This document shows positions 1 through 64,000 of a DNA stretch of 64,000 nucleotides, in pieces. The DNA is taken from NCBI GenBank assembly GCA_036924085.1, contig JAVGWX010000009.1, positions 62,319,012 through 62,383,011 of the forward strand, given 5' to 3'. The notes under the pieces are model-generated. The model had not been told where the DNA came from, made no database searches, and was given only the letters and a program-made list of their open reading frames with translations. Origin of the DNA: Ariolimax columbianus. Taxonomy: Eukaryota > Mollusca > Gastropoda > Stylommatophora > Arionidae. Each line of letters starts with the position of its first letter. Position 1 is the stretch's first letter. Position numbers and translations under genes: made by a program.

Positions 1-680
1 ACAATATTATCAGTCACTCCTTACAGCATGTCTGATCTCTGTCTTCTACCCAATATGGGGTGGACAATATTATCAGTCACTCCTTACAGCATGTCTGATC
101 TCTGTCTTCTACCCAATATGGGGTGGACAATATTATCAGTCACTCCTTACAGCATGTCTGATCTCTGTCTTCTACCCAATATGGGGTGGACAACATTATC
201 AGTCACTCCTTACAGCATGTCTGATCTCTGTCTTCTACCCAATATGGGGTGGACAATATTATCAGTCACTCCTTACAGCATGTCTGATCTCTGTCTTCTA
301 CCCAATATGGGGTGGACAATATTATCAGTCACTCCTTACAGCATGTCTCATCTCTGTCTTCTACCCAATATGGGGTGGACAATATTATCAGTCACTCCTT
401 ACAGCATGTCTGATCTCTGTCTTCTACCCAATATGGGGTGGACAATATTATCAGTCACTCCTTACAGCATGTCTCATCTCTGTCTTCTACCGAATATGGG
501 GTGGACAATATTATCAGTCACTCCTTACAGCATGTCTGATCTCTGTCTTCTACCCAATATGGGGTGGACAATATTATCAGTCACTCATTACATGCTGTCA
601 GAGTCTCATCTCTGTTACACACACAGAATCTTCTACCCAATATGAGGTAAACAACATTATCAGTCACTCCAAACTACTAA
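1..680. repeat. 63-bp minisatellite, cut by window start
   Basis: About nine near-identical 63-bp units run from base 1 to about 590, followed by a degenerate unit to about 680. Because 63 is a multiple of three and one frame lacks stops, the array gives a 205-codon open frame of 21-residue repeats. That frame has no domain and its synonymous and non-synonymous changes look random, so I treat it as non-coding satellite. The true left end lies outside the window. Confidence 0.95.
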
Positions 681-689
681 ACCAACCAA

Positions 690-1400
690 CAAGACTAAAG
701 TTAGTCAAGAATACTACATTGTCAAGCTTGTAACCTTTCATGAAAAAATTAATAAAATTATCAATGAATCAATGACAGCCTAGCTTATACAAACCTGCCA
801 AGAATGTCTAAAACTGAACCAGCTTACTTAGTACATCCTCTATATGAGATACCACACTGATAACTCATAGCTTATATGTTGCAGTTGCCATTATCATTAG
901 TATTCCCATTAGTATTATACCAATCTTATAAGTGTGTATACTCTGGCCTACATGGTCGAACAATCAATGGTAATCAGTGCTGACATAGTGAATAGGTTTT
1001 AAAATGAACATACACACAAACATGACAGACATGCTCAGTCCATTTCATTGCTGAAAGAACTCCAGAGTACTTTTAAATTTGTCCGACTTTGCCAGGTACC
1101 CATTTACAGCTGGATGAATTGGTCATAACAAGAAAAGAATTAATGACATGCCTGGTCTGTCAAACTGAGCACAACACAATTTGAACATGGTACATTGGGG
1201 ATGCAAACCAAGATCACAACCCCTAGACCATCAAATGGATCTTTATACACAAAAGTCTTTACTAACAATTGGTAACCACATGCAGGATTTTTAACGTTTA
1301 ATGTATTACTTTATTACACTTTTGGGATGTAGCCCGCTACAAAAGAAATACCATTAAGTGCTAACTCAGTATGAGTAGCTTCGAAATGCAACTACATTAG
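690..1400. other. AT-rich spacer with a diverged direct duplication
   Basis: No gene is visible. The stretch at about 900-1050 resembles 1610-1770: both carry a TGTRTACTCTGRCCTACATG motif followed by a similar AATCA-rich segment and CACACA tracts. This suggests an old direct duplication or two copies of one unnamed repeat. Confidence 0.5.
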
Positions 1401-1410
1401 GGCTACATTA

Positions 1411-1507
1411 GGAGTAGCAGACAGTTATCTTAACAACTTGGTTGTCACTGATAAGTTAAGTTATTATCATTGACAACCAAGTTGTTAAAATAACTGTCTG
1501 CTACTCC
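1411..1507. repeat. Long near-perfect hairpin (foldback repeat)
   Basis: Arms 1411-1447 and 1471-1507 are reverse complements over 37 nt with one mismatch. The 23-nt loop also has a weak inner stem (GATAA/TTATC). The arms begin GGAGTAGCAGACAG and end CTGTCTGCTACTCC. It could be a miniature foldback element or a MITE remnant. No coding or RNA-family signature is seen. Confidence 0.9.
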
Positions 1508-1960
1508 AGGTAAGAACTTAAGTTTTTCACTATTCGAGCAAAATAAAAACTGGCATGCACACTGCATGTAACTTCTAGGGTAAACAGCCTTTATTCTTCA
1601 GCCCTATTAAACAGCTATTATATTAAGTAGTTTGTGTACTCTGACCTACATGATAATACAATCAATGCTAATCATTGATGATAAAAATGCTATAGATTTA
1701 CAAATAAACACACGGCACACACACATACACCAAGGACATGCCAGAAGCTTGTCTCATGCATATAAGAACTCGTACTATACACAATAATGAATCTTTGGCA
1801 GTCGTCCTGTGAGCATGTCAATCAACAACCTCTACGGAGCATAGGCCTCAACCATCCTTCCCCAAGTCAATCAATCCAGTGCCATCGTCTATAAATCCTG
1901 TTTCTTTGATGTCATGACCTAGTTTTATCCAAAAATAACTTGGTCTGCCTCTTTTTATTC
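1508..1960. other. Non-coding spacer with a repeated 100-bp block
   Basis: No gene is seen. The block at about 1505-1620 resembles 2850-2960: both have an AAGT/CGGTTTTT-CACTAT-CGAG segment, then an ATAAAAAC-GCATGCACA-like segment and a CATTCTTCAGCC-like end. It is probably a pair of old copies of an unnamed short interspersed repeat. Confidence 0.4.
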
Positions 1961-1964
1961 ATTA

Positions 1965-2310
1965 TGTATCATGCCCTTTACAGAAAGTCGCTTCCATCAC
2001 AGTCCAGATGAAAGAAACTCAATCTCTTGCTAAATCTCCAGTCTCCTCCAGAAACATGTCCAAGCATTCCTTGACATCTTGGTGCCATCGCCTTCTTGGT
2101 CTGCCTCTGTCTCTCCTATCCGGCACCGTACCTTCCATTACCGTTCTCTCAAGACCGTTGTGTATTTTGATGAGGCCAAAGTTTTTATTATTTTCTGTTT
2201 GTGATAGAATCTATGAACCAGTTCTCCTTTATGCCAAACTCTTGTCGAATGTCAGCATTCTTATTTTTTTTTTACCCTTCTATAACATTTCAACTCAAAG
2301 GACTCTATTC
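1965..2310 (-). pseudogene. Non-LTR reverse transcriptase, C-terminal fragment (RTE-like)
   Basis: Read on the minus strand, this encodes the region after the RT domain: an IKENWFIDSI segment, a degenerate GHIKRHNG-like segment, and a RQTKKAMAPRCQGML segment equivalent to the RGRPRRRWHQD motif of the better copies at 18890 and 21070. It is interrupted by frameshifts and stops. The same 3' end occurs three times in this window, so it is a dispersed LINE family. A host gene is unlikely. Confidence 0.8.
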
Positions 2311-2439
2311 TCTTTCTTGAGGTTTTGGGTAACTGTCCATGTTTTGCAGACGTATGCTGCCAAGGGAAAAACACAGGTTCTCAAAATGTTTACTTTTGTT
2401 GGTTTTCTGTCATAGTTTCCTTTGGTTGTGTAGCCTCTG

Positions 2440-2690
2440 CATTGCCAATCTCTTTCTATTGGGTGTCTAAAATAGGAATTCTATCTTCTGACATCCTTAC
2501 TGTGTGTTTCCAACTCCATCGTCTCATCCTTATGCCCTGATCAACTGTTCTAGGCCCCTTTAAAAGTGTGACAGTTGGGACCTTGAAATACCATTTCAAA
2601 CCTTCAATTCTGCAGAGGCATTTATTGTTATTGATGAAAGTCTGGACCTCTTTGGTAGCTACTTTTGTTGGATGCAATGATGGAGAAAGT
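2440..2690 (-). pseudogene. Second non-LTR RT C-terminal fragment
   Basis: The minus-strand frame contains CLCRIEGLKWYFKVPT and, later, a SWKHTVRMSEDRIPI segment. These match the usual LINE C-terminal pattern of CLRRI-KWYDKV, then RWAGHVVRMSDDRIP. The TGG and GHV positions are partly lost. It is short and has no flanking RT catalytic motifs. It belongs to a different LINE family from the adjacent 1965-2310 fragment. Confidence 0.6.
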
Positions 2691-2959
2691 CATTTTCCAT
2701 TTCTGATGTCCATAGGCTGCTTTAAGAGCTAGTAGATGGAAGATCCTAAGTAATGCAGGACACATGTCCAAATAAGGACATATGACAATGATTTCAATGT
2801 TTATTGAGGAGCCAGTTGCCAATCTGTGGGCACGACATCAATCCCAATAAGGACTTCGGTTTTTAACTATCGAGAGTGAAATAAAAACCTAACATGCACA
2901 TTGCAAGGTGACTGGGCAAGTGACCTTTCATTCTTTAGCCTTTCAATCTCAGGCATTGG

Positions 2960-4340
2960 AACAACGGCCGGCATGTGCCTTTGTTACTGTTTATATTTAA
3001 CGTTTGTGAGATTACTTATTCTTTGGTTTAACGTACGTGGATCCCAAGGTCCCTTCCTGGGAAGGAAATAATAGGACCACTAGACTCTACTATACATTGT
3101 AAAAGATAATGAGAAAGGAGGGTTCTGCATGAAACTGCTGACTTTATGTAAGAGGGGAAGTGGAAAAAGTTACATGAATATTTTTACAGAATAATCTTCT
3201 TTTGTCGTTTCACTTTCTACCAGGTTGTAGCCCAGTGTTGTGGTAAATATTCGTCTTTCGTCTCTCTCATGGCCTGAGTAACATTTTCCCCCATTTTAAC
3301 AGAATATCCTATATTAAGGGTATATTTAAACCTCTTCCTCGTAAAACAAAGTACCACAGAAAACATATGTGCTTTGACATGTCTTCTTGCAAGTAGACAA
3401 CTGTTGTTGCTGCCCCATACTCCGGTTGAAAGAGAAAAAGAGAAGGGTGAGACTCTTTGCATGCTTTACAAACATCATACATACAAACTAATGCTTCTGA
3501 GTTTCAAGATACAATAAGGAATGGATGAAGTCTAACAAAACAATACGGTCACTAACTAATAAAAACACTTCATCAAAGTATAAAATACAAAATGATTTTT
3601 TTGCTAATTGATATCTGTCTAGATACATAGGATTTGAGAAAAGAAAAGTCAAATTCAAGTGTATAATGACACATTTTATGTAAGAAAGTAATTAAAGATT
3701 GAGATAATATTTCATGAATATAGGACAAAACAAGTTTGTATCTGGAACAGACCTCTAAATGTTTAGTAAAATGTGGAATTTCTGTCCTTCCACATAATCA
3801 TGAGCCCGTTTAATAACAATAACATCCAGTCTTTTCTAAAAATAACAAGCCTCTATCAAAGTTTTTTCTAATGTATTTTAATTAATAAATGAGAAAAGTT
3901 TTATTTTTTTTTAAACTTTTAAAAATAATAATAAGCAATAACAAATAAGTAAATAATATATACAACTTTAAAAAACAGATGAGCATTGAATAATACCACT
4001 GTAACCTTATAAGCATGCTTGCTGTTTGAGGTAAGTTGAGACGGTTGTACTTTGATCTACCAACTGTATCCCAGTAAAACTTGCAAGAGGTAACTTAAGA
4101 GGGTTGTTCTAAGAGCTGGCAACCTCATCCATGTAAAACAAGCAGCAGAACCAAGAGCAAACTGAACACAGCAGAAAAAAGTTATTGCTAAACTCCCAAC
4201 CTTGATCTCGCTATACTTGGAATACTTGGATTCCTGGTATTCAAACAGGCAGGTTTATGCCTGCTGCCAGGTAGCAAAAGACTATCTGTAGTATATTCTT
4301 TATGGAAATTTTTACTTCAAGGGGGGGGGGGGGGGCGCTT
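2960..4340. other. Long AT-rich stretch without a recognised gene
   Basis: A minus-strand open frame of 81 codons at 3217-3462 has no motif I recognise and no clear splice sites. The rest is AT-rich with short A/T runs (3900-3960). A run of 16-17 G at about 4321-4336 borders the next SINE-like segment. Confidence 0.4.
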
Positions 4341-4349
4341 GGTGGAAGG

Positions 4350-4560
4350 TAGGTTGCATTATGGGTAAGAATTTCATTACTTTTAGAATGTTACCTGGAC
4401 GGCAGCTAACAGTTTACTCTTATCGATTTTCAGCTGGCAAGAGTTCTTTTACGTGCACAGCATGTACACAGGATATCCTAGTTTTTTTTTCCATCTCCAA
4501 ATTGACTATACACTGGTTCAACCTCCGTGATACCAGGGGACACTTGAAACTTGTAGATTC
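4350..4560 (-). repeat. Degenerate tRNA-SINE-like segment
   Basis: The block with CAGCTAACAGTTTACTC and TTATCGATTTTCAGCTGGCA matches, with mismatches, the body of the SINE at 34983-35190 (CTACTCTTTTCGATTTCCAA). The right part, ending in a GATACCAGGGGACACTTGAAAC-like segment, resembles the segment next to the tRNA-like head at 10230-10365. It is strongly diverged. Confidence 0.45.
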
Positions 4561-5425
4561 TTCTTCTTCTTCTTCTTACGCTGTCAGATGTCGACCTTTA
4601 TTTTTTTGAAAAAAGCAGCGGTCATCCTGAGGCTATCGACACTGCCATAGAGCTTGTCTAGTGTTGCCACTGGTGATGGCCACATCTGCTCTCTCTGATC
4701 CTCGTATGTCGGGCAGTTTTGCAGCAAATGCTCAGCGGTCATTTTCCCGGTACTACACAAGTATTCGTCAGTGCCAACTTTCTTCAATTTGTTGAATAGG
4801 TGGTACCTCACTCTATTGTAGCCAGTGCGAAGTCTGAAGACCACGACCTGCTCTCTTCTGTTCAACTGGTAATAGGCATCGTTTTTTGTGTAGCCAGTAT
4901 GTTCTGTTTCCCATTTGATCATGTATCTAGCTCTAATAAGCCTTTTTGACTCTTCGTATGCCACACTAGTATCTGGTTGTGGTAGCCTTCTTTTGTCAGT
5001 CTGTCTGCCTCCTCGTTGCCTTGGATGTTGCAGTGCGATGGAACCCACTGTACCAATACTCTTTTTGGTGCGGACTGCTGGCATAGTTGACAGAGTTCTG
5101 CTCTTAAATCATTAAGTTCAGTATTTTTCTGGCTTTTTAGTGCTGTGACTACGGCCAGGGCATCTGTAAGCAGGACTATATGGCTTTCATTCCTTTTACC
5201 TATCAGCACTGCTTCTACTGCAGCCCTCAGTGCCTCTGCCTCCGCTCTGAAATTGCTTGAGTATTTTCCAGTTGCCACTGACAGTGTTATTTTTCTGCCA
5301 TTTGGTAGGCTCAGGAATGCTCCTGCCCCTCCGTTCTGTGTTGTGTTTGTTACAGAACCGTCGGTGTATGCATGGGTCCAGTCCATGCTTGGGTAGTTTT
5401 CCGTTATGTACCTCACGGTTTCTTT
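4561..5425 (-). pseudogene. I-group LINE 3' end: RNase H domain and C-terminal Cys/His motif
   Basis: The minus strand encodes an RNase H domain of the kind attached to I/Nimb/Jockey-group LINEs. Visible are AYTDGSV (first Asp), FRAEAEALRA (Glu), LLTDALAV (Asp) and WVPSHCNIQGNEEADRL (His, Asp). A frame change in the middle leads into EHTGYTKNDAYYQLNRREQ and the distal CSTGKMTAEHLLQNC motif; the first Cys of the usual CxCG pair is replaced. The copy ends at 4561 in a (GAA)n tail, seen as TTC repeats on the plus strand. It is 5'-truncated, which is normal for LINEs, and non-functional. Confidence 0.93.
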
Positions 5426-5429
5426 TCAT

Positions 5430-6080
5430 GCAGATTTAAAACCCTACCTATTCATGCTTTCGTTTCTTGAGAGACAAGCTATAGCGACCTCAACAACTTA
5501 TATCAGATATAAAAATGACCACTCCAACAAGCAAATCAACGTAATAAAAAAATAAAGCACAGCATTTTACAACATACAGACACAAACTATAGTAGTTCTA
5601 GTTACCACCTTATCCACTGGTCTTTTTATCTACCAATGCAACGAGGCAAGATGAGACAAAAACAGTATTAGTGTTAGTGGCAGTTGGTGGGTGTGGAATG
5701 TAGAGAGTAAATAACAGAAATATACAAATTAGTAACTCTGTCACCAAAAAAAAGTATATTAAAGTAGTATAAAAAGTATATTAAAGTAGTATAAAAAGTA
5801 TATTAAAGTAGTATATTTTCTTTATGAACCCTAAGGGCCAATTACTGTGGACAGAGGAATAAGAGTCCACTCACTTCACTTACTCACTCCTCTTGTACTC
5901 CCATGGGGGTGTATAGGCCTTTGTTATGCACTTGCAATCAAGTGTGCAGACAAACAGATGATTGACTTGTGTGTTTTGCAGGATGGGGGTTGTCTTCTTT
6001 TTTGGCCTTCATGCTGGCCACTATTAAGTTGGAATTTAGTTACCTTTTAAAATATTTGACCAGACTGTGGCTAACAGTCT
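5430..6080. other. Non-coding spacer with a 22-bp tandem repeat
   Basis: No gene is seen. At about 5748-5818 a 22-bp AT-rich unit (AAAGTATATTAAAGTAGTAT) is repeated three to four times. Confidence 0.6.
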
Positions 6081-6096
6081 GCTCTTTTAGATGTTC

Positions 6097-6455
6097 TTCT
6101 TCTTCTTCGTTCGTTCTCAATCTCCTGCTACCAAATCCTGAAAGGGTAAGTAGCAGAATGTAGTCCAGAGAACGTAATGTGTTGTGTTGTGTTGTAGTTT
6201 ACAGCTTGGCTGCGATATTTGCACCTTTCGGTCCAACACATCCGACTTCAGCAAGCATTTCTTGAGTACCGGGTTAGCATTCCCTCTTCGATCCCTTCTC
6301 CTTAGCCAGTCTGCCCTACTGCAGCCTGTTATCCAAGATCACCGCATGGAGGTGTAGAAGGGTCTTGGCAGCTATGGTTCGCTGGCCCTGATGCTAGCAG
6401 TCAGCTATGGGTCACTGACCATTGCAGCTCATGCGCTGCTCAGCATCTTGATCCC
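6097..6455 (-). mobile_element. SINE-like family B, full copy with 12-bp TSD
   Basis: This 359-bp insertion is flanked by the identical 12-mer TTTTAGATGTTC at 6085-6096 and 6456-6467. Read on the minus strand it starts near GGGATCAAGATGCTGAGCAG, passes GGGATCGAAGAGGG and the core GCTGAAGTCGGATGTGTT, and ends GAGAACGAACGAAGAAGAAGAA. The TSD and the simple-repeat 3' end show retroposition. No canonical pol III A and B boxes are evident. Confidence 0.9.
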
Positions 6456-6469
6456 TTTTAGATGTTCAA

Positions 6470-6845
6470 CTTCCAGAGGTTATTTTATGTGTATTGTGTA
6501 CATATTGTGCAGCACAAGTTCCATATAGTTTAGTTTAGTTGAAGAATCAACGTCCTTGCACACGGTTTAACTCATATGTGCTCCGTTCCTCTCCATATCT
6601 TTTTGGAGAATCTCAGCACAATGCATAAACTCTGGCAAGGATCCCGTAATAGATTTGGTAAATTTTTAACATAATTTTGAATTTTGCCCAGGCAGCGGCC
6701 TACTCTTTTCGATTTCCAACTGCCAATGAGAATCTCTAGGATGAGGAACAAAAATGTAGGGCATTACTTTCTGAGCAACCCTAGCATAATGAAGTTCAAA
6801 ATAATAACATAATTATTTCAAATTCTGAGGTCGAAGATGTAGCAC
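6470..6845. other. Non-coding; contains a diverged SINE body
   Basis: At about 6660-6740 a GCGGCCTACTCTTTTCGATTTCCAAC segment matches the body of the tRNA-derived SINE at 34983-35190, in the same relative orientation. The rest shows nothing recognisable. Confidence 0.5.
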
Positions 6846-6847
6846 AG

Positions 6848-7030
6848 TAAATGAGTTGACAACAGCCAGCGACTCATAGCTGGCTGCATGCATCAGGGTC
6901 AGTGAACCAGAGCTGACCAATACCCTATTCCGCCTCAAAGTGTCAGTCCAGGACTGCACTGGCTAAGAAAACAGGGATCGAAGAGGGAAGGCAGACCCGG
7001 TAACCAAAATGCTGTGTTGAAATCAAAACA
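6848..7030 (+). repeat. Family F/B-like SINE, diverged
   Basis: It reads like family B in its sense direction: a CAGCGACTCATAGCTGGCTGC start, GTGAACCAGAGCTGACCA, then CTGGCTAAGAAAACAGGGATCGAAGAGGG and an AATGCTGTGTTGAAATC core remnant. It is truncated before the 3' end. Confidence 0.7.
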
Positions 7031-7159
7031 ACATAACAAACATCTTTTTTCAGGACAAACGCAGAAAAAAAAAAAGAAATGTAGATTATAGCAGAATATC
7101 TGGCATTAGACACACAAATTATTTTTTTTTTAAATTTGAAACATATCTCTGATACTTAG

Positions 7160-7465
7160 ATTTTAACAAGTTTTTCAAAATACAACCACATACAAGAATA
7201 AGACGATACAGCTACAAATTAATTAAAGATAGGTACAGATTACATATAATGAAATATTTTTCTACAGATTTTTGAATGCTTGGAATGCATTACCACAGGA
7301 AATAGTGGAGGCAGGGTCAATTGATGCATTCAAGAATAGATTGGATGTGCATAGTTTTTATATCAAGGTAATGTAAATGAAACTGGTTGTATACAGACTC
7401 TCCAGGGCCTTCTAAATCAGTATAAAGATGTTAACTTAAGTGTTTGTAAATACATATATATCTAA
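7160..7465 (+). pseudogene. CR1-like LINE 3' end
   Basis: The frame resembles NKFFKIQP-TRIR-YSYKLI, then AWNALPQEIVEAGSIDAFKNRLD, matching the extreme C-terminus of the CR1-like element at 40680-42400. It is followed by the same 3' UTR (ACTGGTTGTATACAGACTCT, then CAGTATAAAGATGTTAA). There is a small internal deletion. It is a 5'-truncated, dead copy. Confidence 0.88.
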
Positions 7466-7469
7466 TCAT

Positions 7470-8150
7470 CTGATCAGAAAATGTTAAGAAAAGAGTTAGT
7501 AATAACATCTTGAAAGACACAAAAGGAACAACTATCTATAGTTGTCTTTTGTGACACAGGTCTTGTCCTTTTTTCACTTCAGACAAGAGTGTAGAACCAC
7601 AACTACAGCTCGACTCCTTAAGGAAGCCTACGTCAAAGCACTTTGTGTGTTTTGCAGTAGTGATTTCTGTAGTAATTTGTTCCCATAATGAGGTGGCTAT
7701 CCCCATGCACAACTCTCTTTAACTGCATTTTACAATATGTATGGATGTGCAGTGTATCTATTCTTGTTTCCCAAGTAAGGGCCCGGGGCCCTGAGATCCA
7801 CTTGGGGAGGCCTGATATTTGCCAAAACAAATACACTTGAAAAAATTATTAAAATTACATTTTTGTTCATGCTAAAAGTGGAAAAGAGCCGTGCATACCA
7901 ATGAATAAGGTGCATATATGTGTAATAAAAGCAACCCACTTGTGATTAGAATAAATATTTATATCAATTTATATTTTCTTAAATATTATATGTTAGAAAA
8001 GTTGCAATATGTGGTCTGCATGGCATGCCATATAACAGAGAATAAATCAAGGGAACTAACTACTATAATTAATATATATATATATTAGAAGGGAATAGAG
8101 ACAGGAACAAGCCTGAAGGAGATAATGTAGGCCATCAAAGAAATTCTTTT
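7470..8150. other. Non-coding AT-rich spacer
   Basis: No gene is recognised. A short palindromic pair of ACAAAAG/CTTTTGT segments lies near 7517-7551, and a (TA) tract at about 8070-8086. Confidence 0.4.
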
Positions 8151-8154
8151 TCTT

Positions 8155-8425
8155 TTGTGTCCATACTGAAAAGGACATTGTGTCACAGTTTATAGTGAAG
8201 CTGCGATATCTGCGCGTTTTGGCCTGACACATCCGGTTTCAGCATAGTATTAATGAGACCGAGTTTGCCTTATTTTTTCTATTTCTATTCTCTAAGCCAG
8301 GTTGCGTGGGTGCAGTCTAAATCCAGGGCCTCCACTTGGAGGTGGAATAGAGTATTGATTAGCTATGATTCGCTGATCTTGATGTACGCAGCCAGCTAAG
8401 GTGCTAACTGCATTTTCGGCCACAC
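8155..8425 (-). repeat. SINE-like family F copy
   Basis: On the minus strand it carries a GGATCAAT/AGCGAATCATAGCT start, a CCACTTGGAGG-complement block, CTTAGAGAATAG, the core TGCTGAAACCGGATGTGTCAGG, and a CTTTTCAGTATGGACAC end with an A/G-rich tail. It shares its layout with family B but is clearly more diverged. Confidence 0.7.
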
Positions 8426-8752
8426 TAAAGAAATTATTACATATTACCAACCCACAGGGTAGAAGGCTTATGACAGCAATAATGATGAACCCCTTTGCTG
8501 GCATGTGACTACCCCCATTGTAAGAACCACACTCTCTGACCCCTCTGTAGACATGAACACAATGCTATTTTTGCTCAAATCTATTGCCTTGAATAAAATA
8601 AACTCATATCCACAATACATCCATGTATTCACAGTAATTGATAGGAATGGCTAAATCAGTGGTCTACATCCCAGACAGATCAAATATATTTTAGTCATCA
8701 AGCAAAACAAGATCGCCAGGACCAAGTAAGCAATTGAAATGAAGAGACCAGA

Positions 8753-9012
8753 TCGGATGGCATGGGCTAGTGGTTAAGTGACACGGCTCACAATACGAAG
8801 GTACTGGGTTCGATCCCCATCACAGCACCCGCCGTTACTCCGAGGAAGCAAACCCTTAGAAAATCCAGGAAGAAGCAGACCCTTAAATAAAATGCAAGCT
8901 ATAAAATTCGGATGCACTGGGCTGACAGGTGCAAAATAAAAACCGTAGTGCAACGCACACCGCCTCGGGGGAATCGAGAAATAAGGCGAACGCAAAAACA
9001 AACCAAAAAATT
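8753..9012 (+). mobile_element. tRNA-derived SINE-A
   Basis: The head has an A box (GGGCTAGTGGTTAAGTG context) and a canonical B box GGTTCGATCCC, so it derives from a tRNA gene and is expected to be pol III-driven. The body contains the shared TTCGGATGCACTGGGCTGACAGG core and ends GAAATAAGGCGAACGC plus an A-rich tail. Here it is joined directly to a family-B 3' end. Confidence 0.92.
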
Positions 9013-9088
9013 CCGTTCTCGGACAACGTCCTGCTACATGCAAAGCCCTTTTTAAGTACTTGTTAGCGAGAGATTGAGAACGAACTAA
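9013..9088 (+). repeat. Family B 3' end fused to SINE-A
   Basis: The segment runs from a TTCCGTTCTCGG block through AGCGAGAGATTGAGAACGAAC to a GAAG-like end. It is the 3' part of family B, in the same orientation and directly downstream of the SINE-A tail. It is either a chimeric SINE or an insertion inside a B copy whose 5' part has been lost. Confidence 0.75.
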
Positions 9089-9179
9089 GAAGACAAATTA
9101 TTTGGATGCAAATAACTACAGTGAAGGCCATTAATAAATTAGATGTTTCTAAGTAGTTAGTATGACAAGCAGGCAAAGC

Positions 9180-9367
9180 ATACAATTAGAATAAGCAGTG
9201 ATTCGCTGACATATTCAGTTTCAGCAAGCTTTTTTTGGGTACCAGTTTGCTTTCCCACTGTGATCATTATTCTCTTAGCCAGACTACACTAATGCAGCCT
9301 GTTGCCAGGGCTGCCGCTTGGAGATGGAATAGGGTCTTGGTCAGTTGTGGTTCACTGATTCTGATGC
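9180..9367 (-). repeat. Family F SINE, first part (split by a B insertion)
   Basis: This is the family-F body (CAGCCTGTTGCCAGGGC, then GCTTGGAGATGGAATAGGGTC). It continues at 9781-9845 (GCAAGCAGCCAGCTGTCAGC, then GCTGCATCTTCAGCCCC), exactly as in the unbroken copy at 29355-29525. Confidence 0.75.
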
Positions 9368-9780
9368 TTCTTTTCTTCTTCTGCGTTCGTTCTAAATCTC
9401 TCACTACCAAGTCCTGAATAGAGCTTTGCAAGTAGCAGGATGTAGTCCGGAGAACGGAATGCGTTGTGTCGCTAGTTTACAGCTTGACTGCGATATTTCC
9501 ACCTTTTGGTCCAACACGTCCAACTTCAGCAAGCATTTTTTTAGTAATGGGTTAGTATTTCCTCTTCGATCCCTTCTCCTGAGCCAGTCTGCTCTGTTGC
9601 AGCCTGTTATCCAGGATCGCCGCCTGGAGGTGTAGAAGGGTCTTGGCAGCTCTGGTTCGCTGGCCCTGACGCTAGCAGTCAGCTATGGGTCGCTGACTGC
9701 TGTAGCTCATGCACTGCCGTTTACAGTTTGACTGTGATATTTCCACCTTTTGGTCCTACATATCCGTCTTGAGCAGAGCC
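9368..9780 (-). mobile_element. Dimeric family B SINE with 11-bp TSD
   Basis: The insertion is flanked by GATTCTGATGC at 9357-9367 and 9781-9791. In sense (minus) orientation it begins with a partial core unit (9720-9780), then a full B body with a second core, and ends in a GAAGAAGAAAAGAA tail. It is therefore a head-to-tail dimer of a short B unit and a full B unit, mobilised as one element. Confidence 0.85.
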
Positions 9781-9849
9781 GATTCTGATGCAAGCAGCCA
9801 GCTGTCAGCTCTTTCATTGTGCTGCATCTTCAGCCCCAATAAAATTACC

Positions 9850-10225
9850 ATTTTATCATCAATCATTCAACCAAAACTTTACAGCTCCCTATAGAGCACA
9901 GGTCCTCAACTAATACAAGTCAAGTTCTCCTGTTCTGGTCCATCCATTTCAGTTCTGTCCGCGACTTTCCTGTTTCCTTTATGTTTGTCTCGAGCTCTCT
10001 TTTTCGTGTGTCTTTTTGTCAGCCTGTACTTCTCTTGTCTTGTGAATTTCAGAGCAATTAATATCTTATGTTATCAGCTGATTTCCTTAAAGTGTGTCTT
10101 GAGCCTCCTCATATCATGTTCCATTGATATCTATCTGGTTCTTTCCAACATGTTATTTTGATGTGATTTGTAACATATACCTTGGACAAGTGGCAAGACA
10201 TATGTCGAGATGACTGGAGGTAATT
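9850..10225. other. Non-coding spacer
   Basis: I see no gene, RNA motif or repeat that I can name in this stretch. Confidence 0.3.
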
Positions 10226-10229
10226 CAGA

Positions 10230-10368
10230 GGGTGCAGGCACTCTGTTTCCACCTCACTGAGACCAGGGGTGACTTGAAACCTCTGGGGCTCAAACCCACA
10301 CCATTTCCATTCATCGCTTTGAAAGAGAGACGAGTGCCTTACCTCTCGACCACAGCGACTTACTGAAA
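10230..10368 (-). repeat. tRNA-like SINE head (Ser/Leu-type)
   Basis: On the minus strand a tRNA-like GTGGTCGAGAGGTAAGGCAC (A-box region) is followed by GGGTTTGAGCCCC (B box), and then a CAAGTCACCCCTGGTCTCAG body. The long interval between boxes suggests a tRNA with a variable arm. It is not an intact tRNA: the acceptor stem does not pair. Confidence 0.65.
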
Positions 10369-10554
10369 CGCTGATATACCTAATGTAATAACTAATCTTG
10401 GCAATAATTTTCTCCTTTGCTGGACCACGCATGAACAACATTGACTGAAGCAGGAACCACATCCTGCAAAAAGTTGGAAACCACTGACATAAAGGCTAAA
10501 CATAGACAGCCAAATATATTTACTATAAAAATGAAAATTTTGAAGTAATATTAC

Positions 10555-10749
10555 TTGGGCAAAACATTTCATGCTTCTGTTCATTAGCAATGTCAGACGT
10601 TGCTGGGAGGCCATCATGTCCTTTGAGATTTGTTTGTACTGCCTAGAGTTGCGCTCTTTGAAGTTTTGCAGTTCTGAGCTCAATGAGTTGAAATTCTCTT
10701 GCTCTTTTGCCATCTCTTTCTGAAGACATGAGATAGTCTCCATAAGATC
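10555..10749 (-). CDS. Host-gene coding exon, coiled coil, unidentified gene
   Basis: On the minus strand a good acceptor (TTTTGGTTTCAG) precedes 65 codons that end at a donor (CAA|GTAATA). The start and end phases are both 0. The peptide begins DLMETISCLQKEMAKEQ and continues to RLTLLMNRSMKCFAQ. It is rich in Glu, Lys, Gln and Leu, so it is likely an amphipathic coiled coil. It does not resemble any transposon protein in the window. The upstream exon at 18702-18788 also ends in phase 0, so the two splice in frame. I do not recognise the gene. Absence of further exons nearby suggests they lie outside the window or are too short to see. Confidence 0.7.
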
Positions 10750-10904
10750 CTGAAACCAAAATGATTGACTTTAATACATTACACTTGAGACTTCTGTGTG
10801 CTATCAGTGGTTAAAGAGGAAAGAAGAACAGTTGCATTGTAATCTCTCAAGGCATGTCTTACAGTGTCTAGAAAAGAGAAGAATTCCAGGTGATTTAACT
10901 TACA

Positions 10905-10938
10905 TCTTTGTACTGGTTTAGAAGACTCTGCAGAATAT
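10905..10938 (-). repeat. CR1-like 3' UTR end, left of a SINE insertion
   Basis: TGTACTGGTTTAGAAGACTC matches the reverse complement of the CR1 3' UTR. The CR1 copy resumes after the SINE at about 11194. Confidence 0.85.
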
Positions 10939-11193
10939 TCTTTTTTTTTTTTTTTTTGCGTTCGCCTTATTTCTTTATTCCCCAAGGCGGTGTGCGTTGC
11001 ACTGTGGTTTTTATTTTGCGCCTGTCGGCCCAGTGCATCCGACTTCAGCACACATTTTATATAAGGGTCTGCTTCCTCCTGCATTTTGTAAGGGTTTGCT
11101 TCCCCGGGGTAACGGCCGGTGCTGTGATGGGGATCGAACCCAGCACCTTCGGTCGTGAGCCGTGCCACTTAACCACTAGGCCACGCCGTCCCC
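10939..11193 (-). mobile_element. tRNA-derived SINE-A inserted in CR1, 11-bp TSD
   Basis: CTGCAGAATAT flanks the element on both sides (ends near 10937 and 11207). The minus strand has the A box TGGCCTAGTGG and B box GGTTCGATCCC, the body core CTGAAGTCGGATGCACTGGG, and an A-rich tail that appears as a run of T on the plus strand. It lies in the host-gene intron just upstream of the 10555-10749 exon. Confidence 0.95.
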
Positions 11194-11820
11194 TTCTGCA
11201 GAATATGTATACAACCAGTTTCTTTCACATTCACATGATCTAAAAAAAAACTATGCAGATTCAATCTATTCTTGAATGCATTAATTTACCCTGCCTCCAC
11301 TACTTCCTGTGGCAATGCATTCGAAGCATTCACCACTCTCTGACTATAAAATGTTTCCTCACATCTAATCTGGACCTTTCAACCTTTCTCTGAAGAGGGG
11401 AGGCTCTCACCCTGGAGGCCACTCTTCTCTCTCTTCTCACCTCACTCTGTTTCATTTGACTCTGTCCTACAGTCACACCCTTGCACAACTTTCACACGCG
11501 CCCTCGTGGTAAAGCCCTTCCATAGCACTTTGGTTGGGCTAGCTTCTGAGGGCGCACAAACCTAGCATAGGTACATACAGATGCACACATGCATCCAAGC
11601 ACTGGTTTATGCGTCCTGATATCGCCCAATTGACTACGGTCTGGGGTGGAAAATGGCGCGCCTCCGCCAGTAGAAACTAGTGAGGCAAACATCTAAGCAA
11701 AAAAAAAAAAATCTGGACCTTTCTTTATTTAATTTATAGCTGTGCCCTCTTGTTCTTATAAGCGGCTGTATTATGAAAAGCTTGTTATAGTCTAATTTAA
11801 TACTAGTCTACAGGTTAATG
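11194..11820 (-). repeat. CR1-like LINE 3' end, minus strand, split by a second insertion
   Basis: The reverse complement encodes CR1 C-terminal segments (a degenerate FYSQRVVNASNALP, then VEAG-like) and the 3' UTR. The copy breaks at 11380 and resumes at 11725, with AATCTGGACCTTTC repeated on both sides of a 330-bp insertion. Confidence 0.88.
11381..11710 (+). mobile_element. Family E retroposon, poly(A) tail, 14-bp TSD
   Basis: A 330-bp insertion is bounded by AATCTGGACCTTTC (11367-11380 and 11711-11724) and ends in a run of about 12 A. The interior includes CATGCATCCAAGCACTGGTT and ATTGACTACGGTCTGGGTGG-like text, which recurs at 58497-58640. It has no clear tRNA head and no ORF. It is an unnamed, non-autonomous, poly(A)-tailed retroposon. 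Confidence 0.85.
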
Positions 11821-11825
11821 AAGGG

Positions 11826-12040
11826 AAAGGATAAATTAGACTATACCAAGTTTTTCAAAGGACAGCCAGCTACAAGAACAAGAGGGCACATGTACAAATT
11901 AATGAAAGAAAAGCCCAGATTCAATATTTTTTTAGTCAGAAAGTAGTGAATGCCACAGCAAATAGTGGAGGCATGGTCAGTTAATGTATTAAAATATATA
12001 TTGAATGCAGATATTTTTAAATCAAGTTGAGTAGAAGAAA
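11826..12040 (+). pseudogene. CR1-like LINE 3' end, plus strand, inverted to its neighbour
   Basis: The frame reads DYTKFFKGQPATRTRGHMYK, then FFSQKVVNA, in line with the C-terminus of the CR1 copy at 42091-42321. It starts where the minus-strand copy (to 11820) ends at the same element position, so the two form a head-to-head inverted repeat. Its 3' side merges with the 36-bp array. Confidence 0.85.
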
Positions 12041-12048
12041 TACTTATT

Positions 12049-15000
12049 AGTTTTACTCCATGTATTTGTACTGTCTTCAAGTTTAGTTTTACTCCATGTA
12101 TTTGCACTGTCTTCAAGTTTAGTTTTACTCCATGTATTTGTACTGTCTTAAAGTTTAGTTTCATTCCATGTTTGTGTACGGTCTTATAGTTTAGTTTCAT
12201 TCCATGTTTGTGTACAGTCTTAAAGTTTAGTTTCATTCCATGTTTGTGTACTGTCTTCAAGTTTAGTTTCATTCCATGTTTGTGTACTGTCTTCAAGTTT
12301 AGTTTCATTCCATGTTTGTGTACTGTCTTAAAGTTTAGTTTCATTCCATGTTTGTGTACTGTCTTAAAGTTTATTTTCATTCCATGTTTATGTACTGTCT
12401 TAAAGTTTATTTTCATTCCATGTTTATGTACTGTCTTAAAGTTTAGTTTTATTCCATGTTTGTGTACTGTCTTAAAGTTTAGTTTCATTCCATGTTTGTG
12501 TACTGTCTTAAAGTTTAGTTTCATTCCATGTTTGTGTACTGTCTTAAAGTTTAGTTTCATTCCATGTATGTGTACTGTCTTAAAGTTTAGTTTCATTCCA
12601 TGTTTGTGTACTGTCTTAAAGTTTAGTTTCATTCCATGTATGTGTACTGTCTTAAAGTTTAGTTTTATTCCATGTTTGTGTACTGTCTTAAAGTTTAGTT
12701 TCATTCCATGTTTGTGTACTGTCTTAAAGTTTAGTTTCATTCCATGTATGTGTACTGTCTTAAAGTTTAGTTTTATTCCATGTTTGTGTACTGTCTTAAA
12801 GTTTAGTTTCATTCCATGTATGTGTACTGTCTTAAAGTTTAGTTTCATTCCATGTATGTGTACTGTCTTAAAGTTTAGTTTCATTCCATGTATGTGTACT
12901 GTCTTAAAGTTTAGTTTCATTCCATGTATGTGTACTGTCTTAAAGTTTAGTTTCATTCCATGTATGTGTACTGTCTTAAAGTTTAGTTTCATTCCATGTA
13001 TGTGTACTGTCTTAAAGTTTAGTTTCATTCCATGTATGTGTACTGTCTTAAAGTTTAGTTTCATTCCATGTTTGTGTACTGTCTTCAAGTTTAGTTTCAT
13101 TCCATGTTTGTGTACTGTCTTAAAGTTTAGTTTCATTCCATGTTTGTGTACTGTCTTAAAGTTTATTTTCATTCCATGTTTATGTACTGTCTTAAAGTTT
13201 ATTTTCATTCCATGTTTATGTACTGTCTTAAAGTTTAGTTTTATTCCATGTTTGTGTACTGTCTTAAAGTTTAGTTTCATTCCATGTTTGTGTACTGTCT
13301 TAAAGTTTAGTTTCATTCCATGTTTGTGTACTGTCTTAAAGTTCAGTTTCATTCCATGTATGTGTACTGTCTTAAAGTTTAGTTTCATTCCATGTTTGTG
13401 TACTGTCTTAAAGTTTAGTTTCATTCCATGTATGTGTACTGTCTTAAAGTTTAGTTTTATTCCATGTTTGTGTACTATCTTAAAGTTTAGTTTTATTCCA
13501 TGTTTGTGTACTGTCTTAAAGTTTAGTTTCATTCCATGTATGTGTACTGTCTTAAAGTTTAGTTTCATTCCATGTATGTGTACTGTCTTAAAGTTTAGTT
13601 TCATTCCATGTATGTGTACTGTCTTAAAGTTTAGTTTCATTCCATGTATGTGTACTGTCTTAAAGTTTAGTTTCATTCCATGTATGTGTACTGTCTTAAA
13701 GTTTAGTTTCATTCCATGTATGTGTACTGTCTTAAAGTTTAGTTTCATTCCATGTATGTGTACTGTCTTAAAGCTTAGTTTCATTCCATGTATGTGTACT
13801 GTCTTAAAGTTTAGTTTCCTTCCATGTATGTGTACTGTCTTAAAGTTTAGTTTCATTCCATGTATGTGTACAGTTGTAAAGTTTAGTTTCATTCCATGTA
13901 TGTGTACTGTCTTAAAGCTTAGTTTCATTCCATGTATGTGTACTGTCTTAAAGCTTAGTTTCATTCCATGTATGTGTACAGTTGTAAAGCTTAGTTTCAT
14001 TCCATGTTTGTGTACTGTCTTAAAGCTTAGTTTCATTCCATGTATGTGTACAGTTGTAAAGCTTAGTTTCATTCCATGTTTGTGTACAGTTGTAAAGCTT
14101 AGTTTCATTCCATGTTTGTGTACTGTCTTAAAGCTTAGTTTCATTCCATGTATGTGTACAGTTGTAAAGCTTAGTTTCATTCCATGTATGTGTACAGTTG
14201 TAAAGCTTAGTTTCATTCCATGTTTGTGTACAGTTGTAAAGCTTAGTTTCATTCCATGTTTGTGTACAGTCTTAAAGCTTAGTTTCATTCCATGTTTGTG
14301 TACAGTTGTAAAGCTTAGTTTCATTCCATGTTTGTGTACAGTTGTAAAGCTTAGTTTCATTCCATGTTTGTGTACTGTCTTAAAGTTTAGTTTCATTCCA
14401 TGTTTGTGTACGGTCTTATAGTTTAGTTTCATTCCATGTTTGTGTACAGTCTTAAAATTTAGTTTCATTCCATGTTTGTGTACAGTCTTAAAGCTTAGTT
14501 TCATTCCATGTTTGTGTACAGTTGTAAAGCTTAGTTTCCTTCCATGTTTGTGTACTGTTGTAAAGCTTAGTTTCATTCCATGTTTGTGTACTGTTGTAAA
14601 GCTTAGTTTCATTCCATGTTTGTGTACAGTTGTAAAGCTTAGTTTCATTCCATGTTTGTGTACTGTTGTAAAGCTTAGTTTCATTCCATGTTTGTGTACT
14701 GTTGTAAAGCTTAGTTTCATTCCATGTTTGTGTACAGTTGTAAAGCTTAGTTTCATTCCATGTATGTGTACAGTTGTAAAGTTTAGTTTCATTCCATGTT
14801 TGTGTACAGTTGTAAAGTTTAGTTTCATTCCATGTATGTGTACAGTTGTAAAGCTTAGTTTCATTCCATGTATGTGTACAGTTGTAAAGCTTAGTTTCAT
14901 TCCATGTATGTGTACAGTTGTAAAGCTTAGTTTCATTCCATGTTTGTGTACAGTTGTAAAGCTTAGTTTCATTACATGTATGTGTACAGTTGTAAAGCTT

Positions 15001-15148
15001 AGTTTCATTCCATGTATGTGTACAGTTGTAAAGCTTAGTTTCCTTCCATGTATGTGTACAGTTGTAAAGTTTAGTTTCATTCCATGTATGTGTACAGTTG
15101 TAAAGCTTAGTTTCATTCCATGTTTGTGTACAGTTGTAAAGCTTAGTT
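12049..15148. repeat. 36-bp minisatellite, about 86 units, with higher-order structure
   Basis: The unit is 36 bp (TTTAGTTTCATTCCATG, then TTTGTGTACTGTCTTAAAG). Two main variants are CTGTCTTAAAGTTT (mostly left) and CAGTTGTAAAGCTT (mostly right). Since 36 is divisible by three and stops are absent, both strands are open, giving ORFs of up to 1091 codons with 12-residue repeats. There is no other coding evidence. A block with two TTATTTTCAT variant units occurs at 12371 and again at 13163, exactly 792 bp (22 units) apart. A CGGTCTTATAG variant occurs at 12179 and 14411, 62 units apart. These point to block duplication by unequal exchange. Confidence 0.97.
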
Positions 15149-15149
15149 T

Positions 15150-15280
15150 GATACTGTTTAAAGTGTGACTGCATATTTTATTTACAAATTAAAAAAAGTG
15201 CGCTAGTAATGAAATTTATATAATTTTATGGCAGAACACATCTCCAAAAAGAACAACCAGACAGACATGCATACCATCAT
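15150..15280. other. Right flank of the 36-bp array
   Basis: Unique AT-rich sequence with no feature I can name. Confidence 0.3.
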
Positions 15281-15545
15281 TGTCGGTCGACACTGAAATT
15301 GGATCAGCCATGTCTTAAGAAGATAACCTGATGCCACTACCACAGCTGTCATGTTGTGGACACCAGAGAGGAGATGAGAGGGATGCCAACTTAGGACAGC
15401 TTGGAGGGGCCATAGGGTTCAAAATTATAGCTGGGGAATTGTACACAGGATGATCACGGACAACGGTGAAGTTAGGGTGCTTGTTACTGCCCTTAAAGAT
15501 GCCAACAAGCATGACAGCAATTGATCTCTTTGCCAGTCAATGACC
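15281..15545 (+). pseudogene. Non-LTR RT C-terminal fragment
   Basis: The plus strand reads RH-NWISHVLRR, then VMLWTPERR, and ends ALKDANKHDSN. This is the usual LINE C-terminal layout (NWIGHVLRK, then ALDWNPQGKRKRGRP, then a tail). Stops and frameshifts are present. Confidence 0.6.
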
Positions 15546-15569
15546 AAGGATCTACCTACTTATTCAATT

Positions 15570-15830
15570 AGTTGCTCCTCTTCTATATTGGGATGTAGAG
15601 GTTTGCTGGAAAGAACACCAGACCTATTTTTCTATCTGCTATCCTCTTGATCTGGATCAAGTCTAGTCCTCGGTCTCTAATAGACTGTCTTATGTTATCA
15701 TCTCAACGGTCCTTCATTTCATCTTTGCTTCCCATGCCTGCTGTTATACTCAATCTTCATTCATTCTGCAGACATGGCCAAGGATCCAAGATGAATGTAA
15801 TAGTCTATCTTTATTCCACTTAATGTAAGC
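15570..15830 (-). pseudogene. Non-LTR RT C-terminal fragment, other family
   Basis: The minus strand contains LGHVCRMNED, then a DNIRQSIRDRGLDLDQ segment and a KNRSGV end, with stops. The GHV-RM and D-R-W-like spacing is typical of post-RT LINE regions. Confidence 0.5.
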
Positions 15831-15889
15831 AATTCATTTAACATGGTCGGCACTACAACTTGTGCAGAGTATATTTCCAGGTACAAAAT

Positions 15890-16350
15890 ACACTAGTTCA
15901 GTCATCTAATGAGAATGTACCTCCAACTTCCACTGACGGCTTACAACTCTGGTAGATCTGACTACATATCAAGAGGACAGCTGCGAAGCAGGTGGATAGA
16001 TGACAAGAGTGATTGTGCAATGGACATGGACTCACAACAACCGATGCAATGCACTTGGCCCAGGACAAATGACTTAAGCTTCCCATGATGCTCAATGTCA
16101 TAAGTGGAAAGAAAACTAACGCAAGCAATTCATTTAACAATATCTACTAGCTAGTACTGATATGCCGTGTAATATCGTCTCAAAGATCAATGACCCTTCA
16201 TTCATCTGACTACCATTTGACAATCCAAAGACTTGTGATTTCCAAAATGTGTCTGGTATCAAGGGTTTCATATAAGAGACTACACATGCACTACTACTGC
16301 TATTCCATTTTATTCCTGTGATTATAGGACTACAAAAGTTGCAAGTCACA
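15890..16350. other. Probable further LINE debris
   Basis: At about 15960-16080 the plus strand shows SRWIDDKSDC and AMHLAQDK, which resemble the RWIDDI / AQDR segments of LINE C-termini. The rest, to 16350, shows nothing nameable. Confidence 0.35.
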
Positions 16351-16845
16351 CATTCCTATTATGGATAGTCTTCTTGAGATCTTCCTATAAGGTTGTGGGT
16401 TCATTGCTTACGCTGCCACTGTTCTTCACCAAATGATCATTGGGCTCTCCATTCCCCTTGAGTTTTTCAACCCAGTGCATGTCAGGGTATATTATTAGGC
16501 TATTACCATTATGTATGTTCTATCCATCTCCAGCTGCAAAACAAATAAAGAGCCAAAGAAAATATTTTTCTGAGAACACGGACAACAATGCAAGAGTGAG
16601 AATGAGAGAGAAAATGAGATGAGAGTATGCTATAGAATGATAAAACACAAGAAAGATACTAAATTGATACTGAGCAAAAATGAGAATGGTTCTCAAAGAC
16701 AATATATTCAGAATCGAGAAAATTGTTAATTTTTTCAGTCTATACCAGGAACCATTTGGCATCATCCATCAAGTAGGTTTTCCAAGTAGCTTTTTTTCAA
16801 TAGCTTTTTAATTTCAAGTCCTGAGTCTTTTCCTTCTTCTCTAGC
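16351..16845. other. Non-coding spacer
   Basis: I see no gene, repeat or RNA motif that I can support here. Open frames are short and AT-driven. Confidence 0.3.
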
Positions 16846-16849
16846 ACCC

Positions 16850-17490
16850 TATTCTGTCTTAGTATTAACTCGGAATGCCCTTTCTGGTTTTTAAGCTTAC
16901 AAGACAAGAAGGGTGACCATGTTTTAGCATACACTCAGAATGTCATTCCTGATTTTCAAGCTCATGGGAAGGGAAGGGTCACTCTGTCTTAGTATTAACT
17001 CGGAATGCCCTTTCTGGTTTTTAAGCTTACAAGACAAGAAGGGTGACCATGTTTTAGCATACACTCAGAATGTCATTCCTGATTTTCAAGCTCATGGGAA
17101 GGGAAGGGTCACTCTGTCTTAGCACACACTTGGAATGTCCTGTCTGGTTTTGAAACTCACAGTAGGGTAAGTGGCATCCTGTCTTAGCACACACTTGGAA
17201 TGTCCTGTCTGTTTTGAAACTCACAGAAGGGGAAGTGGCATCCTGTCTTAGCACACACTTGGAATGTCCTGTCTGGTTTTGAAACTCACAGTAGGGGAAA
17301 TAGCATCCTGTCTTAGCATGCACTTGGAATGTCCTATCTGCTTTTGAAACTCACAGTAGGAGAAGTGGCATCCTGTCTTAGCACATACTTGGAATGTCCT
17401 TTCTGGCTTTTCAGCTCACAGGACGGAAAGGGGACACCTTGTCTTAGCATGCAGTGTCCTTTCTAATTCCTAAGCTCACATGAAGAGAAA
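16850..17490. repeat. About 65-bp minisatellite, 9-10 units, with a 130-bp duplication
   Basis: Units share TGTCTTAGCA-ACACTTGGAATGTCC, then GGTTTTGAAACTCACAG. The first four units are two exact copies of a 130-bp dimer (starts at 16853 and 16983). Later units (from about 17113) are a distinct, more homogeneous subtype. A minus-strand 89-codon frame here is an artefact of the repeat. Confidence 0.9.
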
Positions 17491-17712
17491 GGGCCAGCAT
17501 GGCATGTTATACATTCTCCACCAAGCTCAGGTCCAAGATTTTCCTAGAGGGTATCACACCCAAAAGAAAGAAACTTCACAACACTTGTCTCTAGCCATAA
17601 AACTATTACAGGACCCTCCTCCACACACCAAGTCAGGAAAATGACCATGTTAAGACAAGACCCTGGTTTTGGCCAGACTTGCAGTGCAGTTCTGGGTACT
17701 CAACATGTTACA

Positions 17713-17949
17713 AGGGGATGGCGGGGGCTAGTGGTTAAGTGACAACTCAAAGGTGCTGGGCTCGCTCCCCAATCACAGTACCGGCCGTTAGCCAGAGGAA
17801 GCAAACTCTTAGAAAATGCAGAAGGAAGCAAACCCTTACGTAAAATGCACGCCAAAGTCGGATAAACTGGGCCGACAGGCACACAATAAAAACATAGTGC
17901 AGCGCACACCACCTTGGGGAATAGAGACATAAGGCAAACACCAAAAAAA
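17713..17949 (+). mobile_element. tRNA-derived SINE-A with 11-bp TSD
   Basis: AACATGTTACA flanks the element at 17702-17712 and 17950-17960. It has an A-box region (GGGGCTAGTGGTTAAGTG), a mutated B box (GGCTCGCTCCCC), the core AAAGTCGGATAAACTGGGCC, and an A-rich tail. Confidence 0.95.
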
Positions 17950-17984
17950 AACATGTTACATCACAAGCTTGTTGTTGTTTGCGA

Positions 17985-18440
17985 ATGCCCACAATGAGTA
18001 GGTTACTCTTTAGTGCCATGAAAAGGAAGTTAAGTGGTGGGTTGCAGTAGCATTACTCACATCCCGAGCTTGCTGATGAAGGTCGACCATGGGTCCTCTA
18101 GTCAGTTGTGCTATGCTTGGTTTCATCTGTACATCGCTCACAACTGCTGCCTTGCAGTTAGGCTGGGGACAGCCAAAGGCTAAGGAGGGCAACCCTACAG
18201 AAACGCCTGTTGAAATCGGATGCACTGAGCCACTGGCTAACAAATTAAATCGGTGCAACGTAAATATCGCTGTAAACAGCGTACGATGAAGAAGAAGTAC
18301 ATCGCTCACTACTATGGGGATCACATCGATCCCTCACCTCTTTATCCAGGCTGCCATGAAAATAGCCTATTTCCAGGGAGGGCTACCAGGAGGCCGAGGT
18401 GAGGGTCTTGGCCAGTATATTTTGCCTGGCCAGACTTTAG
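17985..18440 (-). repeat. Family C SINE-like repeat, interrupted by a 155-bp element
   Basis: Same family as 45036-45350 and 47058-47375. Plus-strand landmarks are GAATGCCCACAATGAGTAGG, TAAGTGGTGGGTTGCAGTAGC, GGTTGTGCTATGCTTGG and GGTCTTGGCCAGTATA. In reverse orientation its GCCTGG-TAA-GGGATCGATG block matches the equivalent block of family B, so I assign sense to the minus strand by analogy. Continuity breaks at 18141/18297. Confidence 0.8.
18142..18296 (+). mobile_element. 155-bp element sharing both ends with the I-group LINE, 13-bp TSD
   Basis: GTACATCGCTCAC flanks it at 18129-18141 and 18297-18309. Its first 120 bp match 24947-25075 (CTGCTGCCTTGCAG, then GGGGACAGCCAAAGGCTAAG, then AACGCCTGTTGAAATCG), immediately upstream of the LINE endonuclease frame. 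Its end CAGCGTACGATGAAGAAGAA matches the LINE 3' end CAGCGTACGAAGAAGAAG. It is therefore either an internal-deletion derivative of the LINE or a SINE that shares its ends and uses its reverse transcriptase. Confidence 0.9.
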
Positions 18441-18701
18441 TCTTCCTCCCCATATCCCAAGGTGAATCAATAATGTTGGGCCACTCTCATGCTGCAGAGA
18501 ATCGATCCTTGCACATTAGCCATGCAATCAAGGACTCAGATATTGCTGCTTTTCAGGATGTATCAAAGGAAGGTTATTCATGAGCTTGGTGATTACTTAT
18601 CTAACCCTTGAATTCATGCATGAGTTCCTTTACATCCAAAAAAATATAGTTATAAGGCTCACTGAGGATAGTCTGATATAAAACAGGAACATTAATACAA
18701 C

Positions 18702-18788
18702 CTTAATTGTCATCTCCTTGATGGCATTGCTGAAATCATCTTCATTCCCCTTAAACAGTTCTGCACCTGCCATTGCGCTTGTTGTCAT
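18702..18788 (-). CDS. Host-gene coding exon, 29 codons, unidentified gene
   Basis: On the minus strand TTTTTCCATTACAG precedes ATGACAACAAGC. The exon encodes MTTSAMAGAELFKGNEDD, then FSNAIKEMTIK, and ends AAG|GTTGTA. It is 87 bp, phase 0 at both ends, and compatible with direct splicing to 10555-10749. The first Met may be internal because a splice acceptor lies directly before it. The peptide is unlike any mobile-element protein here. The donor is a weaker match (GTTGTA) than the acceptor. Confidence 0.6.
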
Positions 18789-18889
18789 CTGTAATGGAAA
18801 AATAATTACGTATGTGAAATTATACAATTACTTCAGGTGTACTCCACTATAACCGCGAGTTCGGTGATGTGCCACCGCAGTCATCATGT

Positions 18890-19435
18890 ATTATGCCCTT
18901 TGCTGAACGTCGCTCCCATCACAGACCGTCTGAAAGAAACTTGATCTCTTGCCAAATCTCCAGCATGCTCCAGAGTCATGTCTAAGCAAGCATTCCTTGA
19001 CATCTTTGTGCCATTGCCTTCGTGGTCTGCCTCTGCCACTCTTGCCCAGCACCATACCTTCCATTACCGTTCTGTCAAGACCGTTATGTCTTTTGATGTG
19101 GCCAAAGTATTTCAAGTTTCTGGTCATGATGGAATTTATGAACCAGTTCTCCTCTATAACCAACTCTTGTCGAATGTCTGCATTTTCTTAGGACCTTTCT
19201 TCTTCTTCTGTCTTCTGTGTTCATTCTCAATCTCCCACTTTCAAGCCCTGTACAGGACTTTGCAAGTAGCAGGATGTAGTCCAGAGAATGGAATGTGTTG
19301 TGTCGCTAGTTTACAGTTTAACTGCGATATTTGTACCTTTCAGTCCGACACATCCGTCTTCGGCAGAAGGACCTTTCTATAACATTTCGACTAGAACTCA
19401 ATTCTCTTCTTTGAAGTACTACCGCAGTAGATAAA
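18890..19435 (-). pseudogene. Non-LTR RT C-terminus (RTE-like), split by a short B element
   Basis: The minus strand encodes IEENWFINSIMTRNLKYFGH, then RHNGLDRTVMEGM and RGRPRRQWHKDVKECL, with a final SFFQTVCDGSD. This is the segment downstream of the RT domain in an RTE-like LINE. It is open for 90 codons but lacks all catalytic motifs. It resumes at about 19378 (ATAACATTTCGACT), matching the copy at 2280, after the 19200-19368 insertion. Confidence 0.88.
19200..19368 (-). mobile_element. Short family B element with TSD
   Basis: AGGACCTTTC occurs at both junctions (about 19190-19199 and 19368-19377). In sense (minus) orientation the unit begins at the GCCGAAGACGGATGTGTCGG core and ends GAGAATGAACACAG plus (GAA)n. 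It is the core-to-3' part of family B acting as an independent element. Confidence 0.88.
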
Positions 19436-19439
19436 AAAA

Positions 19440-20290
19440 AAATCATAATATGATACAATCAGTGTCATATTTTTGCTTGTTAGTACATATAAAAGTCTAA
19501 TAACCAGTTAACATTATATAGCTAGACCTAAAGAAACTATATCAAAGTAAACTGAATACAACATTTCTTGCAAACCTTAACAAATTTTGTTTTCCTTATG
19601 GTGACTGACAAATATCAAATATTCATTAAACCATGTTGTACTATTTTTGTTATATCATCTATCCCATCTTCAATGCAAGCAGTGGTAGTTGATTGGAAAC
19701 TATTCTTATAAGATGACAGAATTATTCTATTATCTATGTCTTTGGAACAAGATGTAGTTTCTACAATATGTCTGATGTCATTGTCACTCTATCAATTCTG
19801 GCAAAAATAGAGACTTTGCTCAAATGTAAAAAGATCTGCAGTCATGCAGACTTTGTTATTTGATTTGTAGTAGACAGGGAGGCTAGAGAGAGCTTGGTAA
19901 TGAATGAGATCCATGGATGTACTTAATTATGTTTGATTAATGTATACCAAATTCTATCATTTTATTTTATATAGTAGTATGTTATTGGATTACTGTAGTA
20001 GTATTAAACATGATTTATATAATAATTATGATTTGTATAGCGAACTGACTATGTTGAATGTCTTATGTAACGAAAGTAAGAATACTAGGCTTTACATAGC
20101 CTAAAAAATTTGCTTCGTTATTCTACACAAAAGTGACTGACTAGTAAACATTAGTCTAACAGCTATATAGTATACATTTCTCTTCTTTTTATTATATTGA
20201 ACACAGTTTAGCATTGTATTTACATTTATATCTTAGTTTTACATTTATAGCATTGCAGCATCGCTAAGCTGGGTTTCTCTAGGCTAAGGA
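19440..20290. other. Unique AT-rich spacer
   Basis: No gene or named repeat is visible. It is among the least repeat-like stretches of the window. Confidence 0.35.
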
Positions 20291-20311
20291 AATTAACTAG
20301 AGTATATCAAA

Positions 20312-20960
20312 TTGGTGTCACACAAAGAAAATGAAAGCCATATAGACCTGCTTACAGATGCTCTCGCCGTAGTCACAGCGCTAAAAAGCCAGAAAAACAC
20401 TGAGCTTAATGACTTAAGAGCAGCACTCTGCCAACTGTGCCAGCAGTCCGCACCAAAAAGGGTAGTGGTACAGTGGGTCCCATCACACTGCAACATCCAA
20501 GGCAACGAGGAGGCAGACAGACTGGCAAAAGAAGGTGCAAGACTACCACAAACAGATACTAGTATGACGTACGAAGAGTCAAAACGGCTTATCAAAGCCA
20601 GATACATGACCAAATGGGAAACCGAACATACTGGTTACACCAAAAACGATGCCTATTACCAGTTGAACCGAAGAGAGCAGGTCGTTGTCTTCAGACTTCG
20701 CACTGGCCACAATAGACTGAGGTACCACCTATTCAATAAATTGAAGATAGGTGGTACCGACGAATGCCCGTGCGGTACCGGTAAAATGACCGCTGAACAT
20801 CTGCTGCAGAACTGCCCGACATACGAGGATCAGAGAGAGCAGATGTGGCCATCACCAGTGGAACTGCAAGACAAGCTCTATGGCAGTGGCGGCAGCCTCA
20901 GGATGACCGCCGCTTTTTTCGAAAAAATAATGGTTACTGTCTGACTGCGTACAAAGAAGA
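20312..20960 (+). pseudogene. I-group LINE 3' end (RNase H), open 210 codons
   Basis: The RNase H half from LLTDALAV onward is intact: WVPSHCNIQGNEEADRLAK, then EHTGYTKNDAYYQLNRR and the C-terminal ECPCGTGKMTAEHLLQNC motif (CxCG, H, C). It ends shortly before TGCGTACAAAGAAGAAGAAG, the family tail. It is 5'-truncated inside RNase H, so the first Asp and the Glu are missing and it cannot be active. It is the cleanest copy of this C-terminal region. Confidence 0.95.
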
Positions 20961-20984
20961 AGAAGAAGAAGAAGTTGCTGTCAA

Positions 20985-21915
20985 ACCAGAACGTCATGGA
21001 CGGGGTACGCCTTATTATACAGAATATAATTATGTAGCACCTTATCTATATAACATCTATGCAGAATGAATAATGAGAAATGTTAGAGAAGATGAGAACA
21101 TTGACAGTTTTGATAAATTTACGATTGGCGAGTACGAGATTCCAGAGTTACGATATGCAGAAGACACAGTGATACTATCAAGACGTGTAGAAGGGCTAGA
21201 ACAGCTAATTTCAGCTGCAAATGGACACAGTAAAGATCAAAACCTGTTTATAAACAAAATAAAAGATAATGACAACAGACAAAACACAATGTCAACATAA
21301 ATTTACAGTAGATGGTGAGGAAATAGATCAGGGCTTGCATTTTGAATATCTGGGCTCCAGAATTGACAAGAATGGTAACTGCTCAAAAGAAATCAGAAGA
21401 ATAGCCATGGCAATGCAGAGACTGAACAGCCTGAAGAAATTATGGCAGAGCACCAACAACAAAAGTAAAAGTCTTGAGAGCCTGTGTTTTTCCTGTGGCA
21501 GCTTGTGGCTGTGAATCATGGACAATCACCAAAACTTCCAGACAAAGAATCAAATCCTTCAAGTCAAAATGTTACAGAAACATCCTCAGAATACCCTGGA
21601 TGGAGAAAAAGACAAATGTAGACATTTGGCAAGAGTTGAGCATAGAGGAGAACTGGTTTATCAATTTCATTATTGTCAGAAAATGCAAATACTTTGGTCA
21701 CATCAAGAGACACAATGGTCTTGAGAGAACAGTGATGGACGGTATGGTGCCAGAGAAAAGAGGCAGGGGTAGACCAAGAAGACGATGGCACCAAGATATC
21801 CAGAAATGCCTGGGTATGACTGTGGCGGAGGCTGGAGTTTTGACAAGGGAAAGAGTTTCTTTCAGACAGACTGTGATGGGAGCGACGTTCTATAAAGGAC
21901 ATGTTATACGATGAT
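20985..21915 (+). pseudogene. RTE-like LINE: end of RT domain and C-terminal region
   Basis: Segments in order are YLYNIYAE, LRYAEDTVILSRRVEGLEQL (the YADD box reads YAED, so one catalytic Asp is lost), FEYLGSRIDKNGNCSKEIRR, CGCESWTITKTSRQRIKSF, ENWFINFIIVRK, GHIKRHNGLERTVMDGM and RGRPRRRWHQDIQKCL. At least three frame changes separate them. It is the longest copy of this LINE family in the window and defines the shorter fragments at 1965 and 18890. It follows an I-group LINE copy directly. Confidence 0.93.
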
Positions 21916-21919
21916 AAGC

Positions 21920-22345
21920 ATGCACCAATTTTTCTCCTTCTTTATATGTTTTCAGATGACATCTTAAATATATCCTAACCCTTTACAGATCAATCTAATT
22001 TACAAGATGTTAGTCTTAATGTCCAAGACAAGACCATTAATTGTGTGTGCTTCATGAATAACCCAAAAAAAAGTCATTAAAACTAACATTTTGATTTTTC
22101 AATTTAAAGATACAGCCTTTGTTTATAAATCAAATGTTGCTAAATAACAAGATAGGTTTGATGGTTGGTTGGTTGGTTATTGATCCAGCGGCAAATTGGC
22201 TCCTGCCGTTTAGTCCCATACCATACAGTGGTATCTGCAAGTGTTTGTACGCTTTTGTTTAGTTTTGTACAAAGTGTTCCGTCTGTCTAGCCCCGGAGGA
22301 CGAAGTAGCGTCAAACAACATTTCAATAGAGTTTGTCCAGGATTT
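21920..22345. other. Non-coding spacer
   Basis: There is a TTGG microsatellite at about 22160-22177. The block at 22195-22290 (GTCCCATACCATACAGTGGT, then AGTGTTTGTACG) loosely resembles 38180-38235, suggesting an old shared repeat. Confidence 0.4.
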
Positions 22346-22371
22346 GTAGTAGCAGTGGTCATTCGTCATCT

Positions 22372-22481
22372 TCTTCTGTGTTCGTTTTCAATCTCCCTCT
22401 AATAAGCCCTAAACAAGGCTTTTCAAGTAGCAGGATGTAGTCCAGAGAACGGAATGCGTTGTGTCACTAGTTTACAGCTTG
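22372..22481 (-). repeat. Short family B element, minus orientation
   Basis: From TTCTTCTGTGTTCGTTTTCAA to GTTTACAGCTTGACC. It is the reverse of the next copy and directly abuts it. Confidence 0.85.
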
Positions 22482-22483
22482 AC

Positions 22484-22655
22484 CCCTGCCGAAGACGGAT
22501 GTGTCGGACCAAAAGGTGCAAATATCGTAATCAAGCTGTAAACTAGCGACACAACATATTCCTTTCTCCGGACTACATCCTGCAACTTGCAAGGCCCTGT
22601 TCAGGGCTTGGTAGCGGGAGATTGAAAACGAACACAGAAGAAGAAGAAGCAGGTT
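22484..22655 (+). repeat. Short family B element, plus orientation, forming a palindrome
   Basis: From TGCCGAAGACGGATGTGTCG through TTGGTAGCGGGAGATTGAAA to a (GAA)n tail. Paired with 22372-22481 it makes an inverted repeat of more than 100 bp with almost no spacer. Confidence 0.88.
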
Positions 22656-22689
22656 GACCGTGATATTTGTACCGACACATCCGTCTTTG

Positions 22690-23100
22690 GCAGTGCTGGT
22701 CATATTTGCATATCTGCTCCTCATACTTTCTCCTCTTTTGTCACAAGTTTTCAGCTGTCCTTTTGCCAGTACCCCCATCAGTGCTCATTGGTAGCTTATA
22801 TCTTTAGTTTGCTGAATAAATATCTCAATTCAGTGTGTCCTGTTTGAAATCTGATTACCACATATTCACATCCGTTCATCTGGTAATATGCATAATTGCT
22901 GTTGTTGGCCTATATGCTGTATGCTCCACTTGTTTCTGTATCTAGTCATGGTATACCTTTTTATCTCTTCATAAGTTATACTGACGTTGATGTAGCTTTT
23001 CACCTGGACTGGATAATATTTCAGTCTTTTCATTATTAAGGATATTGTGATGAGATGGGATCCACTATATCACATCACTGTTGAACCTTTTAGATCCGCA
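22690..23100 (-). pseudogene. Diverged I-group LINE RNase H and C-terminus
   Basis: Minus-strand pieces are WIPSHHNILNNEKTE (cf. WVPSHCNIQGNEEAD), a YTMTRYRNKWS segment, YAYYQMNGCEYVVIRFQTGH (cf. AYYQLNRREQVVVFRLRTGH), then LRYLFSKLKI and GTGKRTAENL. Frames shift repeatedly. It is older than the other RNase H copies in the window. Confidence 0.8.
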
Positions 23101-23319
23101 TTATTTGTGTTAGCTTTTTGGAGCAGCAACAACTAACACCACACCTTGCATAGTGACACCTGTCTATCTGTATTGAATGACAGAATTAACACAAATACCT
23201 TGGACATGGGTTTTCAATCTATTTACTCATACACCCATTTCCCATATATTAAAATGTTATTCCCCCCCTTTACAAGATTGTCTGAGAGAAAGGATGCATG
23301 CCAAAATAATATCCATATA

Positions 23320-23410
23320 ATATTGAAGCATGTGGCCGAATGGTTCCGATGCCTGTCTGCTGACAAAGAGCACAGTGGATCGAATCCACGGTAAGGCATA
23401 TGCTGTTCTT
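23320..23410 (+). repeat. tRNA-like sequence (possible SINE head)
   Basis: TGTGGCCGAATGGTTCCGATG carries an A-box match (TGGCCGAATGG), and 40 nt on is GTGGATCGAATCCAC, a B box with one mismatch inside a perfect 5-bp stem. The acceptor ends do not pair well, so I call it a tRNA-derived SINE head or tRNA pseudogene, not a working tRNA. Confidence 0.6.
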
Positions 23411-23850
23411 AGTTGGGGTGAAATAAATAAAATGATGTTGCGACAGCAGTGACGAAGTGGTAGGTAGTCCTCAGCCTTTAAAACCTCTCTCTACACCAGC
23501 GATGGGAATAAAGTCACATGATAGTTTTTTTAAATTGAAAATCTATATTTTTTTCTATATTTGTACATATACACTTATTTTATAGACTACAAAAGTGTGT
23601 GTGAATCGACGCACTCTATGACAACTGTTGAGACACTTTGGAATACCAAAGAAGTATGTAACCTTTATACAGGGTATGTTGGAAGATACAGTTAGCATAG
23701 TGGTACATGAAGGAGCACTGACTTGCAGCTTTAGGGTGCAAACAGGGATGTGTTCTTTCACCCAACCTGTTCTTGTTGGCTAAAGGTTGGATAATGAATA
23801 ATTTGACTCAACACGCCAACACTGTAATGATTGACAGGCCGAGAGCACTT

Positions 23851-24490
23851 TCGTTGGGTCTAATATGGAACGTGTGCTGGAATTAGACCCTCGGAAAACA
23901 GGTCAGTTTTACCCTACTAATGACATCGCGTTGCTACGGTAGTCCTGCTTAATCAGAGAGGAATCGCAGGTTTCAGACACTTGGTCATTGACTGACTAAT
24001 AGCTCTCTCTTGATTCGTTGGGTCTAATAGGGAACGGGTGATGGTATTAGACCCTCGGAAGACAGGTCATTTTTACACTACTAATGACAGGGCGTTGCTA
24101 CGGTAATCCTGCTCAATCTGAAAGGAATCGCAGGTCTCAGACACTTGGTCCACGTGCTTGGCTGATAAGCCAATGGTGCGAGGCTACCTACTGAGGGATT
24201 ACGGCCGAACGCCTCTAAGCCGGAATCCCGCCCTGAATCTCAGCACCGCTGCGACGGGAGGCAACGATATGGTTGGGACCTGGGGCTCACGTCTCAGCCC
24301 AACCCGGTCGAGCTGCAGAAAGAGGTCTCTGCCGTCCTGCCGATCAAAGCGGGCGGGGAGCTGCCCAATATTCACCCCATACGGCGTTGAGGTGTGAAAC
24401 CACTAGTAGAAGACTTAGTTCTCAGTCGGGGTGTCATAAGCAGTAGAGCACCTCACTGCGAACTGTTGAGACTCAGCCCTTGATCATGAG
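23851..24490 (+). pseudogene. 28S rRNA 3'-end pseudogene with internal tandem duplication
   Basis: The 3' domain of large-subunit rRNA is recognisable: TAATAGGGAACG, TTTTACACTACTAATGAC, GTAATCCTGCTCAATCTGAA, GGAATCGCAGGTCTCAGACA, GTGCTTGGCTGATAAGCCAA, then GCCGAACGCCTCTAAGCCGG and AATCCCGCCC. Near the end CGGGGTGTCATAAGCAGTAG, CTGCGAACTGTTGAGACTCA and GCCCT match the final bases of 28S. The sarcin-ricin loop consensus AGTACGAGAGGAA is altered to AATCAGAGAGGAA in the first copy and AATCTGAAAGGAA in the second, so it cannot be functional rRNA. Positions 23851-23986 are repeated from 24015 (offset 164 bp). Only the second copy continues to the 28S 3' end. The LINE starts some 450 bp downstream in the same orientation. 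Confidence 0.9.
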
Positions 24491-24945
24491 ATATGTCCGC
24501 ACACCAGGCGAACAACATCTCCGTGCCATGACCAGGTTAGTCCCCTGGTTAAATGCACTCCTGCCTCGTTCTTTACCTCTGTCTGTTATAAGTCATCCCA
24601 ATGGACGCAGAAGAGATGCAGGCCAGCGGACATTGCACCTCTGCCCTATTGTGACAACCTCTCAGGTGGCGGGGAATACTAGGCGTACCATCACTGCAGA
24701 GGAGCCGAGAAAATAAAGGGAGCAAAGAGATACCCCACTCACATGCATATGTTACGTTTCTGGCAGGACGTTACGATCCTGGGACACAGACACACTGGAC
24801 TGCTTATCTTCCGGGATATTTGAAAAACTAGTACATACAGTCCATCATATCATATCATATCATCATCACACCCTATAGACACGAGTGGTGAAGACTCGAT
24901 AGTCCTGCAAGACAACTTCCCTAAGAGAGACAACTCTGACCATAA
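24491..24945 (+). other. Segment between 28S end and LINE, possible LINE 5' region
   Basis: An open frame of 78 codons (24480-24716) has no recognisable domain. ATCAT-type microsatellite repeats lie at about 24844-24872. This may be LINE 5' untranslated or ORF1 remnant sequence, or rDNA spacer carried with the 28S piece; the sequence alone does not decide. Confidence 0.35.
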
Positions 24946-25103
24946 ACAACTGCTGCCTTGCAGATATGCTGGGGACAGCCAAAGGCTAAGGTGGGCTTCC
25001 CTACAGAAACGCCTGTTGAAATCGTATGCACTGGGCCACAGGCTTAACGAAACAGTGCAACGTATATCGCTGTATGATGATGTTACAACCTAACAGACAA
25101 AAG

Positions 25104-25870
25104 TATGGTGCTCATCCTGTGGAGTCTCGCCAGGCAGCGAGAGTGCCGGACCCCACGACTCGAAGGGGCCCACCCAATGCTACTGGTGGTCACCCACCCA
25201 TGTGTTGTGGAGTCAAGGCACAAGGTGATGGGGCAAAAACTATTGACCAAAAACTCAAGACCCTCAGAATACTACAGTGGAATGCGGAGGGAGTCATTAA
25301 CAAAAATATTTCCCTAACACATCACCTGCATGAAGGCAAGATTGACGTGGCATGTATCCAAGAAACGCACCTCAACAACAACTACAGATTCTCAATCAGA
25401 GGATACCAGACCTTCCGTTTTGATAGAGAAGGTCACAAAGGAGGGGTTCTGATACTGACACGTAACTGCATACAGAGTAGCGCGGTAGCTGTCAATCACA
25501 CTGGACAAGCAGAAATTGTAGGAGTCGACATAATGACACAAGAAACGAAGATCCGCATCTTCAACCTGTTTGGCCCACCCAACAAAGACCTGTCGCTCTC
25601 GACTATGGAAATCAAGGACTCCAGCTGCCTAGTGGTTGGAGACTTCAACAGCCACTCGGAGAGATGGGGATATTCGAACACAGACAACTGAGGTGATGAA
25701 GTGGAAGACTGGGAGATAGACACAAATCTCTATATTTCTTATCAATAGGCCGGAGGACAGCCCTAGCTTCTATTCTAGAACATGGCATACCACCTCCACT
25801 CGAGACTTGGCCTTTTCCACGGTGGATATTCACCACAAAATAGACCGCCATGTGCTCAACCAATTGGCAG
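25104..25870 (+). pseudogene. LINE apurinic endonuclease domain
   Basis: From about 25257 the frame reads LRILQWNAEGV (Asn of motif I), CIQETHL (catalytic Glu), a GGVLILTR strand and LVVGDFNSHSERWG (Asp/Asn). A stop follows NTDN at 25689. The terminal SDHRP motif is broken at about 25870 by a short duplication (AGCGAGCGACCAC), and DIHHKIDRHVLNQLAG just upstream is out of frame with the start. The domain would nick target DNA in an active element; this copy is dead. Confidence 0.9.
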
Positions 25871-25985
25871 GTAGCGAGCGACCACAGGCCAATTAGGCTA
25901 GAAATTGATATGGAAGTAGGCACACAGGAAATAAAAACCGCTGCCATGTTGGAACTATAAACGAGCCGACTGGGACAGATTTGCA

Positions 25986-27500
25986 ATGCTGACAGATGGA
26001 CTGTGTGAAACCATCCACACACGAAATAACAATATGAAACCTATGGTGGAAAGTCTAAGCAAAGCAATAATGCAAGCAGCCACCGAAACCATCCCAAGAG
26101 GGGCAAGGAAAAACTACAAGCCATATTGGAATGATGAACTGCAGAAAGCGGAGGATGAAATCTCAAATGCTAAGAACATGGCAGAGAGAAAGCAATCTAT
26201 GGAGGCAAATATCGCCCTCAAGGCCATCACGGCGAAATACAAAAGAATGCTAAACCAAATAACAAAAGACAGCTGGAAAAACCAAACAGAAAGCCTCAAT
26301 TTAGATAAAGAAGGGAACAAACTATGGAATTTAGTCAGAGCCATGAATGACGAAACACTATCAAATAAACAAATTACCATCAAGCAGGGCGACAACATGT
26401 TTACTGGAAAAAAAGCAGCAAACGCCTTTATAGAACATTATGCCAGAGCAAACCACATTGATGTCCCTACAGACAGGCATACAGACATTAGTGAAGAACA
26501 AAAGAGTCCACTACAACATCAAGATGGCACCAGAGGAGCACATGATGGCAAAACTAACAATGAATGAAATGGATGAGGCCATGAGAACTTTAAAGAAAAA
26601 GAAATCGCCCAGAAAAGATGGGGTTGGGCCAAACAGCAAAGAGGAAGTTACTATCAATCCTGAACAAAAGCTGGAAAAGGGGAATTGTACCGCAGGCATA
26701 GAAAGAGGCTGTACTTATACCAGTACCAAAGAAAGAAAAAGTAAGAACAGATCCAAATGGATACAGGCCTATCAGTCTACTGAGCTGTGTAGGAAAACTG
26801 ATGGAGCGTATGATAAACACCAGACTGATGTGGCACCTGGAAGAAAAACACATACTAATTCCACAGCACGCAGGGTTTAGACAACACAGATCCACTGAGG
26901 ACCAGATCACTCTCATAGCACAGGAAATAGAGGATGCTTACCAAGAGAAAAAGCATTCAGTAGCGGTTTGGGTGGATCTAGAGAAGGTATTTGACAAGGT
27001 GTGGAAAGAGGGACTTAAAAGTCAAGCTACGAAGAAGTGAAGTATGTGGGAAAATGTACAGATGGATCAGCCACTACCTCGAAAACAGAACAGCCAAAGT
27101 ACAAGTACAAGGGCAGATGAGCAAAAAGGTGACACTGAAACAAGGAGTACCCCAAAGGGGGGGGGGGGGGGGGGGGTATTGTCCCCCACACTTTTCCTGG
27201 TGTATATAAACAATGTCACAGAGAATATACCAAGAAGAGTCCACAGTTCCATGTTTGCAGACGATCTGGCTATGTGGACCTCTGGAAAAATCTCACCGTA
27301 GCAAGAAATCTGATGCAGCAGTCCCTAACATCGTTGGAGGAGTGGGCGAACTCATTGCTGGTCAAAATAAACGAGGAAAAAACAACATGTTCGATATTCT
27401 CGCTTTCAAACAAACCACAGAACACCAAAATAAGTCTTAACGGCAAATACCTGCGGCCAAACGACAACCCAAACTACTTGGGAGTCACATTTGATTAGCG
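25986..27500 (+). pseudogene. LINE reverse transcriptase domain
   Basis: The N-terminal linker has a PYWNDELQKAEDEIS segment and a long basic helical stretch to about 26400. RT motifs follow in shifting frames: MRTLKKKKSP-KDGVGPN, ERMINTRLMWHLEEKHIL, HAGFRQHRSTEDQI, WVDLEKVFDKVWKEGL (motif A, Asp), KQGVPQ (motif B), LFLVYINNV and SMFADDLAMW (motif C, two Asp). Motif B is followed by 20 consecutive G (27157-27176), which shifts the frame. Several other frameshifts are present. Confidence 0.93.
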
Positions 27501-27501
27501 C

Positions 27502-27830
27502 ATGACATGGAAAAGTCAGATCGTGAGAAACCGAATGAAAGCCAGACAAAGAATGACAATCATGAGGAAACTTGCTGGCACAAGCTGGGGAGCAGACGAA
27601 AGAATACTAAAGAAACTGTACACTGGAAGAGTGAGACCAGTTCTCGAGTATGGCATTGCGGCATGGACAACAGCAGCAAAGGCAAACTTTGATAAAATTA
27701 GCAAACTTCAAAACCAAGCCACGAGAGTTATAACAGGAGGCATGAAGTCAACGCCAATTGTAGAACTTGAAAAGATTACAAATCTGCAATCCATGACCGA
27801 AAGAAGAGACTGCAGAGCCCAGTAGCAAGC
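27502..27830 (+). pseudogene. LINE region between RT and RNase H
   Basis: An open 107-codon stretch, MTWKSQIVRNRMKARQRM, then VRPVLEYGIAAWTTAAKA and KLQNQATRVITGGMKSTP. It matches the conserved thumb/connection region (L-YTG-VRPVLEYG; L-K-QNQA-R-I-G) of I-group LINEs. It is preceded by a stop at 27496. Confidence 0.9.
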
Positions 27831-28048
27831 AGAGAAACTCAGAATACTGACAGACCATCTAATGCATCAGTGACTAAATAGATTTGGAAATGGGAAACTA
27901 AAGCGGAGAAACTTTGCAGAAATAAGCAAAGCAACGATGAGCGAAGACCCTATGAACTCATTAACAACACCAAAGCCCATCCCTACTGTACGCAAACCTA
28001 CCTGGAAGCAGCATATCATTCCGGAGGTGGTAGAAAATATACCAGGTA

Positions 28049-28933
28049 TTGGAAACAAGAACAGCCAGAATAAAAAAAAAAAGAAGAGACATAACCCTGA
28101 GGTACATAACGGAAAACTACCCAAGCATGGAATGGACCCATGCATACACCGACGGTTCTGTAACAAACACAACACAGAATGGAGGTGCAGGGGTATTCCT
28201 GAGCCTACCAAATGGTAGAAAAATAACACTGTCAGTGGCAACTGGAAAATTCTCAAGAAATTTCAGAGCGGAGGCAGAGGCACTGGGGGCTGTGGTAGAA
28301 GCAATGCTGAAAGGCGAAAGCAATGAAAGCCAGATAGTCCTGTTTACAGATGCCCTGGCCGTAGTTACAGCACTAAAAAGCCATAAAATACTGAACAATG
28401 ATTTAAGAGCAGTACTCTGTCAACTATGCCAGCAGTTCGCACCAAAAAGAGTAGTGGTACAGTGGGTTCCATCCCACTGTAACATCCAAGGCAACGAGGA
28501 GGCAGACAGACTGGCAAAAGAAGGTGCAAGACTACCACAACCAGATTATAGTGTGACCTACGAAGAGTCCAAAAGGCTTATTAGGGCCAGATACATGGCC
28601 AAATGGGAAACATAACATACTGGCTACACAAAAAACGATGCCTATTACCAGCTGAACAGAAGAGAGCAGGTCGTGGTCTTCAGACTCCGCACAGGCCACA
28701 ATAGACTGAGGTACCACCTATTCAATAAACTGAAGATATGTGGCACTGACGAATGCACTTGTGGTACCGGGAAAATGACCGCTGAACATTTGCTGCAAAA
28801 CTGCCCGACATACGAGGACCAGAGAAAGCACATGTGGCCATCACCAGTGGCAACACTAGACAAGCTCTATGGCAGCGTCGACAGCCTCAGGATGACCACT
28901 GCTTTCTTCGAAAAAATACAAGTTGATGTTTGA
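28049..28933 (+). pseudogene. LINE RNase H and C-terminal Cys/His motif
   Basis: AYTDGSVTNTTQNGGAG (Asp), FRAEAEALGA (Glu), LFTDALAVVTALK (Asp) and WVPSHCNIQGNEEADRLAK (His, Asp) are all present. A stop at 28613 separates this from YTKNDAYYQLNRREQVV and ECTCGTGKMTAEHLLQNC. The four catalytic acids are kept, so this part decayed less than the RT. It ends at a stop before the (GAA)n tail. Confidence 0.95.
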
Positions 28934-28999
28934 CAGCGTACGAAGAAGAAGAAGAAGAAGAAGGATAATGAATAATGACGATATTGAAAGATCGGTAGA

Positions 29000-29355
29000 G
29001 AACTAGTATTTTGTTGACACTATGGTGGAAATTGGAGGATCCCAATTACGAGGAGGATCCTAATTTTGCAGACGATCTGGTACTTTTGTCACATGGTCAT
29101 AGTCAACCGCAAGAGAAACATGACAGGGTGAAAGAAGTCAGCCAAATCGGGACTGAATATCAATATGAAGAATACCAAACTACTAAAAAGCATCTCTATT
29201 AACAAAGAATCAATCAAGCTGGAGGGAGAGCCATTGAAAGAGGTGGGGAGCACAATTGACACATCAGGGGTGCAGATGTATAGGTCAGAATTCAAGAGGC
29301 AAGAATACATTCCTGCCACTAAACAACATATGGATATAGAGAGAAATCAAGATTG
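29000..29355 (+). pseudogene. LINE RT fragment, FADD box, zinc-finger-LINE family
   Basis: NFADDLVLLSHGHSQPQEK (motif C with both Asp), then an IKLEGEPLKEVGSTIDTSG segment matching the L-GE-LE-V-FTYLGS pattern. It starts and ends abruptly. The family is probably the one whose C-terminus with a zinc finger is at 47378-47811. Confidence 0.75.
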
Positions 29356-29528
29356 ACTAATCCCTTATCCAGGCTGCATGGTTGCAGGCTGTTTCTAGGG
29401 CCACCACCTGGAGGCAGAATAGGGTGTTGGTCAGCTATAGGTCACTGACAATGATGCAAGCAGCAAGCTATGAGTCACTGGCTGCTGTCAGCTCATTCAC
29501 TGCTGCATCTTCAGCCCCACATAATAAA
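29355..29528 (-). repeat. Family F SINE-like repeat
   Basis: Plus-strand landmarks are ATCCAGGCTGCATGGTTGC, CCACCTGGAGGCAGAATAGG, GATGCAAGCAGCAAGCTATG and TGCTGCATCTTCAGCCCC. It is an unbroken reference copy for the split one at 9180-9845. Confidence 0.75.
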
Positions 29529-29529
29529 C

Positions 29530-29970
29530 TGAAGTATAGCTCCTACCCATTGAAGCCCTAAATGTCCCCTCTAGGAATAATTCTCCACCAGCAGAGAACC
29601 CATAATCAAGGGGGTACTTTTATTTATAAAATGTAGGAACTGCTGAATTATTTATTTTAAACCCAACTTTGAATGACTAATAGACATGAAGCATGTGTGG
29701 TATTTGACCATATTTGGAAATGTATAGTATGGATTATGTAGATCCATAAAAGATCATAAAACTGGCAAATATGGAGTAACAATAAATGATGGCCCATGTG
29801 TGTAACTAGCATACTAGTGCAGAACATCTGCCTGTCTGTCGAACTGTACAATATGAAATGAGCAACTGCACCATAAATGACATCTGATATTAAAAGAGTT
29901 ATCAAACAAACAAAACACAAGTGTCCAGTTGAGGCACACGTAAAACAATTGTGATTCAACTTACAAAAAA
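29530..29970. other. Non-coding spacer
   Basis: No gene or named repeat seen. Confidence 0.3.
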
Positions 29971-29974
29971 TTAA

Positions 29975-30190
29975 TTTAAAGCGCTCACCGATAGATTAAA
30001 ATATATACACACAAAATACACAAATGATTTTAAAGTCTATACATTAAAATACAGGTACATACATAATACAAAAATGAATTTAAAGTGTTCGACACATTAA
30101 AATGCAAGTACACACATATTACAAAAATGAATTTGAAGTGCTCGGGACACAAACAAATACAGGTACACACATAATACAAATAAAAGGCAA
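29975..30190. repeat. About 53-bp imperfect tandem repeat, 4 units
   Basis: Units contain AATTTAAAGTGTTCG, then ATTAAAATGCAAGTACACAC and ATATTACAAAAATG, spaced about 53-57 bp. One unit occurs in inverted orientation at 31755-31815, about 1.6 kb to the right. Confidence 0.85.
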
Positions 30191-30199
30191 AGGATCCAT

Positions 30200-30540
30200 A
30201 TTGTAGCCAGGGACAAGCTCATTACTGAGTACAGCAAACAAAAATCAATACCCTCTTTCTCTCTTTACTCAGTTAACCCTCCCATTACGTTTGATATGCC
30301 TAACTCATAATCATTATCTCATTCTATTTTTAATGCAGTTCATCTTCTTTTCTATTTGCTGACCAATAAAACAATCTATTTTTTGTCCTCATAGAGCACT
30401 ACCGGTACTCGAAAGGGTAGAAAGAGTAGTAACACTGTAACCTAGCACGCATGTCATAAAAGGCAACTATGCAGGGTTTTACATGACGCTGGCTATCTAA
30501 TTTTGTAGAAACAGTTAGTTAGTTAGTTTTCTTTCCACTT
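30200..30540. other. Non-coding spacer
   Basis: No feature can be supported here, apart from a short TTAG microsatellite near 30510-30527. Confidence 0.3.
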
Positions 30541-30542
30541 GT

Positions 30543-31015
30543 GCCGTTTAGCGTCGTGGGGAGCTTGAGTCGTCTATCCTGCGCCAAGTGCGTTACGTCG
30601 GTCAATGTGAGCTCTTGTCGTTGCACAATCACTCTAATGTCATCTATCCACTTACCTCACGGTCGCCCGCTTGCCCTGTAGCCAAATCTACCAGCATTGT
30701 AAGTCATCAGTGGAAGGTGATGAGTGTGCATTCTCATGAGATGACCAAACCAACTTATTTTCTGCCTGGAAATGTATTCGGCACAAAACGTAGTGCCGAC
30801 CATACTTCGAATGTCGTCATTCCGCATTCTGTCTCTTCTGGTAACACCGATGACTTTCATCAAACACTTCATTTCACAAGTAGAAATTCTGCTCTCGCAC
30901 GCCCTTGACAGAGGCCATGTTTGGCACTGGTAGCACAAAATCAGCATAAATATACCGTTTATCAGCTGTTGCTTTGTTGCCAAACTAATGCACGGGTGTC
31001 CAAGCAATGGGGATA
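30543..31015 (-). pseudogene. Non-LTR RT C-terminal fragment, third family
   Basis: The minus-strand frame reads CYQCQTWPLSRACESRISTC, then MKCLMKVIGVTRRDRMRND and YISRQKISWFGHLMRM. This is the CE-W / R-EMK-LR-V-GVTRRDR-RNE / WWGHL-RM layout of the post-RT region. It is open for 116 codons but lacks RT and EN motifs. Confidence 0.85.
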
Positions 31016-31185
31016 GCTAATAAGTCACCGCAGATGCTTTCTGACACCTTGTTGTAGAAACTGTAAACCACAAAAACCTCAACATATACAAACAGCTCAT
31101 TGTTTGATGATGTGGCACTATTTGTTGAAGATATCTGCTCCAAAGGGAGTTAAAAATGTTTTTATTGATGATTGTACATATAAAT

Positions 31186-31187
31186 AT

Positions 31188-31222
<35 letters not shown>
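31186..31222. repeat. (TA)n microsatellite
   Basis: Alternating TA with an ATAGATA left edge, directly left of a family-B fragment. Confidence 0.97.
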
Positions 31223-31223
<1 letters not shown>

Positions 31224-31402
31224 GACTCCAGCAGGCATTTTAAGGGTACTGGGTATGCTCTGTCGCAGCCTATTATCCAGGATTAGCGTGCTGAGAAGGA
31301 GAAGATTGTTGGCAGGTCTGCTTCACTGGCCCTGACATTAGCAGTCAGCTTTGGGTCGCTGACCACTGCAACTCACCCACTACTTAGCATCGTGATCCCA
31401 TT
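31222..31402 (-). repeat. Truncated family B SINE
   Basis: From CTGACTCCAGCAGGCATTTT through CAGCCTATTATCCAGGATTA, CACTGGCCCTGACATTAGCA and GTCAGCTTTGGGTCGCTGAC to TTAGCATCGTGATCCC. It lacks the core-to-3' half and abuts the (TA)n tract. Confidence 0.8.
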
Positions 31403-31754
31403 TTTATTTGTCTGAGAATCTAGCACATGCGGGAGGGAAAAAAAAACCACATAGCTTTTACCAAGCTCTGTGACGGGTTTCAAGGCCAAAGACTGACCAA
31501 CAAAAAGGTCATTGGAAATATCTGAGATGGTGAATGTCACTGCGCATGGACATACGGTAGGGCTTGTTCTGGAGATCTTTTCATAACCTGACACTGAAAG
31601 ACAAAACAGGATAAGCAGAAGGAAGAAGAGTAATGGGTTTCGGGAAATGACTTATGGCCTAATAGTGAGTGCATCGACAGCATTGAAGAAGTGAATTGGA
31701 ATCTGGCTCACTCTTAGACATTCTTTCCCAACGTACGTACGTGCGTGTGTGTTG
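31403..31754. other. Non-coding spacer
   Basis: No gene is recognised. A short poly(A) run sits at about 31438-31445. Confidence 0.3.
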
Positions 31755-31842
31755 GTGAGCACTTTAAATTCATTTTTGTATTATGTGTGTACCTGTATCT
31801 TAATGTATATGTAAGTTGTGTGTGTATATATATATATATATG
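31755..31842. repeat. Inverted copy of the 53-bp unit plus (TA)n
   Basis: GAGCACTTTAAATTCATTTT and TGTGTGTACCTGTATCTTAA are the reverse complement of the units at 29975-30190. A GTGTGTATATATATATAT tract follows. Confidence 0.85.
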
Positions 31843-31844
31843 GC

Positions 31845-32180
31845 TTGACAAAAGTGCTCGTTTTCTCGATTATGATGTGTAGCAATTTTTACTTAACGAG
31901 TAACAAAAATCAGTTTATAATTGTTTATTATGTTTTTAAATCGTTCCTACATAACTTATCTCGTAAAGTGAATGCCGATATTAATCTTCGGTTAAAGCGT
32001 AGATAAGTTATTGACGTGATTAAATAGCGATTCTCTCGCAGGATAATATCAAAATGACAATCTACACAGGATGACTACTGTAGGTAGTATTGTGTCGATA
32101 TATTATTACACAACGAAAACAAAGAACTGTATATGTCAAGATCGAAGAACAATGGAAACTTTACAACACAAGGTGTCTTT
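31845..32180. other. Non-coding spacer
   Basis: No feature I can support. Confidence 0.3.
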
Positions 32181-32185
32181 TGCTG

Positions 32186-32330
32186 TCGGAAGTGTCGGAC
32201 CGAAAAGTGCAAATATCGCAGCCAAGCTGTAAACTAGCGACACAATGCATTCCGGACTACATCATGCTACTTCAAAAGCCCTGTTCATGGCTTGGTAGCG
32301 GGAGATTGAGAACGAAAGCAGAAGAAGGTG
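32186..32330 (+). repeat. Short family B element
   Basis: From GGAAGTGTCGGACCGAAAAG through GCTTGGTAGCGGGAGATTGA to AGCAGAAGAAGG. An internal deletion removes part of the ACGGAATGC region. Confidence 0.88.
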
Positions 32331-32351
32331 CCCCGCAATTATCTAGCCCAT

Positions 32352-32418
32352 AGTGGACGGCGTGGGATAGTGGTTAAGTGGCACGGCTCACAACCCGAAG
32401 GTGCTGGGTTCGATCCAC
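32352..32418 (+). repeat. SINE-A head, truncated after the B box
   Basis: GGACGGCGTGGGATAGTGGTT (A box) and GGGTTCGATCCACAC (B box) are present; the body is missing. The next base begins hAT-derived coding sequence. Confidence 0.85.
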
Positions 32419-32419
32419 A

Positions 32420-33505
32420 CTAGGTTGCTTGGAAGTAATCCAGAACCTATGGAGAATGAATTTCTAAATGATACTTCAGCAACTTGTACATTGAAATCCA
32501 GCTTAGAGCAATTATAAATGGACAAAAACAAGTTTGAATGTGAAAGAAAGGAAATGACTGAGAAGGGAATGACTGACACAAAGGGGCGGTTTTTGAGCCC
32601 CACTACAGATGACGTATAAACATCTATATCAATGTTTGGTTCTTTCACATGGTCAGAACCCGCCTTGGAAAGTTTTGGTAAAAAGGAAGTAACAGTACTT
32701 GTATCTCATTACGCAGACTTTTTGCAACAAAGAAGACAGTTCAGAAAGAGCTGGATAAATGCTATGAATTTAGAATATGTGCAAAAGGTATGTCATCAAT
32801 AGATTTATTGGGAAATGCAATGCCACATCATGATATGTATCCTGGTCTTTTGAAGATCCATACAATTGCCTCCATGCTACCAATTTCTACAGCTAGCTGT
32901 GAAAGGGCTTTCAGCCAGATGAAGCTGGCCACATATACATTCAGATCATGTTTAGAGACTGAACGTTTAGACGACCTTATGGCTTGGCTTCATTCGTTCT
33001 CAATCTCCCGCTAGCTAACCCTGACACGGGCCTAAGTAGCAGAATGTAGTCCAGAGAACGGAATGCGTTGTGTCGTACTTTACAGCTTGACTGCCATATT
33101 TGCACCTTTCGGTCCAACACATCCGACTTAAGCAAGCATTTTTTTAGTACCGAGTTAGCATTCCCTCTTCGTTCCCTTCTCCTTAGCCAGTTTGCTCTGT
33201 TGCAGTCTGTTATGCAGGATCACCGCGTGGAGGTGTAGAAGGGTCTTGGCAGCTCTGGTTCGCTGGCCCTGACGCTAGCAGTCAGCTATGGGTCGCTGAC
33301 CGCTGCAGCTCATGCGCTGCCAGATGACCTTATGATTGTAAATTTAAGTGGACCTCCACTATCACAATTTAAACCTACTGAATCCATTGATAAATGGTAC
33401 TTCAGTACTAAAACAAACAATGGCATGTTCAAGGATACAAACTCCATGCCTCTGATAACAGTGCATTTCCTTTTAAGAAGAACTATTCTAAAACTGTGTA
33501 AGTAA
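32420..33505 (+). pseudogene. hAT-family transposase C-terminus, interrupted by a SINE
   Basis: Coding pieces are ALESFGKKEVTVLVSHYADF, a KSWINAMNLEYVQK-like piece, then LLKIHTIASMLPISTASCER and AFSQMKLATYTFRSCLETER. The last two are the hAT C-terminal dimerisation motif (P-STA-CERAFS-M). After the SINE insertion it resumes as DDLMIVNLSGPPLSQFKPTE, then DKWYFSTKT, and ends at a stop. Related hAT-derived proteins include ZNF862-type genes, so a domesticated origin cannot be excluded, but the insertion makes this copy non-functional. The N-terminal zinc finger and catalytic core are not seen. Confidence 0.85.
32982..33325 (-). mobile_element. Family B SINE in the hAT sequence, 9-bp TSD
   Basis: GACCTTATG flanks it at 32973-32981 and 33326-33334. 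In sense (minus) orientation it ends GAGAACGAATGAAGCCAAGC, the CAAGC-type tail. It lies inside the DDLM codons of the hAT frame. Confidence 0.9.
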
Positions 33506-33660
33506 TTCAATATATTTTGGTTTGGTACGCATTGTTACATATACAAGGGAATGAGCGCCAAGTTTAAATTTATTAACATAAAAAGAATGACTGTAGTTCA
33601 ATCTTGCTGACCGGTGACATTATTGATCGACTCGGAAGCCACCCTAAAAACTGTGAAACC
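33506..33660. other. Non-coding spacer
   Basis: Nothing recognised between the hAT stop and the (TA)n tract. Confidence 0.3.
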
Positions 33661-33664
33661 ATGT

Positions 33665-33688
33665 GTGTGTGTATATATATAAATATAT

Positions 33689-33761
<73 letters not shown>

Positions 33762-33762
33762 G
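33665..33762. repeat. (TA)n microsatellite, about 95 bp
   Basis: A long alternating TA tract with a small TATATTATATTATA imperfection at the left. Confidence 0.98.
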
Positions 33763-34200
33763 GTTGAGATATTACGGCAGCGGGCAGGTTTCAGGAAAGG
33801 CTATTCAACAACGGACCCGGGTACTGTGTAGCAAAATGATTAGTTGGCTTACAAGCCAAACATGCACATGGTCGGATTCGGCAAGGTAGTTTCCCTATGT
33901 GAAGTAAATCCATTTTTAAATGTATGCTGAAGTCGGGTGTGGTGAGCTGTATGGCGTAAAAACAGTTGAACTCTCTCCCCTTTAGGATATAAGGCAGACG
34001 ATAAAAAAAAAGGGGTGGAGCGCCTTTCCTAACGATTAACTTGTTAAAGTGAGGGCACGGAAAGTACATATGCTTTCGTGGCTTGTGTTTCTGGATTACG
34101 AAGAAAAAAACCTTTGAAATAACTTCAATGTTGTGCATCCTAAGAAACCAAGCTATTGAAGAAAAATACGCTCATCTGATAGAAAAGATAGACGAGGTTA
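33763..34200. other. Non-coding; weak SINE resemblance
   Basis: At about 33835-33935 an AATGATTAGTTGGCTTACAA segment, a CGGATTCGGCAAGGTAG segment and TGCTGAAGTCGGGTGTGG (reads like the shared SINE core) suggest a degenerate tRNA-derived SINE. No gene is seen. Confidence 0.4.
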
Positions 34201-34204
34201 TCTC

Positions 34205-34290
34205 AAATGATATTAACTTAACTTAGTGCCTTCCTTTATACTGGTTTATAACACTCTACAAGCGTCTGCATACAACCAGTTTCCAGGAGG
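34205..34290 (-). repeat. CR1-like 3' terminal fragment
   Basis: TTAACTTAACTTAGTG-like start, then TTTATACTGGTTTATAACAC and GCATACAACCAGTTTCC. This is the reverse complement of the CR1 3' UTR and its TTAAG tail. Confidence 0.8.
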
Positions 34291-34419
34291 GTGGTTTAAC
34301 CGATGTGCGAGTCGATCTTAATAGACTCAAACACTAGAGCTAAGTAGACCCGCATCTAGTTTAGCGCCATTTATAGCTGCTCTTAAGAAACCACCTGGGG
34401 AAAGGTCCAGCTTGTGTAG

Positions 34420-34800
34420 ATTTTTAACTTGAATTTTGTCCGGGCAGTGGCCGTTAAACAAAAAGATCCCGTTACGCCGTGCGGTGCATAGGAAAAATTG
34501 TGTTAAATTAAAGTAAAGTACCCCATAGCATTACTGCAGTAGAGGTGTGAGATGTTAGCGATCTCACATTTCAAAGGCTCGGCTATATGAGTGAGGTAAC
34601 CATCTCCTCTCCCTCACTGCTTTTACTTCCCGGACTGAACCGGTACCCATTTAAGGCCGGGTCGACCCGGGAACCGTAGCGGTCTTTAAAAAAACATTGC
34701 CTCCTCAAATGAGGAATGAACCCAGGACCACTCAGATGTGAAGTCAGCTAGCTAACCACTGCTCTGCGCGGCTAATATGGTGTTAGGACCATATTATTTT
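34420..34800 (-). repeat. tRNA-derived SINE (head at 34690-34780)
   Basis: On the minus strand GCGCAGAGCAGTGGTTAGCT (A-box region) is followed by CCTGGGTTCATTCCTC (B box), then a GGTACCGGTTCAG-GGGAAGTAAAA body resembling the next SINE. The 3' part runs to about 34420, ending near a CTGCCCGGACAAAATTCAA segment. Confidence 0.7.
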
Positions 34801-34809
34801 GTAACCAAC

Positions 34810-34985
34810 GGCACATAGTGGATGATGTGGTCAGCATCGCGCCGGTCGCCTTTACTTCCCAGATTTTCTGGTATCCAGTTCCTGTGGCTGGGTAGACCAC
34901 AGGGGAAGTTTGCGATCAGAAAAAAAATCCCGCACCAACTGGGAAGCCAGTGCACTAACCACTGCGCTACCGCAGCCTCCAGCTG
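34810..34985 (-). repeat. tRNA-derived SINE head, strong A box
   Basis: On the minus strand GGTAGCGCAGTGGTTAGTGC is a full A-box match. The B-box region has degraded to GGTGCGGGATTTTTT. The body has ACCAGAAAATCTGGGAAGTA and GGCGACCGGCGCGATG. Confidence 0.75.
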
Positions 34986-35194
34986 CCGTCAAGCCTACTC
35001 TTTTCGATTTCCAATTGCCAAGGAATTTTTAACGTGCTCGACACTGAACACGGGAGTCCGATCTCACTACCCAGAGTTCAGGGGCATTATTAACCAAAAA
35101 TCCACGTGAAAGAAATCCTGGTTATCACCGTGATTCGAACCCGCGACCTCCGGCACCCGAGGCAGACACCTTACGTCGAACCAATAAACATGAT
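34986..35194 (-). repeat. tRNA-derived SINE (head plus body)
   Basis: On the minus strand GGTTCGACGTAAGGTGTCTG, then GTCGCGGGTTCGAATCACGG with an exact B box GGTTCGAATC. The body runs through CACGTGGATTTTTGGTTAAT and CCGTGTTCAGTGTCGAGCAC to TCGAAAAGAGTAGGCTTGAC. The body occurs alone at about 6660 and 4400. Confidence 0.8.
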
Positions 35195-35206
35195 AATGCA
35201 ATATGG

Positions 35207-35456
35207 AAGGGACGGCGTGGCCTAGTGTTTAAGTGGCACGGCTCACAACCCGAAGGTGCTGGGTTCGATCCCCATCACAGCACCGGCCGTTACCCCGGGG
35301 GAAGCAAACCCTTAGAAAATGCAGGAGGAAGCAGACCCTTACATAAAATGCATGCTGAAGTCGGATGCACTGGGCCGACAGGCGCAAAATAAAAACCACA
35401 GTGCAACGCACACCGCCTTGGGGTTTAGAAAAATAAGGCGAACGCAAAGAAAAAAA
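35207..35456 (+). mobile_element. tRNA-derived SINE-A with 11-bp TSD
   Basis: ATGCAATATGG flanks it at 35196-35206 and 35457-35467. A box TGGCCTAGTGT, B box GGTTCGATCCC, core GCTGAAGTCGGATGCACTGG, 3' end AAATAAGGCGAACGC plus A-rich tail. It is one of the best preserved copies. Confidence 0.97.
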
Positions 35457-35467
35457 ATGCAATATGG

Positions 35468-35990
35468 CAATCGACAATGTCCCCAAAACCGTCCACAGCA
35501 ATCCTTGAAGAAGTCTTTAGAAAATTAAATAGGGACAGCATACCGCTACAACAAATTATCTCCTCTGATTTCTATACTGGGTTCTTCGAATCTTATCAAT
35601 GAAACTCTAGCTGGTCACGGGTTTGGTAGCGCGTTACAGTGGCTCTTCTTACATCCTGGGGCGTATTTGAGAAGGTGGACATGGATCCTCCTTGTAGCTG
35701 GGAGGCGGCTCAGTAATCTCTCCACTATGTCGTCAATCGCCATCGCGTTTGTTAGACTTCTGTGACACGGCCTGTTCCCAGAAGTACGAATGAGGACGTG
35801 AGGTGGCGTCTTGATCAGTATGTTTCACCTGACCCTGGTTACTCTTCGCTACCATGCCTGGCAGGTAACAGTGTTACTATTCATTGTTGCAATTTGCGGC
35901 CACAGTAACACACGAGCGACAGATGATGTAATGTATTCAGTACTGTGTTCAAGGTCCAGCTTACTTACTTCCCCTGTCCAATTATCACGT
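35468..35990. other. Non-coding spacer with family-C-like text
   Basis: GATCAGTATGTTTCACCTGA-CCCTGG at about 35814-35840 matches the right end of family C (cf. 45316-45340). The rest is unassigned. Confidence 0.45.
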
Positions 35991-35996
35991 TATACT

Positions 35997-36022
35997 TCTT
36001 CTTCTTCTTCTTCTTCTTCTTC
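35997..36022. repeat. (TTC)n microsatellite
   Basis: CTTCTTCTTC repeated, directly left of a family B copy. It may be the (GAA)n tail of a minus-strand element whose body is lost. Confidence 0.9.
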
Positions 36023-36318
36023 AGGACCAGCGAACCAGAGCTACCAAGACCCTTCTACACTACCACGCTGTGATCCTGGATAACAGGCTGCCTCAGGGCA
36101 GACTAGCTAAGGAGAAGGGATCGAAGAGAGAATGCTAACCCGGTACTCAAAAAAAATATTGCTGAAGTCGGATGTGTTGGATCGAAAGGTGCAAATATCG
36201 CAGTCAATCTGTAAACTACGACACAACGCATTCCGTTCTCTGGACTACATTCTGCTACTTAAGCCCTTTCAGGGTTTCGTAGTGGGAGATTAAGAATGAA
36301 CGAAGCCAAGCCATATGT
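36023..36318 (+). repeat. Family B SINE, 5'-shortened
   Basis: From CCAGCGAACCAGAGCTACC through GGGATCGAAGAGAGAATG, core GCTGAAGTCGGATGTGTTGG and CTACTTAAGCCCTTTCAGGG to a GAACGAAGCCAAGCCA tail. Confidence 0.9.
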
Positions 36319-36384
36319 TAAGGAATTAGTGAGAGAATATGTAAATTCCAAAGGCAAGTTAACAACCCCTCATCCTTATAAGGA

Positions 36385-36595
36385 CAGACAGAAGTGGCGA
36401 AGTGGTTAGTGACACGGCTCACAGCTCAAACGTGTAGATGTTTGGATTCATGACACAGAAAGGTCATTTCCTCATGGAAAGTACAACTATGTGAAATGCG
36501 TGCTGAAGTCGGATGCACCAACACAAAAAAGCATAGTACAATGAACTTCGTTTTATGAAACAAGGAAGAAGAAAAATTGCGTGTGCTCCATTATC
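36385..36595 (+). repeat. tRNA-derived SINE with the shared core (family D)
   Basis: GTGGCGAAGTGGTTAGTGAC gives a perfect A-box match (TGGCGAAGTGG). A degenerate B box (GTTTGGATTCATGAC) follows, then GCGTGCTGAAGTCGGATGCA (shared core), ending in a GGAAGAAGAAAAA tail. The head and middle differ from SINE-A, while the core is the same. Confidence 0.8.
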
Positions 36596-36867
36596 TGTGA
36601 AAATAAGCTCGATGGCCTACAGAGTATTATGAAATAGGCGCGGATGGCCTACAGAGTATTATGACCTGCCAAACACGAAATACATCAAATTGATTTCCTC
36701 GATGTCCTCGGGTGGTCAGGCCACTGATAACAAGGCTTTGTTAGCGCGCGTATTCGATATCTCTGAAACATCATCGTTTTTCATGGTGAAGGACAGCGGT
36801 TCCAAACCTCCAAACCTGGGGTCCTTAAATAATCCTGTGGAATCCCTGAAACAAATGTAGATTCGTA

Positions 36868-36869
<2 letters not shown>

Positions 36870-36942
<73 letters not shown>

Positions 36943-37015
36943 TATATATATACATATATTCCCATTTATATATATATATACACACACACATATATACATA
37001 TATATATACACACAC

Positions 37016-37070
<55 letters not shown>

Positions 37071-37087
37071 TATACATATATATACAT

Positions 37088-37135
<48 letters not shown>
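36870..37135. repeat. Compound (TA)n/(CA)n microsatellite
   Basis: About 260 bp of TATATA with several ACACACACATATA interruptions spaced at about 60-100 bp, suggesting internal duplication. The tyrosine/isoleucine-rich frames in it are artefacts. Confidence 0.97.
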
Positions 37136-37138
<3 letters not shown>

Positions 37139-37159
37139 CATACCAGCGTGGCCTAGGAA

Positions 37160-37495
37160 TTTTCTTCATCTTCTTCGTTCATCCTGAAAAGGACGTTTGT
37201 GACGTAGTGACATAGTTAACGGCGAGGCTGCGATATCTATACCTTTTCGGCTCGACACATTCCATTTCAGCAAAACATTTTTGGAACCCGATTTGCATTT
37301 CGTCTTCGATCCCTAATCTCTTAGCCAGGCTGCAATGTGTCCAGGGCCGCCACTTGGGGGCGGATAAGGATCTTAATCTATTTGGGGGGTTGGGGGGCGT
37401 CCTGGTGAAAGAAGCCAGCTACGAGTCGCTGGCTGCTGTCAATTCATTCACTGCTGCATCTTTGGCTCCTGGTCTAGAGGTGAAACGGTACAAAT
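37160..37495 (-). repeat. Family F SINE-like repeat, long copy
   Basis: Plus-strand order is CATCCTGAAAAGGACG, GGCTGCGATATCTATACC, TCGACACATTCCATTTCAGC, TCTTCGATCCCTAATCTCTT, AGCCAGGCTGCAATGTG, GCCACTTGGGGGCGGATA and GCTGCATCTTTGGCTCC. The left part (TGAAAAGGACG) also matches family C, linking B, C and F. Confidence 0.75.
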
Positions 37496-37499
37496 CCTG

Positions 37500-38265
37500 A
37501 GGTGTCCAGTTTAACAGACACGAGATTTTTCTCTTGGTACGACATCTTCTCTATATAAGAAAAGTAACGACAACCTACCGTACTGCACATCTAATAAAAA
37601 AATTATAACAACCAAACAGGTCGAAAGTTTTAAGAGCGACGTTCTGTAAAGGATATGCTGCTTTATTTTGTTTAAACACATACTTTCAGTTTAAAAAATG
37701 ATATTTGCTTTTCGCAGTGCAAATCAATGAGCGAGGTGGTGTTCTCATCGGATGTCCGTATTAAAAATAAACATATTAATAGATGGTATAGTAACGACCT
37801 GCAAATGAGAATATCCTTCGTTGACAATGACCCATGAATGGAAATGTATGTTAATGCAGGTAAAGAGCCTTTGCATTTGCGTCTGGTGTTTGTTTTAGAC
37901 CAGTGTTTCATACATAGATGCTAGTGGCCCCAAGCACAACACACTTTGCTTCCCGAGATCAGAACAGGTTAAAAGATGACGTGCAAAAGATGACGTGAAA
38001 TAACGTTTCCGGTTTGTATCGGAAGGAGCATAAATGAATGTCTTAAATACTATCGAATAGCAGATATTCCTAGGTGTGACCGCATGTTTATTGCTTTGCC
38101 TTAAAATACAAATTTGGATCATCAGAAGAGGACGTTTCTTGTTGTTACGGAGTCAACAGCATCTAGGCTCTCGCCCTTCGGCCCATTGCCGTATAATGGT
38201 ATATGCACGTGTTTGTTAGTTGCTGTTTAGTGCCACAATACGGTGTTTCATTTATAACGTATAAT
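37500..38265. other. Non-coding spacer
   Basis: No gene is recognised. An 83-codon-scale set of short frames shows no motif. Confidence 0.3.
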
Positions 38266-38267
38266 GA

Positions 38268-38555
38268 CTTTATACTGGTTTAGAAGACTCTGCAGAGTCT
38301 GTATACAACCAGTTTCATTTACATTCCCTCGCTCTAAAAGATATGCGCATCCAATCTATCCTTAAATGCATTAATTGTCCCTGCCTCCACTACCTCACAT
38401 GGCAATTCATTTCAAGCATTGACCACTCTCTAACTAAAAATATATTTCCTAATCTGGAACTTTCTTTAGTTAATATGTACCTATGTAGCTATGCCCTCTT
38501 CTTCCTGTAGGTGGTTGTGTTTTGAAAAGCTTGTTATAGTCGAATTTATTCTTTC
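38268..38555 (-). pseudogene. CR1-like LINE 3' end, part 1 (split)
   Basis: The reverse complement gives the CR1 3' UTR (TACTGGTTTAGAAGACTCTG and CAACCAGTTTCATTTACATT) and C-terminal coding (an AWNALP / VVEAGT-like region). It continues at 39449-39700 after an I-group LINE insertion. Confidence 0.9.
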
Positions 38556-39434
38556 AAAGAAGAGACATAACCCTGAGGTACATAATGAAAAACTACCCAA
38601 GCATGGACTGGACCCATGCATACACCGACGGTTCTGTAACAAACACAACACAGAACGGAGGGGCGGGGATATTCCTGAGCCTCCCAAACGGTAGAAAAAT
38701 AACACTGTCAGTGGCAACTTGAAAATACTCAAGCAATTTCAGAGCGGAGGCAGAGGCACTGAGGGCTGCAGTAGAAGAAATGGTAACAGGCAAAAGAAAT
38801 GAAAGCCATATAGTCTTGTTTACAGATGCCCTGGCCGTAGTCACAGCACTAAAAAGCCAGAAAAATACTGAACTTAATGATTTAAGAGCAGTACTCTGTC
38901 AACTATGCCAGCAGTTCGCACCAAAAAGAGTAGTGGTACAGTGGGTTCCATCCCACTGTAACATCCAAGGCAACGAGGAGGCAGACAGACTGGCAAAAGC
39001 AAGGTGCAAGACTACCACAACCAGACCCTAGTGTGATCTACGAAGAGTCAAAAAGGCTTATTAGAGCTAGATACATGACCAAATGGGAAACAGAACATAC
39101 TAGCTACACAAAAAACGATGCCTATTACCAGTTGAACAGAAGAGAGCAGGTCGTGGTCTTCAGACTTCGCACAGGCCACAATAGACTCAGGTACCACCTA
39201 TTCAATAAATTGAAGATAGGTGGCACTGACGAATGCTCGCGTGGTACCGGGAAAATGACCGCTGAGCATTTGCTGCAAAACTGCCCGACATACGAGGATC
39301 AGAGAAAGCAGATGTGGCCATCACCAGTGGCAACACTAGACAAGCTCTATCACTATGGTAGTGTCGATAGCTTCAGGATGACCGCTGCTTTTTTCGAAAA
39401 AATACAGGTTGACATCTGACGAAGAAGAAGAAGT
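38556..39434 (+). mobile_element. 5'-truncated I-group LINE with 14-bp TSD
   Basis: GAATTTATTCTTTC flanks it at 38542-38555 and 39435-39448. It encodes the RNase H (AYTDGSV region from 38620, FRAEAEALRA, LFTDALAVVTALK, WVPSHCNIQGNEEADRLAK) with one stop at about 38721 and a frameshift at about 39000. It then continues YTKNDAYYQLNRREQVV to SRGTGKMTAEHLLQNC, and ends in (GAA)n. The first Cys of the C-terminal motif is Ser. A HYG insertion near 39350 is specific to this copy. Confidence 0.97.
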
Positions 39435-39448
39435 AGAGAATTTATTCT

Positions 39449-39705
39449 TTCCTTTGATTATCTTATAAACCTGTATTGTCACCTCGAATTCTTCTCCTTT
39501 CTAGACACTGTAGGCCGGTTTTTCTGAGTCTCTCCTCATAACTGTAATTCTGAAATCCCACAATCAGCTTTATCGCACCTTTTTGTATCCTTTCCAGCAT
39601 GTTTATATCTCCTCTATGATAAAGACCACACATGTACACAGTACTCAAACCTAGGTATAACCAGCGCTTTATACAGTTTGACTATCACTTCTGGTCTCAG
39701 AGGAA
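39449..39705 (-). pseudogene. CR1-like LINE 3' end, part 2
   Basis: The minus-strand frame is RGDINMLERIQKGAIKLIVG, then FQNYSYEERLRKTGLQCLER. It is nearly identical to 41960-42060 of the CR1 copy at 40680-42400. It joins part 1 across the LINE insertion. Confidence 0.93.
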
Positions 39706-40675
39706 GAAACATGTTCCTGACATCACTGAGAACCGAACACTCAAAGAGATGATGATCAACAGTTTCGTATGGCTGTTCATACAGCTGGCACTGCGGAGTG
39801 GGTTGTATTTTATCTGTGTAATTATACTGATCATTTGGTGTACTTCTTTAATTACAAAGCATTTATAAAAGAATGACTATTTCAGTAGTTGTTGTTGGTG
39901 TACGCAAGGTGCCGAGAAGGCAAAGAAAAATGGAAAGAAACTGAAAATAATTAGCAACAAGTAAATGCTAGTTCCAATTGAAAACTAGCCCCTTCCGGAG
40001 GGGGTGGGGTTGGGGGGGGGGTGAGATAGGTAGGACCATGGATCGGTTTAAGGAGAAAGAGACGGGCCTTTCTAACTACTGTTTTTCTTCAACTAGAGAC
40101 CTCTCTTAAGCTTCTACAAACCGACACAAACACACATGATCAGAAAGCCTGAAGCAAAGGAAATGTCCACCCTCCAACAAACAAAATGTTGGTTGACAAT
40201 CGAATTTGGAGCAAACAGAACGAGAGAGACGAACCGTTTCTGGCTGGATGATTAATTATTAAAAAGCCTTTCTCAAAGTGGCCAGAAAAATGGCGGTGTG
40301 TGCTTGCGATTTCTGGTTGTAAGGCTCCAGAAAAATTCACACGCAATGACACAGAAGAGCATTCAAAGCTAAGCAGGCATGACAGCGATGCTATGCGCGA
40401 CTAGGTTTTTGTTCATATGTATTAACAGTATTGTACATGTCTATGTGTCCAATGTCACATATCTTGTTGTTATAAATACGTTTACATCAGTGTCAACAAA
40501 AGAAATCTAACACTAGTTTTGTTTATGGTAAAGATAGGCCCATAGCCAATACTGCTGTCGGCGATGAAGAACTAGCAACATCATTGATATATGCCGTTCA
40601 GGTCGGGTGATAGATAAGTTCTATTCCTCGCCGGTGTATCTTTCTCAGTTGTAAATTAGTTCCATTTACAGCTGA
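39706..40675. other. Unassigned spacer
   Basis: A plus-strand ORF at 39632-39868 and a minus-strand ORF at 40140-40352 have no recognised motifs. A G-rich stretch (GGAGGGGGTGGGGTTGGGGG) lies at about 39997-40022. I see no gene. Confidence 0.35.
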
Positions 40676-41016
40676 TTAGACAGTACAGGGAAAATAATAA
40701 GTGAGAATAGGGAGGCAGCTAATCTGATCAATCAGTACTTTGGCACAGTCTACACAAAATAGGACTGCTCCAAGATCCCAGAGCCTCTAGATATTTTTCA
40801 AAGAGACATGTATACAGTGGGATTAAGATCAATCTGTATTACAGAGAAAATGGTTTTTAAAAAATTGGAGGGGTTGAAAGTGAATGTCCAGGTCAAGATG
40901 GTATTCATCCAAAATTGCTGTATGAAATTAGAGACCAACTAGCAAAACCATTGGCTATATTATGTTCTCAATCACTTACAAAAGGGATTGTTCCACGGGA
41001 TTGAAAAGATGCAGGA

Positions 41017-41850
41017 GTGATCCCCTTATTCAAAAAAGGCAAAAAATCAGATCCAGCAAATTATAGACCGGTGAGTTTAACGAGCATAGTCTGTAAATTG
41101 TTACAGTCAATAATCAAAGAAAACATTGTAATGCATTTAGACAAATTTAATCTAATTAGAAATAGTCAGCATGGGTTTACTAGAGGGAAATCATGCTTAA
41201 CAAATCTATTAGAATTCATGGAAGAGGTTACTAAAATCATAGATAAAGGGGAGCCAGTGGACGTTATTTATCTAGACTTTGCAAAGGCCTTTGATAGAGT
41301 ACCTCATCAAAGATTATTTCGAAAGTTAAAATCACATGGAATAGGTGGGGAAGTTACCAAATGGATTGAAAATTGGTTAACGGGAAGAAGGCAGAGGGTG
41401 GGCATAAATAAGGAGTACTATGAGTGGTGTGATGTGAAAAGTGGTGTGCCGCAGGGCTCGGTTTTGGGACCAATTTTGTTCTTGATATATATAAATTATA
41501 TGGACATTGATATGGGATCCATGATTGCAAAATTTGCTGATGACACAAAACTATGCAGTAGTGTCTCATCTAAAGCGGAAGTGGATATATTGATGTCGGA
41601 TTTAGATAAAATTCGAGAATGGTCTGTAAGCTGGCAAATGGAGTTTAATGTAGATAAATGTACAGTCATCCACGTGGGTAGATCCAATATGGAACATAAT
41701 TATAGAATGGGAGAAAACAATATTAGAAAGATAGATAAGGAAAGGGACCTAGGGGTTATAATAGATCATACAGGAAAGGTGAGTGAGCAAGTTAAGGTAG
41801 CAGTGAAAAAGGCAAATGCAATGTTAGGTATGATAAAAAAGAAATATTAA
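41017..41850 (+). pseudogene. CR1-like reverse transcriptase, 277 codons open
   Basis: Motifs run in order: PLFKKGKKSDPANYRPVSLT, then HGFTRGKSCLTNLLEF, VIYLDFAKAFDRVPH (motif A, catalytic Asp), SGVPQGSVLGPILFLIYIN (motif B), KFADDTKLCSS (motif C, both Asp) and ERDLGVIID. All catalytic acids are intact. The start Met is simply the first after a stop at 41004 and lies inside the RT finger region, so it is not the true start. The frame ends at an AAAAAAGAAA run, and the remainder (42 kb fragment) is in another frame. It would copy element RNA at a nicked target; this copy lacks its own endonuclease. Confidence 0.93.
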
Positions 41851-42321
41851 ACATAGGAGCAAGGAAGTGATCGTCAAACTGTATAAAGCTTTAGTTAGAC
41901 CTAGATTGGAGTACTGTTTACAGGTGTGGAGTCCTTATCATAGAGGGGATATAAACATGCTGGAAAGAATACAAAAAAGAGCGACAAAGATGATAGTGGG
42001 ATTCCAGAATTACAGTTATGAGGAACGACTCAGAAAAACCGGCCTACAGTGTCTCGAAGAGAGAAGAATTCGTGGTGACATGTTTATAAGATGATCAGAG
42101 AAATGGATAAATTAGACTATAACAAGTTTTTTAAAATACAGCCACCCACAAAAACACGAGGGCATAGCTACAAGCTGACTAAAGAGAGGTCCAGATTAGA
42201 TATTAGGAAATATTTTTTTAGTCAGAGAGTGGTGTCTGCTTGGAATGCATTGCCATGGGAGGTAGTGGAGGCAGGGACAGTTAATGCATTTAAGAATAAA
42301 CTGGATGCGCATAGCTTTTAG
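41850..42321 (+). pseudogene. CR1-like post-RT C-terminal region
   Basis: KLYKALVRPRLEYCLQVWSP, LERIQKRATKMIVGFQNYS and EERLRKTGLQCLEERRIRG, then, after a frame change, IREMDKLDYNKFFKIQP and FFSQRVVSAWNALPWEVVE, ending KNKLDAHSF and a stop. It corresponds to the conserved C-terminus of this LINE family and is the part most often copied elsewhere (7160, 11194, 11826, 38268, 54995). Confidence 0.93.
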
Positions 42322-42439
42322 AGCAAGGTGATGTAAATGTAACTGGTTGTATACAGACTCTGCAGGGTCTTCTAAACCAGTATAAAGATGTTAAGTTAAG
42401 TTAAGTTGAGTGTGTAATTCAGAGGCAACTCCAGTTGTT

Positions 42440-42672
42440 CGGCAATAAATGTCTGCGAAGGTTAATCCATGTAGGCTAGCAAGACGCGGTGAGGAACGAA
42501 GACTTTATGTCTACGATAATCCGTGTAGCCTAGCAAGACACGGTGAGGAACGAAGACTTTATGTCTACGATAATCCGTGTAGGCTAGCAAGACGCGGTGA
42601 GGAACGAAGACTTTATGTCTACGAAGGTTAATCCATGTAGGCTGGCAAGACGTGGTGAGGAACGAAGATATT
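42440..42672. repeat. 54-57-bp tandem repeat, 4 units
   Basis: Units read CCATGTAGGCTAGCAAGACG, then CGGTGAGGAACGAAGACTTT and ATGTCTACGA. The middle two units are 54 bp; outer ones carry an extra AGGT. The 60-codon open frame is a result of the repeat. Confidence 0.9.
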
Positions 42673-42689
42673 TATGAAAGGAATCAACC

Positions 42690-42965
42690 TTCAGTGGAGC
42701 AACAGATCAAATGTAGCAAATTTGGTTGGATGCACACTGCATAAAGCACAATCAAACGTGGCAAGACAGGCACTGAAATGGAATCCACACGTGAAGATAA
42801 AGGGAAGTGGACCAAGAAACACAGGGAGAATAGCGTGTGAAAATCAACTTCGCTCCTTGGACTTCAACTGGAGACAAAAAAGTGAAGCTTGATCAAACTT
42901 GTTGGAGGAGGGTTGTCAATGGCCTGTTCCCCGAAAGAAGCGATAGGCATTGATGATTAGACTTG
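42690..42965 (+). pseudogene. Non-LTR RT C-terminal fragment
   Basis: Reads VGCTLHKAQSNVARQALKW, NPHVKIKGSGPRNT and LRSLDFNWRQK, then a separate frame with GCQWPVPRKK. It matches the GHTLRK / ARQALKWNPQGKRGRGRPRNTW / LDFSW pattern of LINE C-termini, and is likely the same family as 15281-15545. One frameshift. Confidence 0.8.
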
Positions 42966-42984
42966 AGCGGACATAGCCATGTAA

Positions 42985-43045
42985 ATTAATCCTTTGCTAT
43001 CAGAGACAAGCGCTCTACCACTCTTGCGCTACGAGCGACTAACCT
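42985..43045 (-). repeat. tRNA-like SINE head
   Basis: On the minus strand GTCGCTCGTAGCGCAAGAGT then GGTAGAGCGCTTGTCTCTGA resembles the D-arm/A-box half of a tRNA-derived SINE. The B box is not clear. Confidence 0.5.
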
Positions 43046-43458
43046 GTCATAAATTATCACTGCCGATTTTGATGCGATAACAAACACAGACCCATGCATA
43101 CAGAACATAAAAACAACCAACACAGCGTGTCATTTTGGAGATAAAGTAAAGAATGATATACGTGGTATTCATGTCCACCGGGAAGAATTTGCTGCCTAGC
43201 GAAAAATTTGACATAACTGCATGTCTACAGAGGCCAGTAAAATATGTGTGTATTGATTTTGAAGACATGTGTACCGTATTATGAGATGTATACATGTTGT
43301 ACCATTATACAACTGGCATTGCAATTACTTTCTACACAAGAGACACACGACGCATATGTTGAGTGTGGGAAGCTGCCGCTTTCGCCACACCTGATTACGA
43401 CCGGTACGTTCCATTGCGCGATCGAGATTTATTTGCTGTTGCAGGTTGCCCAAGCTGT
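43046..43458. other. Non-coding spacer
   Basis: No gene or named repeat seen. Confidence 0.3.
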
Positions 43459-43459
43459 G

Positions 43460-43463
43460 TATG

Positions 43464-43544
<81 letters not shown>

Positions 43545-43545
43545 C
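43460..43545. repeat. (TA)n microsatellite with CACACA interruption
   Basis: Two TA tracts separated by ACACACACATACATA. Confidence 0.97.
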
Positions 43546-44165
43546 GACTGGGATTAGAACGCGCACCTTCACTACGTAACCCAGACTGCCCCGAAACAAC
43601 CTGTTTCCGTTGAGAACTGGTTGGAATTGAAATGAAGTTGGGATCTGTATATTTCATCTGACCTTAGTGAACGTGGTCTAGTCGATCTGTATGTTTGCTA
43701 ACACGAACGTTTGTCTCCTCTACCTATATTTATATATATGCACACACACACTTTCCAATAAAAGAGAGAGAGAGAAAGAGAGAGAGCGAGCGAAAGAGAT
43801 AGAGTTAGGAAGACGTTATCATTGCATATACAAACTGTACACTTTGCATTCACAAACTAGCCACATATCAGCTAAAAGATACAATTAGCTATCTCCCAGG
43901 TTCGCTAAAGGGTTGTGCAACATCAAATCGCAATGCGTATGGTATATTAACTAAGTCATTTCTTTGTACAGTGGGGAAACAGACTTAGAAGACAACACCA
44001 AGCGGACCTACCCTTGAAGTCAACACCGCTGAGGCCCACCCTTTACCCAATACCATGGGAAGAGGACAATGAAACCATACAGATAAATACATCAGTCATT
44101 GGTCTCACGACTGGACATGACCACAACGAGCTGCAAAAGCGAACTGCTATTCTGAGTATGATCTA
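43546..44165. other. Spacer with tRNA-like B box and (AG)n
   Basis: On the minus strand GTAGTGAAGGTGCGCGTTCT-AATCCCAGTCG (43548-43578) resembles the B-box side of a tRNA-derived SINE cut by the (TA)n. A (GA)n tract lies at about 43765-43800. No gene is seen. Confidence 0.45.
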
Positions 44166-44169
44166 AGAA

Positions 44170-44990
44170 ACCTATCCTAAAAAATCGTAGATATATGCCT
44201 ACACAGATGATCCATCTTTTTTAGGAATGTATCCACAATTGTTTAGGACAGTAACAAATGCTGGTAAGAATGGAGGGGCTGGTATCTTTACAATATACCC
44301 TGAGAACCGTTGTGATACAGAGAGTGTTCCCATTGGTAAACTCTGCTCCAACTATACAGCTAAGGTTCACGCTCTCAAACAGGCTGCCAACATGATCTGG
44401 AAGAGCAATTCTGATTGCCGCCAAGTACCCATCGTAACAGACGCATTAAATGTGATGCAAGCAATTAAGGGTGGTTACCTCTCGCTTCTGGAAAGTGAAC
44501 TAAGTATGGTAGCTGCTGAAAAGAAAACTATACTCCAGTGGCTTCCATCCACCATAGCGTGCCTGGAAATGAGAATGCGGATGGGCTTGCAAGGAGGGGA
44601 GGAAAATGAGAACAGGAAGACACCGAAATCACATACTTGGAGAAAAAGAGAGTTGTCCAGGCTGTCTGAAGAAATCAGAAACAATTCAACGATGACTACC
44701 ACAGCCTTGACCCACAAGGGCAGACTATCATTCTTCACCTCAGTACTGGGCACAATAGACTGAATAAAAAACATGTACAGGCTTCGTCTGTCTGCTTCGC
44801 CGCTGTGTACACGTGGGACAGGCGAACAAACTGCCGAACATGTTTTGCAGGACTGTCCTCTGAATGGTCAGTTAAGGAGAATACACTGGCCAAATGATTA
44901 GACAATACAATCAAAGCTGTGTGGCCTGTTAAGAAGGATACACTGGCCAAATGATTAGACACTACAATCAAAGTTTGGAGCTAAAGTGCA
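44170..44990 (+). pseudogene. I-group LINE RNase H, second subfamily
   Basis: AYTDDPSFLGM (first Asp region), then KNGGAGIFTIYPENR, CSNYTAKVHALKQAANMI (Glu changed to Lys at the usual FRAE position), PIVTDALNVMQAIKGGYLSL and TILQWLPS, with loss of the SHC segment. The C-terminal motif in another frame reads CTRGTGEQTAEHVLQDCPLN. A short 60-bp duplication (TACACTGGCCAAATGATTAG) follows at 44890-44960. The copy is clearly older and distinct from the main subfamily. Confidence 0.88.
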
Positions 44991-45035
44991 ACTACAGTCA
45001 ATGGTTGAGTTCATCGCGGAAACTCGCCTGATGGT

Positions 45036-45350
45036 GGTTTTTGCGAATGCCCACAATGAGTAGGTTACTCTTTTGTGCGCCCTGAAAAGGACGTTAAGTG
45101 GTGGGTTGCAGTAGCTTTCCTCATCCCGAACGTGCTGATGAAGATGGACCGGGATTCACCAGGCGGTTGTGCTATGCTTGGCTCCATCTGTGTGTCGCTC
45201 ACTACTACAGGAATCACATCGAACCTCACCTTGTTAGCCAGACTGTTGTCCCCGACAACAGCCCGTTTCCAGGACGACAAACAAGGTGGTCAGGTGAGGG
45301 TCTTGGCCAGTATACTTCTCCTGACCCTGGCTAACATTGTCTGATCAGTG
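45036..45350 (-). repeat. Family C SINE-like repeat
   Basis: From GAATGCCCACAATGAGTAGG through ACGTTAAGTGGTGGGTTGCA and GGTTGTGCTATGCTTGGCTC to GGTCTTGGCCAGTATACTTC and CTGACCCTGGCTAACA. Uninterrupted copy. Confidence 0.85.
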
Positions 45351-45399
45351 TGTTAGTTAATCTCATCGTCCCCGCCTGATGATGTGAACATCTATGATG

Positions 45400-45735
45400 C
45401 GATCACAAGAAGAAGTCATTTCTTTAAAACATGAACACAAAAACTACAAAAGTACAGAGGCTGCAACGACCTTCTTGCAGACTCCAGTGAGACACACCCT
45501 CTGTTAAATTAAACCCTTTATGTCATACAGTTATCTCATCAGGCCGGTTAATATAGCAGACGAGCTGATTAACTTAACCAGAAGATAACTTCACATTAGG
45601 AAAATGGTGACCCCTGTCAAAACCACCAGCTATAGTAATATGTTCAGTATTCACACGTCGAGTGTCCTAGAGCGCTCGTTTCTCACGGAAAAGGTAACGA
45701 TATCGATACGCTCCAGTCGACACATTGTAAATGGA
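45400..45735. other. Non-coding spacer
   Basis: Begins with a GATCACAAGAAGAAGTC segment that may be a SINE tail. Otherwise nothing recognised. Confidence 0.3.
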
Positions 45736-45739
45736 TACC

Positions 45740-46300
45740 TGTCTTGCTGGTAGTGAAAGAAAGGCAGCGTAGAAGGGACCTGGCAACTCCATCTAAACCA
45801 AAGTTGAGGTTTAGAACAATGAAGGCTCTAACAGCCCATTTTCTATAGCAGCGTCTGATGTCAATCAATAAATCAAAGCTAATCGCTTCTCTCGGAACAT
45901 AGACAATTGATCATCACATCTGTAGAGCATACACGGTATTGTGGTACTCTTCCTGCCTCTCCAGACACACCACAGTGGGATGGCAGCCACTGGAGTATAG
46001 TTTGCTTTCCAGCAGCTACCCTACCCAGTTCACTTCTCAGAAGCGAGAGGTAACCACCCTTAAGTGCTTGCAGCACAGATAATGCGTAAGGTAGCGTAAG
46101 AGAGCTGGCAACTACATCTCAACCAAAGTTGAGGTCTAGAACAATGAAGGCTCTAACAGCCCATTTCCTATAGCAGCGCCTGCTGTCAATCAAAATCAGA
46201 TCAAGGCCAATCGCTTCGCTCGGAACATAGGTCACTGATCACATATCTAGAGCATACACAGTATTGGGGTACTCTTTCTGCCTTTCTCCAAGTGTAACCA
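45740..46300 (-). pseudogene. LINE RNase H second-subfamily end, partly duplicated
   Basis: On the minus strand MLQALKGGYLSLLRSELGR, then GKQTILQWLPSHCGVSG matches the 44170-44990 copy and keeps the SHC segment. The sequence 45770-45965 (AGGCTCTAACAGCCCATTTT, TCTCGGAACATAG, TAGAGCATACACGGTATTG) is repeated at about 46095-46290 with roughly 330-bp offset, so the LINE 3' region has been tandemly duplicated or two copies lie side by side. Confidence 0.75.
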
Positions 46301-46309
46301 TTTAATCGT

Positions 46310-46640
46310 AGTTGATTTCCACGCCATCTTCTCCGCGTTTAGTTGGGTCTACCTCTCTTTCTCTTTCCTTTCATATGAGATCCTGCCTGGTAATGTTGGG
46401 CCGTTCCTTCCACATCACATGTCCTATCCAACCCAACTTTATTTTCTTCTCTTAATTTGTTGATCCAATTATTGTTGTTGGCTCCTTTCCCTCAGATCAT
46501 TATTCCTCACTGCATCCTGACACTTTATGTCCATTATCTTTCGTAGACATCTGCTAACGAAAGACTGGAGTCCTTATTGTATCACCTTGGTCATTCTCCA
46601 TGTTGCCGCTCCATACAATACCATCGAACGTCAAGTTAAA
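46310..46640 (-). pseudogene. Non-LTR RT C-terminal fragment
   Basis: On the minus strand IKLGWIGHVMWKERPNITR resembles the L-W-GHV-R-M segment of post-RT regions, preceded by a degenerate WSGNMEND region and followed by EVDPTKRGEDGVEIN. Frames shift. Family not assignable. Confidence 0.5.
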
Positions 46641-46644
46641 TATT

Positions 46645-47055
46645 ATAACTTAACAGAGAAATCAATATTCTTCTTCTTGTTCGCCAACAGAGAAATCAAC
46701 ACTCTCAACACTTGACATGAATCTTGATTTTTCTGTCTTTGTGTCTGCTACGTGTATGTTATATTTTGCCTGCTTTTTATCTTGGCCCCAATCAACTTTG
46801 GTCATTGACAACGTGTCAATTATACTGTGTCCTACCATAAGAATACAACTACATTCACTTATACACACACTTTTTCATATGGGTAAAACTGAGATTGTCG
46901 CTCAATGGCCATCTACCGTCGACCTGGAGTAGCTTGCTGAAATTAGCTCTGAAGGTGTACAGAAAATAAACATACATTATGAGAATAAAAGCACCCAAGG
47001 ACAATAATATCGTGCTGGGAGAAGCGGTACAACTAGAAGATGCTGTTGTTTAATA
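46645..47055. other. Non-coding spacer
   Basis: Two overlapping open frames on opposite strands near 46662-46932 have no recognisable motif. Nothing else seen. Confidence 0.35.
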
Positions 47056-47057
47056 CC

Positions 47058-47377
47058 TGCAATGAGAAGGTTTACTCTTTTGTGCGCCCTAAAAAGGACG
47101 TTAAGTGGCGGGTTGCAGTAGCTTTCCTCGCATCCCGAGCGTGCTGATGGAGGTGTACCGGGGTCCTCCAGGCGGTTGTGCTATGCTTGGCTTCATCTGC
47201 GTGTCACTCACTACTACGGGGATCACTCGATCCCTCAACTTGTTAGCCAGGCTGCCATGAAAACAGCCCGTTTCTAGAGAGGGCTACAAGGAAGCCTGGG
47301 CGAGGGTCTTGGCCAGTATGTTTTGCCTGACCCTTGCTGACATGGCTGATCAGTATATTTTGCCTGGCCAGACGTCT
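47058..47377 (-). repeat. Family C SINE-like repeat
   Basis: From AATGAGAAGGTTTACTCTTT through TAAGTGGCGGGTTGCAGTAG and GCGGTTGTGCTATGCTTGGC to a TGATCAGTATATTTTGCCTG repeat. It abuts the LINE coding fragment at 47378. Confidence 0.85.
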
Positions 47378-47811
47378 ACCTCCCCATATTATCCCTTATA
47401 TCTCAACTAAGATGGGCCGGACACCTTGTCCGTATGTCAGACGAGCGGCTCCCAAAGGAACTTCTCTACGGCGAGCTGAGAGAGGGATGGCGCAACAGAG
47501 GGCGCCCAAAGAAACGATTTAAAGACGGTCTGAAGGATTCACTGAAAAGTTGTCAGATAGACATCGACACCTGGGAATGTCTTGCGCAAAACAGATCTGA
47601 CTGGAGAAGCGCAGTCAAATCGGGTGTAGCTACCGGCGAAGACGACCGTGTTGTGAAAGACCAGAGCAGACGCGAGACCCGCAAATCCCAAACAGCGGGA
47701 ACACCTTCACCTTCTACAAACAATGTGTGCCCGATATGTAGCAGATGTTTTCGTGCCCGCATTGGCCTATTCAGCCACATGCGCACCCACATGCAACAGG
47801 GACATCTGTGA
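47378..47811 (+). pseudogene. LINE C-terminus with a C2H2 zinc finger
   Basis: From 47401 the frame reads SQLRWAGHLVRMSDERLPKE, LLYGELREGWRNRGRPKKRF and KDSLKSCQIDIDTWECLAQN (R-W motif), ending with CPICSRCFRARIGLFSHMRT H, a C2H2 finger (Cys-x2-Cys-x12-His-x3-His). I know this layout, GHV-RM followed by a single C2H2 finger, from C-termini of an animal non-LTR element. It is open for at least 137 codons up to the stop at 47809, without visible lesion, but the RT and endonuclease are absent, so it is a 5'-truncated copy. Confidence 0.88.
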
Positions 47812-47834
47812 CAAGGATGATGTCGGCGGTCCTC

Positions 47835-47971
47835 ATCGACAACGATGGGCTGCTATTATCTCAACATAATTTCCGCAAACATTGATGCATGTATCCCATT
47901 GTTCTATCAGTCCACCTGCATCAAAACCTGCAGCACAGAAGTCGTTGGTGCGCTGTCCCAGCCAAATTCGC

Positions 47972-48002
<31 letters not shown>

Positions 48003-48890
48003 CTTCTTCTTCTTCTTCTTCGTACGCTGTCAGACGTCAACCTGAATCTGTTCGAAGAAAGCAGCTGTCATCCTGAGGCTGTCGACAGTGCCATAGAGAT
48101 TGTCCAGTGTTGCCACTGGTGATGGCCACATGTGCCTTCTCTGGTCCTCGTATGTCGGGCAATTTTGCAGCAGATGTCCAGCGGTCATTTTCCCTGTACC
48201 AAAGGTGCATTCGTCCGTGCCACATATCTTAAGTTTATTAAATAGATGGTACCTCAGTCTGTTGGGGCCTGTGCGAAGTCTGAAGACCACGACCTGCTCT
48301 CTTCTGTTCAACTGGTAATAGGCATCATTTTTTGTGTATCCAGTATGTTCTGTTTCCCATTTGGTCATGTATCTGGCCCTAATAAACCTTTTGGACTCTT
48401 CGTAGATCACACTAGAATCTGGTTGTGGTAATCTTGCACCTTCTTTTGCCTCCTCGTTGCCTTGGGTGTTACAATGGGATGGAACCCACTGTAACACTAC
48501 TCTTTTTGGTGCGGACTGCTGGCATAGTTGACAGAGCACTGCTCTTAAATCATTAAGTTCTGTTTTTTTCTAGCTTTTTGCACTTCTTGTTCAACCTCTT
48601 CGTTATTCTCGAAACGCCTCCTGTCGTACTATTGCAGTTGCTACACTTCCTATAGTTACTCGTCTATCAGCACGAATCATCTCGTCTATCCGTCGTACAG
48701 ATTGTTCTGTTGCAATCTCAACATGACGACCAGATCAGGCTTCATCAGCAATCTTTTCGCGTCCTTGAGAAGAAAATGTATCAACCCACTATGCACATCT
48801 TTACGCGTCAAAAACTTCTTACCGTAAATAGAAAGTATTTCCTTATGAATATACGTAGTGTAAATCGTTTTATGTCATTTTTTACTTGAG
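47835..48890 (-). pseudogene. Mariner-like transposase, internally deleted and split by a LINE
   Basis: In minus-strand order it shows a degenerate N-terminus (YGKKFLTRKDVHSG), then VEIATEQSVRRIDEMIRADR and RVTIGSVATAIV of the helix-turn-helix region. The text then jumps to the C-terminal RRFENNEEVEQE. After the LINE insertion it continues VRIWLGQRTNDFCAAGFDAG and EQWDTCINVCGNYVE. The catalytic DD(34)D core between these parts is missing, an internal deletion of the sort that produces MITEs. Frameshifts are present in the N-terminal half. Confidence 0.85.
47979..48579 (-). mobile_element. 5'-truncated I-group LINE inside mariner, 9-bp TSD
   Basis: GCACTTCTT occurs at 47970-47978 and 48580-48588. 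On the minus strand it encodes WVPSHCNTQGNEEA, then a deletion of the DRLAK segment, YTKNDAYYQLNRREQVV and ECTFGTGKMTAGHLLQNC (second Cys lost, Glu to Gly), and ends in a long (GAA)n tail (plus-strand TTC from 47975). The truncation is deeper than in the copies at 4561 and 38556. Confidence 0.96.
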
Positions 48891-48894
48891 CTGC

Positions 48895-49520
48895 GCATCT
48901 GTATGCTACACATAGTGTCTGCTACGTATAGTAATCGCAAAGTTGGATGTTGCTGCCACTTAATGACACCTTTACAAACTATCAACTACATTTTTCAACG
49001 ATCTCATATCAGTGTGTGGCCTACTTACTGACTTATTCTCGTATTAAAATTACTTTCTGACATCACGTACTATATTTATTGAGACGAGAAACACATCAAA
49101 GAACCGCAAGAAGTATATGAATTATTGATTTTAAATCAGCCTTCTCCATTATTTCCAATAGTATCTTCTTGGCGTGTCGAAAAAGACGATTGAGGAAGAG
49201 TGTGCATGGGGCTAGCAACCTCACCATGTGAAAACCATTGCTACTGAAATCACACTGCAAGCACATGAATTCTTCAATGTTAAGGCTGCTGCCTCCTTTC
49301 GGACACGATCCTTTTTGGCGCAGAATGCAATGTTTTCGACAACCCTTTAGTCTGGAAAGGTTTCAGAGATGAATTGCTGCACACTTTAGTGTACTTAGTC
49401 TCAGTTTCTTATTAACTGATGGATGTATAGTCCCTTGCCTATTTAGTCTCAGTTTCTTATTAACTGATGGATGTATAGTCCCTTGCCTATAAAAAGACGG
49501 CTGCTTTAAATTCAAACTGT
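48895..49520. other. Spacer with a perfect 46-bp duplication
   Basis: TAGTCTCAGTTTCTTATTAA, then CTGATGGATGTATAGTCCCT and TGCCTAT occurs twice in direct tandem at about 49398-49490. No gene is seen. Confidence 0.7.
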
Positions 49521-49529
49521 ATTTTTTTC

Positions 49530-50645
49530 TTCAAAATGCATTCAGAAAAAGTGGCGTAAAACTAATATCATTTTTCGGCGTCGTATTCATTGCGTTTTAT
49601 ACGTCCCCCAAGCGGCAAAGAAATGGATGGGTTTCTCTAAAAATAAAAAGGGTTTTTTGGTCACGGGTGTAGCCATCCATTCGTGCACCACCTACTGCAC
49701 ATCCTTATCGGACCGTTAAGTCTTTCCTTCAATTGCCTCTATGAGTGTTCCAAAGACGAATAATCACTTTTGGCAAGGTCTGGTTGGTGTCTCTTATGTG
49801 GAAGACACGCAAAGTGCAGGTGCAACCGTTGCACAGGCAGTATAGGATCGAACATCGTCATGTTGCAACAAAATAAATGTACTCAGAAGTCCATATTGTT
49901 TGGATTTGGCTTGGCTTGGCTTGGGTATTCTCAATCTCCCACTACCAAACACTGAAAGGGCTTAAGTAGCAGAATGTGGTCCAGATAACGGAATGCGTTG
50001 TGTCATAGTTTACAGCTTGACTGCGATATTTGCACCTTTCGGTCCAACACATCCGACTTCAGCAAGCATTTTTTGAGTACCGTGTTAGTATTCCCTCTTC
50101 GATCCCTTCTCCTTAGCCAGTCTGCCCTGCTGCAGCCTGTTATCCAGGATCACCGCGTGGAGGTATTAGAAGGGTCTTGGCAGCTTTGGTTCGATGGTCG
50201 TGACGCTAGCAGTCAGCTATGAGTCGCTGACCACTGCAGCTCGTGCGCTGCTCAGCATCTTGATCCCTGTTTGGATTTTATTGCAGGTTGAAGATGATTC
50301 CTGAAAAAATTTGCTGTATGCAGGAAAATTGTGGGTGTTCTCCCCTGAGTAGGTCGTGCTCTAAAATAACGTCTCGTTCATTCCAAAAATGGAGTCTGCA
50401 TAACCTGACCTGCAAATGGTTACATGTGGAACTTCCGTTTTGGTGATGAGGAATGGCGCCATTTCTTACTCGTTCTCTTGGGTTCTATAAACATAACGCT
50501 GTTCCTCTTTTTCTGCATGCCACTAGTGGGGCGGTCATCTTCAAACGGTTAATATGACCCCATGTGGTTGGCCTGCACCGTCATATCACCAGCAGGAGAC
50601 CCTTCAAGTCCAAGCTATGATACTGGTTACATACAGGACAGTGGC
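49530..50645 (-). pseudogene. Second mariner-like transposase, split by a family B SINE
   Basis: On the minus strand the right part gives WRHSSSPKRKFHM, FAGQVMQTPF and FRNHLQPAIKSK, and the left part, after the SINE, GLLSTFILLQHDDVRSYTAC and ATVAPAL. The QHDD-type segment holds the second catalytic Asp of the mariner DDE/D triad. The rest to about 49530 is out of frame. The SINE lies between the two parts, near IKSK / GLLST. N-terminus not found. Confidence 0.8.
49908..50267 (-). mobile_element. Family B SINE with 11-bp TSD and CAAGC tail
   Basis: TGTTTGGATTT flanks it at 49897-49907 and 50268-50278. In sense (minus) orientation it starts CAGGGATCAAGATGCTGAGC, includes GCTGAAGTCGGATGTGTTGG and ends GAGAATACCCAAGCCAAGCC, giving three CAAGC units. 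It is the cleanest full-length copy (360 bp). Confidence 0.97.
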
Positions 50646-50649
50646 ACGG

Positions 50650-51256
50650 TGTTTCGAATTTGTATCACATAAATTGCTAACTTCAAATAACTGGCTAGAA
50701 CTAGTGTAACAGATCTTAGCTGTGTAGATTTATTAGGGATAGGATGTTAGACATGTTTTATTAACGTTAGAGAGAGTGAGAGTAGAGCAATGATAGTCAG
50801 TAGCCATTCATTGTTTCTTATAGAATTAAATTAACAAAGCTTGCCAGTTTATATGTACTCAAATGTGGGCATAGGAATGTTTGGAATACATTGCATTAGT
50901 TTCCAAGCTACGCAGTTGTTAAAACTACGTAACCTTGTATAACGCCTAGACGCCTGTTACAGCATGATCAGTAGTGACGACTGAGATCTGACAAGCTATT
51001 AACCGGTTTTTCTTAAATCTCGGGGTGAAAAAACGTAGGTACGAGTTCTGGAAAAAGCTGCGGATATAGATAGAGAGGATAGCCCAAATCAAGATCATGC
51101 GGAAGCGAGCAGCGGGGAGAACAAGTCGACATTAGTCGGCAGCGAGCAACGAGGAAAACAGGATCATCTTGATAACGGTCAAGAGGAAAGGTGATCCCGA
51201 GATAAACACTCCAGAGTTTAGAGACGAGTCGTGAGAAAGCAGAAAGATTTTGGAGC

Positions 51257-51258
<2 letters not shown>
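50650..51258. other. Unassigned spacer
   Basis: No gene or named repeat is seen. Mixed short frames only. Confidence 0.3.

Positions 51259-51292
<34 letters not shown>
51259..51292. repeat. (GA)n microsatellite
   Basis: An uninterrupted AGAGAG tract followed by a GGGGGCGGGGGGGAGGG segment. Confidence 0.97.
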
Positions 51293-51296
<4 letters not shown>

Positions 51297-51529
51297 GGGG
51301 CGGGGGGGAGGGTTGGGTTTTGATAGACAATCTTTCGCCATGAGAGCTCAGATGTTCCGTAGCATATCAAGGAAAGGTAAATAGTAATGAAATTGATGTT
51401 TCGCATAACAAGTGCTAGAAACAGATATAGTACGTCACGAGGAACACGCACGATGCAGACATCTTATATACTGTTATTCGCATCGCTGCTGAGAATTCAG
51501 CGTAATACCCGGAAGTATCTCAAGAACCA

Positions 51530-53540
51530 GCGTCCTAACAGAATTATCTCAAAAATCAGCGTATAACTAGAGAGATATTTGACTAGCACAGCGATCCAGC
51601 GTCTAACTAAAGAGATATTTGACTAGCACAGCGATCCAGCGTCTAACTAGAGAGATATTTGACTAGCACAGCGATCCAGCATCTAGCTAGAGAGATATTT
51701 GACTAGCCCAGCGATCTAGCGTCTAACAGAGATATTTGACTAGCACAGCGATCCAGCGTCTAACTAGAGATATATTTGACTAGCACAGCGATCCAGCGTC
51801 TAACTAGAGAGATATTTGACTAGCACAGCGATCCAGCGTCTAACTAGAGAGATATTTGACTAGCACAGCGATCCAGCGTCTAACTAGAGAGATATTTGAC
51901 TAGCACAGCGATCCAGCGTCTAACTAGAGAGATATTTGACTAGCCCAGCGATCCAGCGTCTAACTAGAGAGATATTTGACTAGCACAGCTATCCAGCGTC
52001 TAACTAGAGAGATATTTGACTAGCACATCGATCCAGCGTCTAACTAGAGAGATATTTGACTAGCACAGCGATCCAGCGTCTAACTAGAGAGATATTTGAC
52101 TAGCCCAGTGATCCAGCGTCTAACTAGAGAGATATTTGACTAGCACAGCGATCCAGCGTCTAACTAGAGAGATATTTGACTAGCACAGCGATCCAGCGTC
52201 TAACGAGAGATATTTGACTAGCCCAGCGATCCGGCGTCTAACTAGAGAGATATTTGACTAGCACAGCGATCCAGCGTCTAACTAGAGAGATATTTGATTA
52301 GCCCAGCGATCCAGCGTCTAACTAGAGAGATATTTGACTAGCACAGCGATCCAGCGTCTAACGAGAGATATTTGACTAGCACAGCTATCCAGCGTCTAAC
52401 TAGAGATATTTGACTAGCACAGCGATCCAGCGTCTAACTAGAGAGATATTTGACTAGCCCAGCGATCCAGCGTCTAACTAGAGAGATATTTGACTAGCCC
52501 AGTGATCCAGCGTCTAACTAGAGAGATATTTGACTAGCACAGCGATCCAGCGTCTAACGAGAGATATTTGACTAGCACAGCAATCCAGCGTCTAACTAGA
52601 GAGATATTTGACTAGCACAGTGATCCAGCGTCTAACTAGAGAGATATTTGACTAGCACAGTGATCCAGCGTCTAACTAGAGAGATATTTGACTAGCACAG
52701 AGATCCAGCGTCTAATTAGAGAGATATTTGACTAGCACAGAGATCCAGCGTCTAATTAGAGAGATATTTGACTAGCACAGCGATCCAGCGTCTAACTAGA
52801 GAGATATTTGACTAGCACAGCGATCCAGCGTCTAACTAGAGAGATATTTGATTAGCCCAGCGATCCAGCGTCTAACTAGAGAGATATTTGACTAGCACAG
52901 CGATCCAGCGTCTAACTAGATATTTGACTAGCACAGCGATCCAGCGTCTAACTAGAGAGATATTTGACTAGCACGGCGATCCAGCGTCTTAATAGAGAGA
53001 TATTTGACTAGCCCAGCGATTAAGCGTCTAACTAGAGAGATATTTGACTAGCACAGTGATCCAGCGTCTAACTAGAGAGATATTTGACTAGCACAGCGAT
53101 CCAGCATCTAACTAGAGAGATATTTGACTAGCACGGCGATCCAGCGTCTAACTAAAGAGATATTTGACTAGCACAGCGATCCAGCGTCTAACTAGAGAGA
53201 TATTTGACTAGCACGGCGATCCAGAGTCTAACTAGAGAGATATTTGACTAGTACAGCGATCCAGCGTCTAACTAGAGAGATATTTGACTAGCCCAGCGAT
53301 CCAGCGTCTAACTAGAGAGATATTTGACTAGCACAGCGATCCAGCGTCTAACTAAAGAGATATTTTACTAGCCCGGCGACCCAGCGTCTAACTAGAGAGA
53401 TATTTGACTAGCACAGCGATTAAGCGTCTAACTAAAGAGATATTTGACTAGCACAGCGATTAAGCGTCTAACTAAAGAGATATTTGACTAGCACAGCGAT
53501 TAAGCGTCTAACTAAAGAGATATTTGACTAGCACAGCGAT
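51530..53540. repeat. 40-bp minisatellite, about 49 units
   Basis: The unit is AGCGATCCAGCGTCTAACTA, then GAGAGATATTTGACTAGCAC. Units differ by single substitutions (CACAG/CCCAG/CACGG; CGATC/TGATC/CGATT) and a few lack GAGA or a whole half-unit, breaking any reading frame. The left edge (51470-51560) is degenerate (AGTATCTCAAGAACCAGCGT), and a CGATTAAGCG variant dominates the right end (53420-53520). Confidence 0.97.
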
Positions 53541-53880
53541 TCAGCTGTTCAACGATCACTACACCGTGGACGAGGAGAACAGGCACCAATCTTCTATTCT
53601 GTGACAATCCACATAACGGTTCGTCTATCAAGTTGTAGTTCGTAATAAAGTTTCTTTTAGTTTAGTTTAGTTCATAATTTATTACAGCCTGGCAAGGTTT
53701 GTTTTGAGTGAAGATTGGTGAGTCAGTTGTGAACGTGTAGAAATAACGTTTCATTGTTGTGTTTTATTTCCAATTAGTGTCGTAGTCAATTTGTTTAAAG
53801 TGGGAACATAGTTAGTGCAGACCCATTGCACCATGTGCTACGGTAGGTCAGCTGGAGCTGCTACACTAAGAAAAAATAAT
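53541..53880. other. Spacer with TTTAG repeats
   Basis: TTTAGTTTAGTTTAGTT at 53658-53674. No gene is seen. Confidence 0.4.
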
Positions 53881-53884
53881 AATC

Positions 53885-54290
53885 ACCAATCATATATGGC
53901 AAATTTCACTATACGGGGCTGAAACAGAGACTAGCAAAGAAATCTGAAAAAAGCTTGGAATCATTTGAAATATTTTGCTGCCTTAGAATGGAATGAGTGA
54001 GTTGAACAGAAAGAAGAGTCAATGATAATGTTCTTACTCAGGTAGACGCACTAAGACAAATATTGAAAATAATACAGAAACCAAGATCAAGTTGCCTTGG
54101 ACACCTAACGAAACATGAAATTCTACTACAGAAGATACTAGAGGGCAAAATCGGCGGGAAAAGAACCAGGGGGCGACCAAGATTCATCTTTACATCTGAG
54201 ACATGCAGACACATCAAAGCGGGAACCAATGTTGAAATGCAGTCAACTACACGGGATAGTGTTAACCGGTGAGACTTGCTAAGACAACCT
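53885..54290 (+). pseudogene. Non-LTR RT C-terminal fragment
   Basis: Pieces are LESFEIFCCLRME, then VDALRQILKIIQKPRSSCLG, HLTKHEILLQKILEGKIGGK and RTRGRPRFIF. This is the LE-F-CLRR / GH--RH--LL--ILEGKI-GKR-RGRPR layout of LINE C-termini. At least two frameshifts precede the open 69-codon part. Confidence 0.82.
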
Positions 54291-54294
54291 TACA

Positions 54295-54990
54295 ACCAGT
54301 CTTAGGACTGAGCAACTAGATGTAAGTAACTTTAAGGGCTTCATTTGAAGCTATCCTCATATCTTGTCTTCAATTATTCAGGTCAGGTTCGCATTTACAG
54401 CTCGATATATTGGAGCAGGAGGTTGCGTGGCCTATGGGTGGGACGCCCGTTTCACAATCCCAATGTACCCGATTCGAATCACACCCGTGTCGTTTGGCAG
54501 ACATATGTTATTTTTCTCGATCGCTCCTCACGTACGGAAAGTAATGGCAACTATCGCACTACATGCCTGCCAAGAAACTTATAACAGCCAAATATGTTGG
54601 CAGTTGTAAGAAGCGATGTTCTGCAAGGGACGTGCTATTTACTTACTTACTTATATATACTGTAGCATGACAGGACTAGATTATTCACACTGGGTCACTT
54701 CTTCGTGATAAGCTAACTTAATTCAGGAATGCGAGTAAATGACAACACGGCACAAAAGACACTGCGGGAATACCTGAGGAAATCACTGACCCAGATAGGT
54801 TGTGAATATATTTATATTTAAAGGGCGATAATCTAAACATTGTAGAGCAATGGTCTTAAATTCTAACTACCCTGGAGGCCGAATGAACTAAATTTAATAT
54901 AATAAGGGCGGAATGAAAACATGTCGTATACCTCGGGCCGCATGAAATCAAGTTAATGCACCAAAGGCCGAAATAATTATATAAAATATA
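54295..54990. other. LINE 3' debris and spacer
   Basis: GAAGCGATGTTCTGCAAGGG at about 54606 followed by a (TTAC)n tract (54640-54655) looks like a LINE 3' terminus (cf. GAGCGACGTTCTATAAAGGA at 21878 and 37631). The rest, including several GGGCCGAATGAA-like phrases (54880-54970) that recur at 58690-58740, is unassigned. Confidence 0.45.
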
Positions 54991-54994
54991 GTAT

Positions 54995-55260
54995 TGCTAT
55001 AGACTATAACAAGTATTTCAAAGTAAAACCAAATACAAGAACAAGAGGACATAGCTACACATTAACTACAGAAAGGTCCAGATTAGATATTAAGAAATAT
55101 TTTTTTAGTCAGAGAGTGGTGAATGCTTGGAATGCATTACCACAAGAAGTAGTGGAGGCAAGGACAATTAATACATTTAAGAATAGATCAGATGCGCATA
55201 GCTTTTAGAGGAAGAAAATGTAAATGAAGCCGGTTATTTACACTCTAAGAAAAATAAGTG
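54995..55260 (+). pseudogene. CR1-like LINE 3' end
   Basis: DYNKYFKVKPNTRTRGHSYT, then SRLDIKKYFFSQRVVNAWNA and LPQEVVEARTINTFKNRSDA, ending HSF and a stop. No frameshift in this short segment. The 3' UTR is truncated. Confidence 0.92.
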
Positions 55261-55264
55261 ACTA

Positions 55265-55640
55265 CAGTTGACCTTTGGGGGAAACTGAGAGATTTATATT
55301 TTAATTCTGCAAATTTATTGTGATATTTCCTTTAACATCCCTGGTGAACTACAAGCGTTTCCAAACTGTATATCAACCCTCATTGAGTGGACATGGTATC
55401 AGTTACGACTCGTTATAAAGGCGCATGAATTGTAATCATGTATACAAAATTCCTCTTGTGTATATGTGGCTCCAATGTTCCTACGCATGGAGACAACCAA
55501 ATCACATTTTAACTGGAAAAATATTTCGGAACATTCTGTCTTGTTATATTAAAATATATGAAAGATATTTCAAGCCGATTTGATATAATACGCTCCATCT
55601 TCATACAATTTTAATTTACAGAACAGTAATGGGGACAAGA
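55265..55640. other. Left flank of the 115-bp array
   Basis: A degenerate pre-copy of the array flank is visible: TTTCCTTTAACATCCCTGGT and TTTCCAAACTGTATATCAAC at 55325-55375 resemble the sequence just right of the array (56208-56260). No gene. Confidence 0.5.
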
Positions 55641-55644
55641 AGGG

Positions 55645-56230
55645 TAAGGAAGATAACGACAGTCGACTTTGTAGTTAGGAAGAAGTGAGGACCAGACTCT
55701 GAAATGGATCTTTGCCTTGTGCCCTTACACTAACGCAGTCATCTCCCTTTTAACATCTCTATTGAGCAATGACAGTCGACTTTGTAGTTAGGAAGAAGTG
55801 AGGACCACAGACTCTGAAATGGATCTTTGCCTTGTGCACTTACACTAACGCAGTCATCTCCCTTTTAACATCTCTATTGAGCAATGACAGTCGACTTTGT
55901 AGTTCGGAAGAAGTGAGGACCACAGACTCTGAAATGGATCTTTGCCTTGTGCCCTTACACTAACACAGTCATCTCCCTTTTAACATCTCTATTGAGCAAT
56001 GACAGTCGACTTTGTAGTTCGGAAGAAGTGAGGACCACAGACTCTGAAATGGATCTTTGCCTTGTGCCCTTACACTAACGCAGTCATCTCCCTTTTAACA
56101 TCTCTATTGAGCAATGACAGTCGACTTTGTAGTTCGGAAGAAGTGAGGACCACAGACTCTGAAATGGATCTTTGCCTTGTGCCCTTACACTAACACAGTC
56201 ATCTCCCTTTTAACATCTCTATTGAGCCGC
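55645..56230. repeat. 115-bp tandem repeat, 5 units
   Basis: Exact 115-bp spacing of the ATTGAGCAATGACAG block (55761, 55876, 55991, 56106, and the right edge at 56221). The unit includes GACTTTGTAGTTCGGAAGAA and TGGATCTTTGCCTTGTGCCC. Units are almost identical, so the expansion is recent. Confidence 0.95.
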
Positions 56231-56231
56231 A

Positions 56232-56534
56232 AGAGTTTCAAAACTGTATTTGAGCCCTTATTGAGAGTATACGATACCAGTTATGACTTCTAGTGAGATC
56301 ACAGGAATATTAATCCTGCATTAAACACTTTTCAGATGTTTTGTGGACACACTTTACCTTCAAATGAAGACAATATAATCAGAATTTGACTTTTCGAAAT
56401 AGTTGTATGGGTTTTTTTCTCGGCAAAATCTTAGACATCTACAAATATTGATCCCTATATTTGGATTTTTGAAGGAACATGAACTATCCGTATATAACAC
56501 AATTAACCTTAATCCATTTTATATGCAGTGTTTT
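56232..56534. other. Right flank of the 115-bp array
   Basis: Unique AT-rich sequence, with no feature named. Confidence 0.3.
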
Positions 56535-56800
56535 ACTCTAACTGTCTGACTGCACAATGTACATGTCAGAGAGGACCCCAGACTCCAGAACACATTCTGC
56601 AAACATGTCCACTGCACCAAGATTTCCCGTTAGAAGACATGGCCCGAGGAGAGAAACAAACAAGACAAACTGTGGTGAACCATTGAGGACTTGCGACTGA
56701 TGTGTCACTTCATGGAGGCAGCCCATCTGGTGGCATAAAACGAGCATACGAAACCGAACGCAAAGAAGAAGCAGAAGACTGTCTAAAACTCTGCCAATTA
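56535..56800 (+). pseudogene. Diverged I-group LINE C-terminus (Cys/His motif)
   Basis: Plus strand reads CTCQRGPQTPEHILQTCPLH, the CxC...H....C motif seen in the other RNase H LINE copies, followed by a G-ATDVSLHGGSPSGG segment and a RKEEAEDC end. It is a separate subfamily. Confidence 0.7.
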
Positions 56801-57124
56801 CACACGCATTCATTTCATCATTTAGATTAAAAACCATTTGACCTCCTTCCGACTCATAATTAAAAGATGAATATTTCAAATAAATATACAAGATCTTTTT
56901 TGAGAGTGTGTGTATCCAGTCTAATTTCACAATGATTCAAAAGTAATCACTATTTTAAATCAAAATTTAATTAATTAAAATAATCTCACGAATAACTAAC
57001 ATCCACGGACTTTTAAGGACCGGCAACTCAAAATAAGAAATGCTAAATACGTCCATGTTATGTGTTGTGTATCTTTAAGTGTTACATACATAACATACAC
57101 CTAAACTTGCACCTATTATATAAT
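56801..57124. other. Non-coding spacer
   Basis: AT-rich, with nothing recognised. Confidence 0.3.
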
Positions 57125-57136
57125 AAATAAAGATTT

Positions 57137-57398
57137 TTTTATTTTTTTTTATTTTTTTTGGCGTTCGCCTTATTTCTCTAATCCCCAAGGCGGTGTGCAT
57201 TGCGCTGCGTTTTTATTTTGCGCCTGTCGGCCCAGTGCATCCGACTTCAGCATGCATTTTATGTAAGGGTCTGCTTCCTCCTGCATTTTCTAAGGGTTTG
57301 CTTCCCCGGGGTAACGGCCGGTGCTGAGATGGGGATCGAACCCAGCACCTTATGGTTGTGAGCCGTGTCACATAACCACTAGGCCACGCCGTCCCCTC
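57137..57398 (-). mobile_element. tRNA-derived SINE-A with 12-bp TSD
   Basis: AAATAAAGATTT occurs at 57125-57136 and 57399-57410. On the minus strand: A box TGGCCTAGTGG, B box GGTTCGATCCC, core GCTGAAGTCGGATGCACTGG, 3' AATAAGGCGAACGCC and a long A-rich tail. Confidence 0.97.
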
Positions 57399-57410
57399 AA
57401 ATAAAGATTT

Positions 57411-58350
57411 AAAATAATATACTCCAACCAAATATATCGCCTGCATGTTATATCATATTTCATAAAATAAAATATATCATTATGCAAATTCGTTAGGTTT
57501 ATAATACCCGCATAGATAAATATATGATAAATAAAAACAATAAATAATAAAGGCTTTGTAATATCAACCACAATAATACTAAATCAATGATAGGGATATT
57601 GTATAAGGTATCCTAAACTGTGGATAAATGATCGGGGTTCTTCAATATCTTGATAAGATCATTATAAGTTTTCTGCGTACTTTTATTCTAAATTCATCCC
57701 CGAGATGACAAGAGCCAGCAGCAATCTCTGTCCAAACCACTTCAAGTCATCATCCCACCCTCCTCCTGCCCTGTCCATTGAACCCACCCCTCCCTCCTAC
57801 AAATACAAATGATGACAAGCCACTACCCATCCCGACCACAATTGATATCCGAGGACCTAATTGCAGTGGAGTATCATCGCGTTTTCCTCAAAAGTCTAAA
57901 ACTCTCTTACATCTGGAGCACGACTGGGATGAAAATATCCTTGAGAGCTGTGACCTCAAGTACTAAAACTTGTCGAACAGGGGAAGTCATCACAGATGTT
58001 CCTCGTGCCAGCGGGAAGAACTCTTAATCATTTATTTTACTTCTACAATGTTTTATTTTTATTTGTTAAATGTATATATTATTTATCATCTTCATAATCA
58101 TTCCATTTCATATATCACCTTTATACATTTCATTTCATTGTATTTTCACTTTTATTTTTCCTTCAAATATATGATGATTTGAAAAGTTGTTTACAAAGAA
58201 GAAAAAAGAAGGTCCCTATCAACTATTTGAAAAAAGAAAAAAAGGTGGGTGTAATGTACCTAAAATAAATATACCCATTCCCAAATTTGGTATCCCGATT
58301 CCTGGAATTAAAATTGAGCATATTTAACCTCCGGAACCGGACAGGGTACA
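57411..58350. other. AT-rich spacer without a recognised gene
   Basis: Two overlapping plus-strand frames near 57778-58027 show no motif. The region is otherwise low-complexity AT. Confidence 0.35.
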
Positions 58351-58440
58351 ACAAGGACTGAAATGGAGACCCCCTAACAAGGACAAAAATGGAGAACCCC
58401 TAACAAGGACAAAAATGGAGACCCCCTAACAACGATAAGA
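58350..58440. repeat. About 28-bp tandem repeat, 3 units
   Basis: Units of AACAAGGACAAAAATGGAGA plus CCCCCT. Confidence 0.9.
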
Positions 58441-58496
58441 AGGATCAACGAGAGGATCAACAAAACACACGAAACACGTTTGCATCACTGAAACAC

Positions 58497-58685
58497 TAGG
58501 TTAGGTACATTCAGATACACACATGCATCCAAGCACTGGTTTATGCGCACTGATATCGCCTAATTGACTACGGTCTGGGTGGGAAAAGGACGCACCTCCG
58601 CCAGTAGAAATTAGTGAGGCTAACATCTACGAAACAAACATTCTAAACCAGTTTAAAGACGTGAAGTTAAGTTAATTCAAGTTAA
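58497..58685 (+). mobile_element. Family E retroposon, 3' part with CR1-like tail
   Basis: CATGCATCCAAGCACTGGTT, ATTGACTACGGTCTGGGTGG and CTCCGCCAGTAGAAATTAGT match the family E insertion at 11381-11710. Here the element ends ATTCTAAACCAGTTTAAAGA then CGTGAAGTTAAGTTAA, which matches the CR1 3' terminus (TTCTAAACCAGTATAAAGAT, then GTTAAGTTAAG), instead of the poly(A) at 11699. Confidence 0.8.
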
Positions 58686-58689
58686 TCGA

Positions 58690-58985
58690 CCAAAGGCCGC
58701 ACGAAGTTAAGTTATTCGAGCAAGGGCCGAATGAAGTCAAATTAATGGTCCAAATGTTGCACGAAATATTTAGATATAGTCTCGATAATTTAATATCCGT
58801 ATCCATGGTTAGGTACTTGCGTCTTAAATCATCCCAATCTTTTCTACACATCTATCCTTATCTAAGTTTTTACTTATTTATTTCAAATAAATTATATCGA
58901 CCTATCCTCTCCTTAACCCGAAATGGAATGTCAAGCTACAGTCAGCTGTCAAATTCTCAACACCCCGATTTCCGAAAAGAAGTCA
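58690..58985. other. Non-coding spacer
   Basis: Contains short CAAAGGCCG-ACGAAGTTAA phrases also seen near 54900. No gene. Confidence 0.4.
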
Positions 58986-58989
58986 TCTA

Positions 58990-59300
58990 CTTTAACTAAA
59001 CAAGAGAATAGCAAGTCATCATCTTCAGATTGAGAACTGGGCATAACAGACTCAAGGGTCATCTTTACAACAAAATGAGGATTGGGACAGATGACAAGTG
59101 TCCATGTGGAGAGCATACCATGATCGTGGAACACATCCTACAGAGCTGCATACTCACGCAGAAAAACAAGAAGCAATACTGGCCTCGCGAGACAGATATG
59201 AGACAAAAGCTGTATGAAGATAAAACAGCCTTACAAACAAAACAACGGTGTCCTTTATAAAAGAAACCGCGACCTTAATCTGAGGATGAATGAAGAAGAA
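58990..59300 (+). pseudogene. Diverged I-group LINE C-terminus
   Basis: FRLRTGHNRLKGHLYNKMRI, then DKCPCGEHTMIVEHILQSC with a complete CxCG...H....C motif and KNKKQYWPRETDMRQKLYE. It ends in a GAAGAAGAAAAAG tail. The RNase H domain is missing by 5' truncation. Confidence 0.88.
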
Positions 59301-59423
59301 AAAGATGTCAAATACGTATGATGGGAACCTATAAAACTGTTTGGGGTGAATTAAGACGCAATTACTCAAGGTTAATTGTTTATCCTTCCACTTAAATCCA
59401 TCTAATCATTAACAATGACTAGG

Positions 59424-59742
59424 AGCAGCGCACGCATGAGCTGCTAGTGTCAGCGAACCAGAGCTGCCAAGACCCTTCTACACCTCCACGCGGTGATCCT
59501 GGATAACAGGCTGCAGCAGGGCAGACTGGCTACGGAGAAGGGATCGAAGAGGGAATGCTAGCCCGGTACTAAAAAAATGCTTGCTGAAGTCAGATGTGTT
59601 GCACCGAGAGGTGTAAATATGGCAGTCAAGCTGTAAACTACAACACAACGCATTCCGTTCTCTAGACTACATTCTGCTACTTAAGCCCTTTTCAGGGTTT
59701 GGTAGCGGGAGATTGAGAGCAAACGAAAACAAGCCAAGCCCA
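59424..59742 (+). repeat. Family B SINE, CAAGC tail
   Basis: GCATGAGCTGCTAGTGTCAG, then CCAGCGAACCAGAGCTGCC, GGGATCGAAGAGGGAATG, GCTGAAGTCAGATGTGTTGC, and an end of AAACGAAAACAAGCCAAGCC. Confidence 0.93.
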
Positions 59743-59744
59743 AA

Positions 59745-60125
59745 ATGACTAGAATAAAAGTGTAGCACCTACCATCTACATACAGACGCCTTCGGTACAA
59801 ACATTGACAAAAGCAATTAGCGGCTTGTCATTTTGCTTAGTCTGAAAATGCAGTGTAAGTTGAGAATTACGAGAACTCAAAAGACTGCTTTTGCTATTGG
59901 GGCCTTATTGAGAAGAACTGGAGACAAGAATAGGTCCACTGTCACACTGAGAGGATGTCATAAAATGAGACTAACAATGCAGCCTAACTTCTGCCATGTA
60001 GTGCATTCTCCAACTCTTAGGGACTGCAATTTTTTTTCCCTCCTATTCAAATAAGGAAAAGTCTTCTGAATTTGAAATACAATTCTGGAAACAATACCCC
60101 ATATATGATCAAAATAACTTTTTTT
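59745..60125. other. Unassigned spacer before a candidate exon
   Basis: A 73-codon plus-strand frame (59833-60054) has no motif I recognise. Confidence 0.35.
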
Positions 60126-60130
60126 TTAAA

Positions 60131-60232
60131 GTGTGATCGAAAGAAGAACAAGCAGAAGGAGCAAGAGAAGAAGACTAAGAAAATAAAAGAGGGAGTTGAT
60201 GACAAATTCTCTCCACAACCATTTGCCCTGTG
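60131..60232 (+). CDS. Candidate terminal exon of an unknown host gene
   Basis: A T-rich tract ending TTTTTTTTTAAAG precedes a frame reading CDRKKNKQKEQEKKTKKIKE, then GVDDKFSPQPFAL and a stop (TGA). The very high Lys/Glu content and a clean stop resemble a basic C-terminal tail. The AAAG acceptor is weaker than CAG, and no partner exon or nearby AATAAA is seen before about 60590, so this is tentative. Confidence 0.3.
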
Positions 60233-60239
60233 AGCAATG

Positions 60240-60915
60240 CAGCACTTCAAATATTTGCCATGCTCCGTTCCAACATGTTATCTCAGATCTGTCTCCTACG
60301 TCGATCTCTGCCTCTCTTACACGTTGACTCAATTCAATGTCACAATCAAACATTTTTTTAAAACTATCATTGGGGGTTTCCCGCGATTTATGTGGCCAAT
60401 CAGCGGATTGTCGTCGTCTAGTTTCAACATTCGTCGCGCGCAGTGGAGACGGTTATATTTTTATTTCACCGACAGAAACAAGCTACGCCCTTTGTAAAGT
60501 GAATTTTTAAAAACATATTTAAACGAAGATAAGGCAGGATTGTGTAAAAAAAAAAAAAAATTTTTTTTTTAAATCTACGGTGGATACAAATAAAAAGGAA
60601 GGAATATTCCAATTAATTAAGACACAAGTATGATGCAGAAAATGTGAAGAAATGTGTTTGGTAAAAATGTATAATTACAAATGAGCGAGAGGGAAAGAGA
60701 ATCAGCGAATGGGATGGCAACAAATGTGTAACTAAAAGTACAGTAACAAAGAAAGTTATGGCGCAGATTGTCCAAAACAATGAATTGAATCTTTTTTGTT
60801 GGGGGAGGGGGGGGGGGGGGTGTTATCAAAACAAATATAAAAGAAAGAGGCAGGAGTCTGGAGAGAGAGAGAGAGAGGAGAAAAAGTGCAACAAACCTCA
60901 CATAATAATAATTTG
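60240..60915. other. Spacer with G-run and (GA)n
   Basis: A run of 14 A followed by 10 T at about 60547-60570, G runs at about 60801-60820, and (GA)n at about 60860-60878. No gene seen. Confidence 0.5.
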
Positions 60916-60916
60916 T

Positions 60917-61157
60917 TGTTGGCGTTCGCCTTATTTCTCTATTTCCTAAGGCGGTGTGCGTTGTATTATGTTTTATTTTGCGCCTGTCGGACCAGTGCAA
61001 CCGCCTTCGACATGGCATGCATTTTATGTAATGGTCTGCTTCCTCCTGCATTTTCAAAGGGTTCGCTTCCCCAGGGTAACGCCCGGTGCTGTGATGGGGA
61101 GCGAACCCAGCACATTCGTGTTGTGAGCCGTATGACAACCACTAGCCCACACCGTCC
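60917..61157 (-). mobile_element. tRNA-derived SINE-A
   Basis: On the minus strand: A-box region GGGCTAGTGGTTGTCATACG (mutated), B box GGTTCGCTCCCC, core diverged (GAAGGCGGTTGCACTGGTCC), 3' end AAATAAGGCGAACGCC. CCTCACA occurs on both flanks (60896 and about 61153) and may be a short TSD. Confidence 0.88.
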
Positions 61158-61159
61158 TC

Positions 61160-61415
61160 ACAAATAGAACGAGATAAAAGAATGCGAGTTGGTAATTGAA
61201 CGTCTAGATGAGCTGGGAGATGATCACGAAGGAGTGAGTGCTAGATATCAGCGGGTGTTTCAATTACGGTCCAAGAGATAATAGTGATATACATTTCCGA
61301 CTGAATGTATCACACTTATCAGTGGTGGAACATGATCTTTGGTTGGGGGAGGTGGGACATCAAGTAAAGGCAATCATAAGAACTAGTGTCAGACAAATAC
61401 GAGTGTTCAAAAAGT
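61160..61415. other. Non-coding spacer
   Basis: Nothing recognised. Confidence 0.3.
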
Positions 61416-61419
61416 ATCC

Positions 61420-61935
61420 GAGATTTCGGCCGGTAAAATACAATTACTAGCCTGGAGGTTTTAAACTCTAATCCCTTTGGGACTCCAGACACTTCTCTCA
61501 ACGTTCTCGCCATTGTTGGAAGAATTTCATAAAGGTCTCTTTGGGAATGGAGTACGCGTTCCGAATAATGTCTTATTGTGACACAAATCGGGTTCCTTGC
61601 AGCTTGGGGAACAGCCAAAAATGGCGAGGAGCCATGTCGGGAGAACGGGGAACCTGGCGAACCAGAGGAAGGTTGTGTTTAGCCAAGAAAGTATATTTCA
61701 GATGCGAAGAATGAGTGGCTGCGTTGTCACGATGGAGTTGCCAGGTTCTTGTTGTCCACAGGTCCAGTCGTTTGTATCGAAAAACATCATGAAGGTGATA
61801 GATGACCTACAGGTAGCGCTTTTTGATGTTTGACCTTGTCGTGCGTACTCCTGGTGCACAACCCCAGGGGAGTACAAGAAAATGGTCAACATGACTTTGA
61901 CATTGATGCGCACATGGTGAATGAAAACACGACGG
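61420..61935 (-). pseudogene. Mariner-like transposase fragment (mos1-like group)
   Basis: On the minus strand VRINVKVMLTIFLYSPGVVH, QEYARQGQTSKSATCR, WTCGQQEPGNSIVTTQ (frame-shifted equivalent of the HHDNAPAHS segment), then FGTRTPFPKRPL and a degenerate C-terminus. Of the catalytic triad, the first Asp lies outside the fragment. Several frameshifts. It abuts the minisatellite at its 5' side. Confidence 0.8.
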
Positions 61936-61939
61936 GTGT

Positions 61940-62368
61940 TCACTTCACTTAACACTGACAGGCTGACTACCAGCGCCTGACGGGTACTTACTACACTCAA
62001 CACTGACAGGCTGACTGCCAGCGACTGACGGGTACCCACTACACTGACAGGCTGACTACCAGCGACTGACGGGTACTCACTACACTGACAGGCTGACTAC
62101 CAGCGCCTGACGGGTACTTACTACACTCAACACTGACAGGCTGACTGCCAGCGACTGACGGGTACCCACTACACTCAAAACTGAAAGGCTGACTGTCAGT
62201 GACTGACGGGTACTCACTACACTGACAGGCTGACTACCAGCGACTGACGGGTACTCACTACACTGACATGCTGACTGCCAGTGACTGACGGATACTCACT
62301 ACACTCAAAACTGAAAGGCTGACTGCCAGTGACTGACGGGTACTCAGTACACTCAACACTCACGTACA
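61940..62368. repeat. Compound 40-60-bp tandem repeat
   Basis: Units of GACAGGCTGACTACCAGCGA, CTGACGGGTACTCACTACAC with or without a TCAACACT extension, about 10 copies. The two unit lengths alternate irregularly. Confidence 0.93.
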
Positions 62369-62369
62369 T

Positions 62370-63489
62370 GACGGCCCACTATACCTCACTGCCGAAGGAC
62401 AACACCCATGACGCCCCACTATACCTCACTGCCAAATGACAACACCTATTATGGCCCACTATACCTCACTGCCGAAGGACAACACCCATGGTGGCCCACT
62501 ATACCTCACTGCCGAAGGATAACACCCATGACGGGCCATTATACCTCACTGCCGAAGAACAACACTGATGACGGCCCACTATACCTCACTGCCGAAGAAC
62601 AACACCCATGACGGGCCATTATACCTCACTGCCGAAGAACAACACTGATGACGGCCCACTATACCTCACTGCCGAAGAACAACACTGATGACGGCCCACT
62701 ATATCTCACTGCCGAAGAACAACACCCATGACGGGCCACTATACCTCACTGCCGAAGGACAACACCCATGACGGGCCACTATACCTCACTGCCGAAGGAC
62801 AACACCCATGACGGCCCACTATACCTCACTGCCGAAGGACAACACCCATGACGCCCCACTATACCTCACTGCCGAATGACAACACCTATTATGGCCCACT
62901 ATACCTCACTGCCGAAGGACAACACCCATGGTGGCCCACTATACCTCACTGCCGAAGGATAACACCCATGACGGGCCATTATACCTCACTGCCGAAGAAC
63001 AACACTGATGACGGCCCACTATACCTCACTGCCGAAGAACAACACCCATGACGGGCCATTATACCTCACTGCCGAAGAACAACACTGATGATGGCCCACT
63101 ATATCTCACTGCCGAAGAACAACACCCATGACGGGCCACTATACCTCACTGCCGAAGGACAACACCCATGACGGCCCCCTATACCTCACTGCCGAAGGAC
63201 AACACCCATGACGGCCCACTATACCTCACTGCCGAAGAACAACACTGATGACGGCCCATTATACCTCACTGCCGAAGGACAACACCCATGACGGCCCACT
63301 ATACCTCACTGCCGAAGAACAACACTGATGACGGCCCATTATACCTCACTGCCGAAGGACAACACCCATGACGGCCCACTATACCTCACTGCCGAAGAAC
63401 AACACCCATAACGGGCCACTATACCTCACTGCCGAAGAACAACACCCATGACGGGCCACTATACCTCACTGCCGAAGGACAACACCCAC
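62370..63489. repeat. 40-bp minisatellite, 28 units, with an 11-unit repeat
   Basis: Unit ACTATACCTCACTGCCGAAG, then GACAACACCCATGACGGCCC. Variant order starting at 62408 (CGCCCCAC, ATTATGGCCC, GTGGCCC) recurs at 62848, exactly 440 bp (11 units) later, so a block was duplicated. The twin 67-codon frames at 62408 and 62848 come from this. Confidence 0.97.
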
Positions 63490-63599
63490 GCATCATTTGT
63501 TTTTAATTAAGGTCGTAACCTTTTTTAACACACCGCGTATGCCGCAGTTACAAACAATTTGACACAAGGAATTCTGAAACTAAACACTAGAAGAACCTA

Positions 63600-63662
63600 A
63601 GCCGGATGTGTCGGGTCGAAATGTGCATATATCGCAGCCTCGTTGTAAACTACGTTACAGCA
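63600..63662 (+). repeat. Family B core fragment
   Basis: AAGCCGGATGTGTCGGGTCG, then GCATATATCGCAGCCTCGTT and GTAAACTACGTTACAG. Only the core block is present. It abuts a LINE RNase H remnant. Confidence 0.8.
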
Positions 63663-63990
63663 CCATTTTTCAGAACGGATGCCCTGTCGGTATTAGCAGC
63701 TTTAAAACTATATACAGATTGTGAGCTTTAGCTTGGCGTGTACTTACTGACGCAGCTCTCTGCAGAACAGCTCAAAATTAGTCATTCGGTGAATCCCATC
63801 CTATTGCAATACCGAACGCAATGAAGCTGCAGATAAACTAGCGAAGTGTGGAGGAGCATCCCCACAAACCGATCTGAGCATCACATATAATGAGGTCAAT
63901 GCCATAAATAAAGCAACTTCAACGGGAAACGGGCTGATCAATACTCCAACTTCTGAAAAGAAGACAGATAATATGGTTTAACTAGAGATG
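63663..63990 (+). pseudogene. I-group LINE RNase H fragment
   Basis: FRTDALSVLAALKLY (catalytic Asp), a degenerate VNPILLQYR segment where WVPSHC is expected, then NEAADKLAKCGGASPQTDLS and ITYNEVNAINKATS. Frameshifts and stops; a diverged subfamily. It continues towards the window end. Confidence 0.82.
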
Positions 63991-64000
63991 AGCAAGCCGT

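What the first reader, a model, noticed from the sequence alone, without database searches (positions are those of the whole stretch)
23851..24490. 28S rRNA 3' end with a tandem duplication, upstream of a LINE
The sequence matches the 28S 3' domain from the TAATAGGGAACG block to the final bases, but with many substitutions, including in the sarcin-ricin loop. Its first 136 bp are repeated 164 bp later. A LINE 5' region follows within about 450 bp in the same orientation. Known precedents include rRNA-derived SINE heads and LINEs near rDNA, but an internally duplicated 28S end in front of an I-group LINE is unusual. It could be a 28S-derived retroposon head, a LINE 5' UTR captured from rDNA, or a relict rDNA insertion.
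Basis: partly seen in the sequence, partly recalled or inferred. Interest (0 to 1): 0.8.

Follow-up and report, generated by a model that had tools for sequence, protein, structure and literature searches.

The report
LINE with a pre-ribosomal RNA leader
The odd ribosomal RNA piece is the front end of a jumping gene family that carries a stretch of the cell's ribosomal RNA precursor at its start, which suggests that this kind of element is copied alongside, or out of, ribosome-making RNA.

Summary
The 28S end and its tandem repeat are real, and not a lone pseudogene: they are part of the 5' leader of the LINE that follows. The window copy is one 5.16-kb insertion (23803-28962) with a 14-bp target-site duplication. 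In 30 of 30 loci fetched from the host genome (window included) the 28S end runs into the LINE 5' region.

The window copy is truncated. Longer copies continue upstream through 18S; 8 of 8 extended copies begin at the same base, in 7 of them about 590-640 bp before 18S (5' ETS by position). The match also runs 32-50 nt past the 28S end into 3' ETS. Further loci carry different mosaics of ETS, 18S, 5.8S, ITS and 28S. Several joins recur, at presumed RNA ends and at a 28S site that I take to be the methyl-A known to stop reverse transcriptase. A contig that ends in 28S has a truncated copy of the LINE family 280 bp after 28S.

Best reading: the LINE's RNA starts as, or is rebuilt from, pre-rRNA during reverse transcription. 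Polymerase I transcription is plausible but unproven. The open-licence papers that I searched listed no such family.

The parts
23789..23802 (+). target-site duplication, 5' copy (GGATAATGAATAAT)
   Evidence: the 14-mer occurs twice on the + strand of the window, here and at 28963-28976
23803..28962 (+). whole window copy of the LINE: 5'-truncated, decayed insertion
   Evidence: bounded by the 14-bp duplication; same structure in other loci
23803..23849 (+). 18S-derived remnant; the 5' truncation falls inside 18S
   Evidence: matches the 18S end of the leader of other copies (window row), which continue upstream into 18S
23850..23986 (+). 28S-derived monomer A
   Evidence: two monomers in 30 of 30 loci
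23987..24013 (+). spacer of the 164-bp unit, 18S-like
   Evidence: direct reading against recalled 18S; tandem unit
24014..24496 (+). 28S-derived monomer B and the rest of the 28S 3' end, to the last Rfam model position
24497..24528 (+). start of the rDNA 3' external transcribed spacer (at least 32 nt)
   Evidence: aligns with L072 and L073, which then diverge from the LINE, and with L087, the contig that ends in 28S
24529..25230 (+). LINE 5' untranslated region (downstream limit approximate)
   Evidence: shared by family copies; no Rfam match below E 0.2 apart from rRNA
25020..25691 (+). frame with the AP-type endonuclease domain, interrupted
   Evidence: PF03372, 40 bits
26702..27040 (+). 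reverse transcriptase fragment, frame broken further on
   Evidence: PF00078, 55.6 bits
28034..28615 (+). RNase H domain
   Evidence: PF00075, 62.2 bits
28942..28962 (+). (GAA)n tail at the LINE 3' end
   Evidence: sequence
28963..28976 (+). target-site duplication, 3' copy
18140..18274 (+). 5'-truncated short derivative: leader region 24946-25074, then a tail ending in GAA repeats
   Evidence: same 25074/28933 join in loci such as L012 and L020
38556..39437 (+). 3' fragment of the same LINE family
   Evidence: 91.7% to 28080-28958
4558..5420 (-). 3' fragment of the same LINE family
   Evidence: 91.2% to 28093-28959
20330..20974 (+). 3' fragment of the same LINE family
   Evidence: 88.5% to 28322-28963
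48000..48579 (-). 3' fragment of the same LINE family
   Evidence: 90.0% to 28375-28963

Best explanation
This is a 5'-truncated copy of a LINE family (one ORF: endonuclease, reverse transcriptase, RNase H; 3' end (GAA)n) whose RNA leader is ribosomal RNA precursor. The longest leaders start at one fixed base about 590-640 nt upstream of 18S. They contain that spacer, most of 18S, the 28S 3' end and the first 32-50 nt of the 3' ETS, and then the LINE's own 5' UTR. Shown: the leader is inherited by many copies, is linked to the LINE or to its 3' end, and is carried by insertions with target-site duplications. Shown: other loci carry different rRNA mosaics, many joined to the LINE, with recurring joins. 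Inferred: the mosaics were made by reverse transcription of (pre-)rRNA, the enzyme jumping from the 5' end of one RNA to another or skipping inside one. Inferred: the fixed start is the rDNA transcription start, so the LINE RNA is either a polymerase I co-transcript of a LINE lying just 3' of 28S, or has its leader renewed from pre-rRNA by template switching. The tandem repeat in the window is a local duplication that one subfamily inherited.
For: Linkage: 30 of 30 fetched loci are continuous from 28S into the LINE 5' UTR; 17 of 30 run on into the LINE body, 11 of 30 join the LINE 3' end, 2 are unclear. Insertion: 14-bp duplication for the window copy, 12 bp in L022 and L026, only 6 bp in L023. 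Fixed start: 8 of 8 extended copies begin at ATCTGGGG (one lacks AT) and lose similarity upstream of it. In 7 of the 8, 18S begins about 590-640 nt further on; L028 has a mosaic in between. Rfam places the first position of 18S in L014, L015, L023 and L026, 4 of the 10 loci scanned. Independent sign that this base is the pre-rRNA start: L072 begins there, runs past the 28S end into 3' ETS, and carries no LINE in the stretch read. rRNA state: the consensus of six leaders keeps 305 of 310 conserved Rfam columns in 18S but 124 of 140 in the 28S end. Joins: five different rRNA partners abut the start base (L044/L050; L058/L064; L067; L075; L045/L056/L057/L059). 10 of 43 matches to a 5.8S-28S query begin at one 28S site; in 8 of these 10 the flank upstream is not rRNA, and their 3' partners differ. 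rDNA contact: L087 holds a 28S end, 3' ETS and a sense LINE 3' fragment with a 12-bp duplication, 280 nt after 28S.
Against: No complete rDNA unit was found in the assembly. The start base and the ETS are therefore identified by position and by L072, not by a mapped promoter, and L087 is taken for rDNA only because its contig ends in 28S and goes on into spacer. Some joins recur through common descent (L058 and L064 share one), so independent captures are fewer than loci. Of 39 rRNA-block loci mapped, 14 show no sense link to the LINE's 28S tail, 5' UTR or body directly downstream in the stretch held (L044, L049 and L058 counted with their extensions). Dispersed copies carry no shared sequence upstream of the start base, so a polymerase I promoter is not shown to travel with them. 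No full LINE was found inside rDNA, only a 3' fragment. DNA-level rearrangement could make some mosaics. L070 and L077 look fresh in one 28S block (56/56, 55/56) but not in the next (48/55, 50/55).
Confidence: 0.75

Rival explanations
1. Isolated rDNA pseudogene that happens to lie in front of a LINE.
For: The window copy alone looks like a degenerate 28S end.
Against: 39 other long matches at 92-94% in the host genome among the 40 candidates scored, and 30 of 30 fetched loci are linked to the LINE 5' region.
Confidence: 0.01
2. Each chimera is a one-off: the LINE enzyme switched to rRNA during insertion, as reported for L1 with U6 or 28S, and the rRNA is not part of the transmitted element.
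For: Many different mosaics; precedent of 18 28S/L1 chimeras in PMC13174262 (passages).
Against: One and the same leader joint and the same tandem repeat occur in 30 of 30 loci, and 8 of 8 extended copies start at one base. Those are transmitted. It may still explain the extra blocks in front of the start base.
Confidence: 0.12
3. Internal promoter: the first ~50 nt of the spacer act as a promoter inside the element, and polymerase I and rDNA have nothing to do with present transcription.
For: Only ETS 1-50 or so is kept in several mosaics (L045, L056, L057, L059). Dispersed copies share nothing upstream of the start base, yet the start is constant.
Against: The same base is the 5' end of L072, which has rDNA 3' ETS and no LINE in the stretch read. 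Nothing here tests promoter activity.
Confidence: 0.3
4. DNA-level shuffling: a rearranged rDNA cluster next to a LINE was amplified, and the mosaics are recombination products or assembly artefacts.
For: Tandem repeats and inverted pieces exist (L074, L028); no clean rDNA unit was found in the assembly; L016 and L021 have runs of N upstream in the stretch held.
Against: The 40 long matches lie on 21 different contigs, and four copies checked have duplications of 14, 12, 12 and 6 bp beside (GAA)n tails. Block ends recur at places expected of RNA ends and of a modified base.
Confidence: 0.1

Closest known systems
R2 and R1 rDNA LINEs and their deletion derivatives (SIDEs)
   Same: Tied to 28S RNA; non-autonomous derivatives arise by internal deletion (title and start of the abstract of PMC3414825 in the listing).
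   Different: R2 inserts at a specific site in 28S, and a ribozyme frees its 5' end from the 28S co-transcript (same source). Here the rRNA stays in the element, copies are dispersed, and no Rfam ribozyme family reached its cut-off at the 5' end (one weak antisense twister-like match, E 0.36).
L1 chimeras with U6, 5S, 28S and other RNAs
   Same: rRNA fused, mostly in sense for 28S, to the 5' side of a LINE (passages of PMC13174262).
   Different: There 18 28S chimeras with fragments of 50-482 nt are reported. Here an rRNA leader is inherited by a family and holds spacers and 18S as well.
SINEs with 5S or 28S rRNA heads
   Same: rRNA-derived 5' part on a retroposon with a LINE tail; the short derivatives here resemble them.
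   Different: Here the LINE itself carries the same leader, and the leader is long. SINE28 was not read here (recalled; one search gave only a listing).
Ingi elements of gastropods
   Same: Ingi is common in several gastropods (passages of PMC11203168); one ORF with endonuclease, reverse transcriptase and RNase H (layout recalled for Ingi).
   Different: The passages seen describe no rRNA leader. The clade was not tested with a tree here.

Membership tests
LINE (non-LTR retrotransposon) | endonuclease and reverse transcriptase in sense, 3' tail, target-site duplication | tested here: met
Ingi clade | single ORF of about 1,200-1,300 aa: EN-RT-RNase H, no separate ORF1 | tested here: inconclusive
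   1,091 proteins at E <= 1e-20 among 7,982 scored; most of the 120 listed are about 1,200-1,330 aa with all three domains. The window ORF is broken, and no tree with reference clades was made
R2-like rDNA-specific LINE | insertion at one fixed site inside 28S | tested here: not met
   dispersed insertions with differing flanks; the one copy seen beside 28S lies 280 nt after it
R2-like rDNA-specific LINE | HDV-like ribozyme at the 5' end | tested here: not met
   no HDV-like match up to E 5 in L031 1200-1701; a diverged ribozyme is not excluded
rRNA-headed SINE | short non-coding element, rRNA head, LINE-derived tail | tested here: met
   only for the short derivatives, 11 of 30 loci; the window copy has the LINE body
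rRNA-headed SINE | internal polymerase III promoter | not tested
   no box search was made
Pol I-transcribed LINE (hypothesis) | RNA 5' end at the rDNA transcription start | tested here: inconclusive
   8 of 8 extended copies and L072 share the start base; no transcript data

The most novel reading that the evidence does not exclude
A LINE that lives on ribosome biogenesis: its RNA is a polymerase I transcript that starts at the rDNA start site, reverse transcription happens next to pre-rRNA, and the leader is renewed again and again from rRNA by template jumping. Its dispersed copies would then be a fossil record of pre-rRNA ends, modified bases and spacer evolution.
Probability: 0.4. Interest if true: 0.93.

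Novelty: new variant of a known kind. Interest (0 to 1): 0.85.

Why it matters
Retrotransposons joined to rRNA are known as single chimeras or as short SINE heads. A LINE family that transmits a pre-rRNA leader would show a new way to obtain a promoter and a place of action (the nucleolus). It would also give a natural read-out of where a LINE enzyme jumps and stops: RNA ends, processing cuts and, if right, a methylated adenosine in 28S. It also explains many scattered rRNA pieces that could mislead rDNA annotation in this genome.

Tried and rejected
Isolated pseudogene: rejected. Capture of mature 28S by a jump to its 3' end: not favoured, because homology runs 32-50 nt into 3' ETS. HDV-type ribozyme as the source of the fixed 5' end: nothing found (the weak non-rRNA matches are at chance level). 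Viral contigs: no 18S match and no LINE relative. Plasmid collection: none. Clade by tree: not done. Truncation points of 30 loci against modified rRNA sites: the window copy ends at the 18S loop that I recall as bearing m1acp3-psi, but I made no test; four others lie at leader position 1065-1085 for no known reason. The 'fresh 28S' consensus mixes two LINE-linked loci (L070, L077) with two that are not (L072, L073), so its figures (56/56, 53/55, 26/29 columns) and its tail identities carry no weight in my argument. The number of capture events is not estimated, because loci were chosen by score (40 scored of 4,780; of 53,434; of 142; of 457; of 898). Extension was done for 8 of the 11 loci whose leader reached the edge of the fetched stretch. 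Paper searches for such a family listed none; only open-licence papers are held.

Full report
WHAT IS IN THE WINDOW. Rfam finds the 28S 3' end at 24089-24494, and with lax filters up to 24496 and the end of the model. The 137-bp repeat (23850-23986, 24014-24150) is 89.8% identical. Endonuclease, reverse transcriptase and RNase H domains follow in sense. The whole thing is one insertion: the 14-mer GGATAATGAATAAT occurs on the + strand of the window only at 23789-23802 and 28963-28976. The LINE frames are broken, so this copy is dead. Other pieces of the family lie at 4558-5420, 18140-18274, 20330-20974, 38556-39437 and 48000-48579.

THE 28S PIECE BELONGS TO THE LINE. The host genome has 2.29 Gb in 401 contigs. 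The query 23831-24500 had 4,780 first-look candidates, of which 40 were scored: they gave 40 long matches at 92-100% (the window itself at 100) on 21 contigs, plus three short second pieces. In 30 of 30 fetched loci, the window included, the match runs on past the 28S end to at least 24602. Of these, 17 continue into the LINE body, 11 jump to the LINE 3' end and (GAA)n (ten from 25070-25096, one from 24602), and 2 are unclear. The second group are non-autonomous derivatives. The repeat is an inherited trait of this subfamily: two monomers in 30 of 30 loci, A against A 93.7%, B against B 94.2%, A against B 91.7%, and the two consensus sequences differ at 4 sites.

THE LEADER IS LONGER. The window copy is truncated. 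Most of the other 29 copies continue upstream into sequence that I recognise as 18S. Of 10 loci scanned, Rfam places the first 18S position in L014, L015, L023 and L026. Eight of the eleven loci whose leader reached the edge were extended. All eight begin at ATCTGGGG, one lacking AT, and lose similarity upstream of it. In seven the start lies about 590-640 nt before 18S; L028 has a mosaic in between. L022 and L026 have 12-bp target-site duplications and L023 only 6 bp. The consensus of six leaders keeps 305 of 310 conserved Rfam columns in 18S; its 28S end keeps 124 of 140. So the two parts differ in state: the 28S end looks old and drifting, the 18S part younger or renewed. Between L044 and L058, 3 of 1,100 sites differ in most of the 18S part (positions 701-1800 of that alignment), against 16 of 597 in the first 600 positions, the spacer. 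That too fits renewal from functional rRNA, although selection or an assembly effect is not excluded.

THE 3' SIDE. L072 and L073 have the same 28S end and then a stretch that agrees with the LINE leader for about 32-50 nt and then departs from it. The contig C258 ends in 28S followed by the same stretch, so I take this stretch for 3' ETS and C258 for rDNA. A search with it gave 9 of 40 scored matches that run on into the spacer (to 187 or beyond of 221) and 31 of 40 that stop at 105-130, where the LINE joint lies; these loci were not cut out, so only positions were seen. The join is therefore not at the mature 28S end. C258 also holds a 5'-truncated, sense copy of this LINE family (77% to the window LINE) with the duplication GACTGTGTAACA, 280 nt after 28S. 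This shows that the family can land where it would be co-transcribed. L072 starts exactly at the start base and has no LINE in the stretch read, which supports the start base as the 5' end of pre-rRNA.

MOSAICS. A 5.8S search gave 40 hits on many contigs (40 of 53,434 candidates scored); 12 loci were fetched. A 5.8S-28S query gave 43 matches in blocks and none of full length except its source; 14 loci were fetched, one of them the source. A 28S block gave 49 matches; 14 loci were fetched. Mapping of these 39 distinct loci (L049, L044 and L058 with their extensions) shows 25 with the LINE's 28S tail, 5' UTR or body in sense downstream of rRNA pieces. The other 14: L050, L062 and L075 show only ETS or 18S downstream in the stretch held; L064 a reversed LINE; L072 and L073 3' ETS; L074 pieces between and beside LINE tails; L076 a LINE upstream only; L065 and L078-L082 no link or a weak one. 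Some mosaics keep rDNA order (L039, L046, L060, L063, L072). Others do not (for example L045, L049, L056, L057, L059, L067).

WHERE THE BLOCKS END. Five different partners abut the start base: ITS2 (L044, L050), 28S at R1876 (L058, L064), at R2029 (L067), at R3213 (L075), and the short 18S/28S piece in L045, L056, L057 and L059 (R counts along the composite 5.8S-28S yardstick). In ITS1, of 13 loci printed, L044, L049 and L050 begin at TGGTTTT and L045 close to it; L039, L041/L042 (a duplicated pair), L047 and L048 begin at or within a few nt of GGGGTACC; L040 and L063 run on upstream, and L043 and L046 begin elsewhere. One 28S site recurs as a 3' end, at GCGTGTGC, with partners 18S 912 (L057), the start base (L058, L064), 18S 1073 (L059) and ETS 378 (L062); L060, L061, L067 and L068 run through it and L065 ends before it. 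One 28S site recurs as a 5' end: 10 of the 43 matches begin there, and those ten were the ones read; eight begin against flank that is not rRNA by my yardstick, two (L061, L067) against other rRNA. It reads TTGAAACACGGACC; Rfam puts the following ACCAAGG at model 665. I recall this as the m1A site of helix 25.1. PMC6085284 (passages) reports that m1A to be conserved in eukaryotes and to stop primer extension strongly; the sequence context is from memory. These are the places where an enzyme copying rRNA would stop or change template. Common descent reduces the independent cases: L058 and L064 share a joint. A second cluster of block starts (14 of the 43) has no explanation here.

HOW IT MOST LIKELY WORKS. 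The LINE enzyme copies an RNA that is pre-rRNA in its 5' part. Either a source LINE lies just 3' of 28S and is read through by polymerase I, or the leader is rebuilt from pre-rRNA by switching within homologous 18S or 28S. Having reached the RNA 5' end, the enzyme can jump to further rRNA fragments. New copies insert elsewhere with duplications of up to 14 bp. Which polymerase makes the RNA is open.

WHAT IS KNOWN. L1 chimeras with 28S were counted as 18 insertions in PMC13174262 (passages). R2 inserts at a specific 28S site, and a ribozyme frees its RNA from the 28S co-transcript (start of the abstract of PMC3414825 in the listing). Ingi LINEs are common in several gastropods (PMC11203168, passages). 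The protein search fits a single-ORF EN-RT-RNase H LINE; the only hit with an organism name among the 120 listed was from Littorina saxatilis, at 35% identity. The host was not identified. I found no report of a LINE family with a pre-rRNA leader in the searches.

Noticed in passing
G000 C14:13844090-13844669 and about 26 other places: Short pieces, mostly about 60 nt, of the 28S block around the R2/R1 target occur dispersed, and nine times in tandem on C14; perhaps flanks carried by R2-like elements.
   Followed up: no
one search hit list: 14 of 43 matches to the 28S query begin at query 1280-1336, a second recurrent block start in 28S besides 1118-1133.
   Followed up: no
L058 (C5:92539500-92552000): An element of about 7.9 kb with a nearly complete LINE and a 28S block in front of the start base, sitting in satellite DNA; its LINE body is 84.6% identical to the window's, so at least two LINE subfamilies share the leader plan.
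   Followed up: partly
L044 and L058: 18S part nearly identical between the two copies (3 differences in 1,100 sites) while spacer and downstream leader differ by about 3%.
   Followed up: partly
12047-15149: 36-bp minisatellite, 86 copies, with very long open frames on both strands; probably not coding.
   Followed up: no
51557-53545, 55658-56227, 61931-63488, 1-592: Further minisatellite arrays with periods 40, 115, 41-48 and 40, and 63.
   Followed up: no
41005-41850: A second frame that reads like a reverse transcriptase (281 aa); family not tested.
   Followed up: no
L074: Several rRNA pieces, in both orientations, beside and between LINE 3' tails, as if one insertion event joined many templates.
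   Followed up: no
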